This document shows positions 1-64,000 of a stretch of 64,000 nucleotides of DNA, in pieces. The stretch is from NCBI RefSeq assembly GCF_019972295.1, contig NZ_BLJA01000001.1, positions 1,467,607 to 1,531,606 of the forward strand, read 5' to 3'. Numbering within the stretch: position 1 is the stretch's first letter; each line of letters starts with the position of its first letter. Made by a program: the position numbers and the translations under genes. The stretch is from Geobacter sp. AOG2 (lineage in GTDB: Bacteria; Desulfobacterota; Desulfuromonadia; Geobacterales; Pseudopelobacteraceae). The notes under the pieces are model-generated. The model searched no databases and was not told where the DNA came from. It saw nothing but the letters and a program-made list of their open reading frames with translations.

Positions 1-1178
1 ACGGGGCCGGTGTAAAATACTTCCTGTACGACCGGCTGGCTTTGCGGGCGGATGTGCGCCACGTCGTGGCCAATGCCAGCGCGTTTGAGTATACCCTGGG
101 CGTAACCATCCCTTTTGGAGGCGTCAAAGGCTCAACCAAGCCGGTGTCGGCTCCGGTCACTTCCAAACCGTATGCCAAAAAACCGCAGAACAAGGTCAAG
201 GTGGCGCAGGAGTCCCCCTTGAAAAAGCAGACTATAGAAAAGCCTGAGCAGAAAAAAAACGTCTCTCCCCCCGTTCCTACAGAATCGTCCGCACCGCAGC
301 AACAAGCGGTCAAGGCGGCGGGAGAACCGGCTGTCAAGGCCCTGCCGGCACCGGCCATCGTAATCCCCACGGAGGTAACGGATACCACCTTCGACATGCA
401 ACTTGTTTCCATTCCCAGTGCTTGCTATACGATGGGGGTCCCCTCCGATAAGGCCCTGGCGGCCCATGAAGTCTGCCTCACTCCCTTCAGTATCTCTAAG
501 TTCGAGATCACTCGCGAACTGTTCCAGCGGTTTGTCGATAGCAGCAACTACATTACCGACGCGGAGAAAAACGGTGGGTGTTACACCATCAGTGCCGGTA
601 AGGAAAGTCTGAATCCGGCTGCCACCTGGAAAAATCCCGACTTTTATCAGAGCAAAAAAGACCCGGTAGTCTGCGTCTCCTGGAATGACGCCCAAGCCTT
701 TACGGCATGGCTTTCCCACAGCAGCGGGAAAAAATACCGACTTCCCACGGAAGCGGAATGGGAGTTCGCCGCGCGGAGCGGGGGCAAACAGGAGAAGTAT
801 GCCGGCACGAACAATGATGCCGATCTGTATCGCTATACAAACTTCTGCGACAAGAAGTGCATCTATGAATGGAACGACCCGTCCCAAAACGACGGTTATT
901 GGAGCACCGCGCCGGTGGGGAAATACGCCCCCAACGGATTCGGTCTCCACGATATGTCTGGAAACGTAGCTGAATGGACACAGGATTATTTTGCCGATGA
1001 CTACTATGCCGTCAGCCCCAAAATGGACCCGAAAGGCCCAAGTGCCGGAACGGCTCATTCCGTGCGCGGTGGGTCATGGCGCAGCCAAAAGGGCGCGCTT
1101 GCCACCACAAGCAGAGGTTCTGCAGAGACAGGTAGGGCCTACGACAATATCGGCTTCCGGGTTTGTCGGGAACCGTAA
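1..1178 (+). CDS. C-terminal part of an outer-membrane barrel / FGE-sulfatase (SUMF1-type) fusion protein
   Basis: The reading frame is already open at base 3, so the gene begins upstream of the window. About 40 codons with alternating hydrophobic/polar residues and the ending TLGVTIPFGG look like the last strands of an OmpA-type porin barrel. A Lys/Pro/Ala-rich linker follows (about bases 125-370). From about 390 to the stop runs an FGE-sulfatase domain, recognised by RLPTEAEWEFAARSGG, GLHDMSGNVAEW, RGGSW and the final GFRVCREP. Known: this fold occurs in formylglycine-generating enzymes and in many non-catalytic or other enzymatic relatives. Inference: an envelope protein with the FGE domain on the periplasmic or outer face. 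Whether it is catalytic cannot be told. A terminator follows directly. Confidence 0.8.
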   Translation, partial: GAGVKYFLYDRLALRADVRHVVANASAFEYTLGVTIPFGGVKGSTKPVSAPVTSKPYAKKPQNKVKVAQESPLKKQTIEKPEQKKNVSPPVPTESSAPQQQAVKAAGEPAVKALPAPAIVIPTEVTDTTFDMQLVSIPSACYTMGVPSDKALAAHEVCLTPFSISKFEITRELFQRFVDSSNYITDAEKNGGCYTISAGKESLNPAATWKNPDFYQSKKDPVVCVSWNDAQAFTAWLSHSSGKKYRLPTEAEWEFAARSGGKQEKYAGTNNDADLYRYTNFCDKKCIYEWNDPSQNDGYWSTAPVGKYAPNGFGLHDMSGNVAEWTQDYFADDYYAVSPKMDPKGPSAGTAHSVRGGSWRSQKGALATTSRGSAETGRAYDNIGFRVCREP

Positions 1179-1210
1179 CGACACCTGTTTTTATTTGTCT
1201 GATGTACAAA

Positions 1211-1241
1211 GAGGCGCACCGTCTGATGCGCCTCTTTTTTT
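1211..1241 (+). terminator. Rho-independent terminator
   Basis: GAGGCGCA at 1211-1218 pairs perfectly with TGCGCCTC at 1227-1234 and is followed by seven T residues. It lies 33 bases behind the stop of the barrel/FGE gene and separates it from the convergent NRDE gene. Confidence 0.9.
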
Positions 1242-1275
1242 GAGCCTTCAAAGGTTCGCCTGGAAGGCTAAGCCT

Positions 1276-2049
1276 TCATTTGGCGCGTGGCATGGTGATC
1301 TCAACTGTTTGGATAACCCTGCGGTTACGGGCATAGCTGCGTTCAATGAAGCAAATGTCGCCTTCCCGCTCCATGAGGATTACGGTGGAACAGCGGGTGC
1401 CATAACTGTCGCTGCTGATGAACCGGGGTGACAGCATTCGTTCGCGTTCTATTCCAACGCCGGTGTCGGGAAGCAGATGGTCCGGAAAAGGGGCGGGATC
1501 GGAGAGTAATTCCAACAGCGCCTCCGGTGAGACCCGATCATCCCGGAGAAGGCCTTCCAGATAGTCTTTCGAGGTAGTTACCTTGGGCCAGGGGGTGTCA
1601 AGGAGGTGATTGCTGAGGCCGTGAACACCGGGCGTAACACGCACTGGCCCGGTGCTCTCCCTGTTGGAGTAATACCAGAGTTGTTCAGCGTCGGCTACAA
1701 TCAGATTAAAGCCGTCGTAGTCATCCCGTTTCTCGTGCAGTGCCTCCAAGTATGCCTGGGGTGGGACTGCATCTGTCAGGTAGCCGGCGGGCAGGGTGCC
1801 GCGTGAGAAACGGGGCATGTCCATGGCGAGCGCCGGGTTCCGGAAATTGGTGACTGCTGCCAGGCGCCCGCTGGCGGTGATACCTAACCATGTGCCGCCG
1901 CAGAGAAGGTCGCGGCCGGCCAGAACGTGAGGGCAGTCTCCCCAGAATGTCGCGGGAAGTGTGGGCCGGTCATGATACTCGTCGCGGTTTGCCGCCATGA
2001 TGAGGCGGTAGCGGGGATGACAATCCAAACCAAAGACAGCCAGACACAC
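1276..2049 (-). CDS. NRDE family protein (TANGO2 homologue)
   Basis: 257 residues. The N-terminus MCLAVFGLD followed by AANRDEYHDRPT is the signature of the NRDE/TANGO2 family, and the C-terminal stretch CSTVILMEREGDICFIERSY also fits. Residue Cys2 is the conserved N-terminal cysteine. The chosen start is GTG at 2047-2049 with GGAGAA six bases upstream, which puts Cys2 where the family has it. The biochemical role in bacteria is unknown; eukaryotic relatives have been linked to haem trafficking and Golgi organisation. It stands alone, convergent with the upstream gene and divergent from the kinase at 2395. Confidence 0.85.
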   Translation of the reverse strand: MCLAVFGLDCHPRYRLIMAANRDEYHDRPTLPATFWGDCPHVLAGRDLLCGGTWLGITASGRLAAVTNFRNPALAMDMPRFSRGTLPAGYLTDAVPPQAYLEALHEKRDDYDGFNLIVADAEQLWYYSNRESTGPVRVTPGVHGLSNHLLDTPWPKVTTSKDYLEGLLRDDRVSPEALLELLSDPAPFPDHLLPDTGVGIERERMLSPRFISSDSYGTRCSTVILMEREGDICFIERSYARNRRVIQTVEITMPRAK

Positions 2050-2394
2050 GGGAGTTCTCCCAGATGGATCAATAGGTGGCGGAATGATTTTCAGCTTGGC
2101 AGTAGTTTATCAGAGTGATTTGCTCTGGTCCAGTGTCACTGATATGGATAGAGAGGATTATTAATAAATACGGTATGTTGGTGTTGTCCCATTTGATTTG
2201 CAGGTTGCAAAGGAAGTTGTTATGACCTTAACCTTTCAGTGGTTGCTGTTCTTGCTCAGGTTTTCTGCTTTTTTACGTTTTTCCCGTATTCTGGTTCAGT
2301 TTATGGGGAGGACGTCATTGACGTCAGGGCTGAATTCAGGGTAGAACACATCATTTCAATTTACGAGTACCTTCATGCGATAGCGAGGATGGAT

Positions 2395-4896
2395 ATGGAC
2401 GCAATGCCGGAGACAAACCTGCGGGGGGCCACGGTTCGAATCGTGGGGATCTATTTTGTTTTCGGATGTTTGTGGATTTTGTTCTCCGACAGCGCCCTGA
2501 AATCGTTGGCGCACGACCCCGCCCTGATGGCACACATTTCCATATACAAGGGGTTCCTGTTCATCAGCATTACTTCATTGCTACTCTATAAGCTCTTTTA
2601 CCGCTACGTTTTGAAGATTATCGAGGTAAACCGGCAACTTCAGACGAGTGAACTAGAAATTCTGCACCTCTCCTCCTTCCCCGGGTTGAACCCGAATCCA
2701 GTCATGGAAATCGATCGCACCGGACGACTCATCTATGCCAACCCTGCCGCACAAAGCATATTTTCTCTCGTCGGCCAAAGCGCCCTGCAAACCTTTCTTC
2801 CACTGGATAGCGGCAACCTGTTCTCAGCCACGGAGAGCGCCCCAAAGGCACATCTCCACCTGGAGGTTCAACTCAACGGTATTGTTTGGGGGGTGACAGT
2901 CTGTTACTCCCTCGAATTCGATACGGTTCGCCTTTATTATTCCGATATTACCAACCTGAAGTCAGTTGAGAGCACCCTCCAGGAAAGCGAACAACGTTTC
3001 AGGAGTCTTTTCGACAACATGACCGAAGGGGTCGCGCTCCACCGTTTTATCCGGAATGAAGCTGGCGATGTGACGGATTACCGAATTGTGGGGGTCAACC
3101 CGGCCTATCAGAATGTCCTCGGTATATCCGGTGATGCGGTCGTTGGGAAGCCCGCCTCGGAGGTGTACGGAACCAGTCGGCCACCGTATTTGGAAGAGTT
3201 TCTTTCGGTGCGCCGTTCGGGCCGGCCGCTGAGTTTTGAAACATACTTCAAACAGATGGACAAGTATTTTGCTATCTCGATCATATCGTGGGGAGACGAC
3301 GGCTTCGCCACCATCTTCTTCGACGTCTCGGTGCAGAAAAGGGCAGTTGAATCCGGTAAGCGTTCCCTTGTCTTCGTCGAAACCATGCTGGAAAATGCAC
3401 CCGTGGGCATCAACGTATTCGATGGAGAGACCGGGCAGTCTGTTCTGGCGAACCAGACCATCGCCGATATGATCGGAGGGAGTCTCGAAGAAACCCGCGC
3501 CCAGAATTTCAGGGAAATCGAGTCGTGGCAAACGTCCGGACTCATTGATGCCGCCGAATCGGTCCTTCGCGACGGCATAACCAGGCCCATGGAGGTTGAA
3601 ATCTCCACGAGTTTTGGAAAACGGGTGGCTCTTGACAGCTCGTTATCGCGGTTTGATGTGGAGGGCAAACATCACCTTATGATCGTGGCTGTCAACATCA
3701 CCGAGAAAAAACTCATGGAGGAACAACACCGACGCATGGAAGTGCAGATGCTGCATGTGCAAAAGCTGGAAAGCCTGGGTGTGCTTGCCGGGGGGATCGC
3801 CCACGACTTCAATAATATCCTGATGGCAATACTCGGAAACGCCGACTTGGCGATGATGCGGCTTTCACCAGCGTCGCCGGCCTGCGAGAACATTGACCAG
3901 ATTGAAAAAGCCGCTCGTCGGGCCGCCGATCTGGCTCGCCAGATGTTGGCATACTCGGGGAAAGGTCATTTCGTCATTGAGTCTTTGAACGTTAACAACG
4001 TGATCGAAGAGATGACCCATATGTTGGAGGTTTCCATCTCCAAAAAGGCAATGTTGCGCTTCAATCTGGCCCAGAATCTGCCGAACATTGAGGTTGACGC
4101 CACCCAGTTACGCCAAGTCATCATGAACCTGGTCATAAATGCCTCAGAGGCAATCGGTGAGCGAAGCGGTGTGATCGCTATCTCGACGGGTGCCGTCGAT
4201 TGTGACCGGGCTTACCTTTCCGAGATGTGGATCGACGACCGACTGCCGGAAGGGTTGTACATCTATCTGGAGATAGCGGATACCGGCTGCGGCATGGACA
4301 AGGAAACCGTTTCCAAGATATTCGATCCCTTTTTCACCACCAAATTTACCGGACGAGGCCTCGGTATGGCGGCAGTTCTTGGCATCATCCGCGGGCACCG
4401 TGGCGCCATCAAAACCTATAGCGAAAAAAACAAAGGTACCACCTTCAAGATCCTTTTGCCTGCTTCGCCTTCGCCGGAGTCCCGGTCGGCAGTGCTGTCC
4501 CATGATAACGAGTTCCTGAAGGGGAGCGGAACCGTCCTTTTGGTGGACGACGAGGAGACAATCCGTGCGCTGGGCAAGGATATGCTCCAGTTTCTCGGTT
4601 ACCACGTCCTGACAGCGGTGGACGGGCGCGATTCACTTGATATTTTCCGTCGTAGCAAGGACGACATCGTGTGTGTGATCCTGGACCTCACCATGCCCCA
4701 CATGGACGGGGAGCAGACCTTCCGTGAGTTGCGCCGTATAAGGTCTGATGTCAGGGTCTTGATGTCCAGCGGCTACAACGAGCAAGAGGTGACCCAGAAG
4801 TTTCTCGGCAAAGGGTTGGCAGGCTTCATTCAGAAGCCGTACAAGGTCACCGAGCTTGGCCGTAAACTCATGGATGTCTTAACGCCGGGGCAATAG
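2395..4896 (+). CDS. Multi-PAS hybrid sensor histidine kinase with C-terminal receiver
   Basis: Two hydrophobic segments lie near the N-terminus (about residues 12-30 and 50-70). Three PAS-like modules follow (about 90-190, 200-320, 340-455). The HisKA motif GGIAHDFNNIL has its phospho-acceptor His near residue 470. A HATPase domain carries an N box at about 580, DTGCGMD at about 628 and RGLGMAAV. The receiver has DDEE near 715, acceptor Asp in ILDLTMPH near 762 and conserved Lys in IQKPYK near 813. The start at 2395 has GAGG six bases upstream; the frame is open back to 2239 but lacks good start signals there. Inference: membrane-bound hybrid kinase of unknown ligand, with no cognate regulator next to it. 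Confidence 0.9.
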   Translation: MDAMPETNLRGATVRIVGIYFVFGCLWILFSDSALKSLAHDPALMAHISIYKGFLFISITSLLLYKLFYRYVLKIIEVNRQLQTSELEILHLSSFPGLNPNPVMEIDRTGRLIYANPAAQSIFSLVGQSALQTFLPLDSGNLFSATESAPKAHLHLEVQLNGIVWGVTVCYSLEFDTVRLYYSDITNLKSVESTLQESEQRFRSLFDNMTEGVALHRFIRNEAGDVTDYRIVGVNPAYQNVLGISGDAVVGKPASEVYGTSRPPYLEEFLSVRRSGRPLSFETYFKQMDKYFAISIISWGDDGFATIFFDVSVQKRAVESGKRSLVFVETMLENAPVGINVFDGETGQSVLANQTIADMIGGSLEETRAQNFREIESWQTSGLIDAAESVLRDGITRPMEVEISTSFGKRVALDSSLSRFDVEGKHHLMIVAVNITEKKLMEEQHRRMEVQMLHVQKLESLGVLAGGIAHDFNNILMAILGNADLAMMRLSPASPACENIDQIEKAARRAADLARQMLAYSGKGHFVIESLNVNNVIEEMTHMLEVSISKKAMLRFNLAQNLPNIEVDATQLRQVIMNLVINASEAIGERSGVIAISTGAVDCDRAYLSEMWIDDRLPEGLYIYLEIADTGCGMDKETVSKIFDPFFTTKFTGRGLGMAAVLGIIRGHRGAIKTYSEKNKGTTFKILLPASPSPESRSAVLSHDNEFLKGSGTVLLVDDEETIRALGKDMLQFLGYHVLTAVDGRDSLDIFRRSKDDIVCVILDLTMPHMDGEQTFRELRRIRSDVRVLMSSGYNEQEVTQKFLGKGLAGFIQKPYKVTELGRKLMDVLTPGQ

Positions 4897-4904
4897 GATT
4901 AGTA

Positions 4905-4933
4905 TTGACAGATCAGATTACTTGGAAGATAAG
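4905..4933 (+). promoter_or_regulatory. Possible sigma-70 promoter for the cytochrome genes
   Basis: TTGACA at 4905-4910 is a perfect -35. With a 17-base spacer the -10 would be GATAAG at 4928-4933 (4 of 6 matches). It is followed by a leader of about 130 bases that contains a small GGGC/GCCC hairpin (5010-5013 with 5024-5027). The -35 is strong and the -10 weak. Confidence 0.4.
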
Positions 4934-5074
4934 TGTCTATAGTTCTACTGTTTTTAATGTATTGTCCCGTTATGCATGGGAGAATGTCTTCGATAGGAAA
5001 ACGGTATGCGGGCCTGGCGGCAAGCCCGATGGGGTACGGCACCCTGATTGATTACATTGTCTGAGGAGGTAACC

Positions 5075-5869
5075 ATGAGAAGGGCACTCTTCGTGGTAAT
5101 GGTTCTGTTTGTGGGGGCGGGTCTTGCCTGGGCAGGCGGGACGAAAAAAAGAAAACTCCCCCCCTATGAATTTGGAAGCGTGACCATCAACAATTACTCT
5201 CGGCAATCGGGGATGCCCCCGGTTGTTTTCGATCATTGGGTGCATCGAAAGGATTTTACCTGCCGTCTCTGCCACGTCGATATCGGTTTCGGGATGACCG
5301 CTGGCGCAACCAAGGTGCGCGCCGTGGATAACATGAAGGGATACTACTGCGGAACCTGCCACAATGGCAGAATGAATGTAAACAAAACGAAGGTCTTTGA
5401 GGCGTGCTCCAAGGAGTATAGCAGGGAAGACTATAAACGCTGCGTAAAGTGCCATATTCTGGAACAGGATGCGGCCAAGGAAGATGAGTTTTACCGGTTC
5501 GCGGATTCCATGCCGAAGGAACGCTTCGGCAATGGGATAAACTGGGAAAAGGCCGAGGAAGAGGGGTTGATCAAACCTATTGATCAACTGGAAGGGGTTT
5601 CGATCATGAAAGCGAAACTCAAGGTACAGGCGGATTTTTCGCTCAAGGCCAAGGTTGAAGGGATGCCCGATATCGTCTTCTCCCACAGAAAACATACGGT
5701 CTGGAACGGCTGTGAACTGTGTCATCCCGAGATTTTTGTGGGCATCAAAAAGGGGACCTCGAAATACTCAATGGTGGAGCTTTTCGACGGCAAGTATTGC
5801 GGTGTCTGTCACGACAAGGTTGCGTTTCCCCAGACCGACTGCCAGCGCTGCCATACCAAGCCGGTATAA
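5075..5869 (+). CDS. Six-haem c-type cytochrome (two c7-like triheme repeats)
   Basis: 264 residues with a Sec signal peptide (MRRALFVVMVLFVGAGLAWA). Six CXXCH motifs can be read: CRLCH, CGTCH, CVKCH, CELCH, CGVCH and CQRCH. They sit as two groups of three, each ending in a closely spaced pair, which matches the c7-type triheme domain of Geobacter electron-transfer proteins. The start ATG at 5075 has a perfect GAGGAGG at 5063-5069. Inference: periplasmic or outer-surface electron carrier. It is followed by a small exported protein and by a second cytochrome of the same plan, probably in one operon. Confidence 0.92.
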   Translation: MRRALFVVMVLFVGAGLAWAGGTKKRKLPPYEFGSVTINNYSRQSGMPPVVFDHWVHRKDFTCRLCHVDIGFGMTAGATKVRAVDNMKGYYCGTCHNGRMNVNKTKVFEACSKEYSREDYKRCVKCHILEQDAAKEDEFYRFADSMPKERFGNGINWEKAEEEGLIKPIDQLEGVSIMKAKLKVQADFSLKAKVEGMPDIVFSHRKHTVWNGCELCHPEIFVGIKKGTSKYSMVELFDGKYCGVCHDKVAFPQTDCQRCHTKPV

Positions 5870-5896
5870 GAGGCTGATGATGACAACGGAGATACG

Positions 5897-6205
5897 ATGA
5901 TGCGTGCAACAGCTCTGACACGCGTGTTTTTGGCGGTTCTGTTCCTGTCCGTTTGCCTGTCAAAGGCTTATTGTGATGAATTGTGGCGAGCGGAATTCGA
6001 TGATACCTGTGCAAAAACGACGGATGTTATGACGCTTTCCACAGATGAGTTGAGGGCGTTGATCGGAAGATGCGAACGTCTACAGAAGGTTATCGAACAA
6101 CAGGATGAGACCGTTCGGAAAGTTTTCCTGAAAAGGCTCCAGTTGTGCAAGAACCTCTATATATATGTTCTGGAGGCAAAAGATAATGATAAAGCGGGAA
6201 AATAG
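5897..6205 (+). CDS. Small exported protein of unknown function between two cytochromes
   Basis: 102 residues, two adjacent ATG codons at the start. An N-terminal signal peptide (cleavage likely after KAYC or CDEL) is followed by a charged, mostly helical region with three cysteines but no CXXCH. No family is recognised. Spacing of 27 and 29 bases to the flanking six-haem cytochrome genes suggests a shared transcript. Inference: periplasmic partner or assembly factor of these cytochromes. Confidence 0.7.
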   Translation: MMRATALTRVFLAVLFLSVCLSKAYCDELWRAEFDDTCAKTTDVMTLSTDELRALIGRCERLQKVIEQQDETVRKVFLKRLQLCKNLYIYVLEAKDNDKAGK

Positions 6206-6234
6206 GTTTGTAAACACGACTAGTCGAGGTCTGG

Positions 6235-7041
6235 GTGAAAAAAAGAATCGGTGTTAGCCTGCTTCTTGGCGTCATGGCGCTGCTGTCGTGTCTGGGTAGT
6301 GGCCGGGCGACGGATCGAGGCGATTTGGGAAGTGTAATCAAAACCATTCCTCCCAACGGGCCGTTCTGGAAGTACGGTACCGTCATTATGCACCGCCGGA
6401 CCACAAAAGCCGGGATGGCTCCGGTTGTGTTTGCCCACTGGAGCCACCGGGCCCGCTACACCTGCCGCGTCTGCCACCTTGATCTGGGGTTCAGTATGCA
6501 TTCGGGGGATACTGGCATCACAAGGGCGCAATACACCGAGGGAAAATACTGCGGCGCCTGCCATGACGGCGTGATGGCTTTCGGCGTCCAAGACGGGGAG
6601 TGTGACCGATGCCACATGAAGGATACGCAGGCCCTGGAGGCGTATTTCGAAACCTTTGCCGCCACCTTGCCGATGGCCGGCTTTGGAAACGGTATTGATT
6701 GGGCTAAAGCATATAGGAGCGGAAGGATCGCCCCTAAGAATACAATCTCTTCCTCCGCGCCTTCTCTGCAACTTCCGGAAAAGCTGCGCCTGCCGATGAA
6801 GCTTGGCACGGCGGTTCCCCGAAGCGACGTGGCCTTCTCCCATGAGGATCATTTCAGCGAGCTTGACTGTTCCAGTTGCCACCCCGATGTCTTCAACATC
6901 AAAATGAAAGGCACCGTCGATTTTTCCATGGATAAGAATATTTTTGGCAACTACTGCGGTGCCTGTCATATGCAGGTCGCCTTTCCCATGAATGACTGCA
7001 AGCGCTGCCACCCCAAAATGAGCGGATTTTCCGGTTTCTAG
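6235..7041 (+). CDS. Six-haem c-type cytochrome (two c7-like triheme repeats)
   Basis: 268 residues beginning at GTG 6235, with GAGG five bases upstream. Signal peptide MKKRIGVSLLLGVMALLSC is followed shortly by the mature part; the Cys near its end could be a lipobox (LLSC), so a lipoprotein is possible. Six CXXCH motifs: CRVCH, CGACH, CDRCH, CSSCH, CGACH and CKRCH. Spacing and flanking text (VVFAHWSHRARYTCRVCH, GNGIDWAKA) parallel the upstream cytochrome at 5075, so the two are paralogues. Expected role is multihaem electron transfer in the envelope. Confidence 0.92.
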   Translation: MKKRIGVSLLLGVMALLSCLGSGRATDRGDLGSVIKTIPPNGPFWKYGTVIMHRRTTKAGMAPVVFAHWSHRARYTCRVCHLDLGFSMHSGDTGITRAQYTEGKYCGACHDGVMAFGVQDGECDRCHMKDTQALEAYFETFAATLPMAGFGNGIDWAKAYRSGRIAPKNTISSSAPSLQLPEKLRLPMKLGTAVPRSDVAFSHEDHFSELDCSSCHPDVFNIKMKGTVDFSMDKNIFGNYCGACHMQVAFPMNDCKRCHPKMSGFSGF

Positions 7042-7138
7042 CCGGTTTTTCCCCTTTACTGCGCGAACATACCCCGCTCTTTGCGGTGGAGCAATTGATT
7101 GGTTGACACCTCTCCTTTGCCTGGTTTACCCTTCTCTC

Positions 7139-7459
7139 ATGATTGATACCGTTAACAATAACGATCACTGGGACAGTCTTTGCAATCAGTGTGGCCTCTG
7201 CTGCTTTGAAAAACTGGAGGATGAACGGGGTACTATTTTCTACACCCAGACCCCCTGCCGATACCTGGACGTGACAACCCGGCGCTGCAAGATTTTCGAG
7301 CGACGCTTTGAGATTAATCCTAGCTGCATGAAGCTGACGCCGGAATTGGTTGCGACCCTGCATTGGCTTCCCAACGATTGTGGCTACCGCCGTCCGACCG
7401 TTGAACTTCCAGTAGAGCCGCGACGAAACAGGAGGAGATGGGGAAGAGGCCGTAAATGA
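7139..7459 (+). CDS. YkgJ-type zinc/iron-chelating cysteine-cluster protein
   Basis: 106 residues from ATG 7139. The motif CNQCGLCCF near the N-terminus, followed by CRYLD, CKIFERR, SCMKL and DCGYR, is the eight-cysteine pattern of the YkgJ/UPF0260 (YcgN-like) family, thought to bind a metal. The frame is open upstream to a TTG at 7103, but that codon lies inside a TTGACA that looks like a -35 element, so the downstream ATG is preferred. The C-terminal tail is very Arg-rich. Function unknown. Confidence 0.75.
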   Translation: MIDTVNNNDHWDSLCNQCGLCCFEKLEDERGTIFYTQTPCRYLDVTTRRCKIFERRFEINPSCMKLTPELVATLHWLPNDCGYRRPTVELPVEPRRNRRRWGRGRK

Positions 7460-7460
7460 A

Positions 7461-7488
7461 AAAGCCCGCAGTGAGCGGGCTTTTTTTT
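7461..7488. terminator. Bidirectional terminator between convergent genes
   Basis: AAAGCCCGC at 7461-7469 pairs with GCGGGCTTT at 7475-7483. T residues follow on the plus strand, and an A-rich stretch before the stem gives a T-run for the minus strand. It can serve both the YkgJ-type gene and dctA, which end here head-on. Confidence 0.85.
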
Positions 7489-7511
7489 GTTTCAGTGTGG
7501 GCACTTTTCTT

Positions 7512-8834
7512 CTAATCGGCAATCATTTCCGGTTCAGCTTCCGGGAGAGTGAAGCCATGCGACACTTCCGTGCCGGTCAGGTTGTTGTTCAGGACGTGTT
7601 TCATTCGCTCCACATCAAGCTCGTTTTCCCATCGGGATACCACGATCGTCGCCACGCCATTGCCGACGAAGTTGGTCAGGGCGCGGGCTTCTGACATGAA
7701 TCGGTCAATGCCAAGGATCAGGGCCAAACCGGCCAGGGGAATGGTGGGTATGGCTGCGAAGGTGGCGGCAAGGGTGACAAAGCCGCTTCCCGTTACCCCG
7801 GCTGCACCCTTGGAGGTGAGCAAAAGAACTGCAAGGATGGTCAGGGTCTGGGTCCAGGTAAGGGGAGTGTTGGTGGCCTGGGCCACAAACAGTGCCGCCA
7901 TGGTGAGGTAGATTGAGGTGCCGTCCAGATTGAAGGAGTAGCCGGTGGGAACGACGAGGCCGACCACCGATTTCTTGCAGCCCAGGTTTTCAAGTTTTAC
8001 CATCAGCCTGGGGAGGGCCGATTCGGAGGATGATGTGCCCAGGACGATCAGCAGTTCCTCTCGGATGTAGCGAATAAACTTGAAAACGTTGAAGCCGCAG
8101 AGCTTGCCTATGGGGCCGAGGACCAACAGAACGAAGAGTATGCAGGTTAAATAGAAGCTTCCCATCAGCATGCCCAGTTTTGAAAGGGAGCCAACTCCGA
8201 ACTTGCCGATGGTGAAGGCCATGGCGCCAAAGGCCCCGATGGGGGCGAATTTCATGATGATGTTGACGATCCCGAAAAGAGCCTGGGCGATTTGATCGAT
8301 CAGGCGGTAAACCGCCTTCCCCTTTTCGCCGAGGGCAGACAGGGCGAAGCCGAACAGGATGGCAAAGACAAGCACCTGTAGTATGTCGCCTTTGGCAAAG
8401 GCGTCAACCACGCTCGATGGGATGATGTTGAGCAGAAAATCTACCGTGGAATGGGATTTTGCTTGGGTGGTAAAGGCGGCGAGAGCCTTTGTGTCGAGTT
8501 TGGTCACGTCGGCGTTAAAACCTTCGCCTGGCCTGATGACATTCACCACGATCAGCCCGATGGCCAAAGCCAGTGAGGTAATAACCTCAAAGTAGAGCAG
8601 TGCCTTGGCGCCGACGCGTCCAACTTTCTTCATGTCTTCCATGCCTGCAATGCCGGTTACGACCGTACAGAAGATCACTGGTGTGATGATCATCTTGATC
8701 AGTTTAATAAAGCCGTCCCCGAACGGTTTCATGGCAACACCGGTCTCCGGCAAAAAGTTGCCGAGGACGACGCCGATGGCAATCGCTGTAAGCACTTGAA
8801 CGTACAGATGCTGGTAAAACCTCTTCGTTTTCAT
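7512..8834 (-). CDS. dctA: C4-dicarboxylate:cation symporter DctA
   Basis: 440 residues with the full length and motifs of the dicarboxylate/amino acid:cation symporter family: [51 protein letters not shown] and [18 protein letters not shown]. It imports succinate, fumarate and malate into the cytoplasm with cations across the inner membrane. The start at 8834 is preferred because AAAGGGG lies eight bases upstream; an ATG 15 bases earlier overlaps that site. A candidate sigma-54 promoter sits at 8924-8939 with three palindromic sites further upstream, in keeping with the DctB/DctD-type control known in other bacteria. Confidence 0.95.
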
Positions 8835-8923
8835 GCACACCCCTTTCATCTGCTGCCTTATTGGATTTGAAGCGAGATCGCCTTGAGCCTGGAAACGTTG
8901 CCAAATAAATATAAAATCATATC

Positions 8924-8939
8924 AGCAAGCTGAATACCA
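8924..8939 (-). promoter_or_regulatory. Candidate sigma-54 promoter of dctA
   Basis: Read on the minus strand: TGGTATT-CAGC-TTGCT. This matches the sigma-54 pattern (TGG near -24, TTGC near -12, exact spacing) with one deviation in the degenerate positions. It lies 90 bases upstream of the dctA start. A palindrome TACCAA-C-TTGGTA (8935-8947) overlaps its upstream edge. Confidence 0.6.
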
Positions 8940-9012
8940 ACTTGGTACCTATATTCAACTAGCCGATATTAAACACTAAACATTGTTTTATGGCCCTGTC
9001 TTACGATTCAAA

Positions 9013-9121
9013 GGGTATAACTGTGGTTATGGTGTCGAAGGGCTTTGTAGCAAAACCATTGGATATGGCGCAAAAGTCGGGGGGTATAACCGGGGTTATG
9101 GGAATAACATTGGTTATACCC
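9013..9121. promoter_or_regulatory. Three ATAAC-N4-GTTAT palindromic sites (putative upstream activator sites)
   Basis: Perfect copies of ATAAC-N4-GTTAT occur at 9017-9030, 9086-9099 and 9104-9117. The first two share the longer context GGGTATAAC...GTTATGG. GGGTATAACC at 9082-9091 and GGTTATACCC at 9112-9121 also form a 10-base inverted repeat. The sites lie about 80-180 bases upstream of the candidate dctA sigma-54 promoter, the usual range for NtrC-family activator sites. They could instead act on the glycosyltransferase gene to the right. The rest of 8950-9412 shows no gene. Confidence 0.6.
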
Positions 9122-9412
9122 TTTGTGGGCTATTCAAGATGATGCGTTGGAGGAAGGCATCGCGGTCCTTGTAATATCGGCAGGAACAGTGAACAACGTC
9201 CGCCTTGCAAGCTACGTTACAGTCTTTTGCTCTGTCATATCCGGCCAGTTGGTGAGCTTGCTTTTTTCAGTTTCCCAGGGATTTGCACATTCTGTTTCTT
9301 GTTATTGCTCTATAAACGGTAATCTGTGCTGCGTAGCCCATTTTAGTGCTATTCTGTTACCTTGGGTCAGCGTGAGCCTAGAGAAAAATGTCGAGTGGGC
9401 CAAAGGAGAAGA

Positions 9413-10600
9413 TTGGTTTTGTCTGAGAGGAAACTGAGGATTATGCTGCTTGCTCCCACTCCTTATTTCAGTGACTGCGGCGAGCATGTGAGAGGCTACG
9501 AGGAGGCCAAAGCCCTTATTCGTTGCGGCCATAACGTCCGGATGTATACTTACCACCTTGGTCGCGATATGCCGGGAGTTCCAACCATCAGGATGCCTCG
9601 CATCCCATGGCTGCGGGATTTGTCGACACATGTATCGTGGCATAATCCGTACATCGACCTGTTTATGTCCAGCCAGGCGTTCAAGTTTGCCCGAACATTC
9701 AGGCCACATCTGATCCATGCCTATGGCCATGAAGGCGCATGGATAGGTGGCCGGCTCAAAAAGAAGCTGGGTATCCCCCTTGTGTTTGATTATCAGGGCA
9801 GCCTCACCGGCGGGATGATTGAACAGGGCTTTATCAGGGAGGGGACGTTACTGCACCGCTTTAATTCATGGCTGGAACGACGCATCAATGTGCGCTCCGC
9901 TGATCTTATCATTGCCGGTTCCGGTTCTGTGGCCCGAAATCTTATCGGACAGTGGGGGGTTGCTCAGGAAAGGGTGGTATCGCTGGCGGACGGTGTCGAT
10001 ACCACGTTGTTCCGTCCTTATCAGCGAAATGAAGTGCGTACCAGGCTGCGTCTCCCGCTCGATGCGCCGCTGGTGGTGTATCTTGGTGCGCTGGATCGTA
10101 ATCAGGGGATCGATACCCTGCTCTCCGCGATTGTTCTGCTCAAGTCAAAGGGGAGCCCGATTCGTTTCCTGATCATGGGGTTTCCCGAAGAAGGATACCG
10201 GGCCAAGGCTTTCGAACTGGGTATAGAGAAGATGATAATCTTCACCGGCAAGATCGACTACGCAAAGGCCCCGCTCTACCTTTCCGCGGGAGACATTGCC
10301 GTATCCCCCAAAATCTCCTTGATCGAGCCCAACGGTAAACTGCTTAACTACATGGCCTGTGGGCTGCCAACCGTAGCTTTTGATATGCCTGCAAACCGAG
10401 ACTTGCTGGGGGATGCCGGTGTCTATGCAACATATGGAGATTCCAGCGATCTGGCCGCTAAATTGACCTGGTTAATGGGAAACAAGGATGAACGAGCCCG
10501 TTTGAGCCGTTTAGGGCGGGAAATGGCGGAACAGTTACATGCCGTGGACCTTCGCGGTAAGGCTTTAAGCGGAATCTACCGTACCCGGCTGGGAATGTAG
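9413..10600 (+). CDS. Glycosyltransferase family 4 protein
   Basis: 395 residues with a GT-B fold layout. The N-terminal MLLAPTPYFSDCG is the start of the acceptor domain. The C-terminal nucleotide-sugar domain carries VVYLGALDRNQGIDTLL, EPNGKLLNYMACGLPTVAFD and GVYATYGDSSDLAAKL, typical of GT4 retaining enzymes that transfer from NDP-sugars. The start chosen is TTG 9413 with AAGGAGA just upstream; ATG 9443 (MLLAPT) is the alternative. It stands 77 bases before the AAA ATPase gene, without other polysaccharide genes nearby, so the substrate cannot be inferred. Confidence 0.85.
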   Translation: MVLSERKLRIMLLAPTPYFSDCGEHVRGYEEAKALIRCGHNVRMYTYHLGRDMPGVPTIRMPRIPWLRDLSTHVSWHNPYIDLFMSSQAFKFARTFRPHLIHAYGHEGAWIGGRLKKKLGIPLVFDYQGSLTGGMIEQGFIREGTLLHRFNSWLERRINVRSADLIIAGSGSVARNLIGQWGVAQERVVSLADGVDTTLFRPYQRNEVRTRLRLPLDAPLVVYLGALDRNQGIDTLLSAIVLLKSKGSPIRFLIMGFPEEGYRAKAFELGIEKMIIFTGKIDYAKAPLYLSAGDIAVSPKISLIEPNGKLLNYMACGLPTVAFDMPANRDLLGDAGVYATYGDSSDLAAKLTWLMGNKDERARLSRLGREMAEQLHAVDLRGKALSGIYRTRLGM

Positions 10601-10677
10601 GGTCGTGACCCGTGTCCCTGAAGGCGACGCAAAACACACCTCTATGATGAGCGGCCTGGGATGTAAGGAAAAAATAT

Positions 10678-12174
10678 ATGGAAAATATGACGCAGCAACA
10701 GATGGTTCGCATGATCAGCGTCGGTACGATCATGTTTTATGTGATAACCAACAATGAACAGCGCAGTGAATGGCTTCTGAGTCAAGTCGCCGCACGGCTC
10801 AAGGGCATGGGCTCCCCACTTGTCTGGACCTGCACAACGGGTCTGTGCCGGGACGGTGTCGTTGTCGCAGATACGGCAGACCCGATGAAAGCCCTTGATT
10901 TCGCCATAGGCCATCCCGGCCCCTTTATGTTGATCATGAAGGATGTTCACCATTTTTGGTGGGACAGTCCGATACTGATCAGAAAATTAAAGGACCTTGC
11001 CTCGGCTTCAAACGGAAAAGGGAAGGTGACGGTCATCCTGGGCGATGAGGAACGGATACCCCAAGGTTTTCGGGAAGACAACATCATGTTGACCCATGGA
11101 CTTCCCGGAATTGAGGAAATCCAGGAGTTCCTGAAACATATGCTGAGTCGTGAACCATCATTTTCCAAAGCGTGCCGGGAAGATCCCACGCTGTTTGGGA
11201 GGCTGGCGGTTGCTGCTCGCGGGCTTGATTTTGTTGATCTTGAAAGGTCGATCCGTTTGTTACGTCTGGATGAAATGCCCGGGGGCACTAACCCCGTCGC
11301 GTCGCTCCTGGAAAACAAGCGACGGATCATTCAGCAGAGCGGGATAATGGAGCTGGTTACCGATGTCGTCGGCTGCAATCAGCTTGGTGGTATGGAAAAC
11401 CTCAAGCATTGGCTGGAACGGCGCACGTGTGCTTTCGGGCTGGACAGCATATCGTCCGGGGTTGGGCTTCCGCGCGGCGTGCTGGTCATGGGGATTGCCG
11501 GCTGTGGCAAGTCCCTGTTCGTCAAGTCGATCGCCGCCGAGTGGCATCTTCCGTTGATTCGGCTTGATATGTCGACGGTATACGGGGGATTGTTCGGTAC
11601 GCCGGAGGCAAGCTTGCGCCTGGCGTTCGATACGGCTGAGGCTGTAGCCCCCTGTGTGCTTTGGATTGATGAAATAGAATCCGGGATCACGACCCACGGC
11701 TTCAAGTCCGAAGGAGGGGCGGCTTCCAGGGTGCTTGGAAACTTTTTGACGTGGATGCAGGAAAAACGGGAACCGGTATTTGTGGCTGCTACCGCGAATG
11801 CCATTGAGATGCTCCCGGCCGAGGTGCTGCGCAAGGGGCGCTTCGACGAAATATTCTATGTCGGGTTGCCTGATACCACAGCCCGCGAACAGATTTTTCG
11901 TATCCATTTGGCTAAACGTCAGGTTGAGCCTGCTTCCTTCGACATTCCACTTCTTGCCGGCTCCACCCGTGGATTCTCTGGCGCGGAGATCGAGCAGACC
12001 GTCAATTCGGCGGTTTTCGAAGCGCTTGCCGACAGACGGCCCATGACCCAGCAGGATCTGATGGTCATGATCAGCCAAACAGTCCCGCTTTCCATTACCA
12101 TGGCCGAGCAGATTAAAAAGATCGAGGCGTGGGCCTTTAAGCGGGCTGTGCCGGCATCGGGAAAATTCAGATAG
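10678..12174 (+). CDS. Ycf46-like AAA family ATPase
   Basis: 498 residues. The first 240 or so form an unusual non-ATPase domain (LLSQVAARLKGMG, FMLIMKDVHHFWWD). Then comes an AAA module: Walker A GIAGCGKS near residue 271, Walker B LWIDEIE near 327, arginine finger region LRKGRFDEI near 383 and sensor GFSGAEIEQ. This arrangement matches the Ycf46 group, whose cyanobacterial member has been tied to CO2-uptake regulation; the role in this lineage is unknown. ATG 10678 has AAGGAA seven bases upstream. It may be co-transcribed with the glycosyltransferase gene. Confidence 0.85.
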   Translation: MENMTQQQMVRMISVGTIMFYVITNNEQRSEWLLSQVAARLKGMGSPLVWTCTTGLCRDGVVVADTADPMKALDFAIGHPGPFMLIMKDVHHFWWDSPILIRKLKDLASASNGKGKVTVILGDEERIPQGFREDNIMLTHGLPGIEEIQEFLKHMLSREPSFSKACREDPTLFGRLAVAARGLDFVDLERSIRLLRLDEMPGGTNPVASLLENKRRIIQQSGIMELVTDVVGCNQLGGMENLKHWLERRTCAFGLDSISSGVGLPRGVLVMGIAGCGKSLFVKSIAAEWHLPLIRLDMSTVYGGLFGTPEASLRLAFDTAEAVAPCVLWIDEIESGITTHGFKSEGGAASRVLGNFLTWMQEKREPVFVAATANAIEMLPAEVLRKGRFDEIFYVGLPDTTAREQIFRIHLAKRQVEPASFDIPLLAGSTRGFSGAEIEQTVNSAVFEALADRRPMTQQDLMVMISQTVPLSITMAEQIKKIEAWAFKRAVPASGKFR

Positions 12175-12236
12175 ATCCCTTGAATAATCGAAGGCGGATA
12201 GGAAACCGGACTTGTGTTTTAGGGGAGCGCCGTTTT

Positions 12237-13649
12237 TTATTCCTGTCCGCGTGCCAGCTTGAGGCGTTTGCTCAACGCAGGCTGGGAGATGCCGAGCAGC
12301 CGGGCGGCGATGGTCTGGTTGCCTTTGGCGCGGGTTATGGCCTCGGCAGCGAGCAGCTCCGTCGCTTCGGCAAAGGTGGGTAGCCGGTCAAGGTGCGAAA
12401 AGGGATTTCCTTCGGGAACAGGAGCGACAGGCAGGGGGTCAGGACGACCGATGCCGCGTAAAAAGGTATCCATGGAGAGGATATGGTCGCGATGTACACT
12501 TACCGCGTCGTAGATCATGGCCTTCAACTCTCGTACGTTGCCGGGGAATGAGTAGGTGGCAAGGAGTTGGGCCAGCTCCCGGGGAGGGGTTGGTTTTTTT
12601 TTCCCCAGGGAACGTGCGACCTGGCCAAGGAAATAGTCAAGTAGCAAAGGGATGTCTTCTTTTCGCTCCCGCAGGGGAGGCACATGGACGTGGTGGGTCC
12701 GCAGGCGGTAGAAAAGATCGCGGCGGAACCTTCCGTCAGCCTCTTTTTGCGCAAGGTTGTGATGGGTGGCCACGATGATGCGCGCCTTGAGGCGTTTCGG
12801 GCGGTCGCTCCCCAAGGGGAAGTATTCTCCTTCCTGAAGAAGCCTCAGGAGCTTGACTTGGGAAGGGATGCTCAGATCACCGATCTCGTCGAGGAACAGA
12901 GTGCCGTCGGCGGCCTCCTCGATCATGCCCCGGCGTTGCTGATCGGCGCCGGTGAAGGCACCTTTGGTATGGCCGAAAAGCGTGTCGGAAAACACCGTAT
13001 CGTCGAGTCCTGCCACATTCACCGCTACAAGCGGACCCGCGCATCCGCTCAAAAGATGGGTGGCACGGGCGAGGAGTTCCTTGCCGACGCCGCTTTCACC
13101 GGTAATGAGAAGCGGCTGAGGGCTGACCGCAACAGCTTCCACATAGGAAAAAATGGCGTGCATGGCTCTGTTGGCCGTGATGATAGCGGTAAAGGCTTCG
13201 GGCCGCCGGAGTTCTCCGGTAAGCACACGGCTGGACATCTCAAAGTTCTCGCGCTGGAGTTCCAACATCCGGATTGCACGCAGCACCCCTCCCACAAGCC
13301 GGTCTTCCTCCACCGTTTTGACGAAGTAGTCAAAGGCTCCGATTTTCATACAGCGCACGGCGGTCTCCAACTGGTTCATGCCGCTTATCACGATGGTGGC
13401 GGTCTCCGGATGTTGTTCCGCAATCATGGTCAGGAGGTCTTCACCCGAGATATGGGGCATGGTGAGGTCGAGCAGGATCAGGCCCACCTTTCGGCTGTTC
13501 AGGATGCCCTCAACCTGCCGGCTGTCCTGGCAGGTAAGGATGTTGGTGATGCCGGCGGAACGCTCCAGGGTGAGAGAGAGGGAGCGCAGCCAGGCCGGCT
13601 CGTCATCCACAAGGAGTATGCAAAAGGGAGGATGGAGGTTCTGGGTCAT
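12237..13649 (-). CDS. NtrC-family sigma-54-dependent response regulator
   Basis: 470 residues. The receiver spans about 10-125 with acidic DDE and acceptor Asp in LLDLTMP. The sigma-54 interaction AAA domain spans about 145-375 with Walker A GESGVGKE, the sigma-54 contact loop KGAFTGA and Walker B TLFLDEIGD. A Fis-type helix-turn-helix ends the protein (AARLLGISQPALSKRLK). It activates RNA polymerase-sigma-54 when phosphorylated. Its start overlaps the stop of the upstream histidine kinase by four bases, so the two form a two-component pair. The regulon is unknown; the candidate sigma-54 promoters at 8924 and 20526 are possible targets. Confidence 0.95.
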   Translation of the reverse strand: MTQNLHPPFCILLVDDEPAWLRSLSLTLERSAGITNILTCQDSRQVEGILNSRKVGLILLDLTMPHISGEDLLTMIAEQHPETATIVISGMNQLETAVRCMKIGAFDYFVKTVEEDRLVGGVLRAIRMLELQRENFEMSSRVLTGELRRPEAFTAIITANRAMHAIFSYVEAVAVSPQPLLITGESGVGKELLARATHLLSGCAGPLVAVNVAGLDDTVFSDTLFGHTKGAFTGADQQRRGMIEEAADGTLFLDEIGDLSIPSQVKLLRLLQEGEYFPLGSDRPKRLKARIIVATHHNLAQKEADGRFRRDLFYRLRTHHVHVPPLRERKEDIPLLLDYFLGQVARSLGKKKPTPPRELAQLLATYSFPGNVRELKAMIYDAVSVHRDHILSMDTFLRGIGRPDPLPVAPVPEGNPFSHLDRLPTFAEATELLAAEAITRAKGNQTIAARLLGISQPALSKRLKLARGQE

Positions 13650-15457
13650 GGGAGTGTCTCCTCGGTGGCCGGAAGGGTCAGGATGACGGTCGTTCCTTCG
13701 CCGGGTGTCGAGTTGAATTTGAGCGTCCCGCCGTGCTCGTTGACGATCCCTGCCGACACCGAAAGACCGAGGCCGGTCCCTCCTGTTTCGCGTTTGGTGG
13801 TAAAAAACGGGTCGGTAAGGCGAGGGATATGTTCGGAGGCAATACCGACCCCTTCATCCGTTATGGTCAGCACCACGATCCTGGCATTACTGACGCGGAA
13901 TGTGGCTAGGGAGATTTTGCGCTCCGCGTTGGGTAGTGCTTGGCAGGCGTTGAGGAGCAGATTGACGACCACCTGTTCGATACGTTGGGCATTTCCATGC
14001 ACCAGGGGGATGTCTGCGGCGTATTCTGCCGAAAAGTTGGTCGTTGCCTTGCGGAGTGAACTGTCAACCAGCCGTACCGCCGCCTGTGCTACCTGATTCA
14101 GATCGAAAAGGTCGCCGCCGGGGTTGTCGTCCTGGCGGGCAAAATCCTTGAGTTCCTCGACAATACGTTTGATGCGCTTGGCCCCCTCCAGCATTTCGTC
14201 CAGCATGTGGGGAACCTCGTTGCGCATCCGTGAATAGGGTAGCCCGCCGAGTGGGAAGTCGCCCGACTCTCGGTAGCGGGCCTCAAGTACCTCCACCGCA
14301 TCCCGGTAGACCTCCTTGAGGATCGGCATGTTGAGCAGGATCAGGCCGTTGGGATTATTGATCTCGTGGGCCACGCCGGAGACAAGGATGCCGAGGGAGG
14401 CCATTTTGTCGGCCTGAATGAGCTTGTCCTGGTGGAGACGGAGTTCTTCCAGTGCTCGTTTACGTTCTGCCGCCTCGCGTGCCAGTTCCTGGGTTCGCAG
14501 GGCAACACGCTTTTGAAGGGTCCGGGACCAGACCACTGTGGCGGCCAGGACAAGAAGGAGCAGAACCAGGGCAAGGGCGCCGTAGCGCACGGCCCGTTCC
14601 CAGGAGACCGGCGGCGGCTCCAGGGTTCCGAGCCATTTGTCGTAGATTTGCTGGTACTGGCCCGTCTTGTGGAGGATGGCAAGCCCCTCACTGATGCGGG
14701 TCATTAGCTCGTTGTTTCCCTTTTTGACGCCATAGCAGTATTTCTGGGCAGCTATGTTGGTCGCAACCGGGACGACGTTCGTCAGATGAAGTTCCCGGAT
14801 GAGATACATGCCGGGAACAATGGCGACGACCGCGTAGTCGTTGACGCCCGAGGCAAGAAGGCGCAAGGCGTCGGCCGGGGTGTCGGCAAAGTGCAACTCA
14901 CCGCTGAAACCGAGGTTCCTCAGGGTGTCATGCATAATGCCGTCGCGGAAGACGATGATCTGTTTGCCGTGCAGATCTTCGATGGAATTGACCCGTGGAG
15001 TGTCCTTCCGGGCAAAGATGGCATGATGAACGATGGTATGGGGAGGGGAGAAGGTTATGGTTCCTAATCGTTCTTCCGAAAACGATATCCCCTGGAGGAC
15101 GTCAATCTCGCCATTCATGAGAGCGGCGCGCATCTCGGACCACCCCCCGAAGCGAAACTCCACCTTCATACCCATGACTTTGGCGATGGCCCGGGTGAGA
15201 TCAACGTTGTACCCTGCCGGTTGGCCGTTTTTGTCAAGGAACTCGTAGGGGGGGTAGGCGCGGTCGCCCCCGACAATGATGACCTTATCGTCGGGAGGCC
15301 GGTTCTGGTCGCTGGTGGCGCCGAATGCGGGCAGAAACGAGACACACAGGACAAGAGCAGTGAAGTATGTTCTCAGAAGGTATCCGAGGACGGTACGGGC
15401 ATAGTTTGTGCCGCCGTACGTGTGCTGATGTTGTTGTCCGTATGGTGTTGTGGCCAC
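13646..15457 (-). CDS. Histidine kinase with periplasmic solute-binding (SBP_bac_3) sensor domain
   Basis: 603 residues. A hydrophobic N-terminal signal/anchor segment is followed by an amino-acid-binding-protein-like domain (about 60-280; YPPYEFLDKNGQPAGYNVDL is typical). One membrane segment follows (about 295-315), then a coiled coil, HisKA (GVAHEINNP, acceptor His near 360) and HATPase (DEGVGI, TGGTGLGLSV). It likely senses a periplasmic solute and phosphorylates the NtrC-type regulator whose gene overlaps its stop. The exact start is uncertain, since the first 25 residues are polar and in-frame alternatives exist. Confidence 0.92.
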   Translation of the reverse strand: MATTPYGQQHQHTYGGTNYARTVLGYLLRTYFTALVLCVSFLPAFGATSDQNRPPDDKVIIVGGDRAYPPYEFLDKNGQPAGYNVDLTRAIAKVMGMKVEFRFGGWSEMRAALMNGEIDVLQGISFSEERLGTITFSPPHTIVHHAIFARKDTPRVNSIEDLHGKQIIVFRDGIMHDTLRNLGFSGELHFADTPADALRLLASGVNDYAVVAIVPGMYLIRELHLTNVVPVATNIAAQKYCYGVKKGNNELMTRISEGLAILHKTGQYQQIYDKWLGTLEPPPVSWERAVRYGALALVLLLLVLAATVVWSRTLQKRVALRTQELAREAAERKRALEELRLHQDKLIQADKMASLGILVSGVAHEINNPNGLILLNMPILKEVYRDAVEVLEARYRESGDFPLGGLPYSRMRNEVPHMLDEMLEGAKRIKRIVEELKDFARQDDNPGGDLFDLNQVAQAAVRLVDSSLRKATTNFSAEYAADIPLVHGNAQRIEQVVVNLLLNACQALPNAERKISLATFRVSNARIVVLTITDEGVGIASEHIPRLTDPFFTTKRETGGTGLGLSVSAGIVNEHGGTLKFNSTPGEGTTVILTLPATEETLP

Positions 15458-15630
15458 CGTTGTCTCTATTCCTTGTCTCTTACTATGTTGTCATACGTCG
15501 GCGACAAGGCCTTCCGCTGGTCAACACGCGTCATGGGGTTGTTTCGCTAGTAATACCATAACAGCGTGCTGGAATGAAAGTGTCAGATCACCGCTGAGAA
15601 CATATTCGCAAGGTCTGGGCGGACACGTCG

Positions 15631-16839
15631 CTAACCAGCCTGGAGCCGCTCACGTTGCGCCAGTTCGGGGAAAAAACGTCTCCAGAGCATAACAACCAAC
15701 AATGTGCCGATTCCGCCGATCAATGCAGCGGGTACGGTCCCGAACCAAGCGGCGGTCAGTCCCGACTCGAATTCTCCCAGTTCGTTGGAGGTGCCGATGA
15801 AGATGGCATTGACGGCGCTGACCCGGCCGCGCATTTCATCGGGGGTCTCCAACTGCACAAGGGTCGAGCGGATGACTACGCTCAACATGTCGGACCAACC
15901 GAGGACCACTAGGGCTACAAACGACAAGGCAATCGAAGTGGAAAGGGCAAAGACGATGGTTGCGATACCGAACCAGGTTACTGCGACAAACATGATTTTT
16001 CCTACCTTGCGTTGCAATGGCCGTCGGGCCAGGTAGATGGATGCGGCAAATGCACCAACGGCTGGCGCGGAACGGAGGAGGCCAAGACCCCAAGGCCCGG
16101 CGGAAAGAATATCGCGGGCATAGATCGGCAGCAGGGCGGTCGCACCGCCGAGCAGCACTGCAAACAGATCGAGGGAAATGGCCCCCAGTATGACTCGCCG
16201 GCTGCGGATATAGGAGATACCTGCGAAGACGAAGTTGAGGGATACCGGTTCGCGCTGCCGGGCGATCGGCCGCTCGATCCTGATTGCCGAAATGGCGATG
16301 GACGACAGCAGGAAGAGCGCGCCACTGGTGGCGTATACCGCCGCCGGACCGGCAATGTAGAGAAAACCGCCCAGCGTCGGACCGAGGATGACGGCTGCCT
16401 GCCTTACCGAGGCGTTCAGCGCCATTGCCCGGGGTAAGGTTTCCTGATCCACCAGAGCGGGGACCAGGGTCTGGAGGGTGGTGAACTCAAAGGCGCGGGC
16501 AATGCCGATCAGAAAGATGAACGACAGTATGGCCTCTTTGCCGGCCCACTGGGCGTGACTTCCCAGACACAGGGCTATCAGCGCCGTCGCCTCGACGAAT
16601 TGAGAAAGAGCAACGATCCGGCGGCGGTCGTAACGGTCGGCAATGTGCCCCACCAGCAGCACCAGCGCCGCCGAGGGGATGAACTGTACAAGTCCGACCA
16701 GGCCAAGGTCGAATGCGCGATGTGTTAGGGAGTATATCTGCCATCCCACGGCGACACCGGTCATCTGGTACGCGATGGTGGCCGCGGCACGCGCCAGCAG
16801 AAACAGGAGGAATGGTTTGTGATGCAAGGGGGATGTCAT
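15631..16839 (-). CDS. MFS transporter (DHA3/enterobactin-exporter-like)
   Basis: 402 residues, strongly hydrophobic with about 12 predicted membrane segments. The loop GHIADRYDRRRI after the second segment is MFS motif A. The overall pattern (LARAAATIAYQMTGVAVGWQIY at the start, RAFEFTTLQTLVPALV in the middle) fits the MFS_3 group that includes EntS. Substrate unknown; export of a small molecule is likely. It is read in the same direction as the kinase/regulator pair, with 173 bases between. Confidence 0.85.
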   Translation of the reverse strand: MTSPLHHKPFLLFLLARAAATIAYQMTGVAVGWQIYSLTHRAFDLGLVGLVQFIPSAALVLLVGHIADRYDRRRIVALSQFVEATALIALCLGSHAQWAGKEAILSFIFLIGIARAFEFTTLQTLVPALVDQETLPRAMALNASVRQAAVILGPTLGGFLYIAGPAAVYATSGALFLLSSIAISAIRIERPIARQREPVSLNFVFAGISYIRSRRVILGAISLDLFAVLLGGATALLPIYARDILSAGPWGLGLLRSAPAVGAFAASIYLARRPLQRKVGKIMFVAVTWFGIATIVFALSTSIALSFVALVVLGWSDMLSVVIRSTLVQLETPDEMRGRVSAVNAIFIGTSNELGEFESGLTAAWFGTVPAALIGGIGTLLVVMLWRRFFPELAQRERLQAG

Positions 16840-17030
16840 CTCGGTGGCCTCGGCGGGTATTGTTTGGTCTGTCCGCAGCTACTATAGATATGATACGTCA
16901 TTGGGTCAAGCGGGGCGAGCGTTGCGAGTCGTTACGGCACCACACTATGGCCTGCCTTTTCAGTTGTTTTTGTATACATTGTCCATCACTCAATGTTGAC
17001 AAAGTTTACACTCGCATTTTGATGTCTCCG

Positions 17031-17039
17031 TGTTATAGT
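17031..17039 (+). promoter_or_regulatory. Possible extended -10 promoter for the VKOR-DsbA gene
   Basis: TGT-TATAGT is an extended -10 (TG-N-TATAAT) with one mismatch. It lies about 98 bases before the ATG at 17137. A TTGACA at 16996-17001 is too far upstream to pair with it. The remainder of 16840-17136 shows no gene. Confidence 0.35.
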
Positions 17040-17136
17040 GTGAGCACTGGCCTATTTCATGGAGGTATTCGACGATCCACGTACTCGGCGAGATGCTGGG
17101 ATTTGCCGAACTATCACCAGTAGTAAAGGTTGTGCT

Positions 17137-18165
17137 ATGTCATCAACACCCTGTAGTCCAGGCAAGGCGGTAGCCGATGTCGTTCTTTGGCTGGCGCTTC
17201 TGGCAGGCTTGGCCCTTTCCGTACTTTCCGGCCTCAAAATATGCACGGCCCTGTGCAGCGAAACAGCAAAATACTTGATTTTCGGGATGGATTTTGGTTG
17301 GTTCGGCTGCGCCTTCTTCGGGGCTTTGGTCCTGTTGTCGGCTGTTCGCAGCCGCGCTCCGTTTGCCGGCTCCCTGCTGCTTTACGGCGTGAGTGCGGCG
17401 CTCGGCTCCGAGTTGCGGTTGATCTGGATCCAGAAGTACATTATCGGCAGTTGGTGTCCTGTCTGTCTCGGCATTGCAGCAATGGTTGCCACTGCATTTC
17501 TCGCACTCTTATATCAATTACTGGCTACCCAAACGGCGTCAGGAGGAACCATGAAAACAAAAATTACCCATATGGCAGTTATGGTTCTCGCATTACTGGT
17601 CGGTCTGGGCGCAGCCCTGGCCGGTGTTCAGAAGGAGGCGGAGGCGGCAGGACCTGATATCTACTTCGGTAAACGCCAGAGCGATACCACGGTGTACTTT
17701 GTCAGTGACTGGTTCTGTCCCGTCTGCCGCAGGGTGGAACCTGACATGGAGAAGGCTTTCCCGGAGATTTCTTCAAAGGCGCGTGTTGCATTCGTCGATA
17801 TGCCCATCCACCCGGACACCGCCAACATCACCCCCTATAATCTGCAATTCATGGTGTATGACAAGGATAAATACATGCGGCTGCGCCACGTGTTGGAGGA
17901 ACTCTCCCGCACCACGAAAAGCCCGACCCCGGAGCAAGTACAGTCTGCGGTTGCCCCCCTGGGTGTCACGCTTCGGCCACTCAACTTCGTGGAGTTGATG
18001 AATGGAGTTAAGCTCTTCGAATCCATCTTTCGCGGCTTTGGCGTCAAAGCTACCCCCACCGTGGTGGTTGACAACCCCAAAACCAAAAAGCGAAGACTTC
18101 TGGTAGGTAGCCGTGAGATTAGCAGAAACGCCATAAAAGAAGCCATAGCCCAGGTCGAAAGATAG
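17137..18165 (+). CDS. VKOR-DsbA fusion (disulfide-bond formation)
   Basis: 342 residues from ATG 17137, which has AAAGG seven bases upstream. The N-terminal half has four to five membrane segments, a cysteine pair in ICTALC and the quinone-linked active site WCPVC, all as in bacterial vitamin K epoxide reductase homologues. A further membrane segment (about 137-155) leads to a periplasmic thioredoxin domain with active site FCPVC and cis-proline stretch KATPTVVV. Expected role: the thioredoxin part oxidises exported proteins and is re-oxidised by the VKOR part, which passes electrons to quinone. This replaces the separate DsbA/DsbB pair. Confidence 0.9.
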   Translation: MSSTPCSPGKAVADVVLWLALLAGLALSVLSGLKICTALCSETAKYLIFGMDFGWFGCAFFGALVLLSAVRSRAPFAGSLLLYGVSAALGSELRLIWIQKYIIGSWCPVCLGIAAMVATAFLALLYQLLATQTASGGTMKTKITHMAVMVLALLVGLGAALAGVQKEAEAAGPDIYFGKRQSDTTVYFVSDWFCPVCRRVEPDMEKAFPEISSKARVAFVDMPIHPDTANITPYNLQFMVYDKDKYMRLRHVLEELSRTTKSPTPEQVQSAVAPLGVTLRPLNFVELMNGVKLFESIFRGFGVKATPTVVVDNPKTKKRRLLVGSREISRNAIKEAIAQVER

Positions 18166-18213
18166 AGCGCTTACGGTGGCGTAACGTGTGAAGGCTTTGA
18201 AGCCAACCTCTCT

Positions 18214-18247
18214 CCGCCGGATGGCACAATGCCGTCCGGCGGTTTTT
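18214..18247 (+). terminator. Rho-independent terminator
   Basis: CCGCCGGA-T-GGC (18214-18225) pairs with GCC-G-TCCGGCGG (18231-18242), a 12-base stem with one wobble pair and loop ACAAT, followed by five T residues. It ends the VKOR-DsbA transcript. Confidence 0.92.
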
Positions 18248-18260
18248 GGTGCCGCTGTTG

Positions 18261-18290
18261 TTGACATTGTTTTAAATATATGTTTATCAA
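18261..18290 (+). promoter_or_regulatory. Possible sigma-70 promoter for the MBL-fold gene
   Basis: TTGACA at 18261-18266 and TATCAA at 18285-18290 are separated by 18 bases in a very AT-rich stretch, 58 bases before the ATG of the MBL-fold gene. Confidence 0.45.
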
Positions 18291-18347
18291 TATATCTAAA
18301 AACGGCAAGACGCCTTTGCCTTGCGAAGACGCGGATACTGGTGGTGT

Positions 18348-19181
18348 ATGAACTATCGGATTACTGTTCTGTGTGAAAATTCAGTCGGCCCCATCTCCGG
18401 CACACTGGGGGAACATGGCTTTGCCGCACTGATCGAGCCGTCCGAGGGTGAAGCAATCCTGTTCGATACGGGGCAGGGGCTTACCCTGTTGCATAATGCC
18501 AACCGGATGAACAAGAATCTTTCCGCGGTCGGCGCGGTGGCGATCTCCCATGGTCACTTTGATCATGCCGGGGGCCTGCTGCCCTACCTGCAGGAGTACG
18601 GTCCCCGCCGGGTGTACGGACACCCGGATATCTTCACCCCCCGCTACCGGGTTAAGGACACCGGGGAATGTTTCCCCATTGGCATACCTCATGCTAGGGA
18701 AGCCTTGGAAAGTGCCGGAGCGGTATTTGATCTCTCGACGGCATTCCGGGAATTGGCGCCCGGCGTCTACCTGTCCGGTGAGGTTCCCCGCGCCACCGCG
18801 TTTGAAAGCGGCGACCAGGGATTGTACCGTGATTGCACCGGGCAGGAATTGGACCCCACAATGGACGACCAATCGTTGGTGCTGGAAACCGACAGGGGGT
18901 TGGTGATCCTCTTGGGATGCTGCCATGCCGGATTGATCAATACGCTGGAACATATCGCCTACACGACCGGCCGGCGCGATGTATATGCCCTGATCGGTGG
19001 GACTCATTTGTCGTTTTGCAGCCAGGAACAGATGGAAAAAACAATTCAAACGGTCAAGAGTATGGGGATCAGAAAAATAGCTGCTGGACATTGCACCGGA
19101 TTTGCCGCCTCGGCACGCTTGTCCCGGGAGTTGCCGCGTGAATTCCAGGTTGCGCTGGTCGGGTATACGCTTGAGGTATGA
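18348..19181 (+). CDS. MBL-fold metallohydrolase (COG1237-like)
   Basis: 277 residues from ATG 18348. The metal motif SHGHFDHAGG (HxHxDH), preceded by FDTGQG and followed by HPDIF, LLGCCHAGLINTLEH and AAGHCTG, is typical of the COG1237 branch of the metallo-beta-lactamase fold. That branch includes dihydropterin ribofuranosylaminobenzene phosphate synthase-like proteins. It should bind two metal ions and be cytoplasmic (no signal peptide). The true substrate is not deducible. The ribosome binding site is weak (GGTGG). A methyltransferase gene follows 102 bases later. Confidence 0.82.
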   Translation: MNYRITVLCENSVGPISGTLGEHGFAALIEPSEGEAILFDTGQGLTLLHNANRMNKNLSAVGAVAISHGHFDHAGGLLPYLQEYGPRRVYGHPDIFTPRYRVKDTGECFPIGIPHAREALESAGAVFDLSTAFRELAPGVYLSGEVPRATAFESGDQGLYRDCTGQELDPTMDDQSLVLETDRGLVILLGCCHAGLINTLEHIAYTTGRRDVYALIGGTHLSFCSQEQMEKTIQTVKSMGIRKIAAGHCTGFAASARLSRELPREFQVALVGYTLEV

Positions 19182-19286
19182 CTGTTGGAAGGCTGTGTGG
19201 GCATGGTGCTCTTTGCGACCGTACATGATGAGGCGGTGAGTCCGTTGTGAAACTGACCATATCAATCGTGGAGAGGAGAGATTGTG

Positions 19287-19898
19287 ATGGAACGGAAGGA
19301 TTTTGATGCTGTTGCATCAACTTGGGATGAAGAGCCGCGTCGGGTACAGTTGGCGGCCGACATTGCGGCGGCCATAAAAGAAGCGGTCCCGCTTTCAGCG
19401 GATTGGGACGGCATGGACTACGGTTGCGGCACCGGCCTGCTGACCCTCAGCCTGGCGCCTGCCCTGCGCAGTGTTGTCGGCATGGACAGCTCACAGGGGA
19501 TGGTGGACTGCCTGAACGCCAAATGTTCCGCGACGGGCGTCAAAAACACGCATGCCGTTTGTTACAACCTGGAGCAGGGAGAGATGCCGGTGGGGCCTTT
19601 TCATCTTGTTACCAGCGCCATGACGCTGCACCATATTCCGGAGTTGGTCCCGATCCTCACCTCACTTCGCGAGCTGCTGCACCCTGGCGGCTGGATTGCC
19701 CTCGCCGACCTGGAATCCGAGGACGGCAGCTTTCACGAGGATCAGACCGGCATATTCCATAATGGCTTCAGCCGGGAAGAGTTGGAGGAATTACTTACGC
19801 GGGCGGGCTTCGGTTCCATCTGTGTCCGGAGCGTGACCGCCGTGCGCAAGCATGACAAGCTTTACCCGATCCTGCTTGCGGTGGCCACGCGCCCCTGA
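19287..19898 (+). CDS. Class I SAM-dependent methyltransferase
   Basis: 203 residues. The motif DYGCGTGLLTLSLAP is the SAM-binding glycine loop (motif I), VVGMDSSQGMVD is motif II, and LVTSAMTLHHIPE is the post-motif region of the UbiE/small-molecule type. The start ATG 19287 follows GGAGAGGAGAG closely; a GTG three bases earlier is an alternative. The methyl acceptor cannot be inferred from the neighbours. Confidence 0.85.
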   Translation: MERKDFDAVASTWDEEPRRVQLAADIAAAIKEAVPLSADWDGMDYGCGTGLLTLSLAPALRSVVGMDSSQGMVDCLNAKCSATGVKNTHAVCYNLEQGEMPVGPFHLVTSAMTLHHIPELVPILTSLRELLHPGGWIALADLESEDGSFHEDQTGIFHNGFSREELEELLTRAGFGSICVRSVTAVRKHDKLYPILLAVATRP

Positions 19899-19923
19899 GC
19901 CGGTCCGGCTGGTCCCCATCCCA

Positions 19924-20160
19924 TTACCCGGGCTTCACTGCTTGCGGTTCGGTAGTCTTATCCTTGCTCAGCCCTTTGGCAAAGCCAAACATCAGCAGCA
20001 TGACCGGCATGAGCTGGGCGATGACGATCAGGGCGCAGAATCCAAGGAAAATCCATACGAACAGTCCACTGTTGTCTTCCCGTGCGCCGCTCGCCGCGAA
20101 CGCGTTGGAAGCGGAGCCTATGCTCATCAGCAGCGCGGTTTTCAATGGTGTGGATTTCAT
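19924..20160 (-). CDS. 78-residue exported single-span membrane protein (paralogue A)
   Basis: An N-terminal signal-like segment ending in NAFAASG is followed by a short polar stretch, one long hydrophobic span (about 31-62: FVWIFLGFCALIVIAQLMPV) and a charged tail. It has the same length and plan as the gene upstream at 20235 (signal, small acidic linker, span with motif IV-x-Q-x-P, then G-x-x-KGL). The two are therefore tandem paralogues, 74 bases apart and probably co-transcribed. No known domain is recognised. Confidence 0.75.
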   Translation of the reverse strand: MKSTPLKTALLMSIGSASNAFAASGAREDNSGLFVWIFLGFCALIVIAQLMPVMLLMFGFAKGLSKDKTTEPQAVKPG

Positions 20161-20234
20161 GACGTCCTCCCTTTCGTACTCCGTCCCACTATCTGGACGA
20201 ACGTTTCCTTCTCGTGCGTTAACCGGTTGCGATG

Positions 20235-20471
20235 TTATTTGGTTCCTGCGGTTTCGCGGGATTCTACATCGCTCGCGGAAAAAAGCCCCTTGAGCATTCC
20301 GACGAACAGCATGACGCCAGGGATGAACTGGAACATGACGATCAGGATACCGAACGCGATGAAGAATGTCGCCAAAAGGCCCAAGCCTTCGCCTTCACTT
20401 ACGCCCCCCGCTGCCAGCGCTCTGGTGGCGGTGATCATCAGGGACAATAGGGTTGCCGATACGGTTCTCAT
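20235..20471 (-). CDS. 78-residue exported single-span membrane protein (paralogue B)
   Basis: Start at 20471 chosen because AAAGGAGAG lies just upstream; the frame is open 78 bases further but without start signals. The signal segment ends ATRALAAGG, then an acidic linker, then one hydrophobic span (FFIAFGILIVMFQFIPGVML) and a polar tail. It is a paralogue of the 19924-20160 gene. A near-perfect sigma-54 promoter lies 55 bases upstream, and a perfect 35-base inverted repeat about 100 bases beyond that. Function unknown. Confidence 0.75.
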   Translation of the reverse strand: MRTVSATLLSLMITATRALAAGGVSEGEGLGLLATFFIAFGILIVMFQFIPGVMLFVGMLKGLFSASDVESRETAGTK

Positions 20472-20525
20472 GGCTCTCTCCTTTCCAATCTCGGATGCCC
20501 AGCATGTTTTCTTACCCATTGTTAA

Positions 20526-20541
20526 AGCATCGACCGTGCCA
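20526..20541 (-). promoter_or_regulatory. Candidate sigma-54 promoter for the 78-residue protein pair
   Basis: Minus-strand TGGCACG-GTCG-ATGCT differs from the sigma-54 consensus (TGGCACG-N4-TTGCW) at a single position. It is placed 55 bases upstream of the 20471 start codon. Confidence 0.7.
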
Positions 20542-20640
20542 TAAACCATAAAATATAAGTTTTTGCTTATAACATACTAAAAATATCGAATGTTGTTCTG
20601 TGGTTTGGTGCGGGTGGCACAATGTTTGAGTTGGGGGCAA

Positions 20641-20675
20641 TATGGCTGTATGTATAGCAATCACATACAGCCATA
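20641..20675. promoter_or_regulatory. Perfect 13-base inverted repeat, putative enhancer site
   Basis: TATGGCTGTATGT at 20641-20653 is the exact reverse complement of ACATACAGCCATA at 20663-20675, with a 9-base centre. No T-run follows, so it is not a terminator. It sits 100-134 bases upstream of the -24 element of the candidate sigma-54 promoter, where an NtrC-type activator would bind. A direct repeat GATGTGTGTTG at 20678-20688 and 20692-20702 lies beside it. The interval 20542-20790 has no gene. Confidence 0.65.
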
Positions 20676-20790
20676 ACGATGTGTGTTGATGGATGTGTGT
20701 TGCCAATATATTGAGATTGTTCTGTTTTTTCAAAAGTAAAAGAGGGGGTGTAACCGTATAGGAAAATGATACATTTTTAGCTGTGCTCTA

Positions 20791-22368
20791 TTATGGTCTT
20801 TCGGCAAGAGCCTTTTCGACAAACGCTTTCACATCCCGGTTCAGCTCCCTGCGGGAGTCGCCATCCAGGTACATCATATGTCCGGCGCGGTAGTGGCGGA
20901 TTGAGATGTTTTTCCGAAGCGCGGGGGGCAAGCCCAAGTGGTTGAGCGTGTAGGTGCTTGAGAAGTGGGGAGTGGCCAGGTCAAAGAGCCCCATAGCCAC
21001 AAAGAGCTTCATGTAAGGGTTTTTGGCAAAGCTGTTTCGCAGATTATCGCTGGTGTCGGCGTAGCTGTTCTTCGCCTCCCAGTCCCAATGGCCGATGCCG
21101 CCGCCCAGGACAAAATATTCCTGGTCGGATTTGTAGCCGAGCTCCGTGCGAATATAGCGGTTGAACGCGTCGGTATAGGGCGGCCGGATGGTGGCAACGG
21201 TAGGATCGAAGCTACGGTGGCTCGAAGGCTCCAGGTCTGGGGCCGTGAACCGGCTATCCATGTATCCAACCATCTGCTGGCGGTCGCGGAGTAACTCCCT
21301 GACGAAGCTTCTGTTGTCGATGCGCAGGTTGCGGTTTGCGATGAAGGCCGCATCCAGCCCCGTAAATTCCGCCAGTTTGTCGGCAACCTCCCGGCGCTTC
21401 TCAGGCGTCAGGCTGTCTCCTTGGAACAGTGCTGTCGTATAGTCCGTTGCCGCCCATGATTCCGCCTGGTCCAGTGTTTTGTCCAGATCGGCCTGGAGTT
21501 CGGGGGGCAGTTTTCGGTGATACCAAGCCGTTGCCGTATAACTGGGGAGGAACAGGGCATAGGGTAGCTCATTGCCTTGGTCGAAGGAAAGGGTTTGCAT
21601 ATTCATGACCGAGGAAATGAGTATAATGCCGTTGAGCGCGATACCGTGCTCAAGCAGGTATTCAGACAACCCTGCGGCGCGGAATGCTCCGTAGCTCTCG
21701 CCCGCCAGAAACAGCGGCCCCCCCCAACGCTCATAACGTCCCAGATAGAGCCTGATGAACCGCCCCACCGAGTCCACATCTCCCTGGACGGTAGTAAACT
21801 TTTTCGTTAGATCCGTCTTGGTTGCCCTGCTGTACCCGGTGCCGACCGGGTCGATGAATACCAGGTCGGCCCATTCAAGCCACGTGGTGTCGTTGTCCAG
21901 CATGTTGAAGGGAGGAGAAGGCATCCTGCCGTCGGGAAGCATTCGCACAATGCGGGGACCGACGGCGCCGAGGTGCAGCCAGACAGCCGATGCTCCGGGA
22001 CCTCCGTTGAAGATGAACAGGAGCGGTCGCTTCGTTTCGCGAGAAGAAGTTTGAACAGTGTAGGCAACAAAGAATACCTGGGCCTCGGTTTCGCCGTCAT
22101 CGTTTTGAATCGGCAATTTCCCCGCGGTTGCCACGTAGGCCAGTTCCTTGCCCTTCACGGTGATGGTGTGACGGGTAACGACCGGTATCTCCATGTCCGG
22201 GGTTGCATCCCTTTCATTCTTTTCCGTTGCCTTCTCGCCGTCATGGGCCGCTTGAGTGGCACGAGTCGTGGCTTCCGCCCCGGACAAGTATGGATGATAC
22301 AGGTCACCTGCCAGCAAGAATGCCGTCAAAAACAGGGCTATGAACACGAGCGTCACCTCCGGAGTCAC
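20791..22368 (-). CDS. S10 family serine carboxypeptidase-like protein
   Basis: 525 residues with an N-terminal hydrophobic segment (signal or anchor). NGGPGASAVW is the oxyanion region, GESYG holds the nucleophilic Ser, GLFDLATP the catalytic Asp and RAGHMMYLD the catalytic His, so the triad of peptidase family S10 is complete. Expected to be exported and to act on peptides or small acyl esters; bacterial S10 members are mostly uncharacterised. It stands alone, divergent from the FmdB-type gene. Confidence 0.88.
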   Translation of the reverse strand: MTPEVTLVFIALFLTAFLLAGDLYHPYLSGAEATTRATQAAHDGEKATEKNERDATPDMEIPVVTRHTITVKGKELAYVATAGKLPIQNDDGETEAQVFFVAYTVQTSSRETKRPLLFIFNGGPGASAVWLHLGAVGPRIVRMLPDGRMPSPPFNMLDNDTTWLEWADLVFIDPVGTGYSRATKTDLTKKFTTVQGDVDSVGRFIRLYLGRYERWGGPLFLAGESYGAFRAAGLSEYLLEHGIALNGIILISSVMNMQTLSFDQGNELPYALFLPSYTATAWYHRKLPPELQADLDKTLDQAESWAATDYTTALFQGDSLTPEKRREVADKLAEFTGLDAAFIANRNLRIDNRSFVRELLRDRQQMVGYMDSRFTAPDLEPSSHRSFDPTVATIRPPYTDAFNRYIRTELGYKSDQEYFVLGGGIGHWDWEAKNSYADTSDNLRNSFAKNPYMKLFVAMGLFDLATPHFSSTYTLNHLGLPPALRKNISIRHYRAGHMMYLDGDSRRELNRDVKAFVEKALAERP

Positions 22369-22489
22369 CTGACGATACGGGAAAGAGTATACTGCATGTT
22401 ATGTGGTGTCCACAACCATCGCTTCGTTTTACGCTTAAAAGAAACGCTGTCCAAAGACTGACTGCCGATGGTCCGACCTTTTTACGCTG

Positions 22490-22518
22490 TTGACAGTTTG
22501 TCGTGCCTCATTTATTAT
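22490..22518 (+). promoter_or_regulatory. Sigma-70 promoter of the FmdB / selenoprotein locus
   Basis: TTGACA (22490-22495), 17-base spacer, TATTAT (22513-22518): a perfect -35 and a -10 with one mismatch. Start of transcription is expected about 30 bases before the ATG at 22556. Confidence 0.75.
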
Positions 22519-22555
22519 ATTCGCATATTTGAATACATGGTTTGAGGTGCAAAGG

Positions 22556-22738
22556 ATGCCGATCTTTGAGTATAGTTGCAGGAAATGCGGCTTGCGTTTT
22601 GAAAAGCTGCAAAGAACGGGAGAAGAGCTTCAAATAGAATGCCCTGAATGCGGGACTGCCGAGATACGGAAGGAGCTATCCACGTTTGCGGCGGTGGCAG
22701 GCACACCGCCAGCGGCGGCTTGTTCCAGCCGCGGTTGA
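22556..22738 (+). CDS. FmdB-type zinc ribbon protein
   Basis: 60 residues beginning MPIFEYSCRKCG, with a second pair in CPECG. These two CXXC pairs are the zinc ribbon of the FmdB/CxxC_CxxC_SSSS family. GAGG lies eight bases before the ATG. The tail is Ala-rich and ends CSSRG. Known members are small putative regulatory proteins of uncertain role. A candidate selenoprotein gene follows 70 bases downstream, with a hairpin (22747-22767) between them. Confidence 0.85.
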   Translation: MPIFEYSCRKCGLRFEKLQRTGEELQIECPECGTAEIRKELSTFAAVAGTPPAAACSSRG

Positions 22739-22808
22739 AGGATGTTATGATGCCGGTCCGGTATCATCCTGAATGTCCAAACATGAACCGAATAAGCGAG
22801 GTGACCGA

Positions 22809-22979
22809 GTGAAAGACCTGTTACTGCTGATTATATTCCTGGTGGTGTGGATTGTTCTCCAGAAGTATATCCTTCCACGATTCGGGGTCTCGACCTGAAT
22901 GTCCAATTCCTGCGACCTCGGGGACCGAGGTGCCAAGTATGGGGATAAAGCGAAAGATCCGGGTGACGGCAAAAAATAA
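22809..22979 (+). CDS. Candidate small membrane selenoprotein (in-frame UGA read as Sec)
   Basis: GTG 22809 has GAGG seven bases upstream. The first 29 codons give one hydrophobic span (LLLLIIFLVVWIVLQ) followed by KYILPRFGVST. Then comes TGA at 22896-22898, and the frame stays open for 26 further codons with a strongly charged, protein-like tail (Cys at position 35) to TAA at 22977. ACCTCGG (22915-22921) and CCGAGGT (22925-22931) form a perfect 7-base hairpin with loop GGA, starting 16 bases after the UGA. This agrees with bacterial SECIS rules (apical loop 16-37 bases from UGA, G in its first two positions). If UGA is a stop the product is a 29-residue membrane peptide; read through it has 56 residues. 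Function unknown. Confidence 0.6.
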
Positions 22980-23089
22980 AGGAGTGCCGGCGTAGACGAT
23001 AAGCACCACGCGAACGGCACGTGGGCGAGCCCTCCGGTCATCTTGTCGTTGAAACGATGTTGCATAGGATCGAAACTGTGATGGGTTAA

Positions 23090-23110
23090 CCGCCTAATGG
23101 TGGCTTTTTT
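23090..23110 (+). terminator. Probable weak terminator
   Basis: CCGCC (23090-23094) pairs with GGTGG (23099-23103), one wobble pair, loop TAAT, then C and six T residues. It would end the FmdB/selenoprotein transcript. The bases 22980-23089 show no gene. Confidence 0.5.
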
Positions 23111-23159
23111 CTGCCTGCGTCCGCTTGTTGCAAAAATTTCTGTTCAGGAGAAATTTCAG

Positions 23160-23246
23160 ATGTGCCGCAACCTGTGCCCCGTGCCGACCAATTCGGTTGC
23201 ACTTTGTTGGGACAATCTGGTATTACTACCACCATGTATCACCTAA
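23160..23246 (+). CDS. Possible 28-residue upstream peptide
   Basis: ATG 23160 has AGGAG nine bases upstream. The peptide starts MCRNLCPVP and contains four cysteines. Its stop TAA (23244-23246) overlaps the ATG (23246-23248) of the next frame as TAATG, an arrangement typical of translational coupling. It could be a leader peptide or merely a ribosome-loading device. No family recognised. Confidence 0.4.
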   Translation: MCRNLCPVPTNSVALCWDNLVLLPPCIT

Positions 23247-23608
23247 TGCGGCATCACGTAACCAAGCGTCTGGTTATCTTCACTTTACCTTTATTCCTCC
23301 TGTTTCTGGGGGTAAGGGTTCCCAATGTCGAACGACCTCATAAGCCGAAGCCCATGCTGTTGCGTGCCGTCCTGGAGGCTCCTGCCGAAAAGCCGGTTCT
23401 GCAGACGTCGGCCAAGCACTTTGATGCGCCTGTCGAGCTGGGTTGTTCGATTCACAAGGTATCTTTTCCCATAAGCCGTCCGCTGGCACTTCCCATCATG
23501 GTGTCATCCGTTTTTTTCCTGCTGCTGGTACGCCTCTTATCGCCGCGCGCTCCCCCTATTCACCGTAATGACGTTACATCCCGCAACCTTACATATCACC
23601 TGTGGTGA
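23246..23608 (+). CDS. Small membrane protein of unknown function
   Basis: 120 residues from ATG 23246. Two hydrophobic spans (LVIFTLPLFLLFLG near the N-terminus and LPIMVSSVFFLLLVRLL near residues 85-101) flank a basic, Pro-rich middle part. There is no ribosome binding site of its own; the start overlaps the stop of a 28-codon upstream frame with a good site, suggesting coupled translation. An ATG 12 bases earlier is an alternative start. No family is recognised; codon use resembles the neighbours, which supports a real gene. Confidence 0.5.
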   Translation: MRHHVTKRLVIFTLPLFLLFLGVRVPNVERPHKPKPMLLRAVLEAPAEKPVLQTSAKHFDAPVELGCSIHKVSFPISRPLALPIMVSSVFFLLLVRLLSPRAPPIHRNDVTSRNLTYHLW

Positions 23609-23681
23609 TGCCATCATCGATGGCTTCCTATACGTGCATCGTTTTGATTATCTGTAGCCCAATTCAGAGGAGAATAAAGCA

Positions 23682-24266
23682 ATGAAGAACGGTATGAAAC
23701 TCTATGTCGTAATGTTTAGCTGTGGGCTGTTTCTCGCCGGCGGTTGCGCAAATAAAGAGGTTGTAAAAAAGGATGAAGGGATGGCATCTGCACCGGTTGC
23801 CAAGCCGGCCGAATCCCCGAAAAACGGTGCAGTGGTGTTGGCACCCCAAAAAGAACAGGCAGCTCTCCCGGTCCATCCCTCCACTTCTGTTCAGGAAGTC
23901 CCCAAAAATACGTCAGCTTCGCAACTCCAGTCGGCCCTGGATAAAATATATTTCGATTTCGACTCCTCAAAATTGTCTGACGCGGCCCGTGCCACCTTGG
24001 CAAAAAACGCTTCAGTACTTATGAAGGCAACCGCTGCCAAGATTCGTGTTGAAGGGAATTGCGACGAGCACGGTTCAGCCGAGTACAACCTTGCCTTGGG
24101 CGAGCGCCGTGCCCAAACCGCCAAAAAATACCTGGAGACGCTCGGTATTTCAGAAGGGCGTCTTTCAACCGTCAGCTATGGCAAAGAACGCCCGGTCGAT
24201 CAGGGACATGATGAGACAGCCTGGAAAAAGAACCGACGCGACGAGTTTGTCGTTGTAACTCCGTAG
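23682..24266 (+). CDS. pal: Pal-like OmpA-domain lipoprotein
   Basis: 194 residues. The N-terminus has a lipobox (LFLAGGC), so the protein should be lipidated. A Pro/Ala-rich linker leads to an OmpA C-terminal domain from about residue 85: IYFDFDSSKL, VEGNCDEHGSAEYNLALGER and KNRRDEFVV are the peptidoglycan-binding signatures of Pal. Known role: links the outer membrane to peptidoglycan within the Tol-Pal system. tolQRAB genes are not adjacent here; a TPR protein follows. GGAGAA lies before the ATG. Confidence 0.88.
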   Translation: MKNGMKLYVVMFSCGLFLAGGCANKEVVKKDEGMASAPVAKPAESPKNGAVVLAPQKEQAALPVHPSTSVQEVPKNTSASQLQSALDKIYFDFDSSKLSDAARATLAKNASVLMKATAAKIRVEGNCDEHGSAEYNLALGERRAQTAKKYLETLGISEGRLSTVSYGKERPVDQGHDETAWKKNRRDEFVVVTP

Positions 24267-24272
24267 AGCAGT

Positions 24273-24313
24273 CTTCCCTCCGGTGGGCAGCAGTATGGTC
24301 CCCCGGAGGGAAG
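24273..24313 (+). repeat. 11-base inverted repeat between pal and the TPR gene
   Basis: CTTCCCTCCGG (24273-24283) and CCGGAGGGAAG (24303-24313) are exact reverse complements separated by 19 bases. No T-run follows, so it may be an RNA-stabilising or attenuating hairpin in a shared transcript rather than a full terminator. Confidence 0.6.
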
Positions 24314-24329
24314 AAAGGATTGGATACCC

Positions 24330-26183
24330 ATGATTCACAGTTTTACGTTTTTTCGTTTTTTCCTCCTGATTCTGGCGGTCGAGTTCTGTTGTGGTTTTAG
24401 CTGGGGCTTGGGCCGGTCCGATCCCTGCGAACAGGCGCGCAAATCCCTTGACGCGCTGTCAGCCGCCAGCGGTTCCCAAAAACGCTTGAAGCAGGAAGAG
24501 GGGATTCTTAAAATATGTCCGGATGGTGCTGCCGGGCGATTTGTCAAGGCTCTCCAGGCTGAACGGTCCGGCAAGGCCGACGATGCCATCGCGCTCTACC
24601 GGGAGGCAGTGGCCAAAGACGATGCCCTTGCCGAAGCCCATGGAAACCTTGGTCTGCTTCTACTTGAAAAAGGCCTGAATAGGGAGGCTTCGGTAGAACT
24701 TACCAAGGGGGTTATGGGCAGGCCCGATCCCCGCTATCATCGTGCTTTAGGCAAGATCATGGGGGAGGGGGCGTTGCCTGCCCTGGCACTGTTCCACTAC
24801 AGCTCGGCCCGTAAGGCCTTCCCTGATGACGCAGTCATTCATGCCGGCCTTGCCAAGGCGTATGAAGACCTCAAGCAGTACGACAAGGCCGCAAGCGAAT
24901 ATGACCAACTCTTGTTGTTGAAACCTGGAGATGCGGTTGCCCGGATCGGGCTGGCAGGGGTATACCGCAAAGCCGGCCAGCTTGACCAGGCGGCCGGCCA
25001 GCTTCGGAGTTATATAGCAGCCAACGCTTCGGACCCAAAGGGACACAAACTGCTTGCGGATGTCCTGATGGAGAGAGGAGACCGGGAAGCGGCCCGAAAG
25101 GAGTATTTGCTGGCGGGGATCGACGTTACCATTGACCCGGAAGATTTTGCCCGAAAGGGTGATGAATTTATGGCGCAGCGTGACTATGGTAAGGCCATTA
25201 CCGCCTACCAGACAGCTCTCAAAGGACGCGCTGACTGGGCCGGCGTGCAGCAAAAGCTGGGGGACGCCCAAATGGCGGCCGGCCACGACGACGATGCCGT
25301 AGCGACGTTTACGGCGCTTGTGAAGGCAGGGGTCAAGGATGGAGCAACCCTGTACCGGCTCGGTTTGCTCAGCGAGCGCAGGGGGCAGCTTGACGAAGCG
25401 CTGTCATTCTATCGCGGAGCGCTCCAGTCCGATCCCTCGGATATCAATGCCCGGCGCAGGCTGGCGGAGATCTCCACCTGGCGTGGCAGTTTTGCGGAAG
25501 CGGCGGAACAGTACCGCGAACTGATCCGGGTAAGAGGAGATAACCCGTTGTATCATCTTAATCTGGGGCGTATTTACGTTCAGATGAAGGAATTGAAAAA
25601 TGCCATCCCAGAGTATGAAGAGGCCTTGCGCCTTGATCCGACCAGTATGGAAGGGCATCGCGAACTGGCTCGAATCCTCATGCGCCGCTCTCTTCCCGAA
25701 AAGGCGGAGCACCATTACCAGGAGGTCATCCGGCTGAACCCTGAAGACGAAGAAGCCCGGAATGCCTTGATTACTCTCTATGTTAAGCAGAAGCGCCTTG
25801 ATGAGCTCACGCGGCTTGTCAAGGAATGGCTGGAACGGTCGCCGGACGACCCGCAACGCCACTATCGCCTGGGGATTGTTTATGAATTCAAAAAGGATTA
25901 TGAGCAGGCCTTCAGCGAGTACAAGAAATCTCTCGAATTAAAGCCGGATAACGCCCGGGGGCTCTTCGCCCTCGGCAGGGCTTACCTGAAAAGCGGGCGT
26001 ATATCCGAGGCCAGGGAGATGCTTGAGGCAGCGAAAAAAGCCGATCCAACCTTTGCAGAGCCCCAATTGTTGCTCAGCAGTATCAAATATGACACCCCGT
26101 CTGCCCGGAAACATGCTGGAAAGCGGAAGGTGCATAAGCGTCATGCCAAGACAAAAGCGAAGAGGCGAAATCACAAAAATTGA
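24330..26183 (+). CDS. Exported TPR-repeat protein
   Basis: 617 residues with an N-terminal signal peptide (FFLLILAVEFCCGFSWG). Nearly the whole mature part is made of tetratricopeptide repeats; clear units include AEAHGNLGLLLLEKGLNREA, AVARIGLAGVYRKAGQLDQA, PLYHLNLGRIYVQMKELKNA and ARGLFALGRAYLKSGRISEA. The tail is very Lys/Arg/His-rich. Such proteins act as scaffolds; the neighbour Pal suggests a role in envelope or secretion assembly, which is inference. It begins 63 bases after pal, behind an inverted repeat. Confidence 0.85.
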   Translation: MIHSFTFFRFFLLILAVEFCCGFSWGLGRSDPCEQARKSLDALSAASGSQKRLKQEEGILKICPDGAAGRFVKALQAERSGKADDAIALYREAVAKDDALAEAHGNLGLLLLEKGLNREASVELTKGVMGRPDPRYHRALGKIMGEGALPALALFHYSSARKAFPDDAVIHAGLAKAYEDLKQYDKAASEYDQLLLLKPGDAVARIGLAGVYRKAGQLDQAAGQLRSYIAANASDPKGHKLLADVLMERGDREAARKEYLLAGIDVTIDPEDFARKGDEFMAQRDYGKAITAYQTALKGRADWAGVQQKLGDAQMAAGHDDDAVATFTALVKAGVKDGATLYRLGLLSERRGQLDEALSFYRGALQSDPSDINARRRLAEISTWRGSFAEAAEQYRELIRVRGDNPLYHLNLGRIYVQMKELKNAIPEYEEALRLDPTSMEGHRELARILMRRSLPEKAEHHYQEVIRLNPEDEEARNALITLYVKQKRLDELTRLVKEWLERSPDDPQRHYRLGIVYEFKKDYEQAFSEYKKSLELKPDNARGLFALGRAYLKSGRISEAREMLEAAKKADPTFAEPQLLLSSIKYDTPSARKHAGKRKVHKRHAKTKAKRRNHKN

Positions 26184-26729
26184 TGAACCGGTCAAACCTT
26201 GAGTGTTCTGCGACTCCTATCCTCAAGACTCTGTAAGCGTGACTATTTCCAGCTTGGTTTTCCTGATGCCTGTTGTCGGAGGCCTGGGGGAGACCAAGCT
26301 GGCCTTCTTGATGCCGCTGGATGTTTTCTGAGATGTTTTTGGGTGCCAATATGCCCAGGTTTGCCCTCATGGATGTAGTTTGTCTAAAGGACACCTTTTT
26401 GTCGTCTTGTCCCAAATGGTGACGGATCTTCTGTTAAAAACAGTGTAAGGGCCTCTCCGTAACTACTTCTACTGCCTTGCAAAGCGGAGGAGTCCGCCAG
26501 AACTGATACTTTTTGCCCCATTACCAATCAACGCCCTCTGTTTATCAATTTGCGATCCCAGGCGACAGTATTCCTCTTTGGAAAGCTCTGCACACCGTAT
26601 TTTCTTGCCATATTCCCGCGTATACATATAACATTTACCATTATTAATTTAAATTTGTTGTTTCATACCTTGGCGCAGTACGAACTAAACAGGCTGATTG
26701 CCACGACCCAGAGGCGGCGTGGTTAGCCG
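26184..26729. other. 546-base intergenic region without a supported gene
   Basis: No reading frame with start signals is convincing on either strand. CCAGCTTGGT (26249-26258) and ACCAAGCTGG (26293-26302) form a perfect 10-base inverted repeat around a 34-base centre. A small hairpin AAAGG-ACA-CCTTTTT lies just before 26400. The part next to 26700 is AT-rich and may hold the promoter of the following kinase, but no clear -35/-10 pair was found. Confidence 0.5.
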
Positions 26730-29465
26730 ATGAGAGAAGCGTTGGAGGGGTTGTTACCGGCAATGATGAAACATAAGCGAATTACGGCAGGAATAGTTTT
26801 GGGATTACTCGGACTTGCAGTAAATAGTCTGAATCTTGAGATTTTTTTTAATATCGACTTGTTGTTTGGCTCCATTTTTATCATGCTTGCTATCCTCTGT
26901 GCCGGGACAGTACCGGGAGTTATCGCCGGTATACTGGCCAGTATATTCAGTTATATCACCCCTCACCATCCCCTGGTCGCTATTATCTACTCCTCGGAGG
27001 CCATTTTTGTCGCCTGGAGTTCAAGAAAATCCCGGGACGTGCTTACCTGGGATATTGTGTACTGGTTTTTGTTTGGCGCCCCACTATCGTGGCTGTTATT
27101 TCGTAACATCGTGGGGATGCCGGTCGAGACCGCCACCCTGATCATGTTCAAACAATTGATCAATGGTATTTTTAATGCCCTTCTAGCCACAATCGTGCAT
27201 CTTCTTGTCCAGGTGAGAATGCGACCTGTTGAGGAGGCCCCCTCCTTTCAACGGGTCGTATTCGTCTCACTGGTCTCACTGGCATTGTTGCCGACACTAT
27301 TGCTCCTCCTGCTGAATGTAAGGAGTTTTATCGGATACGAAGAGCAACGGCTGACCCAAACAGCGACGCACACCGCTGCAATCGCAAATGAAACCGTGAG
27401 TCTGTGGGTGTCACAGCAGCAGCAGAACATGAGGGCGTTCGCAGAACTCATCGGGAACCCCGACAAGGTGTCAGCCGATGATCTGCAAAAATATGTCGAA
27501 CTGCTAAAGTCCTCGTCGCCGGCCTTCAGCCGCATGGCTGTGCTCAATCGCGACTCGATTGCCGTTGCTAACTCGCCCCTTGTGGACGAGCGTGGTGGTT
27601 CAACCTTGGGGCTCGATTTCTCGGATCGGTCCTATATCGCCGTATTAAATAAACGTAAAGTGCCTTACATCAGTGACCTTATAATGGGGCGAATCGGTGT
27701 CTCCGTACCTATACTTCCGTTTCTGGTCCCTCTGGTGAATGGCGGTAGTTACGATGGGTGCTGCGTCGGAGTTGTGCAATTAGAGCAGTTGGAGAGGATC
27801 ATCTCCTCGATTGCCGACAAGGGGGGGGCTATCACCCTGCTCGACAGAAGCGGCAGGGTGATCGTGAGTACGCGGCATGATCTCAAGACAATGATGGTCT
27901 TTAACCGGACTTCCGGCGGAGAAGTTCGGGCCTGTGGCGATGGCGTGTATCACCTGATACCGGCCAGGCCTGGGGGCAGGGGCACTTTGCAGCGCTGGAA
28001 AGAGTCGGTATTTGTCAAAGAGGTGCGCATCGGTAATCCTGAAATCGGTTGGAGTGTCATTGCTGAGGTATCTGCCCTGCCACTCTTGACGACCATTACC
28101 AACGAAAGCATAAGAAGCTTTTCGTTGCTGTCAGCGCTCGTCCTGATAATGGCGGTTTTGTCTCATTTTTTCAGTAAGGGGTTGACTGGTGCACTGCTTC
28201 GGCTGCAATCCCTTACCCAGGAATTTCCGCAGAGTTTTAAGAACGGCGGTTTTAAAAACTCGTGGCCCCAGAGCCGGATCAGTGAAGTTAACGCACTAAC
28301 GAAAAATTTCAAGCAGATGGCTGACACGTTGCGGCGTTATTTTTCTGCTTTGAACTCGTGGAGCGAAACCCTGGAAAAACGTGTAATTGAACGTACCAAA
28401 GCATTGGCAAGAAGTGAGGAACGTTTCCGGAGAATTGCCGACGCCGTCCCCGTTGGTGTTTTTGAGGCCGCAACGGATGGATCGTGCCGTTATTTCAATG
28501 AACGTTGGCTTGAGAGTACCGGTCTGTCCCTCTTCCAGGCGATAGAAGGAGGATGGGTTGCCATTAGTTGCCCCGACGATCGTGATCAGGTGGTCAATGA
28601 ATGGCATCGCGCCGTTCTTGAAAAGAAAACGTTGAGAATGGAATTCCGTTTCACTCGTTCAGACGGTTCCCTTGCGTGGGGGTTGGTGCAATCGTCCCCC
28701 ATGCATGCCGTAAGTGGCGAATTTTGTGGTTTTATCGGTACGATCACCGATATCACGGATTTCAAGCAGCGCGAGGAGTTGGCGGCAGAACTCGAAGCCA
28801 AGAAAAGCAGACTACGCGATATGGAAAAAAAGAGACAGCATCTCAAAGAAAAAGATATGCTGGTCAAAGACCTTCATGACGGGATTGGAGGGATTGTTTC
28901 CAATATCTCAATGCTCGCCCAGTACGGCTTGGGCCGGATGGAGTTGGAGACATGCCGTTCGACCCTCAAAAAAATCACAGAACTCGCAGCAGAGGGTGTC
29001 GATGAGGTCCGCTCATTTATGAACAGTACCGAGAGCGGGGAGTCTGCCTGGAGCGACCTGCTTGCGGAGATAAAGGATCATGCCGACAGGATGCTGTCCC
29101 CTCATCAAATACAGCTTGATGCCTCGGGGGAGATAGATTTGGGGCTTCCTCCCATCGGTTCTTTTCGGTATCTTAATATCCTGCGGATCAGCAAGGAGAT
29201 GGTCACCAACATTATAAAACATGCCCAGGCTAGCCGGGTCAGCCTGATTTTCAGGGCAAGGGGAGAGCTTTTTCAATTGTGCGTGACGGACAACGGCGTC
29301 GGTTTCGACTCCAGCGTCGTAAAACGGAGAGGGCTGGCGAATATGCTGTCCCGGGCGAACGACGTAGGAGGCAACATCTCTATGACTTCATCTGCTGCAG
29401 GCACTACACTTAATCTTGTCCTGCCTCTCAAGGAACAGAATGCCCCGGGGGAACCATGCGCATAG
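26730..29465 (+). CDS. NarL-type sensor histidine kinase with integral-membrane and Cache sensor domains
   Basis: 911 residues. The N-terminal 150 residues are multi-span membrane sequence resembling a MASE-type sensor. A periplasmic double-Cache-like domain follows (about 200-455; SFIGYEEQRL, SDRSYIAVLNKRKVPYISD), then another span (about 460-480), a linker, and a PAS domain (about 565-675; RFRRIADAVPVGVFEAA). The kinase core is of the HisKA_3 type with acceptor in KDLHDGIGGIVSN and a HATPase ending (NIIKHAQAS, DNGVGFD). Start at 26730 is uncertain; ATG 26763 is possible. It overlaps the downstream LuxR-type regulator by ten bases and surely pairs with it. Confidence 0.9.
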   Translation: MREALEGLLPAMMKHKRITAGIVLGLLGLAVNSLNLEIFFNIDLLFGSIFIMLAILCAGTVPGVIAGILASIFSYITPHHPLVAIIYSSEAIFVAWSSRKSRDVLTWDIVYWFLFGAPLSWLLFRNIVGMPVETATLIMFKQLINGIFNALLATIVHLLVQVRMRPVEEAPSFQRVVFVSLVSLALLPTLLLLLLNVRSFIGYEEQRLTQTATHTAAIANETVSLWVSQQQQNMRAFAELIGNPDKVSADDLQKYVELLKSSSPAFSRMAVLNRDSIAVANSPLVDERGGSTLGLDFSDRSYIAVLNKRKVPYISDLIMGRIGVSVPILPFLVPLVNGGSYDGCCVGVVQLEQLERIISSIADKGGAITLLDRSGRVIVSTRHDLKTMMVFNRTSGGEVRACGDGVYHLIPARPGGRGTLQRWKESVFVKEVRIGNPEIGWSVIAEVSALPLLTTITNESIRSFSLLSALVLIMAVLSHFFSKGLTGALLRLQSLTQEFPQSFKNGGFKNSWPQSRISEVNALTKNFKQMADTLRRYFSALNSWSETLEKRVIERTKALARSEERFRRIADAVPVGVFEAATDGSCRYFNERWLESTGLSLFQAIEGGWVAISCPDDRDQVVNEWHRAVLEKKTLRMEFRFTRSDGSLAWGLVQSSPMHAVSGEFCGFIGTITDITDFKQREELAAELEAKKSRLRDMEKKRQHLKEKDMLVKDLHDGIGGIVSNISMLAQYGLGRMELETCRSTLKKITELAAEGVDEVRSFMNSTESGESAWSDLLAEIKDHADRMLSPHQIQLDASGEIDLGLPPIGSFRYLNILRISKEMVTNIIKHAQASRVSLIFRARGELFQLCVTDNGVGFDSSVVKRRGLANMLSRANDVGGNISMTSSAAGTTLNLVLPLKEQNAPGEPCA

Positions 29466-30079
29466 TACTTGTGGAGGATAATACCGTAACCCGCGAAACA
29501 CTCAATTTGCTTTTGTCCGGCGAAACAACCATAGATAGCGTCACGACTTTCGGCTCCGGTGAAGAACTTCTTGCGCATATAGAATACACTGCCTTCGATG
29601 TCCTTCTTGTTGATCTGGATCTACCCGGCATGCATGGCAGCGAGTTGATCCAGAAGGTCAAGCAGATGCGTCCCCAAGTGGAAATCATGGTCTATACCAT
29701 ATTTGAGGACCGCGAGAATGTTTTTTCCGCGATCAAGTCCGGGGCATCCGGTTATATCCTCAAGGGAAGTTCTCCCCGCGATTTGATTGAATCCCTCCAG
29801 AGCCTTCATCAGGGGGGGGCTCCAATGAGCCCCAAAATAGCCCGCAAGGTCATCCTCGAATTCCAGAAGGTTCCCGATGGGGATGATAACCCGCTTACTT
29901 CGAGGGAGAGCTGTATAGTCCGTAGTATCGAACAGGGACTTACCTACAAGGAAATCGCCGAGCGCTTCAATATCAGCCCCCATACCGTCCATACGCACAT
30001 CAAGAATATCTACGAAAAACTCCAGGCCCATGGCCGTCAGGATGCCCTCAAACGTGCCCGCAGGATCGGTATCATTTAG
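29456..30079 (+). CDS. NarL/FixJ-family response regulator
   Basis: 207 residues. Receiver: MRIVLVEDN, acceptor Asp in VLLVDLDLPGMHG, and Lys in GYILKGSS. LuxR-type helix-turn-helix: LTSRESCIVRSIEQGLTYKEI then ISPHTVHTHIKNIYEKL. It binds DNA as a phosphorylated dimer. The ATG lies inside the end of the kinase gene, ensuring coupled expression. No target operon is evident nearby other than the MCP/CheW genes downstream. Confidence 0.93.
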   Translation: MRIVLVEDNTVTRETLNLLLSGETTIDSVTTFGSGEELLAHIEYTAFDVLLVDLDLPGMHGSELIQKVKQMRPQVEIMVYTIFEDRENVFSAIKSGASGYILKGSSPRDLIESLQSLHQGGAPMSPKIARKVILEFQKVPDGDDNPLTSRESCIVRSIEQGLTYKEIAERFNISPHTVHTHIKNIYEKLQAHGRQDALKRARRIGII

Positions 30080-30151
30080 ATTCTGTCCACACATAATCTC
30101 AGTTGTCAGTTGTTCCGAGGTTTTGGGCGTATCCACCCCTATATTTTATTG

Positions 30152-30181
30152 TATACCCCATTTATACCCCGAACAGGGTAT
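30152..30181. repeat. Short TATACCCC repeats upstream of the MCP gene
   Basis: TATACCCC occurs at 30152-30159 and 30163-30170, with an inverted GGGTAT at 30176-30181. An 11-base period on one face of the helix suggests a protein binding site about 80 bases before the MCP start. Confidence 0.4.
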
Positions 30182-30248
30182 GTCAAGTGACCAACTTACC
30201 TGTTATCCGTAGAGTCCTTATTTATTCCAGTTTTGACAGGAGGGTAAC

Positions 30249-31895
30249 ATGAGCTTTTGGGCTGACTTGAAAGTCAAGTCGAAGATCATGATACTGGTAA
30301 TCGCGGGGTGCGTGGCACTTATTTTTTTCGGCGGTTTCGGTATTCTGAATATGTCGCGGATGAGCGCTGATGAAGCCGGGCTCAAAGAAGGGACACAGCA
30401 GGTTGCGCTCCTGCAGGACATGAAAAACCATTTTCTGGCCATGCGCCTGGACGTCGTGTATATGCTGGCACTCAGTGACCCCGCTGCGATCGGAGAAAAG
30501 GAGAAAGATCTGGCCATTCAAGCAGAGGGTCTCCGGACGAAGCTGGGACTTATAGAAAAAACCCGCCTTGAACCTGCGGAGAGGGATCAGCTCAATATTT
30601 TTAAGCAGGGGTTCGAAGCCTATGTCGCGGAAGGTGCAAAACTTGCGAATATGGCAAAGGATGCCCATGCTGCTCACGATGCCGCCGCCGTTGAGAATGC
30701 GCTCAGATTCGCCACCCAGACGGTTGCCCCGCTGTACAATAAACCGGCAGGGATCGTTGCCGATATGGTTACGAACAATATCAGGCACGGCGAGGAGATG
30801 TTCCTTCATGATACCGAAAGCTTCAAGAGATCGCGTCTTGCCATGCTGGTCATTGTGGTCATTGTTACGATCTCGGCCCTTTTTGGGGGCGTGCTCATCG
30901 CCAATTCCGTTTCCAGGCCGCTTCAATCGGTCTTTGGGACCCTAAAGGATGTGGCCGGTGGGGATCTCAGCGCTCGCTCCGGTATTACCAGCCGAGATGA
31001 GATGGGGATGTTGGCTCGCGAGGTGAACGAGACGGCACAGAAATTGAGCGGCATCATGTCGATGGTGGCGAGCAACAGTGAGCATGTCGCTTCGGCAGCG
31101 ACCGAGTTACATGCCACAGCCGCAGAAATGGCCACCGGCTCCGAACAGATGGCCGCCCAGGCTGGGACGGTTGCAACAGCCAGCGAAGAGATGTCTGCTA
31201 CCAGCGGCGATATTGCCCAGAATTGCCACTCAGCGGCTGATGGGGCGCTACGTGCCAGTCAGACGGCCCAAGATGGCGCGGTCGTCGTTGAAAACACCGT
31301 TCAGGTCATGAACAGGATTGCCAGCCGGGTGAAAGATACCGCCAAAACGGTTGAAAGTCTTGGGGCGCGTGGCGATCAGATTGGTGAGATTGTCGGCACT
31401 ATCCAGGACATTGCCGACCAGACAAATCTGCTCGCCTTAAATGCCGCGATTGAGGCTGCGCGGGCTGGGGAGCAGGGGCGCGGTTTTGCTGTTGTCGCTG
31501 ATGAGGTGCGCGCATTGGCCGAAAGGACCACCAAGGCGACCCGTGAGATCGGTGAAATGATCAAGGCGATCCAGACCGAGACAAAAGGCGCTGTGATTGC
31601 CATGGAAGAAGGGGTACAGGAGGTGGAGCGAGGGACTTCCGAGGCTGCCAGATCCGGCGAAGCGCTTCAGGCAATTCTGGAACAGATCAACACGGTAAAT
31701 ATGCAGGTTAGCCAGATTGCCACGGCGGCCGAAGAACAGACGGCAACCACGGCCGAGATCAGCACCAATATCCAACAGATCAACGAAGTGGTGCATCACA
31801 CCTCGCGCGGCGCCCATGAGTCGGTTACGGCAGCAAACCAGCTTTCGAAGCTGTCCGAGGAGCTTCGACGGTTGGTAGGGCAGTTCAAACTTTGA
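30249..31895 (+). CDS. Methyl-accepting chemotaxis protein
   Basis: 548 residues. First span about 13-32, a periplasmic four-helix-bundle-type sensor (about 35-190), second span about 195-217, HAMP domain ([12 protein letters not shown]-like start at about 220) and a long signalling domain. The hairpin tip [20 protein letters not shown] is the CheA/CheW contact region and [20 protein letters not shown] is invariant in the family. No C-terminal CheR pentapeptide. GGAGGG precedes the ATG. It is followed 66 bases later by cheW, so the receptor probably comes with its own coupling protein. Confidence 0.95.
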
Positions 31896-31961
31896 CAGGG
31901 CTTTGGCAAGCTGGTATAGATGGCCTCATGGCAATGATTTGAACGACTGAAAGGAAATCCA

Positions 31962-32456
31962 ATGTCCAAAGAACTGGTAACAGTTAGAGGCGACGAGTCC
32001 AAAGGGGAACTTAATCAACTCGTCAGCTTCAGCTTGGGTGACGAAGAATTCGGCATCGAGGTTCTTAAGGTCCGCGAGATCATCCGGATGACCGGTATTA
32101 CCCATATGCCCAATACTCCTCACTATGTCGAGGGCATCATCAATCTTCGCGGCAGGGTGATCCCCATTATCTCCATGCGGCGCAAATTCGGTTTAGCCGA
32201 GACGGATAGCAATAACCAAACACGCATTATCGTCGTGGATGTGGGCGGAGATTTAACGGGATTTATCGTTGATGCCGTATCGGAGGTCATTCGCATCTCC
32301 GACAGCGAGATACAGCCTCCTCCGCCCGTGGTGTCGGGCGGAATCGATCAAGAGTGTATCACTGGTGTCATAAACCGCACTGATCGCCTGTTGGTTCTCC
32401 TCTCTCTCGACAAGATGTTTTCGCAAGGAGAAACGCAGCTATTTGGCACGATGTGA
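31962..32456 (+). CDS. cheW: Chemotaxis coupling protein CheW
   Basis: 164 residues, full CheW length. LVSFSLGDEEFGIEVLKVRE at the start, HMPNTPHYVEGIINLRGRVI in the middle and TGFIVDAVSEVIRI are standard CheW signatures. It bridges chemoreceptors and the kinase CheA in the receptor array. AAAGGAA lies before the ATG. No cheA is present in the window. Confidence 0.95.
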   Translation: MSKELVTVRGDESKGELNQLVSFSLGDEEFGIEVLKVREIIRMTGITHMPNTPHYVEGIINLRGRVIPIISMRRKFGLAETDSNNQTRIIVVDVGGDLTGFIVDAVSEVIRISDSEIQPPPPVVSGGIDQECITGVINRTDRLLVLLSLDKMFSQGETQLFGTM

Positions 32457-32487
32457 CTGGTTTTGCCCTGAGCACTATGACAAAGAT

Positions 32488-32525
32488 GGGGATGTCCATA
32501 ACAATGGTTATCCCCACTATTTTTT
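32488..32525 (+). terminator. Probable terminator behind cheW, containing an ATAAC-N4-GTTAT site
   Basis: GGGGAT (32488-32493) pairs with ATCCCC (32510-32515), with an inner CCAT/ATGG pairing, followed by a run of six T residues (32520-32525). The same bases hold a perfect ATAAC-N4-GTTAT at 32498-32511, the motif that is repeated three times upstream of dctA. Confidence 0.6.
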
Positions 32526-32617
32526 AACGCCTACCTTCGGTAGCCAAGACCTCTCGCCAATGCCCCTGCCGTGCAGATCCCTCTCCCGTTTCGATCATCT
32601 CGCAATATGAGTATTTA

Positions 32618-32633
32618 AGGTTCAGCTTTTGCG
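32618..32633 (+). promoter_or_regulatory. Weak candidate sigma-54 promoter
   Basis: AGGTTCA-GCTT-TTGCG keeps GG and GC at the required spacing but deviates at three other positions. It lies about 107 bases downstream of the ATAAC-N4-GTTAT site at 32498, the same geometry as at dctA, and about 190 bases before the Cache-PAS gene. Confidence 0.3.
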
Positions 32634-32693
32634 GTCTGTTGAATATGTGCATTTTGGCATTTACGCAACGCCATTGTTGTAACGGGTATGAAC

Positions 32694-32738
32694 ATGTCAA
32701 ACGGTTGTTTGACATTTCTGCTGGCATTACGTTACGAT
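32694..32738 (+). promoter_or_regulatory. 22-base palindrome overlapping a sigma-70-like promoter
   Basis: ATGTCAAAC-GGTT-GTTTGACAT (32694-32715) is a perfect inverted repeat. Its right arm contains TTGACA (32709-32714), which with an 18-base spacer leads to TACGAT (32733-32738). A protein bound to the palindrome would cover the -35, so this looks like a repressor operator for the gene at 32820. Confidence 0.5.
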
Positions 32739-32819
32739 TGACCAGAAGCAGCTTGAAAAATCCTGTTTTTTTGCCTGTAAAGCCTCAGCCGAGAGAACGG
32801 CTCCATCAAGGAAGCTTTC

Positions 32820-34517
32820 ATGATGCCTGTCTTGCTCCATCGTTTGTCATCCCTGTCGTTGAATAAGCTCCTGCTCCTGCTGACCCTTCTGCTTGCCTTG
32901 CCGGCTGTAGGGTTAATCGTACATTCTGGTCTGGACCAGCACCACGATGCGTTGCAAGACGGAATATCTGAAACGAGGAAGCTGGCCTACAGCATAGCGT
33001 CAGAACAAAAAAATCTTACTGCGGGCGCGCAGCAATTGGTGACCGTGTTGGGGCAGTTGCCCCAGGTCAGGGAGCATAAGGCTGTGGAGGTCAACAAGAT
33101 CCTGGCGAGCATCCTTGCCCTGAACCCACAGTACGCGAATATTATCATCGCCGACCCGGCTGGAGATGTTTGGGCGTCTGCGCTGCCTCTCACAAAGCCG
33201 ATCTCCATAGCGGATAAGCGGTCATTCAGGAACGCCGTGAAAACCGGACAATTTTCTTCCGGTGAGTACATCGTCGGTCAGCTTTCGACAAAATCGACCA
33301 TAGGTTTCGGGTATCCGATTGTCGACGAAAAGGGGATGGTTAAGGCCGTTATTGCTCTTAACTTCAACTTTGACCACTTAAATGTCCTGTTCGATCAGGC
33401 AGACCTGCCCAAGGGGACGGCGTTCAATATCATCGACTATAATGGGGTGATAATAGACAGGAACCCGAGTCCCGAGGGTTTTATCGGGAAAAAGGTCAAC
33501 GACGGGCTCTTCATGAAAATGGTGAGCGGCCCCGAGGATGACTCGTTTATCGGCGTCGGGTTGACCGGAGACCGGAGGATTATTTCATACACCAAATTGC
33601 GCCTAAGTCATGAGGCCTTTCCCTATCTGTATATCCGGGCGGGTATTCCTCTACAGGCCACCTTGGATAATGCGGCGGAAAAACAGTTTTACAATATGGC
33701 GTTTTTATCGCTGTTCCTGCTGGTGGCCGTCCTTCTGGCCTTGTTTATCGGCAAGTATTGTTTTGTTAATAGAATCGCTACGTTACAGGAAGCTTCTCAT
33801 CGGCTGGCGGCGGGCGATCTTCACACCAGGGTTTCCGATTGCCTGCAGGGGGGCGAGTTGGGGGATTTGGCGCAGACCTTCGACCAGATGGCGGGCCAAC
33901 TTGCAGAGCGGGAGCGGGCTGTACGGGAGAGTGAGGCCCGATTTCGCTCTGCCTTGGAGAACGCTCCGATCGGGATGGCCATTGTATCTTTGAACGGTAA
34001 CCTTCTCAGGGTTAATCACGCCCTGTGCCGCATCTTGAGATATGAAAAAGAGGAACTTGAAGGTTTGACCTTTGCGGATATAACCCATCCCGACGACCCG
34101 TGTCCGGATATTCCTCATTTGGAGAGGCTTCTTGACGGAGAAGTTTCCGCCTATACTGTGGAAAAGCGCTGCATTACGAGAGATCGAGAGAAGGTCTGGG
34201 CTCAGTTGACAGCCTCTCTCCTCAAAGATAGTGAAGGTGTTCCGGGGTATTTCATTGTTCAGATAGAGGATATTACCGATCGGAAGAAGGTCGAAAAAGA
34301 GCGTGAAGGTCTCATCGCCGACCTTCAGGATGCACTGTGCGATGTCAAAACGTTAAGCGGCTTGTTACCCATCTGCGCCTCCTGCAAAAGGATCTGTGAC
34401 GACAAGGGATACTGGAACCAGTTGGAAACCTATATTATTAAACATTCCGCCGCCACCTTCAGCTACAGTATCTGCCCAGACTGCGAAAATAGACAAGGTA
34501 ACCAGGGAGAAGCATGA
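32820..34517 (+). CDS. Cache-HAMP-PAS sensor protein with C-terminal cysteine motif and no recognisable output domain
   Basis: 565 residues. Membrane span about 14-35, a periplasmic double-Cache domain (about 40-290; NIIIADPAGDVWAS, ADKRSFRNAVKTGQF), second span about 292-315, HAMP (about 320-370), PAS (about 378-495) and a short coiled coil. Instead of a kinase, cyclase or chemotaxis module, the C-terminus has LLPICASCKRICDDKGYWNQ and a final CPDC. This four-cysteine ending looks like a metal or redox centre. Its role is unknown. Starts with two ATG codons; no good ribosome binding site. The same frame is open for 41 codons after the TGA stop. Confidence 0.82.
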   Translation: MMPVLLHRLSSLSLNKLLLLLTLLLALPAVGLIVHSGLDQHHDALQDGISETRKLAYSIASEQKNLTAGAQQLVTVLGQLPQVREHKAVEVNKILASILALNPQYANIIIADPAGDVWASALPLTKPISIADKRSFRNAVKTGQFSSGEYIVGQLSTKSTIGFGYPIVDEKGMVKAVIALNFNFDHLNVLFDQADLPKGTAFNIIDYNGVIIDRNPSPEGFIGKKVNDGLFMKMVSGPEDDSFIGVGLTGDRRIISYTKLRLSHEAFPYLYIRAGIPLQATLDNAAEKQFYNMAFLSLFLLVAVLLALFIGKYCFVNRIATLQEASHRLAAGDLHTRVSDCLQGGELGDLAQTFDQMAGQLAERERAVRESEARFRSALENAPIGMAIVSLNGNLLRVNHALCRILRYEKEELEGLTFADITHPDDPCPDIPHLERLLDGEVSAYTVEKRCITRDREKVWAQLTASLLKDSEGVPGYFIVQIEDITDRKKVEKEREGLIADLQDALCDVKTLSGLLPICASCKRICDDKGYWNQLETYIIKHSAATFSYSICPDCENRQGNQGEA

Positions 34518-34870
34518 CAGGTTTCAGTTTGGTACTATTCTGGTAACGCGTTTTTCACCAGTAATTTCAAGTCACGTGTACGCTCCTTGTCCCTGTTCCC
34601 ATTGCAACTGCGCGGTTACGCCCTGGGCGACTACGACTATTAATCATTATCCCTCCGGCAGCATTCGAGGTCAAGATCAGAGGACTTTCCCTGGAGATGT
34701 GGCTGCAAAGGGTTGGCGCGGAGAATAACCCGCCGCTGATGCTGGTTTTCGGGTGTGAGTCGTGCCACCGGGGAACGGAGAGTTTTCCGGTGGGGGAGGC
34801 GAGGAGTAAAATTGTCCTCTGTTTTGTTCAGTGGAGGTGTGGGAAGGGGGCTACCAATGCGGATAAAGGC
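34518..34870. other. 353-base interval without a supported gene
   Basis: The frame of the Cache-PAS gene continues past its TGA to a TAA at 34641-34643 without a plausible start codon of its own. A hairpin CCACCGG (34765-34771) / CCGGTGG (34787-34793) lies further on. An isolated CXXCH-like string on the plus strand near 34760 is not part of a credible cytochrome. Nothing else could be supported. Confidence 0.45.
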
Positions 34871-35038
34871 CTAAACCGTGCCCCAGAGCAAGGAACACCC
34901 CTTGTTCAGATAGTCTGATGTATGGCCCTGATCGACAACCCAATAGAGATTATCCTGTCCCAGCAGAATGGCGACCGGTTCTTCAAGACCGATGGCATAC
35001 ATTTGTGCTACGGAATAGAATGAGAATTTGGCGTGCAC
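34871..35038 (-). CDS. Small protein of unknown function (55 residues)
   Basis: GTG start at 35038 with AGGGG nine bases upstream; stop TAG at 34871-34873. The product has a coherent soluble-protein composition, with segments SVAQMYAIGLEEPVAILLGQ, DNLYWVVDQ and a C-terminal CSLLWGTV. No signal peptide or membrane span. The gene lies between the convergent Cache-PAS gene and the divergent HD gene. No family is recognised; the call rests on composition and the start signal. Confidence 0.55.
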   Translation of the reverse strand: MHAKFSFYSVAQMYAIGLEEPVAILLGQDNLYWVVDQGHTSDYLNKGCSLLWGTV

Positions 35039-35170
35039 GGATATTTACCCCTGTTTGTTTAACTGCTGGCAGTTCCCTGATCGTTTTGGGTGCTTATTTT
35101 AGATAAAGCATAAAGCGTGCCGAAGAAATAACACAATAAATGTGGTGTATTGTGATTTGTTGACAATATT

Positions 35171-35201
35171 TTGACTTTGTTGAGGTCTTGTTTTCTATAA
35201 A
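35171..35201 (+). promoter_or_regulatory. Possible promoter of the HD-domain gene
   Basis: TTGACT (35171-35176) and TATAAA (35196-35201) are separated by 19 bases in an AT-rich stretch, 40 bases before the ATG at 35241. The spacing is longer than optimal. A second TTGACA at 35160-35165 lacks a matching -10. Confidence 0.4.
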
Positions 35202-35240
35202 GTAGTGTCTAAAATTTGACTTTTGGCGGTGAGCGCACAA

Positions 35241-35798
35241 ATGGTAGATGTGGTGGCAATGCTGAACAGATACTTCGAGGGGGATGCTCTGTCGGTCATG
35301 ACTATTCATGGTCGCGTGGTCGCGGAGCTCGCTCTGGCTGTCAGTCACGAGCTCTCGCTGTCCGTCGAAGAATGTAATTTTATATGGGAAGCTTCAATAT
35401 TGCATGATATCGGCGTATGCAAGGTTGCTGCGCCTGAAATCGGAGCGATGGGGCCCCACCCTTACATCATGCATGGCGTTCTGGGGCGTGGAATCCTCGA
35501 ATGTGAAGGTTTGCCTCGGCACGCTCTGGTGTGCGAACGCCACATCGGTGTCGGACTGACGGCCACCGATATTGTTGACCAGCAACTCCCGCTCCCCTGC
35601 CGGGATATGGTGCCATTGACGATAACAGAAGAAATTATCTGCTTTGCCGATCTGTTTTTTTCCAAAAAACAGGGCAGATTGGAGCAGAGAAAGTCCCCGG
35701 AACGAATTCGCAAAAACCTTTCCTGCTTTGGGCAGGATAAACTTCAAACTTTTGACACATGGATGGGGCGCTTCGGGGCCGCTCTCCGGCTGGGGTGA
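35241..35798 (+). CDS. HD-domain metal-dependent phosphohydrolase-like protein
   Basis: 185 residues from ATG 35241, which follows GGTGAG. The helix with EASILHDIGV is the HD doublet; an upstream His (TIHGRVVAE) and downstream MHGVLGRGI, LVCERHIGVG and ICFADLFF complete the metal-site pattern of HD superfamily hydrolases. Nucleotides or phosphate esters are typical substrates. No other domain is present. The chain is short compared with HD-GYP phosphodiesterases and lacks the GYP motif. Physiological role unknown. Confidence 0.78.
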   Translation: MVDVVAMLNRYFEGDALSVMTIHGRVVAELALAVSHELSLSVEECNFIWEASILHDIGVCKVAAPEIGAMGPHPYIMHGVLGRGILECEGLPRHALVCERHIGVGLTATDIVDQQLPLPCRDMVPLTITEEIICFADLFFSKKQGRLEQRKSPERIRKNLSCFGQDKLQTFDTWMGRFGAALRLG

Positions 35799-35943
35799 AA
35801 CAGGACGCGAACCTCATTTCGGGAGTTGTCTTGCAGGTGTGCGATTATTCCGTATACTTAATTACAGTTGCATTTGAGGCGGCTATGCAGTAAATTGACA
35901 CTCCTTTTCGCAGGGACTCTAGCAGCTCTTCCAGGTGGTTTCA

Positions 35944-37023
35944 TTGCAACAGGACGCCCCCACAATCGAACAACTCCGCGCTAGCATCGACAGTATCGAT
36001 AATCGAATCGTCGAACTCCTGAACGAGCGTGCGCGGGTGGTCATTCAGGTCGGCAGGCTCAAATCCGGCAGTAATATGGAGTTTCACGTTCCCGGTCGGG
36101 AACGGCAGATTTACGAACGCCTGCTGAACCTCAATAGCGGCCCGTTTCCTAACGACGCCCTGCGCAGTATCTACCGTGAAATCATTTCTGCCAGTCTCGC
36201 CCTGGAGTCGCCCATGAAGGTGGCTTTCCTGGGGCCCAAGGCAACCTTCAGCCACTTGGCAACCATGCAGCAGTTCGGCCTGTCCGCGGAGTTGGTGCCG
36301 CTCAAGTCGATCCCGTCGGTCTTCGAAGAGGTGGAGAAGGGCAAGGCGCTGTATGGGGTGGTGCCGGTTGAAAACTCCACAGAAGGGGTCGTTTCCCATA
36401 CCCTTGACATGTTCGTGGAGAGCGGTCTGAAGATCACCGCCGAGGTCATGCTGGAGGTCCATCACGACCTTTTGTCCCGTACTGGACGACTCGAAGATAT
36501 CAAGAAAGTATACTCACATCCCCAACCCATCGCCCAGTGTCGTCAATGGCTTGATGAAAATCTGCCCGGGGTGCCGTTGGTGGACGTGGCCTCCACCGCC
36601 GTGGCGGCCCAGATAGTCAGCGAGGACTATACCGCCGCCGCCATTGCCAGCGAACTGGCCGGTTCACTTTATGACCTCAAGGTGGTCAGGACCAGGATAG
36701 AGGATCAGGTTAACAACTTTACCCGGTTCCTGGTGATCGCCCGCAAGGAGATCGAACGTTCGGGCAACGACAAAACCTCCATACTGTTCTCCGTCAAGGA
36801 TGAGCCCGGTATCCTCTGCCGCATGCTGGAGCCCTTTGCCAAGCGCGGTATCAATCTCTCCAAGATCGAATCGCGCCCCTACAAGAAAAAGGCCTGGGAA
36901 TACATATTTTTTCTCGACCTGTTCGGCCACGTCTCCGACCCTGATGTGGCGGCGGCTCTGAAAGAGCTCAAAGAGTGCTGTCAATTTCTCAGAGTCCTCG
37001 GTTCCTATCCGCGGTCGATGTAG
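35944..37023 (+). CDS. pheA: Bifunctional chorismate mutase / prephenate dehydratase
   Basis: 359 residues. The N-terminal AroQ-type chorismate mutase helix bundle starts IEQLRASIDSIDNRIVELL (about 5-85). The prephenate dehydratase domain follows (about 90-270; VAFLGPKATFSHLA, VVPVENSTEGVVSHTLD), then an ACT domain (KTSILFSVKDEPGIL, LSKIESRPYKKKAWEYIFF) that senses phenylalanine. It converts chorismate through prephenate to phenylpyruvate. The start chosen is TTG 35944 with AGGTGG five bases upstream; GTG 35935 is the alternative. First gene of a tight operon with tyrA, aroA, cmk and ispH. Confidence 0.95.
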   Translation: MQQDAPTIEQLRASIDSIDNRIVELLNERARVVIQVGRLKSGSNMEFHVPGRERQIYERLLNLNSGPFPNDALRSIYREIISASLALESPMKVAFLGPKATFSHLATMQQFGLSAELVPLKSIPSVFEEVEKGKALYGVVPVENSTEGVVSHTLDMFVESGLKITAEVMLEVHHDLLSRTGRLEDIKKVYSHPQPIAQCRQWLDENLPGVPLVDVASTAVAAQIVSEDYTAAAIASELAGSLYDLKVVRTRIEDQVNNFTRFLVIARKEIERSGNDKTSILFSVKDEPGILCRMLEPFAKRGINLSKIESRPYKKKAWEYIFFLDLFGHVSDPDVAAALKELKECCQFLRVLGSYPRSM

Positions 37024-37035
37024 GAGAGAGACGGC

Positions 37036-37899
37036 ATGTCCATAATCATTGAACGTTTGGCTGTTATCGGTGTTGGTCTGATCGGCGGCTCTTTTGCGCG
37101 GGCCCTGCGTGAAGCCGGCACGGTCGGCACCATCGTTGGCATCGATACCGATCACGACAACCTGAGCAAGGCTCTTTCCTTGGGGATTGTGGACGAGATC
37201 GCAACCGACGCCGCTCGCGGCGTGCAGGATGTCCAGGCGGTATTTATATCGGTGCCGGTCTGCTCCATTCCGATGGTGGTTCGTGAGATTGCTGCCTTTC
37301 TCCCTGCCGGCTGCATTGTCAGCGATGGCGGCAGTGTCAAGACCGCCATTGTCCGGGAGTGCGAGGCGCTCATGCCGTTGGGATGCTCTTTTGTCGGCGG
37401 GCACCCTATTGCCGGAACCGAACACTCGGGCGCGGCGGCCGCCTTTGCCACCCTCTTCAACGGCAAACGCTGTATCCTGACGCCAACCCCGGCCACCGAT
37501 GCAGGGGCCTACGATACGATGGCACGGCTTTGGCAATCCGCCGGTGCCAATGTCTGCTCCATGGAGCCGGGACACCACGACCGGATCTTTGCCGAAATAT
37601 CCCACCTGCCACATGTCGTGGCGTACGCTTTGGTGCATGCCGTGGGAACGGCCGATGTGGAAGGGGAGAATGTGCTCTCCTACACTGCCGGCGGTTTCAG
37701 GGATTTTACCCGCATTGCCTCTTCCGACCCGATAATGTGGCGCGACATTGCCTTGATGAACAGGGAGGCTCTTCTGGCGAGCATCGACGGGTTTTCGACG
37801 AGTCTGGCGGAGTTGCGGCAACGTATCGACCGTAGCGATCCCGCGGCATTAGCCGACTTTTTTACCATTGCCAAACAGTTCCGCGATGGTATTCTCTGA
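37036..37899 (+). CDS. tyrA: Prephenate dehydrogenase
   Basis: 287 residues, the length of a monofunctional TyrA without ACT domain. The N-terminal dinucleotide fold IGVGLIGGSFARALREAG is followed by GGHPIAGTEHSGA, HDRIFAEISHLPHVVAYAL and FRDFTRIASSDPIMW, which line the active site. Uses NAD(P)+ to turn prephenate into 4-hydroxyphenylpyruvate for tyrosine synthesis. GGAGAG precedes the ATG, 12 bases after pheA. Confidence 0.95.
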   Translation: MSIIIERLAVIGVGLIGGSFARALREAGTVGTIVGIDTDHDNLSKALSLGIVDEIATDAARGVQDVQAVFISVPVCSIPMVVREIAAFLPAGCIVSDGGSVKTAIVRECEALMPLGCSFVGGHPIAGTEHSGAAAAFATLFNGKRCILTPTPATDAGAYDTMARLWQSAGANVCSMEPGHHDRIFAEISHLPHVVAYALVHAVGTADVEGENVLSYTAGGFRDFTRIASSDPIMWRDIALMNREALLASIDGFSTSLAELRQRIDRSDPAALADFFTIAKQFRDGIL

Positions 37900-37915
37900 G
37901 CGGGGAAGATCACAT

Positions 37916-39226
37916 ATGTCACCAACGGAGTCTCGCGTGAAATCCATCACCATACAACCTGCAACGTCCGTCAAAGGGGAGGTGACTGTCCCCGGCGACA
38001 AGTCCATCTCCCACCGGTCCGTCATGTTGGGTGCCATCGCCAATGGCGTCACCACCGTCAGGGGATTCCTGCGCGGTGAAGACAATATGGCCACCATGGG
38101 GGCCTTTCGCGCAATGGGAGTGCGGATCGAAGACGACGGCGAAACCGTAACCATACACGGCCAAGGGCTTCACGGCCTCCAGGAACCGACGGACATTATA
38201 GATTGCGGCAATTCCGGCACCAGTATCCGACTTCTGACCGGACTTTTGGCTGGCCAATCCTTCTTCTCGGTGGTGACCGGAGACCAGTACCTGCGTAAGC
38301 GCCCCATGAAGCGGGTGGTGGAACCGCTTGCCCGCATGGGAGCCCGCATCATGGGGCGGGACAAGGGAACCTTGGCACCGCTTGCCATCAGCGGCGGCGC
38401 CCTGAACGCCATCGGCTATGAATCCCCGGTTTCCAGCGCCCAGGTAAAATCCGCCATCATGCTGGCCGGCCTGTATGCCGACGGCGAAACCTCCGTCCGC
38501 GAGCCAACCCTTTCCCGCGACCATTCGGAGCGCATGTTCCGGTTGTTCGGCGCATCGCTGGAGGTATTCAAGAGCGGGGTCACGGTGCGCGGCGGCACAG
38601 AGCTCACGGGTCAGGAAATCAGCGTGCCGGGCGATATTTCCTCGGCGGCCTTCTTCATAGTCGCCGCCCTGATCACGCCGGGATCCGAACTGCTCATTCG
38701 CAACGTAGGCGTCAACCCGACCCGTACGGGCATCATCGACATACTCCGATCCATGGGGGGGCTTATCGAACTGCTCCACGAACGTGAGGTTTCAGGTGAG
38801 CCGGTGGCGGATATCCTGATCCGTTCGTCGCATCTGAAGGCCATCGATATCGCTGGCTCCGTTGTGCCGCGGGCCATCGACGAATTCCCGGCCATTTGCG
38901 TAGCGGCAGCCTGTGCGGAGGGGCGAACCACGGTCAGGGATGCCCGCGAACTACGGGTCAAGGAGACCGACCGGATCGCAGCCATGGCAACAAATCTGCG
39001 CACGCTCGGGGTAGTGGTTGAGGAATGCGCCGACGGCATGGACATCCTCGGGGCGGAGTGTCTCGGCGGCGGCGTTGCGGAGAGCTTTGGCGATCATCGC
39101 ATCGCCATGTCCCTGTCGGTTGCGGCCCTGGTATCGCAGGGGGGGATCACCGTCCGCGATGTGGATTGTGTGGCAACGTCGTTTCCCTCCTTTTTTCAGT
39201 TGCTGGAACGGGTTGCGGAAAGGTGA
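37916..39226 (+). CDS. aroA: 3-phosphoshikimate 1-carboxyvinyltransferase (EPSP synthase)
   Basis: 436 residues. [18 protein letters not shown], the [17 protein letters not shown] loop, [16 protein letters not shown] and DHRIAMSL are the substrate-binding signatures of EPSP synthase. It joins shikimate-3-phosphate and PEP, the sixth step of the shikimate pathway. ATG 37916 avoids overlap with tyrA and has GGGGAAG upstream; GTG 37937 with CGGAG upstream is an equally good start. Its stop overlaps the start of cmk. Confidence 0.96.
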
Positions 39227-39933
39227 AGGCCGTGAACGGACGCCCCAATGGTCTGATCATCGCCATCGACGGCCCTTCCGGCGCCGGTAAGAGTACCATC
39301 GCCCGTTTGCTGGCCAACAGGCTCGGCTACCTCCAGATCGACACCGGTGCCATGTACCGGGCGGTCGCCTTTCTTGTCAGCCAGGCGGGGATTGATCCTT
39401 CCGACGTTGACGCCGTGGAACAACTGTGCGACAGCGCTAATATCCGCCTCGACTGTTCTAATGGCTCACAGCGGGTATTCGCCAACGGGCAGGATGTGAC
39501 CGAACTGATCCGCACGCCGGAAATGTCCCTGATGACCTCACGCATCTCGGCCCTCAAACCGGTGCGTGAATCGATGATGATGCTTCAGCGCCGGATGGGG
39601 CGGGATGGCGGCGTGGTACTGGAGGGGCGTGATATTGGCACGGCCGTCTTTCCCGACGCCGAACTTAAATTTTTCCTCTTCGCCTCTCCCGAGGAACGCG
39701 GAAAGCGCCGTTTCGCGGAACTGGTCGGCAACGGGGAACAGGTAACTCTTGAGGAAACCATTGAAGCGGTTTCCCGGAGGGATCATCAGGACTCCCAGCG
39801 CGATCTCGCTCCGCTCCGGCAGGCCGAGGACGCCATCCCTGTTGATTCCTCCCGGAGCAGCATCGATGAGGTATTGAACAAAATGGAAGACATAGTCAGG
39901 AAAAAAATTCATCAGGCCGGAACGACGATATGA
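39223..39933 (+). CDS. cmk: Cytidylate kinase
   Basis: 236 residues. The P-loop [33 protein letters not shown] and [20 protein letters not shown] are diagnostic for CMP kinase, and [14 protein letters not shown] is the lid region. It phosphorylates CMP and dCMP. GTG 39223 overlaps the aroA stop as GTGA; GTG 39232 (starting NGRPNG) is an alternative. Its stop overlaps the ispH start (ATGA). Confidence 0.95.
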
Positions 39934-40772
39934 AAGTGCTTCTCGCAAAACGCGCTGGTTTCTGCTTCGGTGTCAAACGGGCCACCCAAATGGCTTTTGA
40001 GGCGGCGGGCATAGATAAAAAAACCTATACCCTCGGACCGATCATCCACTCTCCCCAGGTCGTCAACAAGCTGGAGGAGATGGGGGTCAAGGTGCTCAAA
40101 AATCTGGACACCATGGATTGCGGCACCATCATCATCCGTTCTCACGGGGTTGCTTCCCACGAGATCGAAGAGGCGGTGCAAAAGCAGTTGGAGATTGTCG
40201 ACGCCACCTGTCCCTTTGTCAAGAAGGCCCAGGAACACGTCAAGCGGCTTTCCGAAACAGGTTATGGCGTCGTGGTGGTCGGTGATGCCGATCATCCCGA
40301 GGTGCAGGGGATTGTCTCCTATGGTGGTGACAAGGTGTTTGTCGTCGGTTCCGGCGAAGAGGTCGCCAAGCTCCCCAAGATGAACAAGATCGGCGTTGTC
40401 GCCCAAACAACCCAATCGTTTGAAAACCTCAAAAATGTCGTGTCTGAATGTCTGTTGCGCGGCGGCGAAATCCGGGTTTTCAATACGATCTGCGACGCCA
40501 CGGCGGTGCGGCAGGAGGAAGCCAAGGAGTTGGCGTGCCAGGTTGACTGCATGTTGGTGGTTGGGGGATTTAACAGCGCCAACACACGCCGGTTGGCCGA
40601 GGTGTGTGCCGAGATCCAGCCGCGCACCCATCATATAGAAACGGCTGCCGAGATCATACCTGCCTGGTTCGAAGGGGTTGAGCGGGTAGGTGTCACGGCC
40701 GGGGCCTCGACCCCCAAATGGATCATCGACGAGGTGATGAGCCGGATTGAAGAGCTTAATAAAACCAATTGA
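39930..40772 (+). CDS. ispH: 4-hydroxy-3-methylbut-2-enyl diphosphate reductase
   Basis: 280 residues. The three conserved cysteines of the Fe-S cluster are visible in GFCFGVKRA, DATCPFVKKA and NTICDATAVRQ; HSPQVVNKLEEMG and AGASTPKWIIDEV are family hallmarks. It makes IPP and DMAPP in the last step of the MEP pathway. Overlaps cmk by four bases. The cmk-ispH-rpsA order is common in this lineage. Confidence 0.97.
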   Translation: MKVLLAKRAGFCFGVKRATQMAFEAAGIDKKTYTLGPIIHSPQVVNKLEEMGVKVLKNLDTMDCGTIIIRSHGVASHEIEEAVQKQLEIVDATCPFVKKAQEHVKRLSETGYGVVVVGDADHPEVQGIVSYGGDKVFVVGSGEEVAKLPKMNKIGVVAQTTQSFENLKNVVSECLLRGGEIRVFNTICDATAVRQEEAKELACQVDCMLVVGGFNSANTRRLAEVCAEIQPRTHHIETAAEIIPAWFEGVERVGVTAGASTPKWIIDEVMSRIEELNKTN

Positions 40773-40797
40773 ATTTTTTTGAACTCATTGCTATATT
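40769..40797 (+). promoter_or_regulatory. Sigma-70 promoter of rpsA
   Basis: TTGAAT (40769-40774), 17-base spacer, TATATT (40792-40797; 5 of 6). It overlaps the end of ispH and leaves a 5' leader of about 65 bases before the rpsA ATG. Confidence 0.6.
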
Positions 40798-40871
40798 ACA
40801 ATGCTTACAAATACCGCATATACTCAAAGTGAAAACAGAAAGATAGAAAACGTCCAGGGGGGTAAGTTTTA

Positions 40872-42605
40872 ATGGTTGATTTCAAACGGCTCGACACTTC
40901 CGACACCGGTGAGCAAGACGACGAGACTGAACAGCAAAGCAATGAATTTGCCGCGCTCTACAACGAGAGTCTCAAGGAAAGGCCCGAACGGGACAAAATC
41001 ATAGAAGGTACGGTGGTTCGTATTGATCAGGATACCGTGCTTGTGGATATCGGCCTTAAGTCGGAAGGTTTTGTAGCGGCCAACGAGTTTCGTGATGCCA
41101 ATGGCGAGATCACGGTTCAGGTCGGTGACCGCATCCGGGTGCTCATGACCCGTGAAGACGGGAAAAAAGGGTATATCCTCTCGAAAAGAAAGGCCGACTA
41201 TCTGGCCGCTTGGGAAAAGATCGGCGGTTCCGGTCAGGAAGGCGGCATCATCGAAGGGACCATCACGGCTCGGGTCAATGGTGGTTACACGGTGGATATC
41301 GGTGTCCCCGCCTTTCTCCCCACTTCGCAGGTGGATATCAGGCCGTCGTCCGACGCCGACAGCTATATCGGTTTGAAGGCCAAGTTCAAGATCATCAAGC
41401 TTAACCAGAAACGCGACAATATTGTACTCTCCCGTCGCGCCATCCTGGAAGAGGAGCGCGCTTCCATTCGCGACGTAACCCTCGCCAAGCTCGAAGAAGG
41501 ACAGATCGTGGAAGGTATTGTCAAGAATGTTACCGATTACGGGGCGTTCGTTGATCTGGGCGGCGTGGATGGACTGCTGCACGTTTCCGACCTCTCCTGG
41601 GGGCGGGTGGGCAAACCGTCCGATATCCTCAAGCCGGGGCAGCAGGTGACCGCCAAGGTGCTCAAGTTCGATCGTACCAAGGGCAAGATTTCCCTCGGCA
41701 TCAAGCAGACCCTTTCCGATCCGTGGCTGGAGGTGCCGTCTCGGTATCCCCTGGAAAGCCGCATCAGGGGCCGCGTTGTCAGTCTTATGGAGTACGGCGC
41801 TTTTGTGGAATTGGAGCCGGGTGTTGAAGGGTTGATCCATGTCTCCGAGATGTCCTGGACCAAACGCGTTCGTCGTGCCGCCGATGTACTCTCGGTCGGA
41901 GACGAGGTTGAAGCCGTGGTGCTGGGCATTGACATGGACAACCGCAAGATATCCCTGGGCCTCAAGCAGGTGTCGGAAAACCCCTGGAAAACGATTGCCG
42001 AGAAGTACCCGGTTGGTACCAAGATTGAAGGGCAGATCAAGAATATGACCGATTTCGGCATGTTCATCGGCATAGAAGACGGGATCGACGGACTGGTCCA
42101 CGTGTCCGACATTTCGTGGACCAAACGGGTGAAACATCCCGGCGATGTGTACGAAAAAGCGCAACTCGTCCAGGCGGTGGTACTCAAGGTAGACGTGGAC
42201 AACGAGCGTCTGTCCCTCGGCATCAAGCAGCTTGAGCCGGATCCCTGGAGCCTTGCTCCCGACAAGTACCGGGCCGGTACCAAGGTCACCGGCAAGGTGA
42301 CCTCTCTGACCGATTTCGGTGTATTTGTCGAGCTTGAAGAAGGGATTGAAGGTCTGATCCACGTGTCCGAGCTTTCCCGTGAAAAGGTGCCCTCCGCCAA
42401 GGAGTTTGCTGCTGTCGGTGACAATCTTGAGGCGGTCGTGCTGAACTGTGATTCCCGTGAGCGTCGCATATCCCTCTCTATCAAGGCGATGCATGCCGCC
42501 GCCGAAAAGGAGGAGTTTGCCCAGTATCTGAGTTCTCAGGGAGAGGCCACCTCAAATCTCGGTGAGCTCTTGCAGCAGGAAATCAACAACAAGAACAATC
42601 AATGA
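40872..42605 (+). CDS. rpsA: 30S ribosomal protein S1
   Basis: 577 residues with six S1 RNA-binding repeats (about 36-103, 121-186, 206-274, 291-361, 378-448, 465-534). The recurring pattern GIVKNVTDYGAFVDLGGVDG / LHVSDLSW / KVLKFDR is plain from repeat three on. It brings mRNA to the small subunit and helps initiation on structured or leaderless-like messages. GGGGGG precedes the ATG. An ihfB gene follows 30 bases later, as in many proteobacteria. Confidence 0.97.
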   Translation: MVDFKRLDTSDTGEQDDETEQQSNEFAALYNESLKERPERDKIIEGTVVRIDQDTVLVDIGLKSEGFVAANEFRDANGEITVQVGDRIRVLMTREDGKKGYILSKRKADYLAAWEKIGGSGQEGGIIEGTITARVNGGYTVDIGVPAFLPTSQVDIRPSSDADSYIGLKAKFKIIKLNQKRDNIVLSRRAILEEERASIRDVTLAKLEEGQIVEGIVKNVTDYGAFVDLGGVDGLLHVSDLSWGRVGKPSDILKPGQQVTAKVLKFDRTKGKISLGIKQTLSDPWLEVPSRYPLESRIRGRVVSLMEYGAFVELEPGVEGLIHVSEMSWTKRVRRAADVLSVGDEVEAVVLGIDMDNRKISLGLKQVSENPWKTIAEKYPVGTKIEGQIKNMTDFGMFIGIEDGIDGLVHVSDISWTKRVKHPGDVYEKAQLVQAVVLKVDVDNERLSLGIKQLEPDPWSLAPDKYRAGTKVTGKVTSLTDFGVFVELEEGIEGLIHVSELSREKVPSAKEFAAVGDNLEAVVLNCDSRERRISLSIKAMHAAAEKEEFAQYLSSQGEATSNLGELLQQEINNKNNQ

Positions 42606-42635
42606 CAATGCAAGTTACCAGAAGCAGGAGGTGAT

Positions 42636-42917
42636 GTGATGACCAAAAGTGAACTGATTGAAAAAGTCGTCCAGACACACGGGATGTTGAATATGAAGGT
42701 GTCCGAAGCCTTGGTTAACACGGTTTTCGACTCCATTGAAGAGGCTCTGAAGACCGGTGACAAGGTGGAAATCCGCGGTTTTGGCAGCTTCACGATACGT
42801 GAGCGTTCGGGTCGTGAGGCCCGCAATCCCAAGAGTGGGGAAGTCGTCCGCATCCCGGCGAAGAAAACACCGTTTTTCAAGACCGGCAAGGAGTTGAAGG
42901 AACGGGTCAACTGCTGA
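42636..42917 (+). CDS. ihfB: Integration host factor beta subunit
   Basis: 93 residues, the length of IHF/HU proteins. MTKSELIEKVV at the start, GDKVEIRGFGSF in the beta region and REARNPKSGEVVRIPAKKTPFFKTGKE-type DNA-binding arm (GREARNPKSGE) match IHF-beta rather than HU. It bends DNA as a heterodimer with IHF-alpha, for which two candidate genes exist here (55871 and 62763). AGGAGG lies before the ATG. Directly behind rpsA. Confidence 0.92.
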   Translation: MMTKSELIEKVVQTHGMLNMKVSEALVNTVFDSIEEALKTGDKVEIRGFGSFTIRERSGREARNPKSGEVVRIPAKKTPFFKTGKELKERVNC

Positions 42918-42952
42918 GCAGGCTAAGCCGTTCTTTCGATGGCTGGAGCGCC

Positions 42953-43039
42953 GCCCGGATGGCGGAACTGGTAGACGCAAGAGACTTAAAATCTCTCGAC
43001 TCTCGGGTCGTGCCGGTTCGATCCCGGCTCCGGGCACCA
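42953..43039 (+). tRNA. tRNA-Leu (anticodon UAA)
   Basis: Acceptor GCCCGGA (42953-42959) pairs with TCCGGGC (43029-43035), followed by A and an encoded CCA. The anticodon arm AGAGA-CTTAAAA-TCTCT gives anticodon TAA. The long variable arm (CTCTCGGGTCG region) and 87-base length are typical of tRNA-Leu. T arm: CCGG-TTCGATC-CCGG. Confidence 0.96.
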
Positions 43040-43051
43040 GCATAAAACGTT

Positions 43052-43090
43052 AAAAGGGCTTTGCAGGTTGTACCTGTGAGGCCCTTTTGT
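43052..43090 (+). terminator. Terminator behind tRNA-Leu
   Basis: AAAAGGGC (43052-43059) pairs with GCCCTTTT (43081-43088), enclosing an inner hairpin CAGGT/ACCTG. The T-rich end is part of the stem. It separates the rpsA-ihfB-tRNA unit from cimA. Confidence 0.7.
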
Positions 43091-43231
43091 GTATGTATCT
43101 CGTGTAATTCCAAGTGCGGCGACTCATATCATGAGCATGTTGAAAATTGTTCCGAAAAAGTATACAAACTAATTTGATCTTCATTCTAGATAGCGCACGA
43201 TCTTTTTTGGATAATGCTTGGGGGAGGTAAC

Positions 43232-44806
43232 ATGAGTCTTGTAAAATTGTACGACACAACCCTGCGTGATGGCACCCAGGCGGAAGACATCTCGTTATTG
43301 GTGGAAGACAAGGTCCGCATCGCCCATAAGCTGGACGAACTCGGGGTCCAGTATATCGAGGGGGGATGGCCCGGAAGCAATCCTAAGGACGTGGCTTTCT
43401 TTAAGGACATCAAAAAGGAAAAGCTCCGGCAAGCCAAGATTGCCGCCTTCGGTTCTACCCGTCGGGCCAAGGTGACACCGGATAAGGACAACAATATTGT
43501 CACCCTGATCAAGGCCGAGGCAGATGCCATCACCATCTTCGGCAAAACCTGGGACTTCCATGTCCGCGAGGCGCTGCGCATCTCCCTGGAGGAAAACCTG
43601 GAGTTGATCTACGATTCCTTGGAGTACCTGAAAAAGCACACATCGGAAGTCTTTTACGATGCGGAACATTTTTTCGACGGCTACAAGGCCAATCCCGAAT
43701 ATGCCATTAAAACCCTCAAGGCGGCTGAAGAAGCCAAAGCGGACTGCATCATCCTGTGCGATACCAATGGCGGGAGTATGCCGTTTGAGGTGGCCGAGAT
43801 CATCAAGGCGGTCAAGAAACAGATCAAGACACCGCTCGGCATTCATGCCCATAACGATTCCGAGTGCGCCGTTGCCAACTCCCTGCACGCCGTGGAATTG
43901 GGGATTGTACAGGTCCAGGGGACCATCAACGGGTTTGGCGAGCGGTGCGGCAACGCCAATCTCTGCTCCATCATCCCCGCCCTCAAGGTGAAAATGGGCA
44001 AAGAGTGCATCAGCGACGAGCAGATGCGCCATTTGCGGGATGTTTCCCGGTATGTCTACGAACTGGCCAACATATCCCCCAACAAACACCAGGCCTATGT
44101 GGGTAATTCCGCCTTTGCCCACAAGGGGGGTGTGCATGTCAGCGCCATCCAGCGGCACCCGGAAACCTACGAGCACATGCGGCCTGAATTGGTTGGCAAC
44201 TGTACCCGCGTCCTTGTTTCGGACCTCTCCGGTCGGTCGAACATCCTGGCCAAAGCCGAGGAGTTTAACATTAATCTTGACAGCAAAGATCCGGTCACGC
44301 TGGAAATTCTTGACAATATCAAGGAGATGGAAAATCGCGGGTATCAGTTCGAGGGAGCAGAAGCATCCTTTGAGTTGTTAATGAAGAAGGCGCTTGGGGC
44401 TCACCGCAAGTTTTTCAGCGTACTCGGATTCCGCGTTATTGACGAAAAACGGGGCGAAGACCAGAAGCCGCTTGCAGAGGCGACCATCATGGTTAGGGTG
44501 GGCGGCAAGGTCGAACATACCGCCGCGGAAGGAAACGGTCCGGTCAATGCCTTGGATAACGCTATTCGCAAGGCTCTGGAGAAGTTCTATCCGAAACTTA
44601 AAGAAGTTAAGCTTCTGGACTATAAAGTCCGGGTTCTGCCGGCGGGGCAGGGCACAGCCTCATCTACCCGCGTACTGATAGAGTCGGGCGACAAGCACAC
44701 GCGCTGGGGAACCGTCGGCGTATCCGACAATATCATCGACGCTTCATACCAGGCGCTTATCGACAGCATTGACTACAAGCTTCACAAGACGGAAGAGCAA
44801 GAGTAA
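43232..44806 (+). CDS. cimA: (R)-citramalate synthase
   Basis: 524 residues. [16 protein letters not shown] at the N-terminus is the metal/pyruvate-binding start of the HMGL/isopropylmalate synthase superfamily, and [13 protein letters not shown] and [13 protein letters not shown] complete the barrel. The C-terminal LeuA dimer domain (from about 395) binds the regulator isoleucine. The CimA type (DGTQAEDIS) makes citramalate from pyruvate and acetyl-CoA, the threonine-independent route to isoleucine known from Geobacter. ATG 43232 follows GGGGGAGG. Confidence 0.94.
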
Positions 44807-44837
44807 CGTCTCCGTCGATACGGCGTGGAGGCAGGGC

Positions 44838-45395
44838 ATGGTTCGTTATGACCGCGTAATCCTTCTATTTATCGCTGTAGCTGTTTCGATCCCAGCTGTT
44901 ATGAAGACCCGCCAAAGTGCGCAGAGTGCCGCTTTGACGGGTCTTTCCGTCTCACAGTCTCCCGCGGGATTTGTGCGTATCGAGGGAGATGTGCTCCATC
45001 CCGGCATGTATCCATTGTCCGCCAATATGGTGACGGCTGGCGTCATTAAAATGGCGGTCCCGTCCCATGTTCTGAAAAACCTTATTCCAAAAGCAGTTGA
45101 GACCAAACAGCTCAAAAATGGCGATGATATCCGCCTCTCGATTGAGGCGAGCGGGCGCGGTGATATAACCATCGGTTCGATCGGGGCGTCCGAAAGAATA
45201 ATTATGGGAATTCCCCTTAATATCAACACAATGGTGGTATCCGATTTCGATCGACTCCCCGGCATCGGCCCGGTGGTCGCACGGCGAATTGTCGAGTATC
45301 GTCAAAAAAATGGCGGTTTGATGGTCCTGGATGAGTTGCTTGATGTCAAAGGGATCGGTCCAAAGAAGTATGAAATAATTAAAAAATTATTTTAA
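44838..45395 (+). CDS. ComEA-like helix-hairpin-helix protein with N-terminal membrane anchor
   Basis: 185 residues from ATG 44838, with GGAGG upstream. One N-terminal span (VILLFIAVAVSIPAV) is followed by a SLBB-like region (VRIEGDVLHPGMYPL) and a C-terminal helix-hairpin-helix pair: MVVSDFDRLPGIGPVVARRI and ELLDVKGIGPKKYEIIKKLF. ComEA-type proteins bind double-stranded DNA at the outer face of the inner membrane during uptake. Here it follows cimA by 31 bases, so its job may differ. An AT-rich end is followed by no clear terminator. Confidence 0.82.
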   Translation: MVRYDRVILLFIAVAVSIPAVMKTRQSAQSAALTGLSVSQSPAGFVRIEGDVLHPGMYPLSANMVTAGVIKMAVPSHVLKNLIPKAVETKQLKNGDDIRLSIEASGRGDITIGSIGASERIIMGIPLNINTMVVSDFDRLPGIGPVVARRIVEYRQKNGGLMVLDELLDVKGIGPKKYEIIKKLF

Positions 45396-45522
45396 CTATC
45401 TGAAATAATACAATTTAGTTTAAGCTTTCCCTTGTCGTTATGCCGCGTTGCTGGAATTGGCATGCATGATGTAAACACTCCTGGGTATCGATTACTGAAA
45501 TCTTGCTCAAAGGAGGAATGCT

Positions 45523-45678
45523 ATGCAATGTCCACGCTGCAAGGGTCGTATGTTCGCCGAGAAATTTTATGACTTCGTCCGCTCGTTCGATGCATGGAAA
45601 TGCACATGCTGTGGTGAGATGTTGGACTCCACTATCCTCGCCAATCGGACGCGCTGCAACGATACGCACCTCGGCTGA
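45523..45678 (+). CDS. Small zinc-ribbon protein (51 residues)
   Basis: ATG 45523 has an ideal AAAGGAGGA seven bases upstream. The product starts MQCPRCKGRM and has a second pair in CTCCGEM, so it should hold one zinc ion. FAEKFYDF and SFDAWKCTCC are spaced like other short bacterial zinc-ribbon proteins of unknown role. A strong terminator follows 32 bases after the stop, giving a complete one-gene unit. Confidence 0.8.
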   Translation: MQCPRCKGRMFAEKFYDFVRSFDAWKCTCCGEMLDSTILANRTRCNDTHLG

Positions 45679-45709
45679 TAGACGCTGAATTTGGTGTTTG
45701 AACAAGCAA

Positions 45710-45735
45710 GGGAACCTGTTTCAGGTTCCCTTTTT
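45710..45735 (+). terminator. Rho-independent terminator
   Basis: GGGAACCTG (45710-45718) pairs perfectly with CAGGTTCCC (45722-45730), loop TTT, then five T residues. Confidence 0.95.
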
Positions 45736-45800
45736 GTTTGACACGGGAGCATCGAAAGGATATTGAACACCTTCCAGTTTTTACCGGAAGGAGTAAGACA

Positions 45801-46520
45801 ATGATACGAAATGACGGCCGGGGAAGTTGTGATCTGCGTCCCATCACCATCACGCGCAGGTTCACCAAGCATGCCGAGGGGTCCGTGCTGATCGAATTCG
45901 GCGATACGCGGGTCATTTGCACCGCCTCGGTGGAGGAGTCCGTTCCGCCGTTTTTGAGAGGCAAAGGAACCGGGTGGGTAACCGCCGAGTACGCAATGCT
46001 GCCCCGTGCCACCCACACGCGTTCGCCGCGCGAAGCGGCCAAGGGAAAGCAGACCGGCCGGACGCTCGAAATCCAGCGCCTGATCGGGCGTTCGTTGCGT
46101 GCCGTTACCGATCTGACGCGCTTGGGTGAGCGGTCCATATCTATCGATTGCGATGTAATCCAGGCCGACGGCGGCACGCGGACCGCCTCCATCACCGGAG
46201 CCTATGTAGCTCTGGTCGACGCCTTGGCCGGACTCCGCGACAAGGGTGTGTTTGCGGATATCCCGCTTAAAGAGGCCGTAGCCGCAGTCAGTGTCGGCAT
46301 CATTGACGGTGAACCTCTTCTGGACCTTAATTATCATGAGGACTCCACTGCCGAGGTGGACATGAACTTTGTCATGACTTCCAGCGGCCGCTTTGTAGAG
46401 GTTCAGGGCACCGCCGAGGCCGAACCGTTCACCGTCGAGCAGATGGATGCCATGCGGGATCAGGCCATGGGCGGCATCCGGCAGCTTTTCGCATTCCAGC
46501 AGGAGGCCTTGCGGGGATGA
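45801..46520 (+). CDS. rph: Ribonuclease PH
   Basis: 239 residues. [19 protein letters not shown] at the N-terminus, [40 protein letters not shown] and [19 protein letters not shown] are full RNase PH signatures. It trims the 3' ends of tRNA precursors by phosphorolysis. ATG 45801 follows AAGGAG. Its stop overlaps the rdgB start (ATGA), a pairing seen in many bacteria. Confidence 0.97.
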
Positions 46521-47119
46521 AAGAGCTTGTTGTCGCTACACGCAACCGGGGAAAATTGCTGGAGATCCAGGCCATGCTGACCGGATTGGTCGCATCAGTC
46601 CGTTGCGCCGGGGATTTTACGGGATTTCCGGAGACGGTGGAGGATGGTGCAACTTTCGAAGAAAATGCCCTCAAGAAGGCGCGTGAGGCCGTAAATTTCT
46701 GCGGACTACCGGCCCTAGCCGACGATTCCGGGCTGGTGGTGGATGCACTTGAAGGGCGCCCCGGCGTCTATTCGGCCCGTTTTGCCGGCGAAGGGGCAGG
46801 GGATGCCGCGAACAATGCCAAGCTGCTCAGCGAACTGGCGGGAGTGCAATGTGAAGTGAAAAAGGCGGCCTTTGTCTGCACATTGGCTTTTGTGACACCT
46901 GAAGGCGTTGAGCAGATCTTCACCGGCACGGTGGCGGGGAGCATCCTCGCTTCCGCGCGCGGAGAGGGCGGCTTTGGCTATGATCCGCTATTCCTGGTTG
47001 ACGGTTATGACCGAACCATGGCGGAACTCAGTGTCGATGAAAAGAATCGTATCAGTCATCGCGGCCAGGCCTTCCGCCTGTTCTGCGAATATCTGCAAAA
47101 AGGGTGTGAGAGATCGTGA
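46517..47119 (+). CDS. rdgB: XTP/dITP diphosphatase (RdgB/HAM1)
   Basis: 200 residues. [37 protein letters not shown] and [11 protein letters not shown] are the substrate and metal motifs of the HAM1 family. It removes deaminated purine nucleotides (XTP, ITP, dITP) from the pool. Translationally coupled to rph upstream and rlmD downstream, with four-base overlaps at both ends. Confidence 0.96.
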
Positions 47120-48588
47120 AGGATGAACGTGAGGTAAAGCGCGGCGGAAAACGTCCCCGGGTTGGTGGGCCCGGTGCCCCCCGGAAAGCTGTCGGTGCCG
47201 GAGAATCCCGCTGGGTTCCCCTTATCAAGCGCAACGCGGTGATGGAACTCGCCATAACTGCTCTGGACGAGGACGGTTACGGTACGGCACGCACCGATGA
47301 GGGGATGACGCTCAGGATCGGCGGCGCCTTGCCGGGCGATACTGTTTTGACTAAGGTAGATCAAATCTCCCGCGGCACAGTCTACGGTCATCTGCTCAAA
47401 TTGCTGAAGCCCTCGTCGTTACGCAGCAAGCGCCCACCTTGCACCGAAAGTGCCGATTGCCTTGGTTGCCCTCTGATTGCCATGAAGTACACTGAACAGA
47501 AAGTCTGGAAACGGGGCATGATTCTGGCGGAACTGGCCAAGTACGGCGAGTTGGCCGGTATTACCGTTCACCCGTTGCTTTCCCCGGAAAACCTGATCCA
47601 CTATCGTACTACGGCAAAGCTGACCATAGCCGGCAAGCACTCCGACCCGTTTATCGGCATCTACCGTCGCGCCAGCCACGATGTCTATGATCTGGATCAG
47701 TGTCCGCTCCATCATCCGCTTATCAATCGGGTTGTTGAGGCTGTGCGGCTGGGGATCGTCAAGTTGAAGGTGCCGGTGTACAATCCTCAAAGCAAGATGG
47801 GGCTGTTGCGCTATCTTGTTGTGCGGGTTTCCGTGCATGAGCGCAAGGCCATGGTGGTCTTTGTGTCGGCCAAGCGTTCCTATAACGAGATTCACCACCT
47901 GGGGCGCTTTGTCCAGGAGATGATACCCGAAATCGAGGTCATGGCCCAGAACGTCAATGCCTCTGAGGGGAATGTCATTCTGGGGCAGAAGGATTTCTTC
48001 CTGACGCCGCAGCACTATCTGACGGAGCGGATCGGCGACGTTGCCTTCCAGGTTTCTCCCCGGTCGTTTTTTCAGGTCAATAATTCGGGTGCCCGTCTGA
48101 TTTATGAACAGGTGAAACAGTGGGCTTGCTTGAGTGGGGGTGAAAGAGTACTCGACCTCTACTGCGGTATCGGCGGTATCGCGTTGTTCCTGGCCGACCA
48201 GGCGACACAGGTGATCGGCATTGAGGTTGTGGAGGAGGCTGTGGCTGATGCACAGCGGAACGCAAAGCTCAATGCCCGTAGAAACTGCCGCTTCGAAGCG
48301 GGAGATGCGGCGGAACTGCTGGAAGAGCTGGCAGAAGAGGGGCAGCGGATCGACGTTGCGGTACTTAACCCACCCCGTAAGGGATGCGCGCCGGAAGTGC
48401 TTGGGATGGTCACAGGCCTTGCCCCGGCCAGGATTATCTACGTTTCATGCTCTCCCCAGAGCCTGGCGCGTGACTTGTCTGTACTGAAAACCCGTGGGTA
48501 TAGTTGCCGGGAAATACAGCCGGTTGACATGTTTCCACAAACGGTACATGTGGAAAACGTGGCCCTGCTTGAAAAAACCGATAAATAG
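47116..48588 (+). CDS. rlmD: 23S rRNA (uracil-5-)-methyltransferase RlmD/RumA type
   Basis: 490 residues. A basic N-terminal extension of about 40 residues precedes a TRAM domain (about 40-100). The Fe-S cysteines lie in CTESADCLGCPL. The C-terminal methyltransferase domain has LDLYCGIGGIALFLA (SAM loop), NPPRKGC and the catalytic Cys in YVSCSPQSLARDL. It methylates a uridine in 23S rRNA; RlmD and RlmC cannot be told apart with certainty from motifs alone. GTG start overlaps the rdgB stop. Confidence 0.88.
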   Translation: MKDEREVKRGGKRPRVGGPGAPRKAVGAGESRWVPLIKRNAVMELAITALDEDGYGTARTDEGMTLRIGGALPGDTVLTKVDQISRGTVYGHLLKLLKPSSLRSKRPPCTESADCLGCPLIAMKYTEQKVWKRGMILAELAKYGELAGITVHPLLSPENLIHYRTTAKLTIAGKHSDPFIGIYRRASHDVYDLDQCPLHHPLINRVVEAVRLGIVKLKVPVYNPQSKMGLLRYLVVRVSVHERKAMVVFVSAKRSYNEIHHLGRFVQEMIPEIEVMAQNVNASEGNVILGQKDFFLTPQHYLTERIGDVAFQVSPRSFFQVNNSGARLIYEQVKQWACLSGGERVLDLYCGIGGIALFLADQATQVIGIEVVEEAVADAQRNAKLNARRNCRFEAGDAAELLEELAEEGQRIDVAVLNPPRKGCAPEVLGMVTGLAPARIIYVSCSPQSLARDLSVLKTRGYSCREIQPVDMFPQTVHVENVALLEKTDK

Positions 48589-48637
48589 ACTTGACAAGCT
48601 CGCGGTATGTTGCTATTACTTTTCAGCTTTCTTGTAT

Positions 48638-48712
48638 AGGCGCGTAGCTCAGGGGGAGAGCGCTACCTTGACACGGTAGAGGTCGGCGGTTCGAGACCGC
48701 CCGCGCCTACCA
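48638..48712 (+). tRNA. tRNA-Val (anticodon GAC)
   Basis: Acceptor AGGCGCG (48638-48644) pairs with CGCGCCT (48702-48708), then A and encoded CCA. D arm GCTC/GAGC. Anticodon arm CTACC-TTGACAC-GGTAG gives GAC. T arm GGCGG-TTCGAGA-CCGCC. 75 bases. Confidence 0.96.
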
Positions 48713-48748
48713 TAGCAGAAGCAGTGCTTAAGCAAAGCGGCAAGCGTG

Positions 48749-48772
48749 GGCATCGATGTTTCGATGCCTTTT
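48749..48772 (+). terminator. Terminator/attenuator between tRNA-Val and thrS
   Basis: GGCATCGA (48749-48756) pairs perfectly with TCGATGCC (48761-48768), loop TGTT, then four T residues. It can end the tRNA transcript or attenuate read-through into thrS, whose ATG is 43 bases further on. Confidence 0.8.
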
Positions 48773-48814
48773 CTGTTTGGATGCCTCAAGGTCGGTAGTA
48801 CACAGGAGATTGGT

Positions 48815-50725
48815 ATGGCAAGTATCAATATCACACTTCCTGACGGTTCCGTAAGGGAGCTTCCCGTAGGTGCGAGCGTTTTCGATCTGGCAGCCTCCAT
48901 AGGAGCCGGACTGGCAAAAGCCGCCTTGGCCGGCAAGGTCGATGGCGAGTTGGTTGACCTCTCCGCACCACTAAGCGATGGCGCGCGGGTGGAGATCATA
49001 ACCGAAAAAAGTCCCGAAGCCCTGGATATTATCCGGCATTCGGCCTCTCATCTGATGGCCCAGGCGGTGAAGGAGCTGTTTCCCCAAGCCAAGGTAACCA
49101 TCGGTCCGGCCATAGAGACCGGTTTTTATTATGACTTCGACGTGGAACGGCCCTTTACCCCTGAAGACCTGGAGCGGATTGAGGCCAAGATGGCCGAGTT
49201 CGCCGCCGCCGATCTGAAGGTTGAGCGTCAGGTGCTGACCAGCGATGAGGCCATCCGTATGTTCGAAGGAATGGGTGAGCCCTACAAGACCGAGTTGATC
49301 AACGACCTCAGTGTTGAGACTGTATCGGTCTATAGCCAAGGTGGGTTTGCCGACCTCTGCCGCGGTCCCCATGTGCCGAGCACCTCCCGTATCAAGGCCT
49401 TCAAGTTGCTTTCCATCGCTGGCGCCTATTGGCGCGGTGACGAGAAGAACCGCATGTTGCAGCGCATCTACGGTACTGCCTTTGTGGACAAGAAGGAGCT
49501 TGAGGCCTATCTGAATCGCCTTGAAGAGGCCAAGCGTCGCGACCACCGCAAACTGGGCCGGGAGTTGGATCTTTTTTCCTTTTCTGACGAAGTCGGCGCC
49601 GGTTTCGCTATCTGGCACCCCAAGGGGGCCATGCTGCGCACGATCCTGGAGGACTTCGAACGTAAGGAGCACCTCAAGCGTGGCTATGATATCGTAGTGG
49701 GCCCACAGATCCTCAAGACCGAGTTGTGGCAACGTTCCGGCCACTACGAGAATTACCGCGAGAACATGTACTTCACCGAGGTGGATGAGCAGGGGTTCGG
49801 CATTAAGCCGATGAACTGCCTTGCCCACATGATGATCTATAAATCACAGCTTCGCAGCTATCGCGACCTGCCGTTGCGCTTTTTCGAGTTGGGGACGGTG
49901 CACCGTCACGAGCGGGCCGGCGTTCTGCACGGTCTGTTGCGGGTGCGCTGTTTTACTCAGGACGATGCCCACATACTCTGTACTCCCGAGCAGTTGGATG
50001 CCGAGATCAAGGGTGTTCTTTCCTTTGTCAGCGATGTCATGACCATCTTCGGATTTGATTACGAGATGGAGCTATCAACCCGCCCGGAAAAATCCATTGG
50101 TGACGATGCGGCTTGGGACTTGGCCACCAACGCGCTTCTGTCGGCTCTCAAGGATACCGGTCGCCCTTATGAGATCAACGAGGGGGACGGCGCTTTCTAC
50201 GGCCCCAAGATAGACATCAAATTGCGCGATTGTCTTGACAGACGGTGGCAGTGTGCTACTATTCAGTGCGATTTTACCCTTCCGGAGCGTTTTGACCTTC
50301 ACTACATCGGGCCGGATGGGGAAAAAAAGCGGCCCGTCATGGTTCATCGGGTAATCCTCGGTTCCATTGAACGCTTTATCGGCGTTCTGATAGAGCACTT
50401 TGCCGGCAGTTTCCCATTGTGGCTCGCGCCGGTTCAGGCCATCGTGCTGACCGTTACCGATAATCAGATACCGTTCGCCCAAGAGGTTCATGCTCTTCTC
50501 AGGGAGGCCGGTGTCAGGATTCAGTCGGATTTTCGCAATGAAAAGCTGAGCTTCAAGATTCGTGAGGCCCAGTTGCAGAAGGTCCCCTACATGCTGGTCA
50601 TAGGTGACAAGGAAGTGGAGCAGGGGGTCGTAACGCCACGCTATCGCGACGGTAAGAACCTGCCGCCCATGAAGCCAGCCGATTTTGTCGAATTCATTGC
50701 CTTGGAATGCAGGAACTTCAAGTAA
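48815..50725 (+). CDS. thrS: Threonyl-tRNA synthetase
   Basis: 636 residues. TGS domain (about 1-60; [14 protein letters not shown]), editing domain with [11 protein letters not shown], and a class II catalytic core (from about 245). [14 protein letters not shown] holds the zinc-binding Cys, [14 protein letters not shown] is motif 2, and the C-terminal part from about 535 is the anticodon domain ([15 protein letters not shown]). It charges tRNA-Thr and clears mis-charged Ser. ATG 48815 follows AGGAGA. Head of the thrS-infC-rpmI-rplT-pheST-ihfA block. Confidence 0.97.
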
Positions 50726-50741
50726 TTCAGGAGGTGCAGTC

Positions 50742-51260
50742 ATAGCAAAACCGACCGTGAACATCAATAATACCATCCGCGCCACAGAGATTCGCGTCAT
50801 CGGCGCCGATGGTGAGGCGCTCGGCGTCATTCCTACTTCCAAAGCGCTTGAACTCGCCGAACAACAGCAACTCGACCTGGTGGAAGTCTCTCCGACTGCG
50901 GTTCCGCCTGTCTGCCGGATCATGGACTACGGTAAGTTCAAGTACCAGCAGAGCAAGAAGCTGCAGGAAGCCAAGAAAAAACAGGTTCATGTCGAGGTCA
51001 AAGAGATCAAGCTGCGGCCTAAAACAGATGAACATGATCTCATGTTCAAGATCAAGCACGTCAGGCGTTTTCTCGAAGAGGGGAACAAGGCAAAAGTAAC
51101 GCTGGTATTCCGGGGGAGGGAAATTACCCACATGGATATCGGGCGAGCTGTAATCGAGCGCTTTGCCTCCGAGTTGCAGGATGTTGCCGTGATCGAATCG
51201 CAGCCGCGTGTCGATGGCCGTAATATGTTTATGATTGTTGCACCGAAGGTGAAAAAATAA
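50742..51260 (+). CDS. infC: Translation initiation factor IF-3, apparent AUA start
   Basis: 172 residues. VNINNTIRATEIRVIGADGE at the N-terminus and KIKHVRRFLEEGNKAKVTL in the C-terminal domain identify IF-3, which checks start-codon pairing on the 30S subunit. The best start is ATA 50742: AGGAGG ends seven bases before it and the residues that follow (AKPTVNINN) align with IF-3 N-termini. The nearest standard start in frame, GTG 50757, is 22 bases from that site. Rare start codons in infC are known (AUU in E. coli) and let IF-3 repress its own translation. Confidence 0.92.
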   Translation: MAKPTVNINNTIRATEIRVIGADGEALGVIPTSKALELAEQQQLDLVEVSPTAVPPVCRIMDYGKFKYQQSKKLQEAKKKQVHVEVKEIKLRPKTDEHDLMFKIKHVRRFLEEGNKAKVTLVFRGREITHMDIGRAVIERFASELQDVAVIESQPRVDGRNMFMIVAPKVKK

Positions 51261-51307
51261 CGGATTTTTAATTACGTTTTACCATTTATACATAAGGAGA
51301 AGAGTCC

Positions 51308-51505
51308 ATGCCGAAGATCAAAACGAACCGCGGAGCCGCCAAGCGCTTTAAAAAAACGGGAACGGGCCGCATCAAGCGCAGCCAAGCCTTTACCAGCCAT
51401 ATTCTGACCCCCAAGACCCGCAAGAACAAGCGGAACCTGCGTCAGAGCTCTATGGTGGCCGATGTGGACCAGAAAAATATCGCCAAGTTGATCCCCTACA
51501 AATAG
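51308..51505 (+). CDS. rpmI: 50S ribosomal protein L35
   Basis: 65 residues, standard length. [36 protein letters not shown] and a short tail IAKLIPYK are L35 signatures. AAGGAGA precedes the ATG. Unlike in many bacteria, almost 200 bases separate it from rplT. Confidence 0.97.
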
Positions 51506-51704
51506 GGCACTTCCATAACCGGTTTTCACCGATTTGCATGACCCGGTTGGCGTGCGGGAACGAGGTGTCGGGGTGCGAACGTACCTTGACGCCAACCTGA
51601 AGGCACCAACCCCCTGCAAACAGGCGAAACGGCATAATGCCAAGAACCATGAGGACCTGTCTCCCCTTATGGATCGGGCGAAATTCATCATGAAGGAGTA
51701 GAAC
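51506..51704 (+). promoter_or_regulatory. Structured 199-base spacer between rpmI and rplT (possible L20 autoregulatory leader)
   Basis: GGTTGGCGT (51545-51553) pairs perfectly with ACGCCAACC (51589-51597), enclosing a GC-rich 35-base inner part that can fold further. No reading frame is supported. No T-run follows the stem. Since L20 represses rpmI-rplT translation through mRNA structure in other bacteria, a leader with that role is plausible; this is inference from position and structure. Confidence 0.45.
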
Positions 51705-52058
51705 ATGCCACGCGTAAAAAGAGGATTCAAAGCGAGACGCAGACGCAACAAGGTGTTAAAACTTGCCAAGGGTTACCGGGGCGCACGGAGCAAATTGTTC
51801 CGCAGTGCGACCGAGGCTGTTGACCGTGCCCTAAATTACGCATTCCGCGACCGTCGCGTCAAAAAGCGTGATTTCCGCAGTCTGTGGATCACCCGCATCA
51901 ATGCGGCTTCCCGTCTCAACGGGCTGTCGTACAGCAAATTTATCTTCGGTCTCAAAAAAGCCAACGTGCAGATCGATCGTAAGGTTCTTGCGGACATTGC
52001 CGTATCCGATCCGACCGGATTCAGCCAGATTGCTACCCTGGCCAAGGCTGGTATCTAA
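51705..52058 (+). CDS. rplT: 50S ribosomal protein L20
   Basis: 117 residues. [36 protein letters not shown] and [19 protein letters not shown] are standard L20 motifs. It is essential for early 50S assembly and, in several bacteria, represses its own operon. AAGGAG lies before the ATG; a strong terminator follows. Confidence 0.98.
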
Positions 52059-52086
52059 GCACACCGGTTTTGATTTCAAAACTGAG

Positions 52087-52119
52087 GGAATGGGATGAAA
52101 GAGTCCCATTCCTTTTTTT
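52087..52119 (+). terminator. Rho-independent terminator behind rplT
   Basis: GGAATGGGA (52087-52095) pairs with TCCCATTCC (52104-52112), 8-base loop, then seven T residues. Confidence 0.95.
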
Positions 52120-52126
52120 GTAATGT

Positions 52127-52225
52127 TCGTGAATCGGCAAGGTTTCTCTTCTGCCCAGTTTTGTATTTTGCGCATGTCCGTGCTGCGAACGCCCGTGAGT
52201 TTTTCCCTCTTCACGGGATTCACGA
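52127..52225 (+). promoter_or_regulatory. Foldable pheST leader
   Basis: TCGTGAATC (52127-52135) is complementary to GATTCACGA (52217-52225). Inside lies a second hairpin, CCCGTGA (52192-52198) with TCACGGG (52211-52217). The two helices share base 52217. The region is the only transcription entry between the rplT terminator and pheS, so it should include the pheST promoter or leader. No leader peptide rich in Phe was found. Confidence 0.35.
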
Positions 52226-52269
52226 GGACATCAAGAAATTTTGCAATTCGCTGACTACGGGGTCACTAC

Positions 52270-53286
52270 ATGCGGGAACAACTTGAACAATTAAGGAAAG
52301 AGGCCATACAGGCCATAGCAGCCGCCTCCGGTGAGGAAACCCTTCAGGAGGTCAGGATCAAGTTCCTGGGTCGTAAAGGGGAACTGACCGCCCTTATGAA
52401 AGGGCTCGGTGCACTCAGCCCCGAGGAACGGCCGATAGTCGGGCAGTTGGTCAATGAAGTCAAGGAAGAGGTCGAGGCCAGCCTTGAGGATGCCCTGAAA
52501 ACGGCCCGCGAGGCGGTCAAGACGCAGCGGCTGCAATCCGAGCGGATCGACATCACCTTGCCCGGCCGTCGCCCGGTTAGCGGCACCAAACACCCCATCA
52601 GTCTCGTGGTCGAAGAAATCAGCGATATCTTTGCCGGCTTGGGCTTTTCGGTTGCAGAGGGCCCGGAGATTGAGCACGACTGGTACAACTTCGAGGCGCT
52701 CAACTTTCCCCCAGAGCATCCAGCCCGGGACATGCAGGACACCTTTTTCGTCGAAAATAACCTGCTGCTCCGCACCCACACGTCGCCTGTCCAAATTCGG
52801 ACGATGCTGAAGCAGAAGCCTCCGGTGCGCATCATTGCTCCCGGTACGGTCTACCGCTGCGATTCCGATGCCACCCATTCCCCCATGTTTCACCAGATAG
52901 AGGGACTGATGGTGGACAAGGGCATTACCTTCGGCGACCTGAAAGGTATTTTGACCATCTTTACCAACCAATTATTCGGGCAAAAGACCGGCGTTCGTTT
53001 ACGCCCCAGCTTTTTCCCATTTACCGAGCCCTCTGCCGAGGTAGATATCGCCTGTGTTATCTGCGGCGGCAAAGGATGCCGGGTCTGCAAGAACAGCGGC
53101 TGGCTTGAAATACTGGGTGCCGGCATGGTTGATCCCGAAGTCTATCGTCACGTCAATTACGATGCTGAAGAGGTGTCCGGTTTTGCCTTCGGAATGGGGA
53201 TCGAACGCATCGCCATGTTGAAATATGGTATCAACGATATGCGCCTGCTTTTTGAAAACGACGTGCGATTTTTGCGGCAGTTTTGA
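52270..53286 (+). CDS. pheS: Phenylalanyl-tRNA synthetase alpha subunit
   Basis: 338 residues. A coiled-coil arm (about 1-85) leads to the class II core: [39 protein letters not shown] (motif 2 region), [13 protein letters not shown], and motif 3 in [31 protein letters not shown] is a typical insertion. With PheT it forms the heterotetramer that charges tRNA-Phe. Start ATG 52270 has only a weak GGGG upstream. Confidence 0.97.
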
Positions 53287-53379
53287 CATAGTTCTTCCTG
53301 CGTCCTGCTGTCGAGCGTGTATGCATCTGTCTATCGTGCCGAATAGCTATTGAATCCGAACAATTTATGGTGTCCTGAT

Positions 53380-55785
53380 ATGAACGTTACCTATAACTGG
53401 CTCAAGGAATTCGTTGATTTTGACCTCACACCCGACCAATTGGCCGACCTGCTCACCATGCTCGGGCTCGAGGTGGAGAGGATGGAGAAGCTTGGCGAGG
53501 GGATGGATGATGTGGTGGTGGCCGTGGTCGAGGAAAAACGACAGCACCCCAACGCGGACAAGCTCTCCTTGTGCCGGGTGAACAACGGCACCGAGGTTCT
53601 GGACGTGGTATGCGGCGCCCAGAACTTCAAGCAGGGCGATACGGTCGCTTTGGCCAAGATCGGGGCAACGCTCCCCGGCGATTTTAAAATCAAGCGCTCC
53701 AAGATCCGTGGCGAAGAGTCCTGCGGCATGCTCTGTTCAGAAAAGGAGTTGGGTCTGGCCGCGGAAAGCGCCGGTATCATGGTTCTGAATGCGGGCCTCA
53801 CACTCGGTACACCGGTTTTTGCCGCCCTGGGTCTGAAGGACACCCTGTTTGAGATCGGTCTGACCCCCAACCGCGCCGATTGCCTCAGCGTCGTGGGCGT
53901 TGCCCGCGAAATCGCCGCCAAGCTGGGCAAAAAGGTCCGTTGTCCCGAGATCGCCCTTAACGAGGCGGTTGAACCCGTGGATAAGAGCATCAGTGTGACG
54001 ATCGAAGACGCCGAATACTGCCCCCGCTATGCCGCGCGCTACCTGGGTGGTTGCCGCATAGCGCCATCCCCGGAATGGCTGGTGAAACGGCTTAATGCCA
54101 TTGGCGTACGGTCGATCAATAACGTTGTGGACGTCACCAACCTGGTGATGATGGAACTGGGACAGCCCCTGCATGCCTTTGATTGCGACCGCCTCGCCCG
54201 ACAGCGGATTGTTGTGCGCCGTGCCGGCGACGGAGAACTGTTCACGACCCTTGACAGTCAGCAGCGTATCCTCTCTGGGGATGACTTGGTCATCTGTGAC
54301 GCCGAGCGTCCGGTTGCCCTGGCCGGCATCATGGGTGGCGAAAACTCAGAAATTGCGGATACCACCACGAATATCCTTTTGGAAAGCGCCTGGTTTCTTC
54401 CGTCAGCCATCCGTAAGACCAGCAAGAGGCTTGGCCTGCACACCGAATCCTCACACCGTTTCGAGCGAGGTGTGGATATCGGTGGCGTGACGCGTGCGCT
54501 TGACCGTGCAGCGGCATTGATCGGAGAGTTGGCTGGTGGACGTGTGGCCAAGGGGTGCCTGGATGTCTATCCCGGCAAACGTGAGCCGGCAGCAATTCCG
54601 TTTCGTCCGGAACGAGCTAACGCCTTGATCGGGATAGAGTTGCCTCACGAAGAGATCATTGCCATCCTTGAACGGCTCGAATGCGCGGTTGGGAAACTCT
54701 CCACAGGGGCACTGACGGTAACGCCGCCCAGCTACCGGATCGACATCGAACGCGAGGTCGACCTGGTCGAGGAGATCGCCCGCATGAACGGATTCGACCG
54801 GATTCCCGCGACTCTGCCAAGGGCGCAGGTGGTGTCGGATCGTCCGACACGACACCAGCAGATGGAGAAAAGCGTCAGGGATGCCCTTGTCGAACACGGC
54901 ATGAACGAGATTATCAACTTCAGCTTCACTGCACCGGGGGCTGCCGATAAGCTGCTACTCGCCGCGGATGATCCACGCCGCAGCACGATCCGTCTGGCTA
55001 ATCCACTGGTGGACGAGCAGTCGGTCATGAGGACCACCCTCTTGCCCGGGGTTCTTGAAACGGTCGCCCGCAATGTCAGCTTCCGCTCTCTCGATCTGAA
55101 ACTCTTTGAGATGCGCCGTGTGTATCTACCCAGCCAGGGGGATGATATGCCGCGTGAACCGCTGTATGTGGTGGGAGCCCTGACCGGCTCCCGCGACGGA
55201 CTGGGGTGGAGCCGCACCAATGAGCCGGTTGATTTTTATGATGCCAAAGGGATCATGGAAAACCTGCTCGACCTGTTGGGTGTCGGCAATGTGAAATGGG
55301 TGGCCGATACACCTGACCCGTTCTATCATCCCGGCAAATCTTGCAGTATTATGGCAGGCAGGGAGCGGATCGGTTCAGTCGGGGAGTTGCACCCTACGGT
55401 TCAGGAAAATTTTGGCTTGGACAAGCCTGTCTATTGTTTTGAACTCGATTTTGAAAAGGTGCTGATCCTTACACGTCAGAAGCGGACCATCTCGGCTCCA
55501 TCCCGTTTTCCCGACAGCACCCGGGACATCGCCATGTTGGCCCCTGTGGAACTGCCGGTGGAAAAAATCATCGAGTGCATCCATGGTGTCAAGGCCAAAG
55601 AGGTTGAAAAAATTGATATTTTTGATCTGTATCTCGGCAATGGAATCCCGGAGGGGTGCAAAAGCGTCGCCATCCGTATCCGGTACCGCTCATATGAACG
55701 TACCCTCACGGATGACGAGATCGGAAAACTGCACGGAAAGATTGTCGACACCCTTGTGAATAAGGTAAAAGTATCAATAAGATAA
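53380..55785 (+). CDS. pheT: Phenylalanyl-tRNA synthetase beta subunit
   Basis: 801 residues from ATG 53380 (MNVTYNWLKEFVDF, the normal N-terminus). An EMAP-type tRNA-binding domain (about 40-150; NADKLSLCRVNNG), B3/B4 editing domain (about 210-380), B5 (about 405-475), the catalytic-like core, and a C-terminal anticodon FDX-ACB domain (from about 708; SRFPDSTRDIAML). Frame is open to 53350, but the earlier TTG adds an unusual extension. 93 bases behind pheS. Confidence 0.97.
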   Translation: MNVTYNWLKEFVDFDLTPDQLADLLTMLGLEVERMEKLGEGMDDVVVAVVEEKRQHPNADKLSLCRVNNGTEVLDVVCGAQNFKQGDTVALAKIGATLPGDFKIKRSKIRGEESCGMLCSEKELGLAAESAGIMVLNAGLTLGTPVFAALGLKDTLFEIGLTPNRADCLSVVGVAREIAAKLGKKVRCPEIALNEAVEPVDKSISVTIEDAEYCPRYAARYLGGCRIAPSPEWLVKRLNAIGVRSINNVVDVTNLVMMELGQPLHAFDCDRLARQRIVVRRAGDGELFTTLDSQQRILSGDDLVICDAERPVALAGIMGGENSEIADTTTNILLESAWFLPSAIRKTSKRLGLHTESSHRFERGVDIGGVTRALDRAAALIGELAGGRVAKGCLDVYPGKREPAAIPFRPERANALIGIELPHEEIIAILERLECAVGKLSTGALTVTPPSYRIDIEREVDLVEEIARMNGFDRIPATLPRAQVVSDRPTRHQQMEKSVRDALVEHGMNEIINFSFTAPGAADKLLLAADDPRRSTIRLANPLVDEQSVMRTTLLPGVLETVARNVSFRSLDLKLFEMRRVYLPSQGDDMPREPLYVVGALTGSRDGLGWSRTNEPVDFYDAKGIMENLLDLLGVGNVKWVADTPDPFYHPGKSCSIMAGRERIGSVGELHPTVQENFGLDKPVYCFELDFEKVLILTRQKRTISAPSRFPDSTRDIAMLAPVELPVEKIIECIHGVKAKEVEKIDIFDLYLGNGIPEGCKSVAIRIRYRSYERTLTDDEIGKLHGKIVDTLVNKVKVSIR

Positions 55786-55792
55786 AAACCTG

Positions 55793-55821
55793 TTGCGTAA
55801 TGCGGTCCCCTATGTTATAAA
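55793..55821 (+). promoter_or_regulatory. Sigma-70 promoter of ihfA
   Basis: TTGCGT (55793-55798), 17-base spacer, TATAAA (55816-55821; 5 of 6). About 50 bases before the ihfA ATG. It would allow ihfA expression independent of pheST. Confidence 0.5.
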
Positions 55822-55870
55822 AATTGCCCTTTGTTAACACGCTGTAGAACTTGAGCAGATTGAGGTTGTT

Positions 55871-56164
55871 ATGACCAAAGCCGACATCGTAGAAAGAATT
55901 CACCAGAAGATTGGCTTCTCGAAAAAGGAATCCGCTGAAATGGTCGAAACCGTTTTCAGTATCCTGAAGAGTACTTTGGAGGATGGCGAAAAGATCAAGA
56001 TAGCAGGTTTCGGCAATTTCGTTGTCAAGCGGAAAGCTGACCGGAGGGGGCGTAATCCCCAGACAGGCGAGACCATAACCATCAACGCTCGGCGCATCCT
56101 TACCTTCAAGCCGAGTCAGGTTCTCAAAAACGCTATCAACTCTGCAACGAAAGAGGGCAAATAA
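55871..56164 (+). CDS. ihfA: Integration host factor alpha subunit
   Basis: 97 residues. MTKADIVERIHQKIGFSKKE, KIAGFGNFVVKRK and GRNPQTGETI with RRILTFKPSQVLK fit IHF-alpha. GAGG lies before the ATG. The position right behind pheT is the classical one for ihfA. A second, closely similar gene is at 62763-63038 in the accessory region. Confidence 0.94.
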   Translation: MTKADIVERIHQKIGFSKKESAEMVETVFSILKSTLEDGEKIKIAGFGNFVVKRKADRRGRNPQTGETITINARRILTFKPSQVLKNAINSATKEGK

Positions 56165-56176
56165 GCGTATATCACC

Positions 56177-56530
56177 ATGGGCACCACCTTCCCCGACAAA
56201 CTGTACTACAAGATCGGCGAGGTTGCTCAAATGGTGGGCGTCAGGACATCGGTTCTTCGCTTCTGGGAGACTGAGTTCACGTTTCTAAAGCCGGAAAAGA
56301 GTACAACAGGGCAACGGCTATATTCCAAGCGGGAAGTAGATTTAATCCTTCTGGTACGTCGGTTGCTCTACGACGAGAAATTTACCATTGAAGGTGTAAA
56401 AAAACGGATAACCCCCAAGGGTAAGGTCATCTCTGAAGATGAACAACCCCCGGCAGCCCCCACGGAGAAGCATCTCTTGCTGTTACGGGACATCAGGGAT
56501 GAGCTTTTGCTCTTGCGGAAGCAGATGTAG
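56177..56530 (+). CDS. MerR-family transcriptional regulator
   Basis: 117 residues. YYKIGEVAQMVGVRTSVLRFWE is the MerR winged helix and KPEKSTTGQRLYSKREVDLI the wing. The C-terminal part is a short coiled coil with no effector domain or metal-binding cysteines. It follows ihfA by 12 bases, a linkage common in deltaproteobacteria and gammaproteobacteria relatives. Regulatory target unknown. Confidence 0.92.
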   Translation: MGTTFPDKLYYKIGEVAQMVGVRTSVLRFWETEFTFLKPEKSTTGQRLYSKREVDLILLVRRLLYDEKFTIEGVKKRITPKGKVISEDEQPPAAPTEKHLLLLRDIRDELLLLRKQM

Positions 56531-56535
56531 CATAT

Positions 56536-56612
56536 CGGTGCGTAGCGCAGCCTGGTAGCGCACTAGACTGGGGGTCTAGTGGTCGCTGGTTCGAATCCAG
56601 TCGCACCGACCA
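56536..56612 (+). tRNA. tRNA-Pro (anticodon GGG), likely integration site
   Basis: Acceptor CGGTGCG (56536-56542) pairs with CGCACCG (56602-56608), then A and encoded CCA. Anticodon arm CTAGA-CTGGGGG-TCTAG gives GGG. T arm CTGG-TTCGAAT-CCAG. 77 bases. The integrase gene begins 178 bases behind it in the same direction, so the 3' end is the probable attachment core. Confidence 0.96.
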
Positions 56613-56643
56613 TTTCAAAGTCCGGCACAGTCCGGACAAGTAC

Positions 56644-56670
56644 AAAAGCCTCGGAAATCCGGGGCTTTTT
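56644..56670 (+). terminator. Terminator behind tRNA-Pro
   Basis: AAAAGCC-T-CGG (56644-56654) pairs with CCG-G-GGCTTTT (56659-56669) around loop AAAT, with T residues continuing. Confidence 0.85.
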
Positions 56671-56721
56671 CTTTTCCTGTTGTCCAAAATCATCCATCCA
56701 AGTATACTCAAATCCAAAGAC

Positions 56722-56776
56722 TTTCGGTATATACTGAAGGTGTAAATATACCGATACCGAAACCCGTATACCGAAA
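56722..56776. repeat. Four TACCGA elements upstream of the integrase gene
   Basis: TACCGA occurs directly at 56749-56754, 56755-56760 and 56769-56774, and inverted (TCGGTA) at 56724-56729, all within 51 bases ending 16 bases before the integrase ATG. The outer copies extend to TATACCGAAA/TTTCGGTATA. Possible binding sites for the recombinase or an AlpA-type regulator. Confidence 0.55.
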
Positions 56777-56790
56777 AAGGGGGAAATCGC

Positions 56791-57996
56791 ATGCCTAAAA
56801 GGATTGCGCCACTTTCGGAGTTGCAGGTTCGTAATGCGAAACCGCAAGCGAAACAGGTCACTCTTTTTGACGGTGGAGGACTCTATCTACTGATTACTCC
56901 CACCGGCGGAAAGCTCTGGAGATTGAAATATAGCCTTCTCGGTAAGGAAAAGTTACTTGCACTTGGGGCCTACCCCGAGATTTCTCTTGCTGATGCCCGC
57001 CAGCGGCGTGAGGATGCACGAAAGCAGGTTGCCAATGGAATTGATCCTGGGGAAGTGAAGAAGGCTAAAAAATCGTCGATTGAAGCAAACGATGAGAATA
57101 GCTTCGAGGTAGTTGCCCGTGAGTGGCATGGCAAATTTCTTTTGAACAAGTCTGACAGTTACCGTGACAAGATGCTGGCGAATTTCGAGCGTGATGTCTT
57201 CCCGTGGATAGGGAAGATTGCCGTAAATGATTTGAAGGCCCCGGAACTGCTTACGGTACTACGTAGAATTGAAGGTCGTGGCGCTCTGGAAACGGCTCAC
57301 AGGACCCGTTCGGCGTGTAGCCAGGTGTTGAGGTATGCTGTCGCCACAGGAAGGGCTGAAAGAGATTGTGCTTCGGATTTGATCGGGGCATTGCCACCAT
57401 ACAAAAAAGGGCATCGCGCAGCACTTACTGATCCGAATGATGTTGCACCGCTTCTAAGGGCAATTGATGACTATCAGGGAACATTTCCAGTCAAATGCGC
57501 ATTGAAGCTTGCCCCACTCCTTTTTGTCCGTCCTGGTGAGCTCCGTAAAGCGGAATGGTCAGAAATTGATTTTGATGTAGCTGAATGGAGGATTCCCGGT
57601 GACAAGATGAAGATGAAGATTCCTCATATTGTTCCCTTGGCCTCCCAGGCGATAGCAATCCTGAAAGAACTTTATCCGCTGACAGGGCATTCCGAGTATC
57701 TTTTCCCGTCCCCTCGATCACCACTTCGCCCCATGAGTGATAATGCGATACTTTCAGCACTCAGGCGTATGGGATTTGAGAAGGACGAAATGAGCGGTCA
57801 TGGTTTCAGAGCCTTAGCCCGAACGATACTTGATGAAGTTTTGCATGTTCGCCCCGATTATATAGAACACCAGCTAGCTCATGCTGTCAAAGACCCCAAC
57901 GGAAGGGCCTATAACCGAACGGCTCATCTTGTTGAACGTAAGAAGATGATGCAGGCGTGGGCAGATTATCTCGATTCCCTAAAATCAATGTTATAA
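56791..57996 (+). CDS. P4-type tyrosine recombinase (integrase)
   Basis: 401 residues. An N-terminal DUF4102 arm-binding domain (about 1-90; LTPTGGKLWRLKY-like text ITPTGGKLWRLKY) precedes a core-binding domain and the catalytic domain. Catalytic residues are visible: Arg in RPGELRKAEW, the HxxR-like SGHGFRALART, His in HQLAHAV and the nucleophile Tyr in AYNRTAH. GGGG lies before the ATG. Position directly behind tRNA-Pro is typical for genomic islands and satellite phages. It should cut and join the island at the tRNA 3' end. Confidence 0.95.
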   Translation: MPKRIAPLSELQVRNAKPQAKQVTLFDGGGLYLLITPTGGKLWRLKYSLLGKEKLLALGAYPEISLADARQRREDARKQVANGIDPGEVKKAKKSSIEANDENSFEVVAREWHGKFLLNKSDSYRDKMLANFERDVFPWIGKIAVNDLKAPELLTVLRRIEGRGALETAHRTRSACSQVLRYAVATGRAERDCASDLIGALPPYKKGHRAALTDPNDVAPLLRAIDDYQGTFPVKCALKLAPLLFVRPGELRKAEWSEIDFDVAEWRIPGDKMKMKIPHIVPLASQAIAILKELYPLTGHSEYLFPSPRSPLRPMSDNAILSALRRMGFEKDEMSGHGFRALARTILDEVLHVRPDYIEHQLAHAVKDPNGRAYNRTAHLVERKKMMQAWADYLDSLKSML

Positions 57997-58038
57997 CTAT
58001 CTGTTATTGTTCAATAAACAATATTTACATGGTATGAT

Positions 58039-58911
58039 ATGAGTGATAAAGAATATAAAAGAGCAATTTTACAACTATCTCGGCAGTTAACGCCATTAGA
58101 GAAAAAATATGGTTACAAGCATAAGAACAAAAATATAGACACCAACTTATCGAATATATTACGTAATATCATATATGTTAAACCTAACCCAATGTTTTAT
58201 GCAATGGCTTGGGAAAAGGCTTTTATCGATAGTCCAAATGTGTCTGAAGATGATGTTTCAACTGCAATAAAATACTTCTCAAAAGGCAAAGAATTTTTCA
58301 GTTATTTATCAAGCAGACCAGATTCAAACATATTATTTGTTCAACTATATAAAACAAAAGGTTTATTTGAGCCATTAATACTAATAGAAAATCAAAAATA
58401 TACTGATTTAGACAAAAAATACCCCTTGTGCTTCCCTGAACCTTACTCCCTGAATATGGAGTTAGAGAAAGAAATAAACATGTTTAAGGACTATGTGAAG
58501 GCAAATGATCTAAATGATACGTTATCAAGGTATGTTTCTAACATAATATACGATAATAGAGTGTTAACAAATACACTTAAAATTGAAATATCAAGAGCAC
58601 AATTTGCTATAACTATAATGGTATTAGGTAATATGCCAGAGTACGACACAAAAATAGCAGTGAACAAGGCTAAATTGATAATGTCTGGAATGGAATCAAG
58701 AAAGCCAACTAAAATACTTACTCATGTTTTGTGTTGTATTATATATGGTCTGTTGCAAAGACATGCAAAATCCGCTGCACAAAAAGGCAAAGCTCATTGC
58801 AGAGGATTAACAGCAAATATTGTGAACTTTATTTCTCCTAAAGATGAAAACCAAAAGCCATATTCAAGTATTACCTGTAGAGGCGTGGAAGTGGCCTTAA
58901 CTGGCAAATAG
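58039..58911 (+). CDS. AT-rich orphan gene of unknown function
   Basis: 290 residues, no signal peptide. Base composition is far more AT-rich than the housekeeping genes, with many AAA/ATA/TTA codons, which points to recent transfer. The product is basic and largely helical (KYGYKHKNKNIDTNLSNILR, YSLNMELEKEINMFKDYVK) with a hydrophobic, Cys-containing segment near 245 (LTHVLCCIIYGLLQR). No known domain was recognised. It sits between the integrase and a strong terminator, the slot where island cargo such as defence genes is often found; that is position-based inference only. Confidence 0.7.
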   Translation: MSDKEYKRAILQLSRQLTPLEKKYGYKHKNKNIDTNLSNILRNIIYVKPNPMFYAMAWEKAFIDSPNVSEDDVSTAIKYFSKGKEFFSYLSSRPDSNILFVQLYKTKGLFEPLILIENQKYTDLDKKYPLCFPEPYSLNMELEKEINMFKDYVKANDLNDTLSRYVSNIIYDNRVLTNTLKIEISRAQFAITIMVLGNMPEYDTKIAVNKAKLIMSGMESRKPTKILTHVLCCIIYGLLQRHAKSAAQKGKAHCRGLTANIVNFISPKDENQKPYSSITCRGVEVALTGK

Positions 58912-58944
58912 AAGTCTTTCACACATATAGATTTATTCCTTTGC

Positions 58945-58974
58945 AAGGGGCGACATTTTTGTCGCCCCTTTTTG
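58945..58974 (+). terminator. Rho-independent terminator
   Basis: AAGGGGCGACA (58945-58955) pairs perfectly with TGTCGCCCCTT (58960-58970), loop TTTT, then more T residues. Confidence 0.95.
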
Positions 58975-58990
58975 TTAAAAATATATCACA

Positions 58991-59023
58991 CATTCAGCTG
59001 TAAGAAAAAATGACAGCTGAATG
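58991..59023. repeat. 11-base perfect inverted repeat upstream of the AlpA-like gene
   Basis: CATTCAGCTGT (58991-59001) and ACAGCTGAATG (59013-59023), 11-base A-rich centre. About 95 bases before the AlpA-like start. It could be an operator, or a hairpin in the transcript; no T-run adjoins it. Confidence 0.5.
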
Positions 59024-59115
59024 TTTAAAATAACGAATTATAACAATAAGTTAGCTTGACGGTTTGTGGTGGTGTCATGGTAAGGTTAGCTATCTGAACT
59101 CGGGAGGAAAGATAT

Positions 59116-59298
59116 ATGGATGCAGACCGTTTAGTTCGTTTGAAAGAAGTTCTTCATTACATCCCAGTTGGAAAATCTAGCTGGTGGGAGGGGGTTCGAT
59201 CAGGCCGCTATCCTGCACCAGTACATCTGGGGCCACGAACTACGGCATGGAAATTGTCCTCAATTATGAAGCTCGTAAATGGGGAGGAGTCGAAATGA
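59116..59298 (+). CDS. AlpA-like excisionase/regulator
   Basis: 60 residues. RLVRLKEVLHYIPVGKSSWW, then GRYPAPVHLGPRTTAW, is the helix-turn-helix layout of AlpA-family phage regulators, which activate integrase or act in excision. GGGAGGAAA lies before the ATG. Its stop overlaps the next gene's start (ATGA). Confidence 0.85.
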   Translation: MDADRLVRLKEVLHYIPVGKSSWWEGVRSGRYPAPVHLGPRTTAWKLSSIMKLVNGEESK

Positions 59299-60605
59299 AA
59301 AATTCTCAGAGCCAACAGAAAGGAGACACTACTGTGACAACCCAAACGACACATAATCATTCAATCTCCTGCAGCGTGAGTAATTCAGGAACTCAATGTA
59401 TTGAATTGTCATCAGAAGCTCTGCCCGGTTGGATTGGCAATTTTGTTGCCCTGGCTTGCCGGGATTCCGAAGCACATCCGGCAGCTGTCCTGATTACGTT
59501 ACTTTTGCGTTTTGCCGCAGAATGCGAGGGACCATACGTCTTGATCGGAGATGCAAAGCAGTGGGCGCGAACTTTTGGGGTTATTGTGGGTGACAGTTCC
59601 AGGGCACGGAAAGGGACTTCTTCCAAGCCGGTCATGAAGCTGTTTACAGGACTTGAAGGGGCAGCTCGATATTCGCCAGGCCCGCTTTCAACAGGTGAAG
59701 GGCTTATCTATGCGGTCAGGGACGCGACGTTCGGTATTGATAAAAAGACTGGTGAAGAAATTATCATTGATCCCGGTGTCACAGACAAGCGGCTTTTCTT
59801 TCACGAAGAGGAGTTTCAACCAGCACTTTCCAGTACTCGCCGAGATGGTAGTACCCTTTCGGCGATTATCAGGGGGTTCTATGACGATGGCAATGCCGAA
59901 CCAATGACAAAGACCAGCCGGATAAAGGCGACAAAGGCCCATGTGGTGATTCTTGGGCATATCACTAGGGCGGAGTTAAGACTTATGAGCCAAGTCCAGA
60001 TGTTTAACGGGTTCGCCAATCGCTTCCTCTGGATTCATGCTCAACGACAGAAGCTGGTAGCGTTGCCCAAACCGATTCCCAAGGAAGAGATGGAGAAATA
60101 TCGGCGAATCATTGCCAAGTGCGTCAAAGAGGCAAGGAAATTGAGGGTGGTACGGCTTACCAAAGAGGCAAAGGACTACTGGCAGGAAGTTTACCGTAGC
60201 CTTTCTGGCGAACATCCAGGCGCTTTTGGAGCGATTACTAGCCGTACCGAAACCCATACCATACGCTTGGCACTGATCTATGCCCTTGCAATGAACAAAA
60301 AAAATATCTCTGTATCTGAACTGAAAGCAGCACTGGCACTCGTTACCTATGCTCAGCAAACAGCCATGACTCTCTTCAGCGAAGATGCAGCAGGTGTCCA
60401 TCACGAGAAGATTCTCCAGGCATTGCGTAATGCCCCTGAACACCGAATGACAAAAACTGAGATCAGCCGTGATGTTTTCAAAAAGAATGTCGAGGCAATG
60501 GAGATCAAGCGTGTTCTCGATGGGATGGCTGAGCGAGGAATTCTGCGAATTGAAGTGGTCAAGAAGGATGGCCACAAAATAACCATCGTGCACCTAATTT
60601 CGTAG
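59295..60605 (+). CDS. DUF3987-type island protein (helicase/primase-like)
   Basis: 436 residues from ATG 59295, coupled to the AlpA-like gene. EALPGWIGNFVALACRDSEAH at the start and GVIVGDSSRARKGTSSKPVM, where a degenerate P-loop sits, match DUF3987 proteins, which occur on phage satellites and islands in place of replication helicases. LILGHITRAELRLM-like text (VVILGHITRAELRLM) and GFANRFLWIHAQRQ follow, and the C-terminus is a winged-helix-like region. Inference: part of the element's replication module. Confidence 0.75.
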   Translation: MKNSQSQQKGDTTVTTQTTHNHSISCSVSNSGTQCIELSSEALPGWIGNFVALACRDSEAHPAAVLITLLLRFAAECEGPYVLIGDAKQWARTFGVIVGDSSRARKGTSSKPVMKLFTGLEGAARYSPGPLSTGEGLIYAVRDATFGIDKKTGEEIIIDPGVTDKRLFFHEEEFQPALSSTRRDGSTLSAIIRGFYDDGNAEPMTKTSRIKATKAHVVILGHITRAELRLMSQVQMFNGFANRFLWIHAQRQKLVALPKPIPKEEMEKYRRIIAKCVKEARKLRVVRLTKEAKDYWQEVYRSLSGEHPGAFGAITSRTETHTIRLALIYALAMNKKNISVSELKAALALVTYAQQTAMTLFSEDAAGVHHEKILQALRNAPEHRMTKTEISRDVFKKNVEAMEIKRVLDGMAERGILRIEVVKKDGHKITIVHLIS

Positions 60606-60660
60606 TCCTGACGCTAGCGAGAGGCAGCACACGGCATGATAGTGGTGTTGTCCACATGTG

Positions 60661-60684
60661 TACGAATCTACGAATTTACGAATT
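60661..60684 (+). repeat. Three tandem 8-base repeats (iteron-like)
   Basis: TACGAATC, TACGAATT, TACGAATT follow each other without gaps at 60661-60684. An inverted partial copy (ATTTCGTAG) lies at the end of the preceding gene (about 60597-60606). A GGTGAC/GTCACC hairpin follows at 60718-60737. Position just ahead of the Rep-like gene fits an origin or a Rep operator. Confidence 0.5.
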
Positions 60685-60815
60685 GATTGAGTAGAATCAG
60701 ACTTTGCCGCCTTGTCAGGTGACGCTTGAGAGTCACCCCCACATTGCCGTCATCGCGAGCGATATCTTCAAGTAAAAATAATTTAGCATACAACCAAAAT
60801 ATAGGAGAAACAGAC

Positions 60816-61796
60816 ATGTTTATCGAGATTCACGGACTTAATATGGTCATCCATGGGATGGGTAAACAAGATATTATAACTCTCTGTGACTGTTATCTTG
60901 GGCTCAAATTTGATGCCTTTACCACCATCAAAGAACATGAAGGTGGTAAGTATCTAGAAAAACGCTACAAATTTCCGAATGAGGATGCTAAGGAGAGTGT
61001 GTACATCCAATTCAAAGATAGAAAACCCGATTCCATGACGATTGTTAATCTTAAGGGCTCATTTTTTGATAACTCACCCGACTTCCGATTGTCAAAACTT
61101 CTGGCATGGCTTGCCAAGTACCAATGGACGCCAAAACAGCTTGATGTAGCTTATGTTGACGATGATAACTACTTGTCGATAGATAAGATAATTTGTTGGT
61201 GTGAAGATAGAAAAAAGTATTGTGCCGGTAGCCTTTTTGGAAACAGGCCGAAGATTCTGCGTGAAGAAAAGGACTTTGATGCAATCCGATTAGCAAAAGC
61301 AACGTCAACTACCAACTATGGAACAATTTATGTCCGCGATACTGGCCATGTACGAATTGAAATTAAGATCAAAAACATAGATAAGATACTGTACTTGCTT
61401 GACTCATATGATGATAAGAAACCACGTAAATTCAACGATAGGAGCCTTAAGCTCTTGGTTAGTTGCATCGACTTTATAACCTCTAAGACGAAAAAAACTA
61501 GAGATCCTGATCAATATGTTCGACAGCATTCATGGAGGCAATTTCTTGGATCAGACACTAAGAAAATTACCTTTAAGCAAATCGTAGAAAGAAGACGGAG
61601 TACAAGAGGAACATCTAATAGGATCACATTTGACAAGAAGATTAGGCGTACAGCTACCATGGTCAAAAACATGGTAGAGCGTCTCTCTGTTGAACACGCA
61701 CTGGAGGATATATTCAAAATATTTGCAGAAAAAAGCGGATACAGATTAAAAAAGACGAAAACATACATTGATTTAGATGTAAAGGATGATATGTAG
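60816..61796 (+). CDS. Possible replication initiation factor (Rep_trans-like)
   Basis: 326 residues from ATG 60816 with TAGGAGAAA upstream. FRLSKLLAWLAKYQWTPKQL followed by LDVAYVDDDNYLSI, and later GTIYVRDTGHVRIEIKIKN, resemble the acidic/basic strand motifs of Rep_trans initiators of rolling-circle elements. A lone Tyr in YVRQHSWRQFL could be catalytic. The match is by pattern only. Composition is AT-rich and Lys-rich. Its place behind iteron-like repeats and before an AT-rich non-coding stretch supports a replication role. Confidence 0.5.
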   Translation: MFIEIHGLNMVIHGMGKQDIITLCDCYLGLKFDAFTTIKEHEGGKYLEKRYKFPNEDAKESVYIQFKDRKPDSMTIVNLKGSFFDNSPDFRLSKLLAWLAKYQWTPKQLDVAYVDDDNYLSIDKIICWCEDRKKYCAGSLFGNRPKILREEKDFDAIRLAKATSTTNYGTIYVRDTGHVRIEIKIKNIDKILYLLDSYDDKKPRKFNDRSLKLLVSCIDFITSKTKKTRDPDQYVRQHSWRQFLGSDTKKITFKQIVERRRSTRGTSNRITFDKKIRRTATMVKNMVERLSVEHALEDIFKIFAEKSGYRLKKTKTYIDLDVKDDM

Positions 61797-62260
61797 TGTT
61801 ATCAAAATATTGTTATTTGACTAAAAGCTTATCATAAGTATAAATAAATTATATATATAACAATATACTATCAATAACACTACAGGTATAGTGTAATATC
61901 AATTAACAATAACTCGTATAGCCATTTACTAAAGTAATCAATTCAGACTAAGGTCAACGTTGATATGACAGTTGTGAGGCTATTCTGGTTAATGTAGTAA
62001 CTGAGATGTGGTTAACTGTTTTGGTTATGTATAAAAACAAGTTGCGTGAAAACATGGGCTGTTTGATGGTTCTTTTGTGCCATTCTGAGCCGTACTCAGG
62101 CCGGTTAACACCGAGTTTTGGGTGTGATTCTCCTTTCCTGTGTATAGTGCAGCATTCTTGAAAAAGGGGCAACATTTGCCGTGTTGCGGGCAAATTTATC
62201 AACAAACAAAGTAACCAAATACGCCCTTGGAATTGGGGCAAATGTCATTACCACGGGCAA
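61797..62260. other. 464-base AT-rich region without a supported gene
   Basis: Long runs of A/T (for example around 61830-61880) with short palindromes such as ACACTA-CAGGTA-TAGTGT near 61880, and GCAACA-N7-TGTTGC near 62170. No frame has start signals. It could hold the element's origin; the sequence offers no proof. Confidence 0.4.
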
Positions 62261-62466
62261 TCAAGCGGCAATGGAAAGTGGTGTGGGCAAATCGTCGGTG
62301 TAGATGAATTGGTGCATATGGCTGTTCGTCCTCCCGAAGGCATCCTGAATATAGCTATGGAAATCCCAAAAGTTGCGGAAGAGGGTGTCTGAATCCTTCT
62401 CCAAATCGGAGGCTCGATGTTCTTCAGGGTAATCTTCATCTGGTAAATTTGCCTGATAGGCGGCAT
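62261..62466 (-). pseudogene. Frameshifted fragment of a pRiA4b ORF-3-like (IS1096 TnpR-like) gene
   Basis: The first 26 codons from ATG 62466 encode QIYQMKITLKNIEPPIWRRI, the family's characteristic start. The frame then slips near a run of four T residues (about 62379). The +1 frame continues correctly as WDFHSYIQDAFGRTNSHMHQ, and ends early at 62261-62263. Adding one base restores the join. The protein is also truncated compared with full-length relatives. It marks decay at the edge of the mobile region. Confidence 0.75.
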
Positions 62467-62504
62467 TATCTATCCTGAGTTAACTATCAGTAATCCGGCC
62501 GCAT

Positions 62505-62729
62505 TTATTTCTTAACTTTGGCCGGTTTTCCCTGTTCTTCCATTAACTCAGCAAATTTTTTCCACGTGAGCCGATGCTTTTTGACGGAGTTTCCAGCCGG
62601 GAGCCATTCAATATTACCTTTGCTGATTAGCAGCGTCCCTAGCTTTGAACCATCTTGCTTTACTTCAATCTCTACATCTTTATGCAGCACCATTTTTTCG
62701 TTTAAGTTCAAAGATACTTGATGAGCCAT
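62505..62729 (-). CDS. Small conserved-looking cytoplasmic protein of unknown function
   Basis: 74 residues with an ideal ribosome binding site (CGGAGGA before the ATG). LNLNEKMVLHKDVEIEVKQD, SKLGTLLISKGNIEWLPAGN and RLTWKKFAELMEEQG suggest a small beta-rich fold with a basic C-terminus. No named family recognised. It lies 33 bases behind the IHF-alpha-like gene on the same strand, so the two may be co-transcribed; a nucleic-acid link is possible but unproven. Confidence 0.75.
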   Translation of the reverse strand: MAHQVSLNLNEKMVLHKDVEIEVKQDGSKLGTLLISKGNIEWLPAGNSVKKHRLTWKKFAELMEEQGKPAKVKK

Positions 62730-62762
62730 GATTTTCCTCCGATAGCTTTGATAGAGTAATGC

Positions 62763-63038
62763 TTATTTATTGATCGCTTGCTTTAAAACGGTGCTCGGTT
62801 TGAACGTCAATACACGTCTGGCCTCAATGGTGATTGTTTCGCCAGTTTGCGGGTTGCGGCCACGGCGATCCATCTTCTGTTTGACAATAAAGCTGCCAAA
62901 ACCTGAAATCTTCAGCGTCTCTCCCGATTCGAGGGTGTTTTTCATGATGGAGAATAAGGATTCCATCATCTCGACAGATTCTTTCTTTGAATACCCGGTT
63001 GCGGAATGAATCCGCTCTGCGATATCGGCTTTGGTCAT
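62763..63038 (-). CDS. Second IHF-alpha-like (HU/IHF family) protein
   Basis: 91 residues from ATG 63038 (GGGG seven bases upstream; an ATG six bases earlier is possible). MTKADIAERIHSATGYSKKES, KISGFGSFIVKQK, DRRGRNPQTGETITIEARRV and LTFKPSTVLKQAINK are nearly the same as the ihfA product at 55871. A second alpha subunit may form IHF with a different DNA preference or serve the nearby mobile element. Confidence 0.9.
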   Translation of the reverse strand: MTKADIAERIHSATGYSKKESVEMMESLFSIMKNTLESGETLKISGFGSFIVKQKMDRRGRNPQTGETITIEARRVLTFKPSTVLKQAINK

Positions 63039-63051
63039 GTACATCCCCGTT

Positions 63052-63283
63052 GCGTGTATTTCCAGCCTCGGCGCATATTACAAGGATAAATCACATATTT
63101 CCAGTACATTCAGGAGGTTGTTTGTTCAAATTCAAATGCAGTAAGGATTTTTTCGCGCGACGCAGTATGTCGTGTGCATGTGCGATAATGATATCCACCT
63201 GCGTACTCCGAATACGGGCACATGCTGGCGCCGTTGAGCAAGTCGCTGTTGGTGGATTGCGAGGATGATTTCGACCATTACCC
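63052..63283. other. Interval without a supported gene
   Basis: It should hold the promoter of the IHF-alpha-like gene on the minus strand and entry signals for the small ORF at 63284. All three minus-strand frames are open over parts of the region, but none has convincing start signals. Confidence 0.4.
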
Positions 63284-63451
63284 ATGGTCCCGGACAGGAT
63301 TGTTAAGATTGCCTTCCCGATTGCACAGAAGACCCCTCACGATGACGAGGTTCAGAAGCTTGAGGACGAAAACAAATCGCCTACTCTGAACGGCCAGACC
63401 GCCGTAACTATATCGGCCACGGCCATGCAGCCTGGAAAGGATTTATTATGA
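63284..63451 (+). CDS. Small protein coupled to the FtsZ-like gene (55 residues)
   Basis: ATG 63284 to TGA 63449-63451; the stop overlaps the next ATG as ATGA, a sign of coupled translation. The product begins MVPDRIVKIAFPIAQKTPHD, has an acidic middle and ends GQTAVTISATAMQPGKDLL. No signal peptide, no membrane span and no known family. The ribosome binding site is weak (GAGGA 18 bases upstream), so the start is uncertain. Confidence 0.5.
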   Translation: MVPDRIVKIAFPIAQKTPHDDEVQKLEDENKSPTLNGQTAVTISATAMQPGKDLL

Positions 63452-64000
63452 TAGAGCATTCAGAAATGCAACCCGGTATTTACGCCATCGGAATCGAGAA
63501 AACCAAGCCGCCATCAGCCGATCATATTGGAAGTGTTGTTTTCCGAGTCGAAGCCCTGTGTGGGGCTCCTGGCGGGGGAAACACTTCGGAGCACCTTTCA
63601 TTTGTCACTATCGATTCGTACGGAGATAGCGGCAAGTGCGACATTGCTCCGCTGCTCAGCACCCTTGGTGATGCTGATATCGTCTTTGTCTTGGCCGGAC
63701 TCGATGAAAACGATGACATTTTGCTGGGGCGAATCTGTGGTGCAATATTCGAGGACAGTATCCGAACGTTCTTGGTGCTGCGGGATGCCCCAGAGGCCAC
63801 TAAGGCGGGTGTTACTGGTAATGTTCCAAAGGCCTCTGTGGACGGGGTAATTGTCTTAGGTGCTTCATCCCTGGATACCTCCAGTACAACCCTATCGTGC
63901 GATAATCGTGATCCCCAAGCGCTGGGCTATCTACTCCCTCCGGTAATCCGCGCGATTGCTGACGTGATAATCCGCCCGTCATGTGTTGGGATTGACCTTG
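63448..64000 (+). CDS. Divergent FtsZ/tubulin-like protein, 5' part (runs off the window)
   Basis: 184 codons from ATG 63448 (GGAAAGGA seven bases upstream). The layout follows the FtsZ N-terminal domain: GIYAIGIEK as first strand, DADIVFVLAGLDENDD where FtsZ has its GGGTGTG loop, IRTFLVLRDAP as next strand, VDGVIVLGASSL matching VDSLITIPN, and LLPPVIRAIADVIIRPSCVGIDL-type text (VIRAIADVIIRP) matching the GIAELITRPG helix and strand. The glycine-rich GTP signature is replaced by acidic residues, so GTP binding is doubtful. Inference: a degenerate FtsZ-family protein of unknown function. Confidence 0.6.
   Translation, partial: MIEHSEMQPGIYAIGIEKTKPPSADHIGSVVFRVEALCGAPGGGNTSEHLSFVTIDSYGDSGKCDIAPLLSTLGDADIVFVLAGLDENDDILLGRICGAIFEDSIRTFLVLRDAPEATKAGVTGNVPKASVDGVIVLGASSLDTSSTTLSCDNRDPQALGYLLPPVIRAIADVIIRPSCVGIDL

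Follow-up and report, generated by a model that had tools for sequence, protein, structure and literature searches.

The gene at 22809–22979 (plus strand) of the window, the 64,000-nucleotide stretch of the Geobacter sp. AOG2 genome analysed here, very probably encodes a small single-pass inner-membrane selenoprotein in which an in-frame UGA is decoded as selenocysteine (Sec), as judged from comparative sequence analysis. The frame runs over 29 codons from a GTG start to a TGA (22896–22898), continues for 26 codons and ends with TAA (22977–22979). Its product has 56 amino acid residues (VKDLLLLIIFLVVWIVLQKYILPRFGVSTUMSNSCDLGDRGAKYGDKAKDPGDGKK, with U for Sec; residue 1 is Met in the cell). A first-pass annotation had proposed a GTG-started frame with a well-spaced GAGG, and both were confirmed in the sequence, the ribosome-binding site (22798–22801, plus strand) being separated by 7 nt from the start codon. 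The putative Sec-UGA codon (residue 30), the 26 codons behind it and the TGC codon at U+5 (residue 35, 22911–22913, plus strand) for a candidate resolving Cys were found exactly where they had been placed. The single membrane span concurs with an AlphaFold2 model, in which one helix (residues 2–24, codons 22812–22880, plus strand) precedes a disordered tail (pLDDT about 90 to 86 over the first 20 residues, mean 67.5). The peptide had no match among the solved structures searched. In 133 of 142 family genes the start lies exactly 29 codons upstream of the TGA (126 ATG, 5 GTG and 2 TTG), which makes a longer ATG frame from 22773 unlikely. A Shine-Dalgarno-like word precedes 135 of 140 family starts, a count whose control (0) is weak because the control site lies inside hydrophobic codons. 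Lysine and arginine average 0.58 residues N-terminal of the helix versus 4.33 C-terminal of it in 140 family proteins, and hence the N-terminus is predicted outside and the C-terminus inside.

A tblastn-like search with C in place of U recovered 130 places in 121 of the 147 relatives, each place holding a TGA inside the match. A 43-row profile detected the family in 221 of the 277 class genomes (in 76 of the 82 genera sampled) and in 167 of 395 genomes sampled over the phylum, or 166 after a match in genome G157 (E 0.0087) had been read and rejected as chance; the sets of relatives, class and phylum genomes overlap. Hosts known by name are, among others, Geobacter sp. AOG1, Geomobilimonas luticola, Geomonas silvestris and G. 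limicola. Neither the viral contigs searched nor the plasmids (tblastn) contained the family. Its members are mostly 46–67 residues long and, among the matches listed, every one from the phylum and class scans has a TGA inside. The weaker phylum-scan matches were read in 28 genomes, where five local matches that end early have a UGA next; this reading left out the second matches of five f24 genomes and the weaker class-scan matches (including 13 genomes of family f114). All 131 distinct cores carry TGA at the aligned position, and TAA or TAG never substitutes for it.

Conservation beyond the UGA was a check named by the first-pass annotation, and T-U-(x4)-C together with a charged tail proved to be conserved. 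Across 43 aligned members (drawn from 82 non-redundant members, with the divergent copies L149 and L150 left out), M1, W14, P23, G26, T29, U30 and C35 are invariant within the consensus MKDxL...W..LQKYILPRLGVxT-U-MSxxC, which is followed by a lysine-rich tail. A Cys at U+5 was assigned by script in 133 of 143 rows, and L020, L063 and L096 were added on reading the DNA. In distant members T29 is replaced by G, S or V and the Cys is shifted (U+12 in L046–L050) or lost (no U+5 Cys in L150, L188, L192 and L195), while U stays; the members without a U+5 Cys weaken the idea of a fixed Sec-Cys pair. L149 and L150 (genomes G087 and G080) are divergent second copies that adjoin an FmdB gene and keep the UGA; in L149, an Arg codon replaces the U+5 Cys codon with the hairpin letters unchanged. 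Downstream of the UGA, the frame stays open for 16 codons in 165 of 171 family sequences versus 298 of 496 ordinary TGA-ended frames. Over codons +2 to +5 the third positions vary most, and the U+5 Cys is written TGC in 87 and TGT in 57 of 144 sequences selected for a Cys there.

The putative SECIS hairpin (22915–22931, plus strand) consists of the stem ACCTCGG/CCGAGGT (22915–22921 and 22925–22931) and the loop GGA (22922–22924), starting 16 nt after the UGA with its loop at 23 nt. The perfect stem, both spacings and a loop beginning with GG are exactly as first described. Published limits for bacterial SECIS elements comprise a loop of 3–9 nt, a stem of 4–16 bp, a spacing of 16–37 nt, a G within the first two loop positions and an energy of at most −7.5 kcal/mol (PMC13188914). 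The window hairpin fits this geometry, as had been claimed for it, with a 3-nt GGA loop, 7 bp, 23 nt and a helix energy of −9.8 kcal/mol. When the limits were taken from the legend of Fig. 2 in PMC13188914 and applied with our own script, 113 of 171 family sequences satisfied all four versus 41 of 572 control TGAs from ordinary TGA-ended frames, and 58 of the 171 missed at least one strict limit. Taken alone, the window hairpin lies within chance (45-nt stretch at −13.8 kcal/mol, z −1.19, equalled by 25 of 200 shuffles), so that the decisive case for it comes from the family. The minimum free energy was below that of synonymous-codon shuffles in 156 of 171 sequences (mean z −1.34), and in 91 of the 171 distinct sequences the best hairpin has its loop beginning 23 nt downstream of the UGA. 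In 59 sequences, two-sided stem changes occupy 81 cells versus 29.4 ± 5.5 in shuffles, all seven stem pairs show changes on both sides, and the covariation amounts to 0.453 versus 0.202 in shuffles and at most 0.244 when the alignment was slid. The position of the hairpin is maintained, with compensatory changes in the stem. These 59 belong to 64 non-redundant sequences obtained from the 144 of 171 with a Cys at U+5; the other five, L124, L126, L127, L142 and L144, are one codon shorter and were excluded. RNAalifold found no consensus pair over all 59 diverse sequences, since some hairpins are displaced by one base or codon. A G at the loop start was counted in 165 of 171 sequences, a biased number because the hairpin finder gives a bonus for it; the covariation and the bSECIS-limit tests are fairer.

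A second UGA, 23–27 codons downstream and within the motif PTUDGPxC, is present in the gene of four genomes that belong to a single family (L194, L201, L202 and L206). A hairpin of 7–9 bp with a GGG or GGA loop at 23 nt follows this second UGA in all four, and the hairpins behind the first UGA are less regular, with loops at 15–20 nt.

The presence of selA, selB, selC and selD in the genome had also been named as a check, and all four were found: SelA, two SelB, two tRNA-Sec and a SelD with an in-frame TGA. The two SelB and two tRNA-Sec (467277–469166, 514103–514196, 514567–516459 and 2649465–2649558 on contig C1 of this genome, G000) thus face one SelA, and the second SelB adjoins one tRNA-Sec. 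SelB scored over the cut-off in 115 of the 121 relatives with the gene and was missing in 14 of the 26 without it. Among genomes at least 90% complete, SelB occurs in 101 of 102 with the gene versus 6 of 16 without (Fisher 8.6e-10, taking each genome as independent). The family gene is likewise missing from seven genomes in which none of SelA, SelB and tRNA-Sec exceeded the cut-off. In a scan of phylum genomes for SelB that scored only three candidates per genome, seven genomes with the gene showed no SelB; tRNA-Sec was over the cut-off in all seven and SelA in six. Of the six relatives with the gene and SelB below the cut-off, four are incomplete (81–85%), a fifth, G101, reaches 78% completeness and the sixth, G036, is a genuine exception. 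The first four contain SelA, whole or partial (G047, G103, G136 and G139), tRNA-Sec (G103 and G139) and a UGA-bearing SelD (G047, G103 and G136). G036 (99% complete) keeps the gene with none of SelA, SelB and tRNA-Sec over the cut-off and with a SelD devoid of TGA. Its intact UGA gene (L034/L247) lies on contig C107, whose composition is ordinary for the genome, and hence a recent loss and an assembly gap are both possible.

Upstream of the peptide, the predicted FmdB-type zinc ribbon gene was borne out (60 aa, 22556–22738, plus strand; TIGR02605 57.7 bits and PF09723 54.3 bits, both over the cut-off). Counting duplicates, 15 of the 186 loci have an FmdB-like motif on the same strand no more than 1.2 kb upstream; this neighbour is not general to the family. 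From 88 upstream and 51 downstream same-strand genes, the removal of near-duplicates left 69 and 48 for scanning, which gave as raw counts C_GCAxxG_C_C (11/69), Zn_ribbon_8 (6/69) and ArsR (5/69) upstream, and a YgaP-like membrane domain (10/48), cytochrome c7 (6/48), ArsR (3/48) and rhodanese (2/48) downstream. Multihaem cytochromes are also among the operonic neighbours. These families tentatively suggest thiol and sulfane-sulfur redox work, but many loci have unrelated neighbours. Elsewhere in the window, an Rfam L20-Deltaproteobacteria ribosomal protein leader (51638–51698, 56.6 bits) and three tRNA genes were recorded.

Comparative evidence indicates that SelB and tRNA-Sec decode the UGA at residue 30 as Sec, directed by the hairpin starting 16 nt after it. 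In the proposed mechanism, the N-terminal helix would anchor the peptide in the inner membrane and, following the positive-inside rule, the basic C-terminal part would be cytoplasmic, with Sec only a few residues away from the membrane surface. Sec, usually together with the U+5 Cys, would form a selenenylsulfide, and it is possible, as a tentative proposal, that the pair relays electrons or sulfane sulfur from one thiol partner to another. That U persists even after loss of the Cys favours either a partner on another molecule or a task specific to selenium. A serious rival to the thiol relay, in itself rather unlikely, holds that the peptide is a real selenoprotein whose main job is selenium, namely a membrane-bound sensor or carrier serving the Sec machinery. 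The tight tie of the gene to SelB, the retention of Sec where the partner Cys is gone and the failure of a profile carrying Cys at U to reveal a Cys form all speak for such a role, as does G017, where the gene (L065, contig C33) lies about 0.5 kb from SelB, divergent on the opposite strand. Against it, the gene is far from selA, selB, selC and selD in the window's complete genome, the neighbours elsewhere resemble sulfur and thiol genes, and twelve SelB-bearing relatives do without it.

Two further explanations fare worse. Since Sec insertion competes with termination, the UGA might act as a selenium-dependent switch in which the balance between readthrough and termination determines how much of the short or the long membrane peptide is made and so regulates the next gene; this is improbable, as the peptide past the UGA is conserved and the next gene is not, the same-strand genes within 150 nt downstream at 51 examined loci falling into many families. 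Least probable of all is a true stop that closes a 29-residue membrane peptide ahead of a conserved RNA hairpin or of a second short frame restarting at an ATG behind the TGA: ATG does follow the UGA in 115 of 131 distinct cores, the window hairpin alone does not exceed shuffles and G036 keeps the gene with no Sec machinery detected, but CTG (11 cores) or TTG, ATA, ACT, ATC or AGG (one core each) follow in the remainder, neither TAA nor TAG replaces TGA in any core, and the association with SelB and a bacterial SECIS geometry would be unexpected of a stop.

Decoding of the UGA as Sec agrees with the SECIS-dependent selenoproteins of bacteria, which likewise combine a UGA, a hairpin 16–37 nt downstream with a G at the loop start, and SelA, SelB, SelC and SelD in the genome. 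Cys homologues are usual for such selenoproteins, though they do not define them, and the present family has yielded none. The first-pass annotation had looked to homologues with Cys at the UGA position, and here its expectation failed, U being kept throughout the members read. Among the matches read, a profile with Cys at the Sec position revealed no Cys form in 147, 395, 277 and 39 genomes, all within the phylum; in the 39, which lack the gene, every match had an E value exceeding 0.04. One weak match that recurred (query residues 16–31 in frames of about 140 residues; read in L231, L239 and L242) was identified as a response-regulator receiver domain and rejected as chance. The retention of U with no Cys form is more unusual than the Cys homologues that had been expected.

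The family appears to be unannotated so far. The 43 members compared hit no significant model in NCBIfam (June 2026) and Pfam (best E 0.018 and 0.019), and none of the 119 selenoprotein families and subfamilies in Table 1 of PMC13188914 (2026) is recognizable as this family. Nor did a search of openly available portions of the literature, among them PMC12013277, PMC9312934, PMC2398784 and PMC1794560 and exclusive of subscription journals and supplements, bring a description to light. In the known eukaryotic selenoproteins K and S, small proteins with a single membrane span, Sec lies in a basic cytoplasmic tail; they are larger, reside in the ER and use a eukaryotic SECIS. Their layout resembles that of the window peptide, with no homology implied. 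The Sec-type FmdB family protein of the GOS metagenome (UxxU/CxxU) shares the FmdB-type zinc ribbon and carries Sec inside it, whereas here Sec lies in a separate neighbouring peptide. Membership in that family was rejected: the window FmdB frame (22556–22735) is complete without a TGA, and the peptide (P0001) matches no FmdB model. GrdA, the glycine reductase selenoprotein A, was long thought to lack Cys homologues, which are now known according to PMC12013277; it is a soluble catalytic subunit and a different family from the membrane peptide.

According to PMC12013277, Cys homologues now seem to exist for every known selenoprotein, and deep-Sep may by its own account filter out families without them. 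Within the phylum searched, the present family would be an exception. That Cys cannot replace Sec here is an evenly balanced proposition; it would make this a membrane peptide with an obligate basis in selenium, retained across most of the class and much of the phylum while stem letters, tail and partner Cys change, and with Sec doubled in one lineage. Cys/Sec pairs underlie most selenoprotein searches, and the family sits in the resulting blind spot and also below the usual gene-length limits, which suggests that further small proteins of the Sec-only type have gone unnoticed. It offers a clean, testable case of why Sec is sometimes retained in evolution where Cys fails, and is a likely addition to the redox equipment of the metal-reducing Geobacterales.
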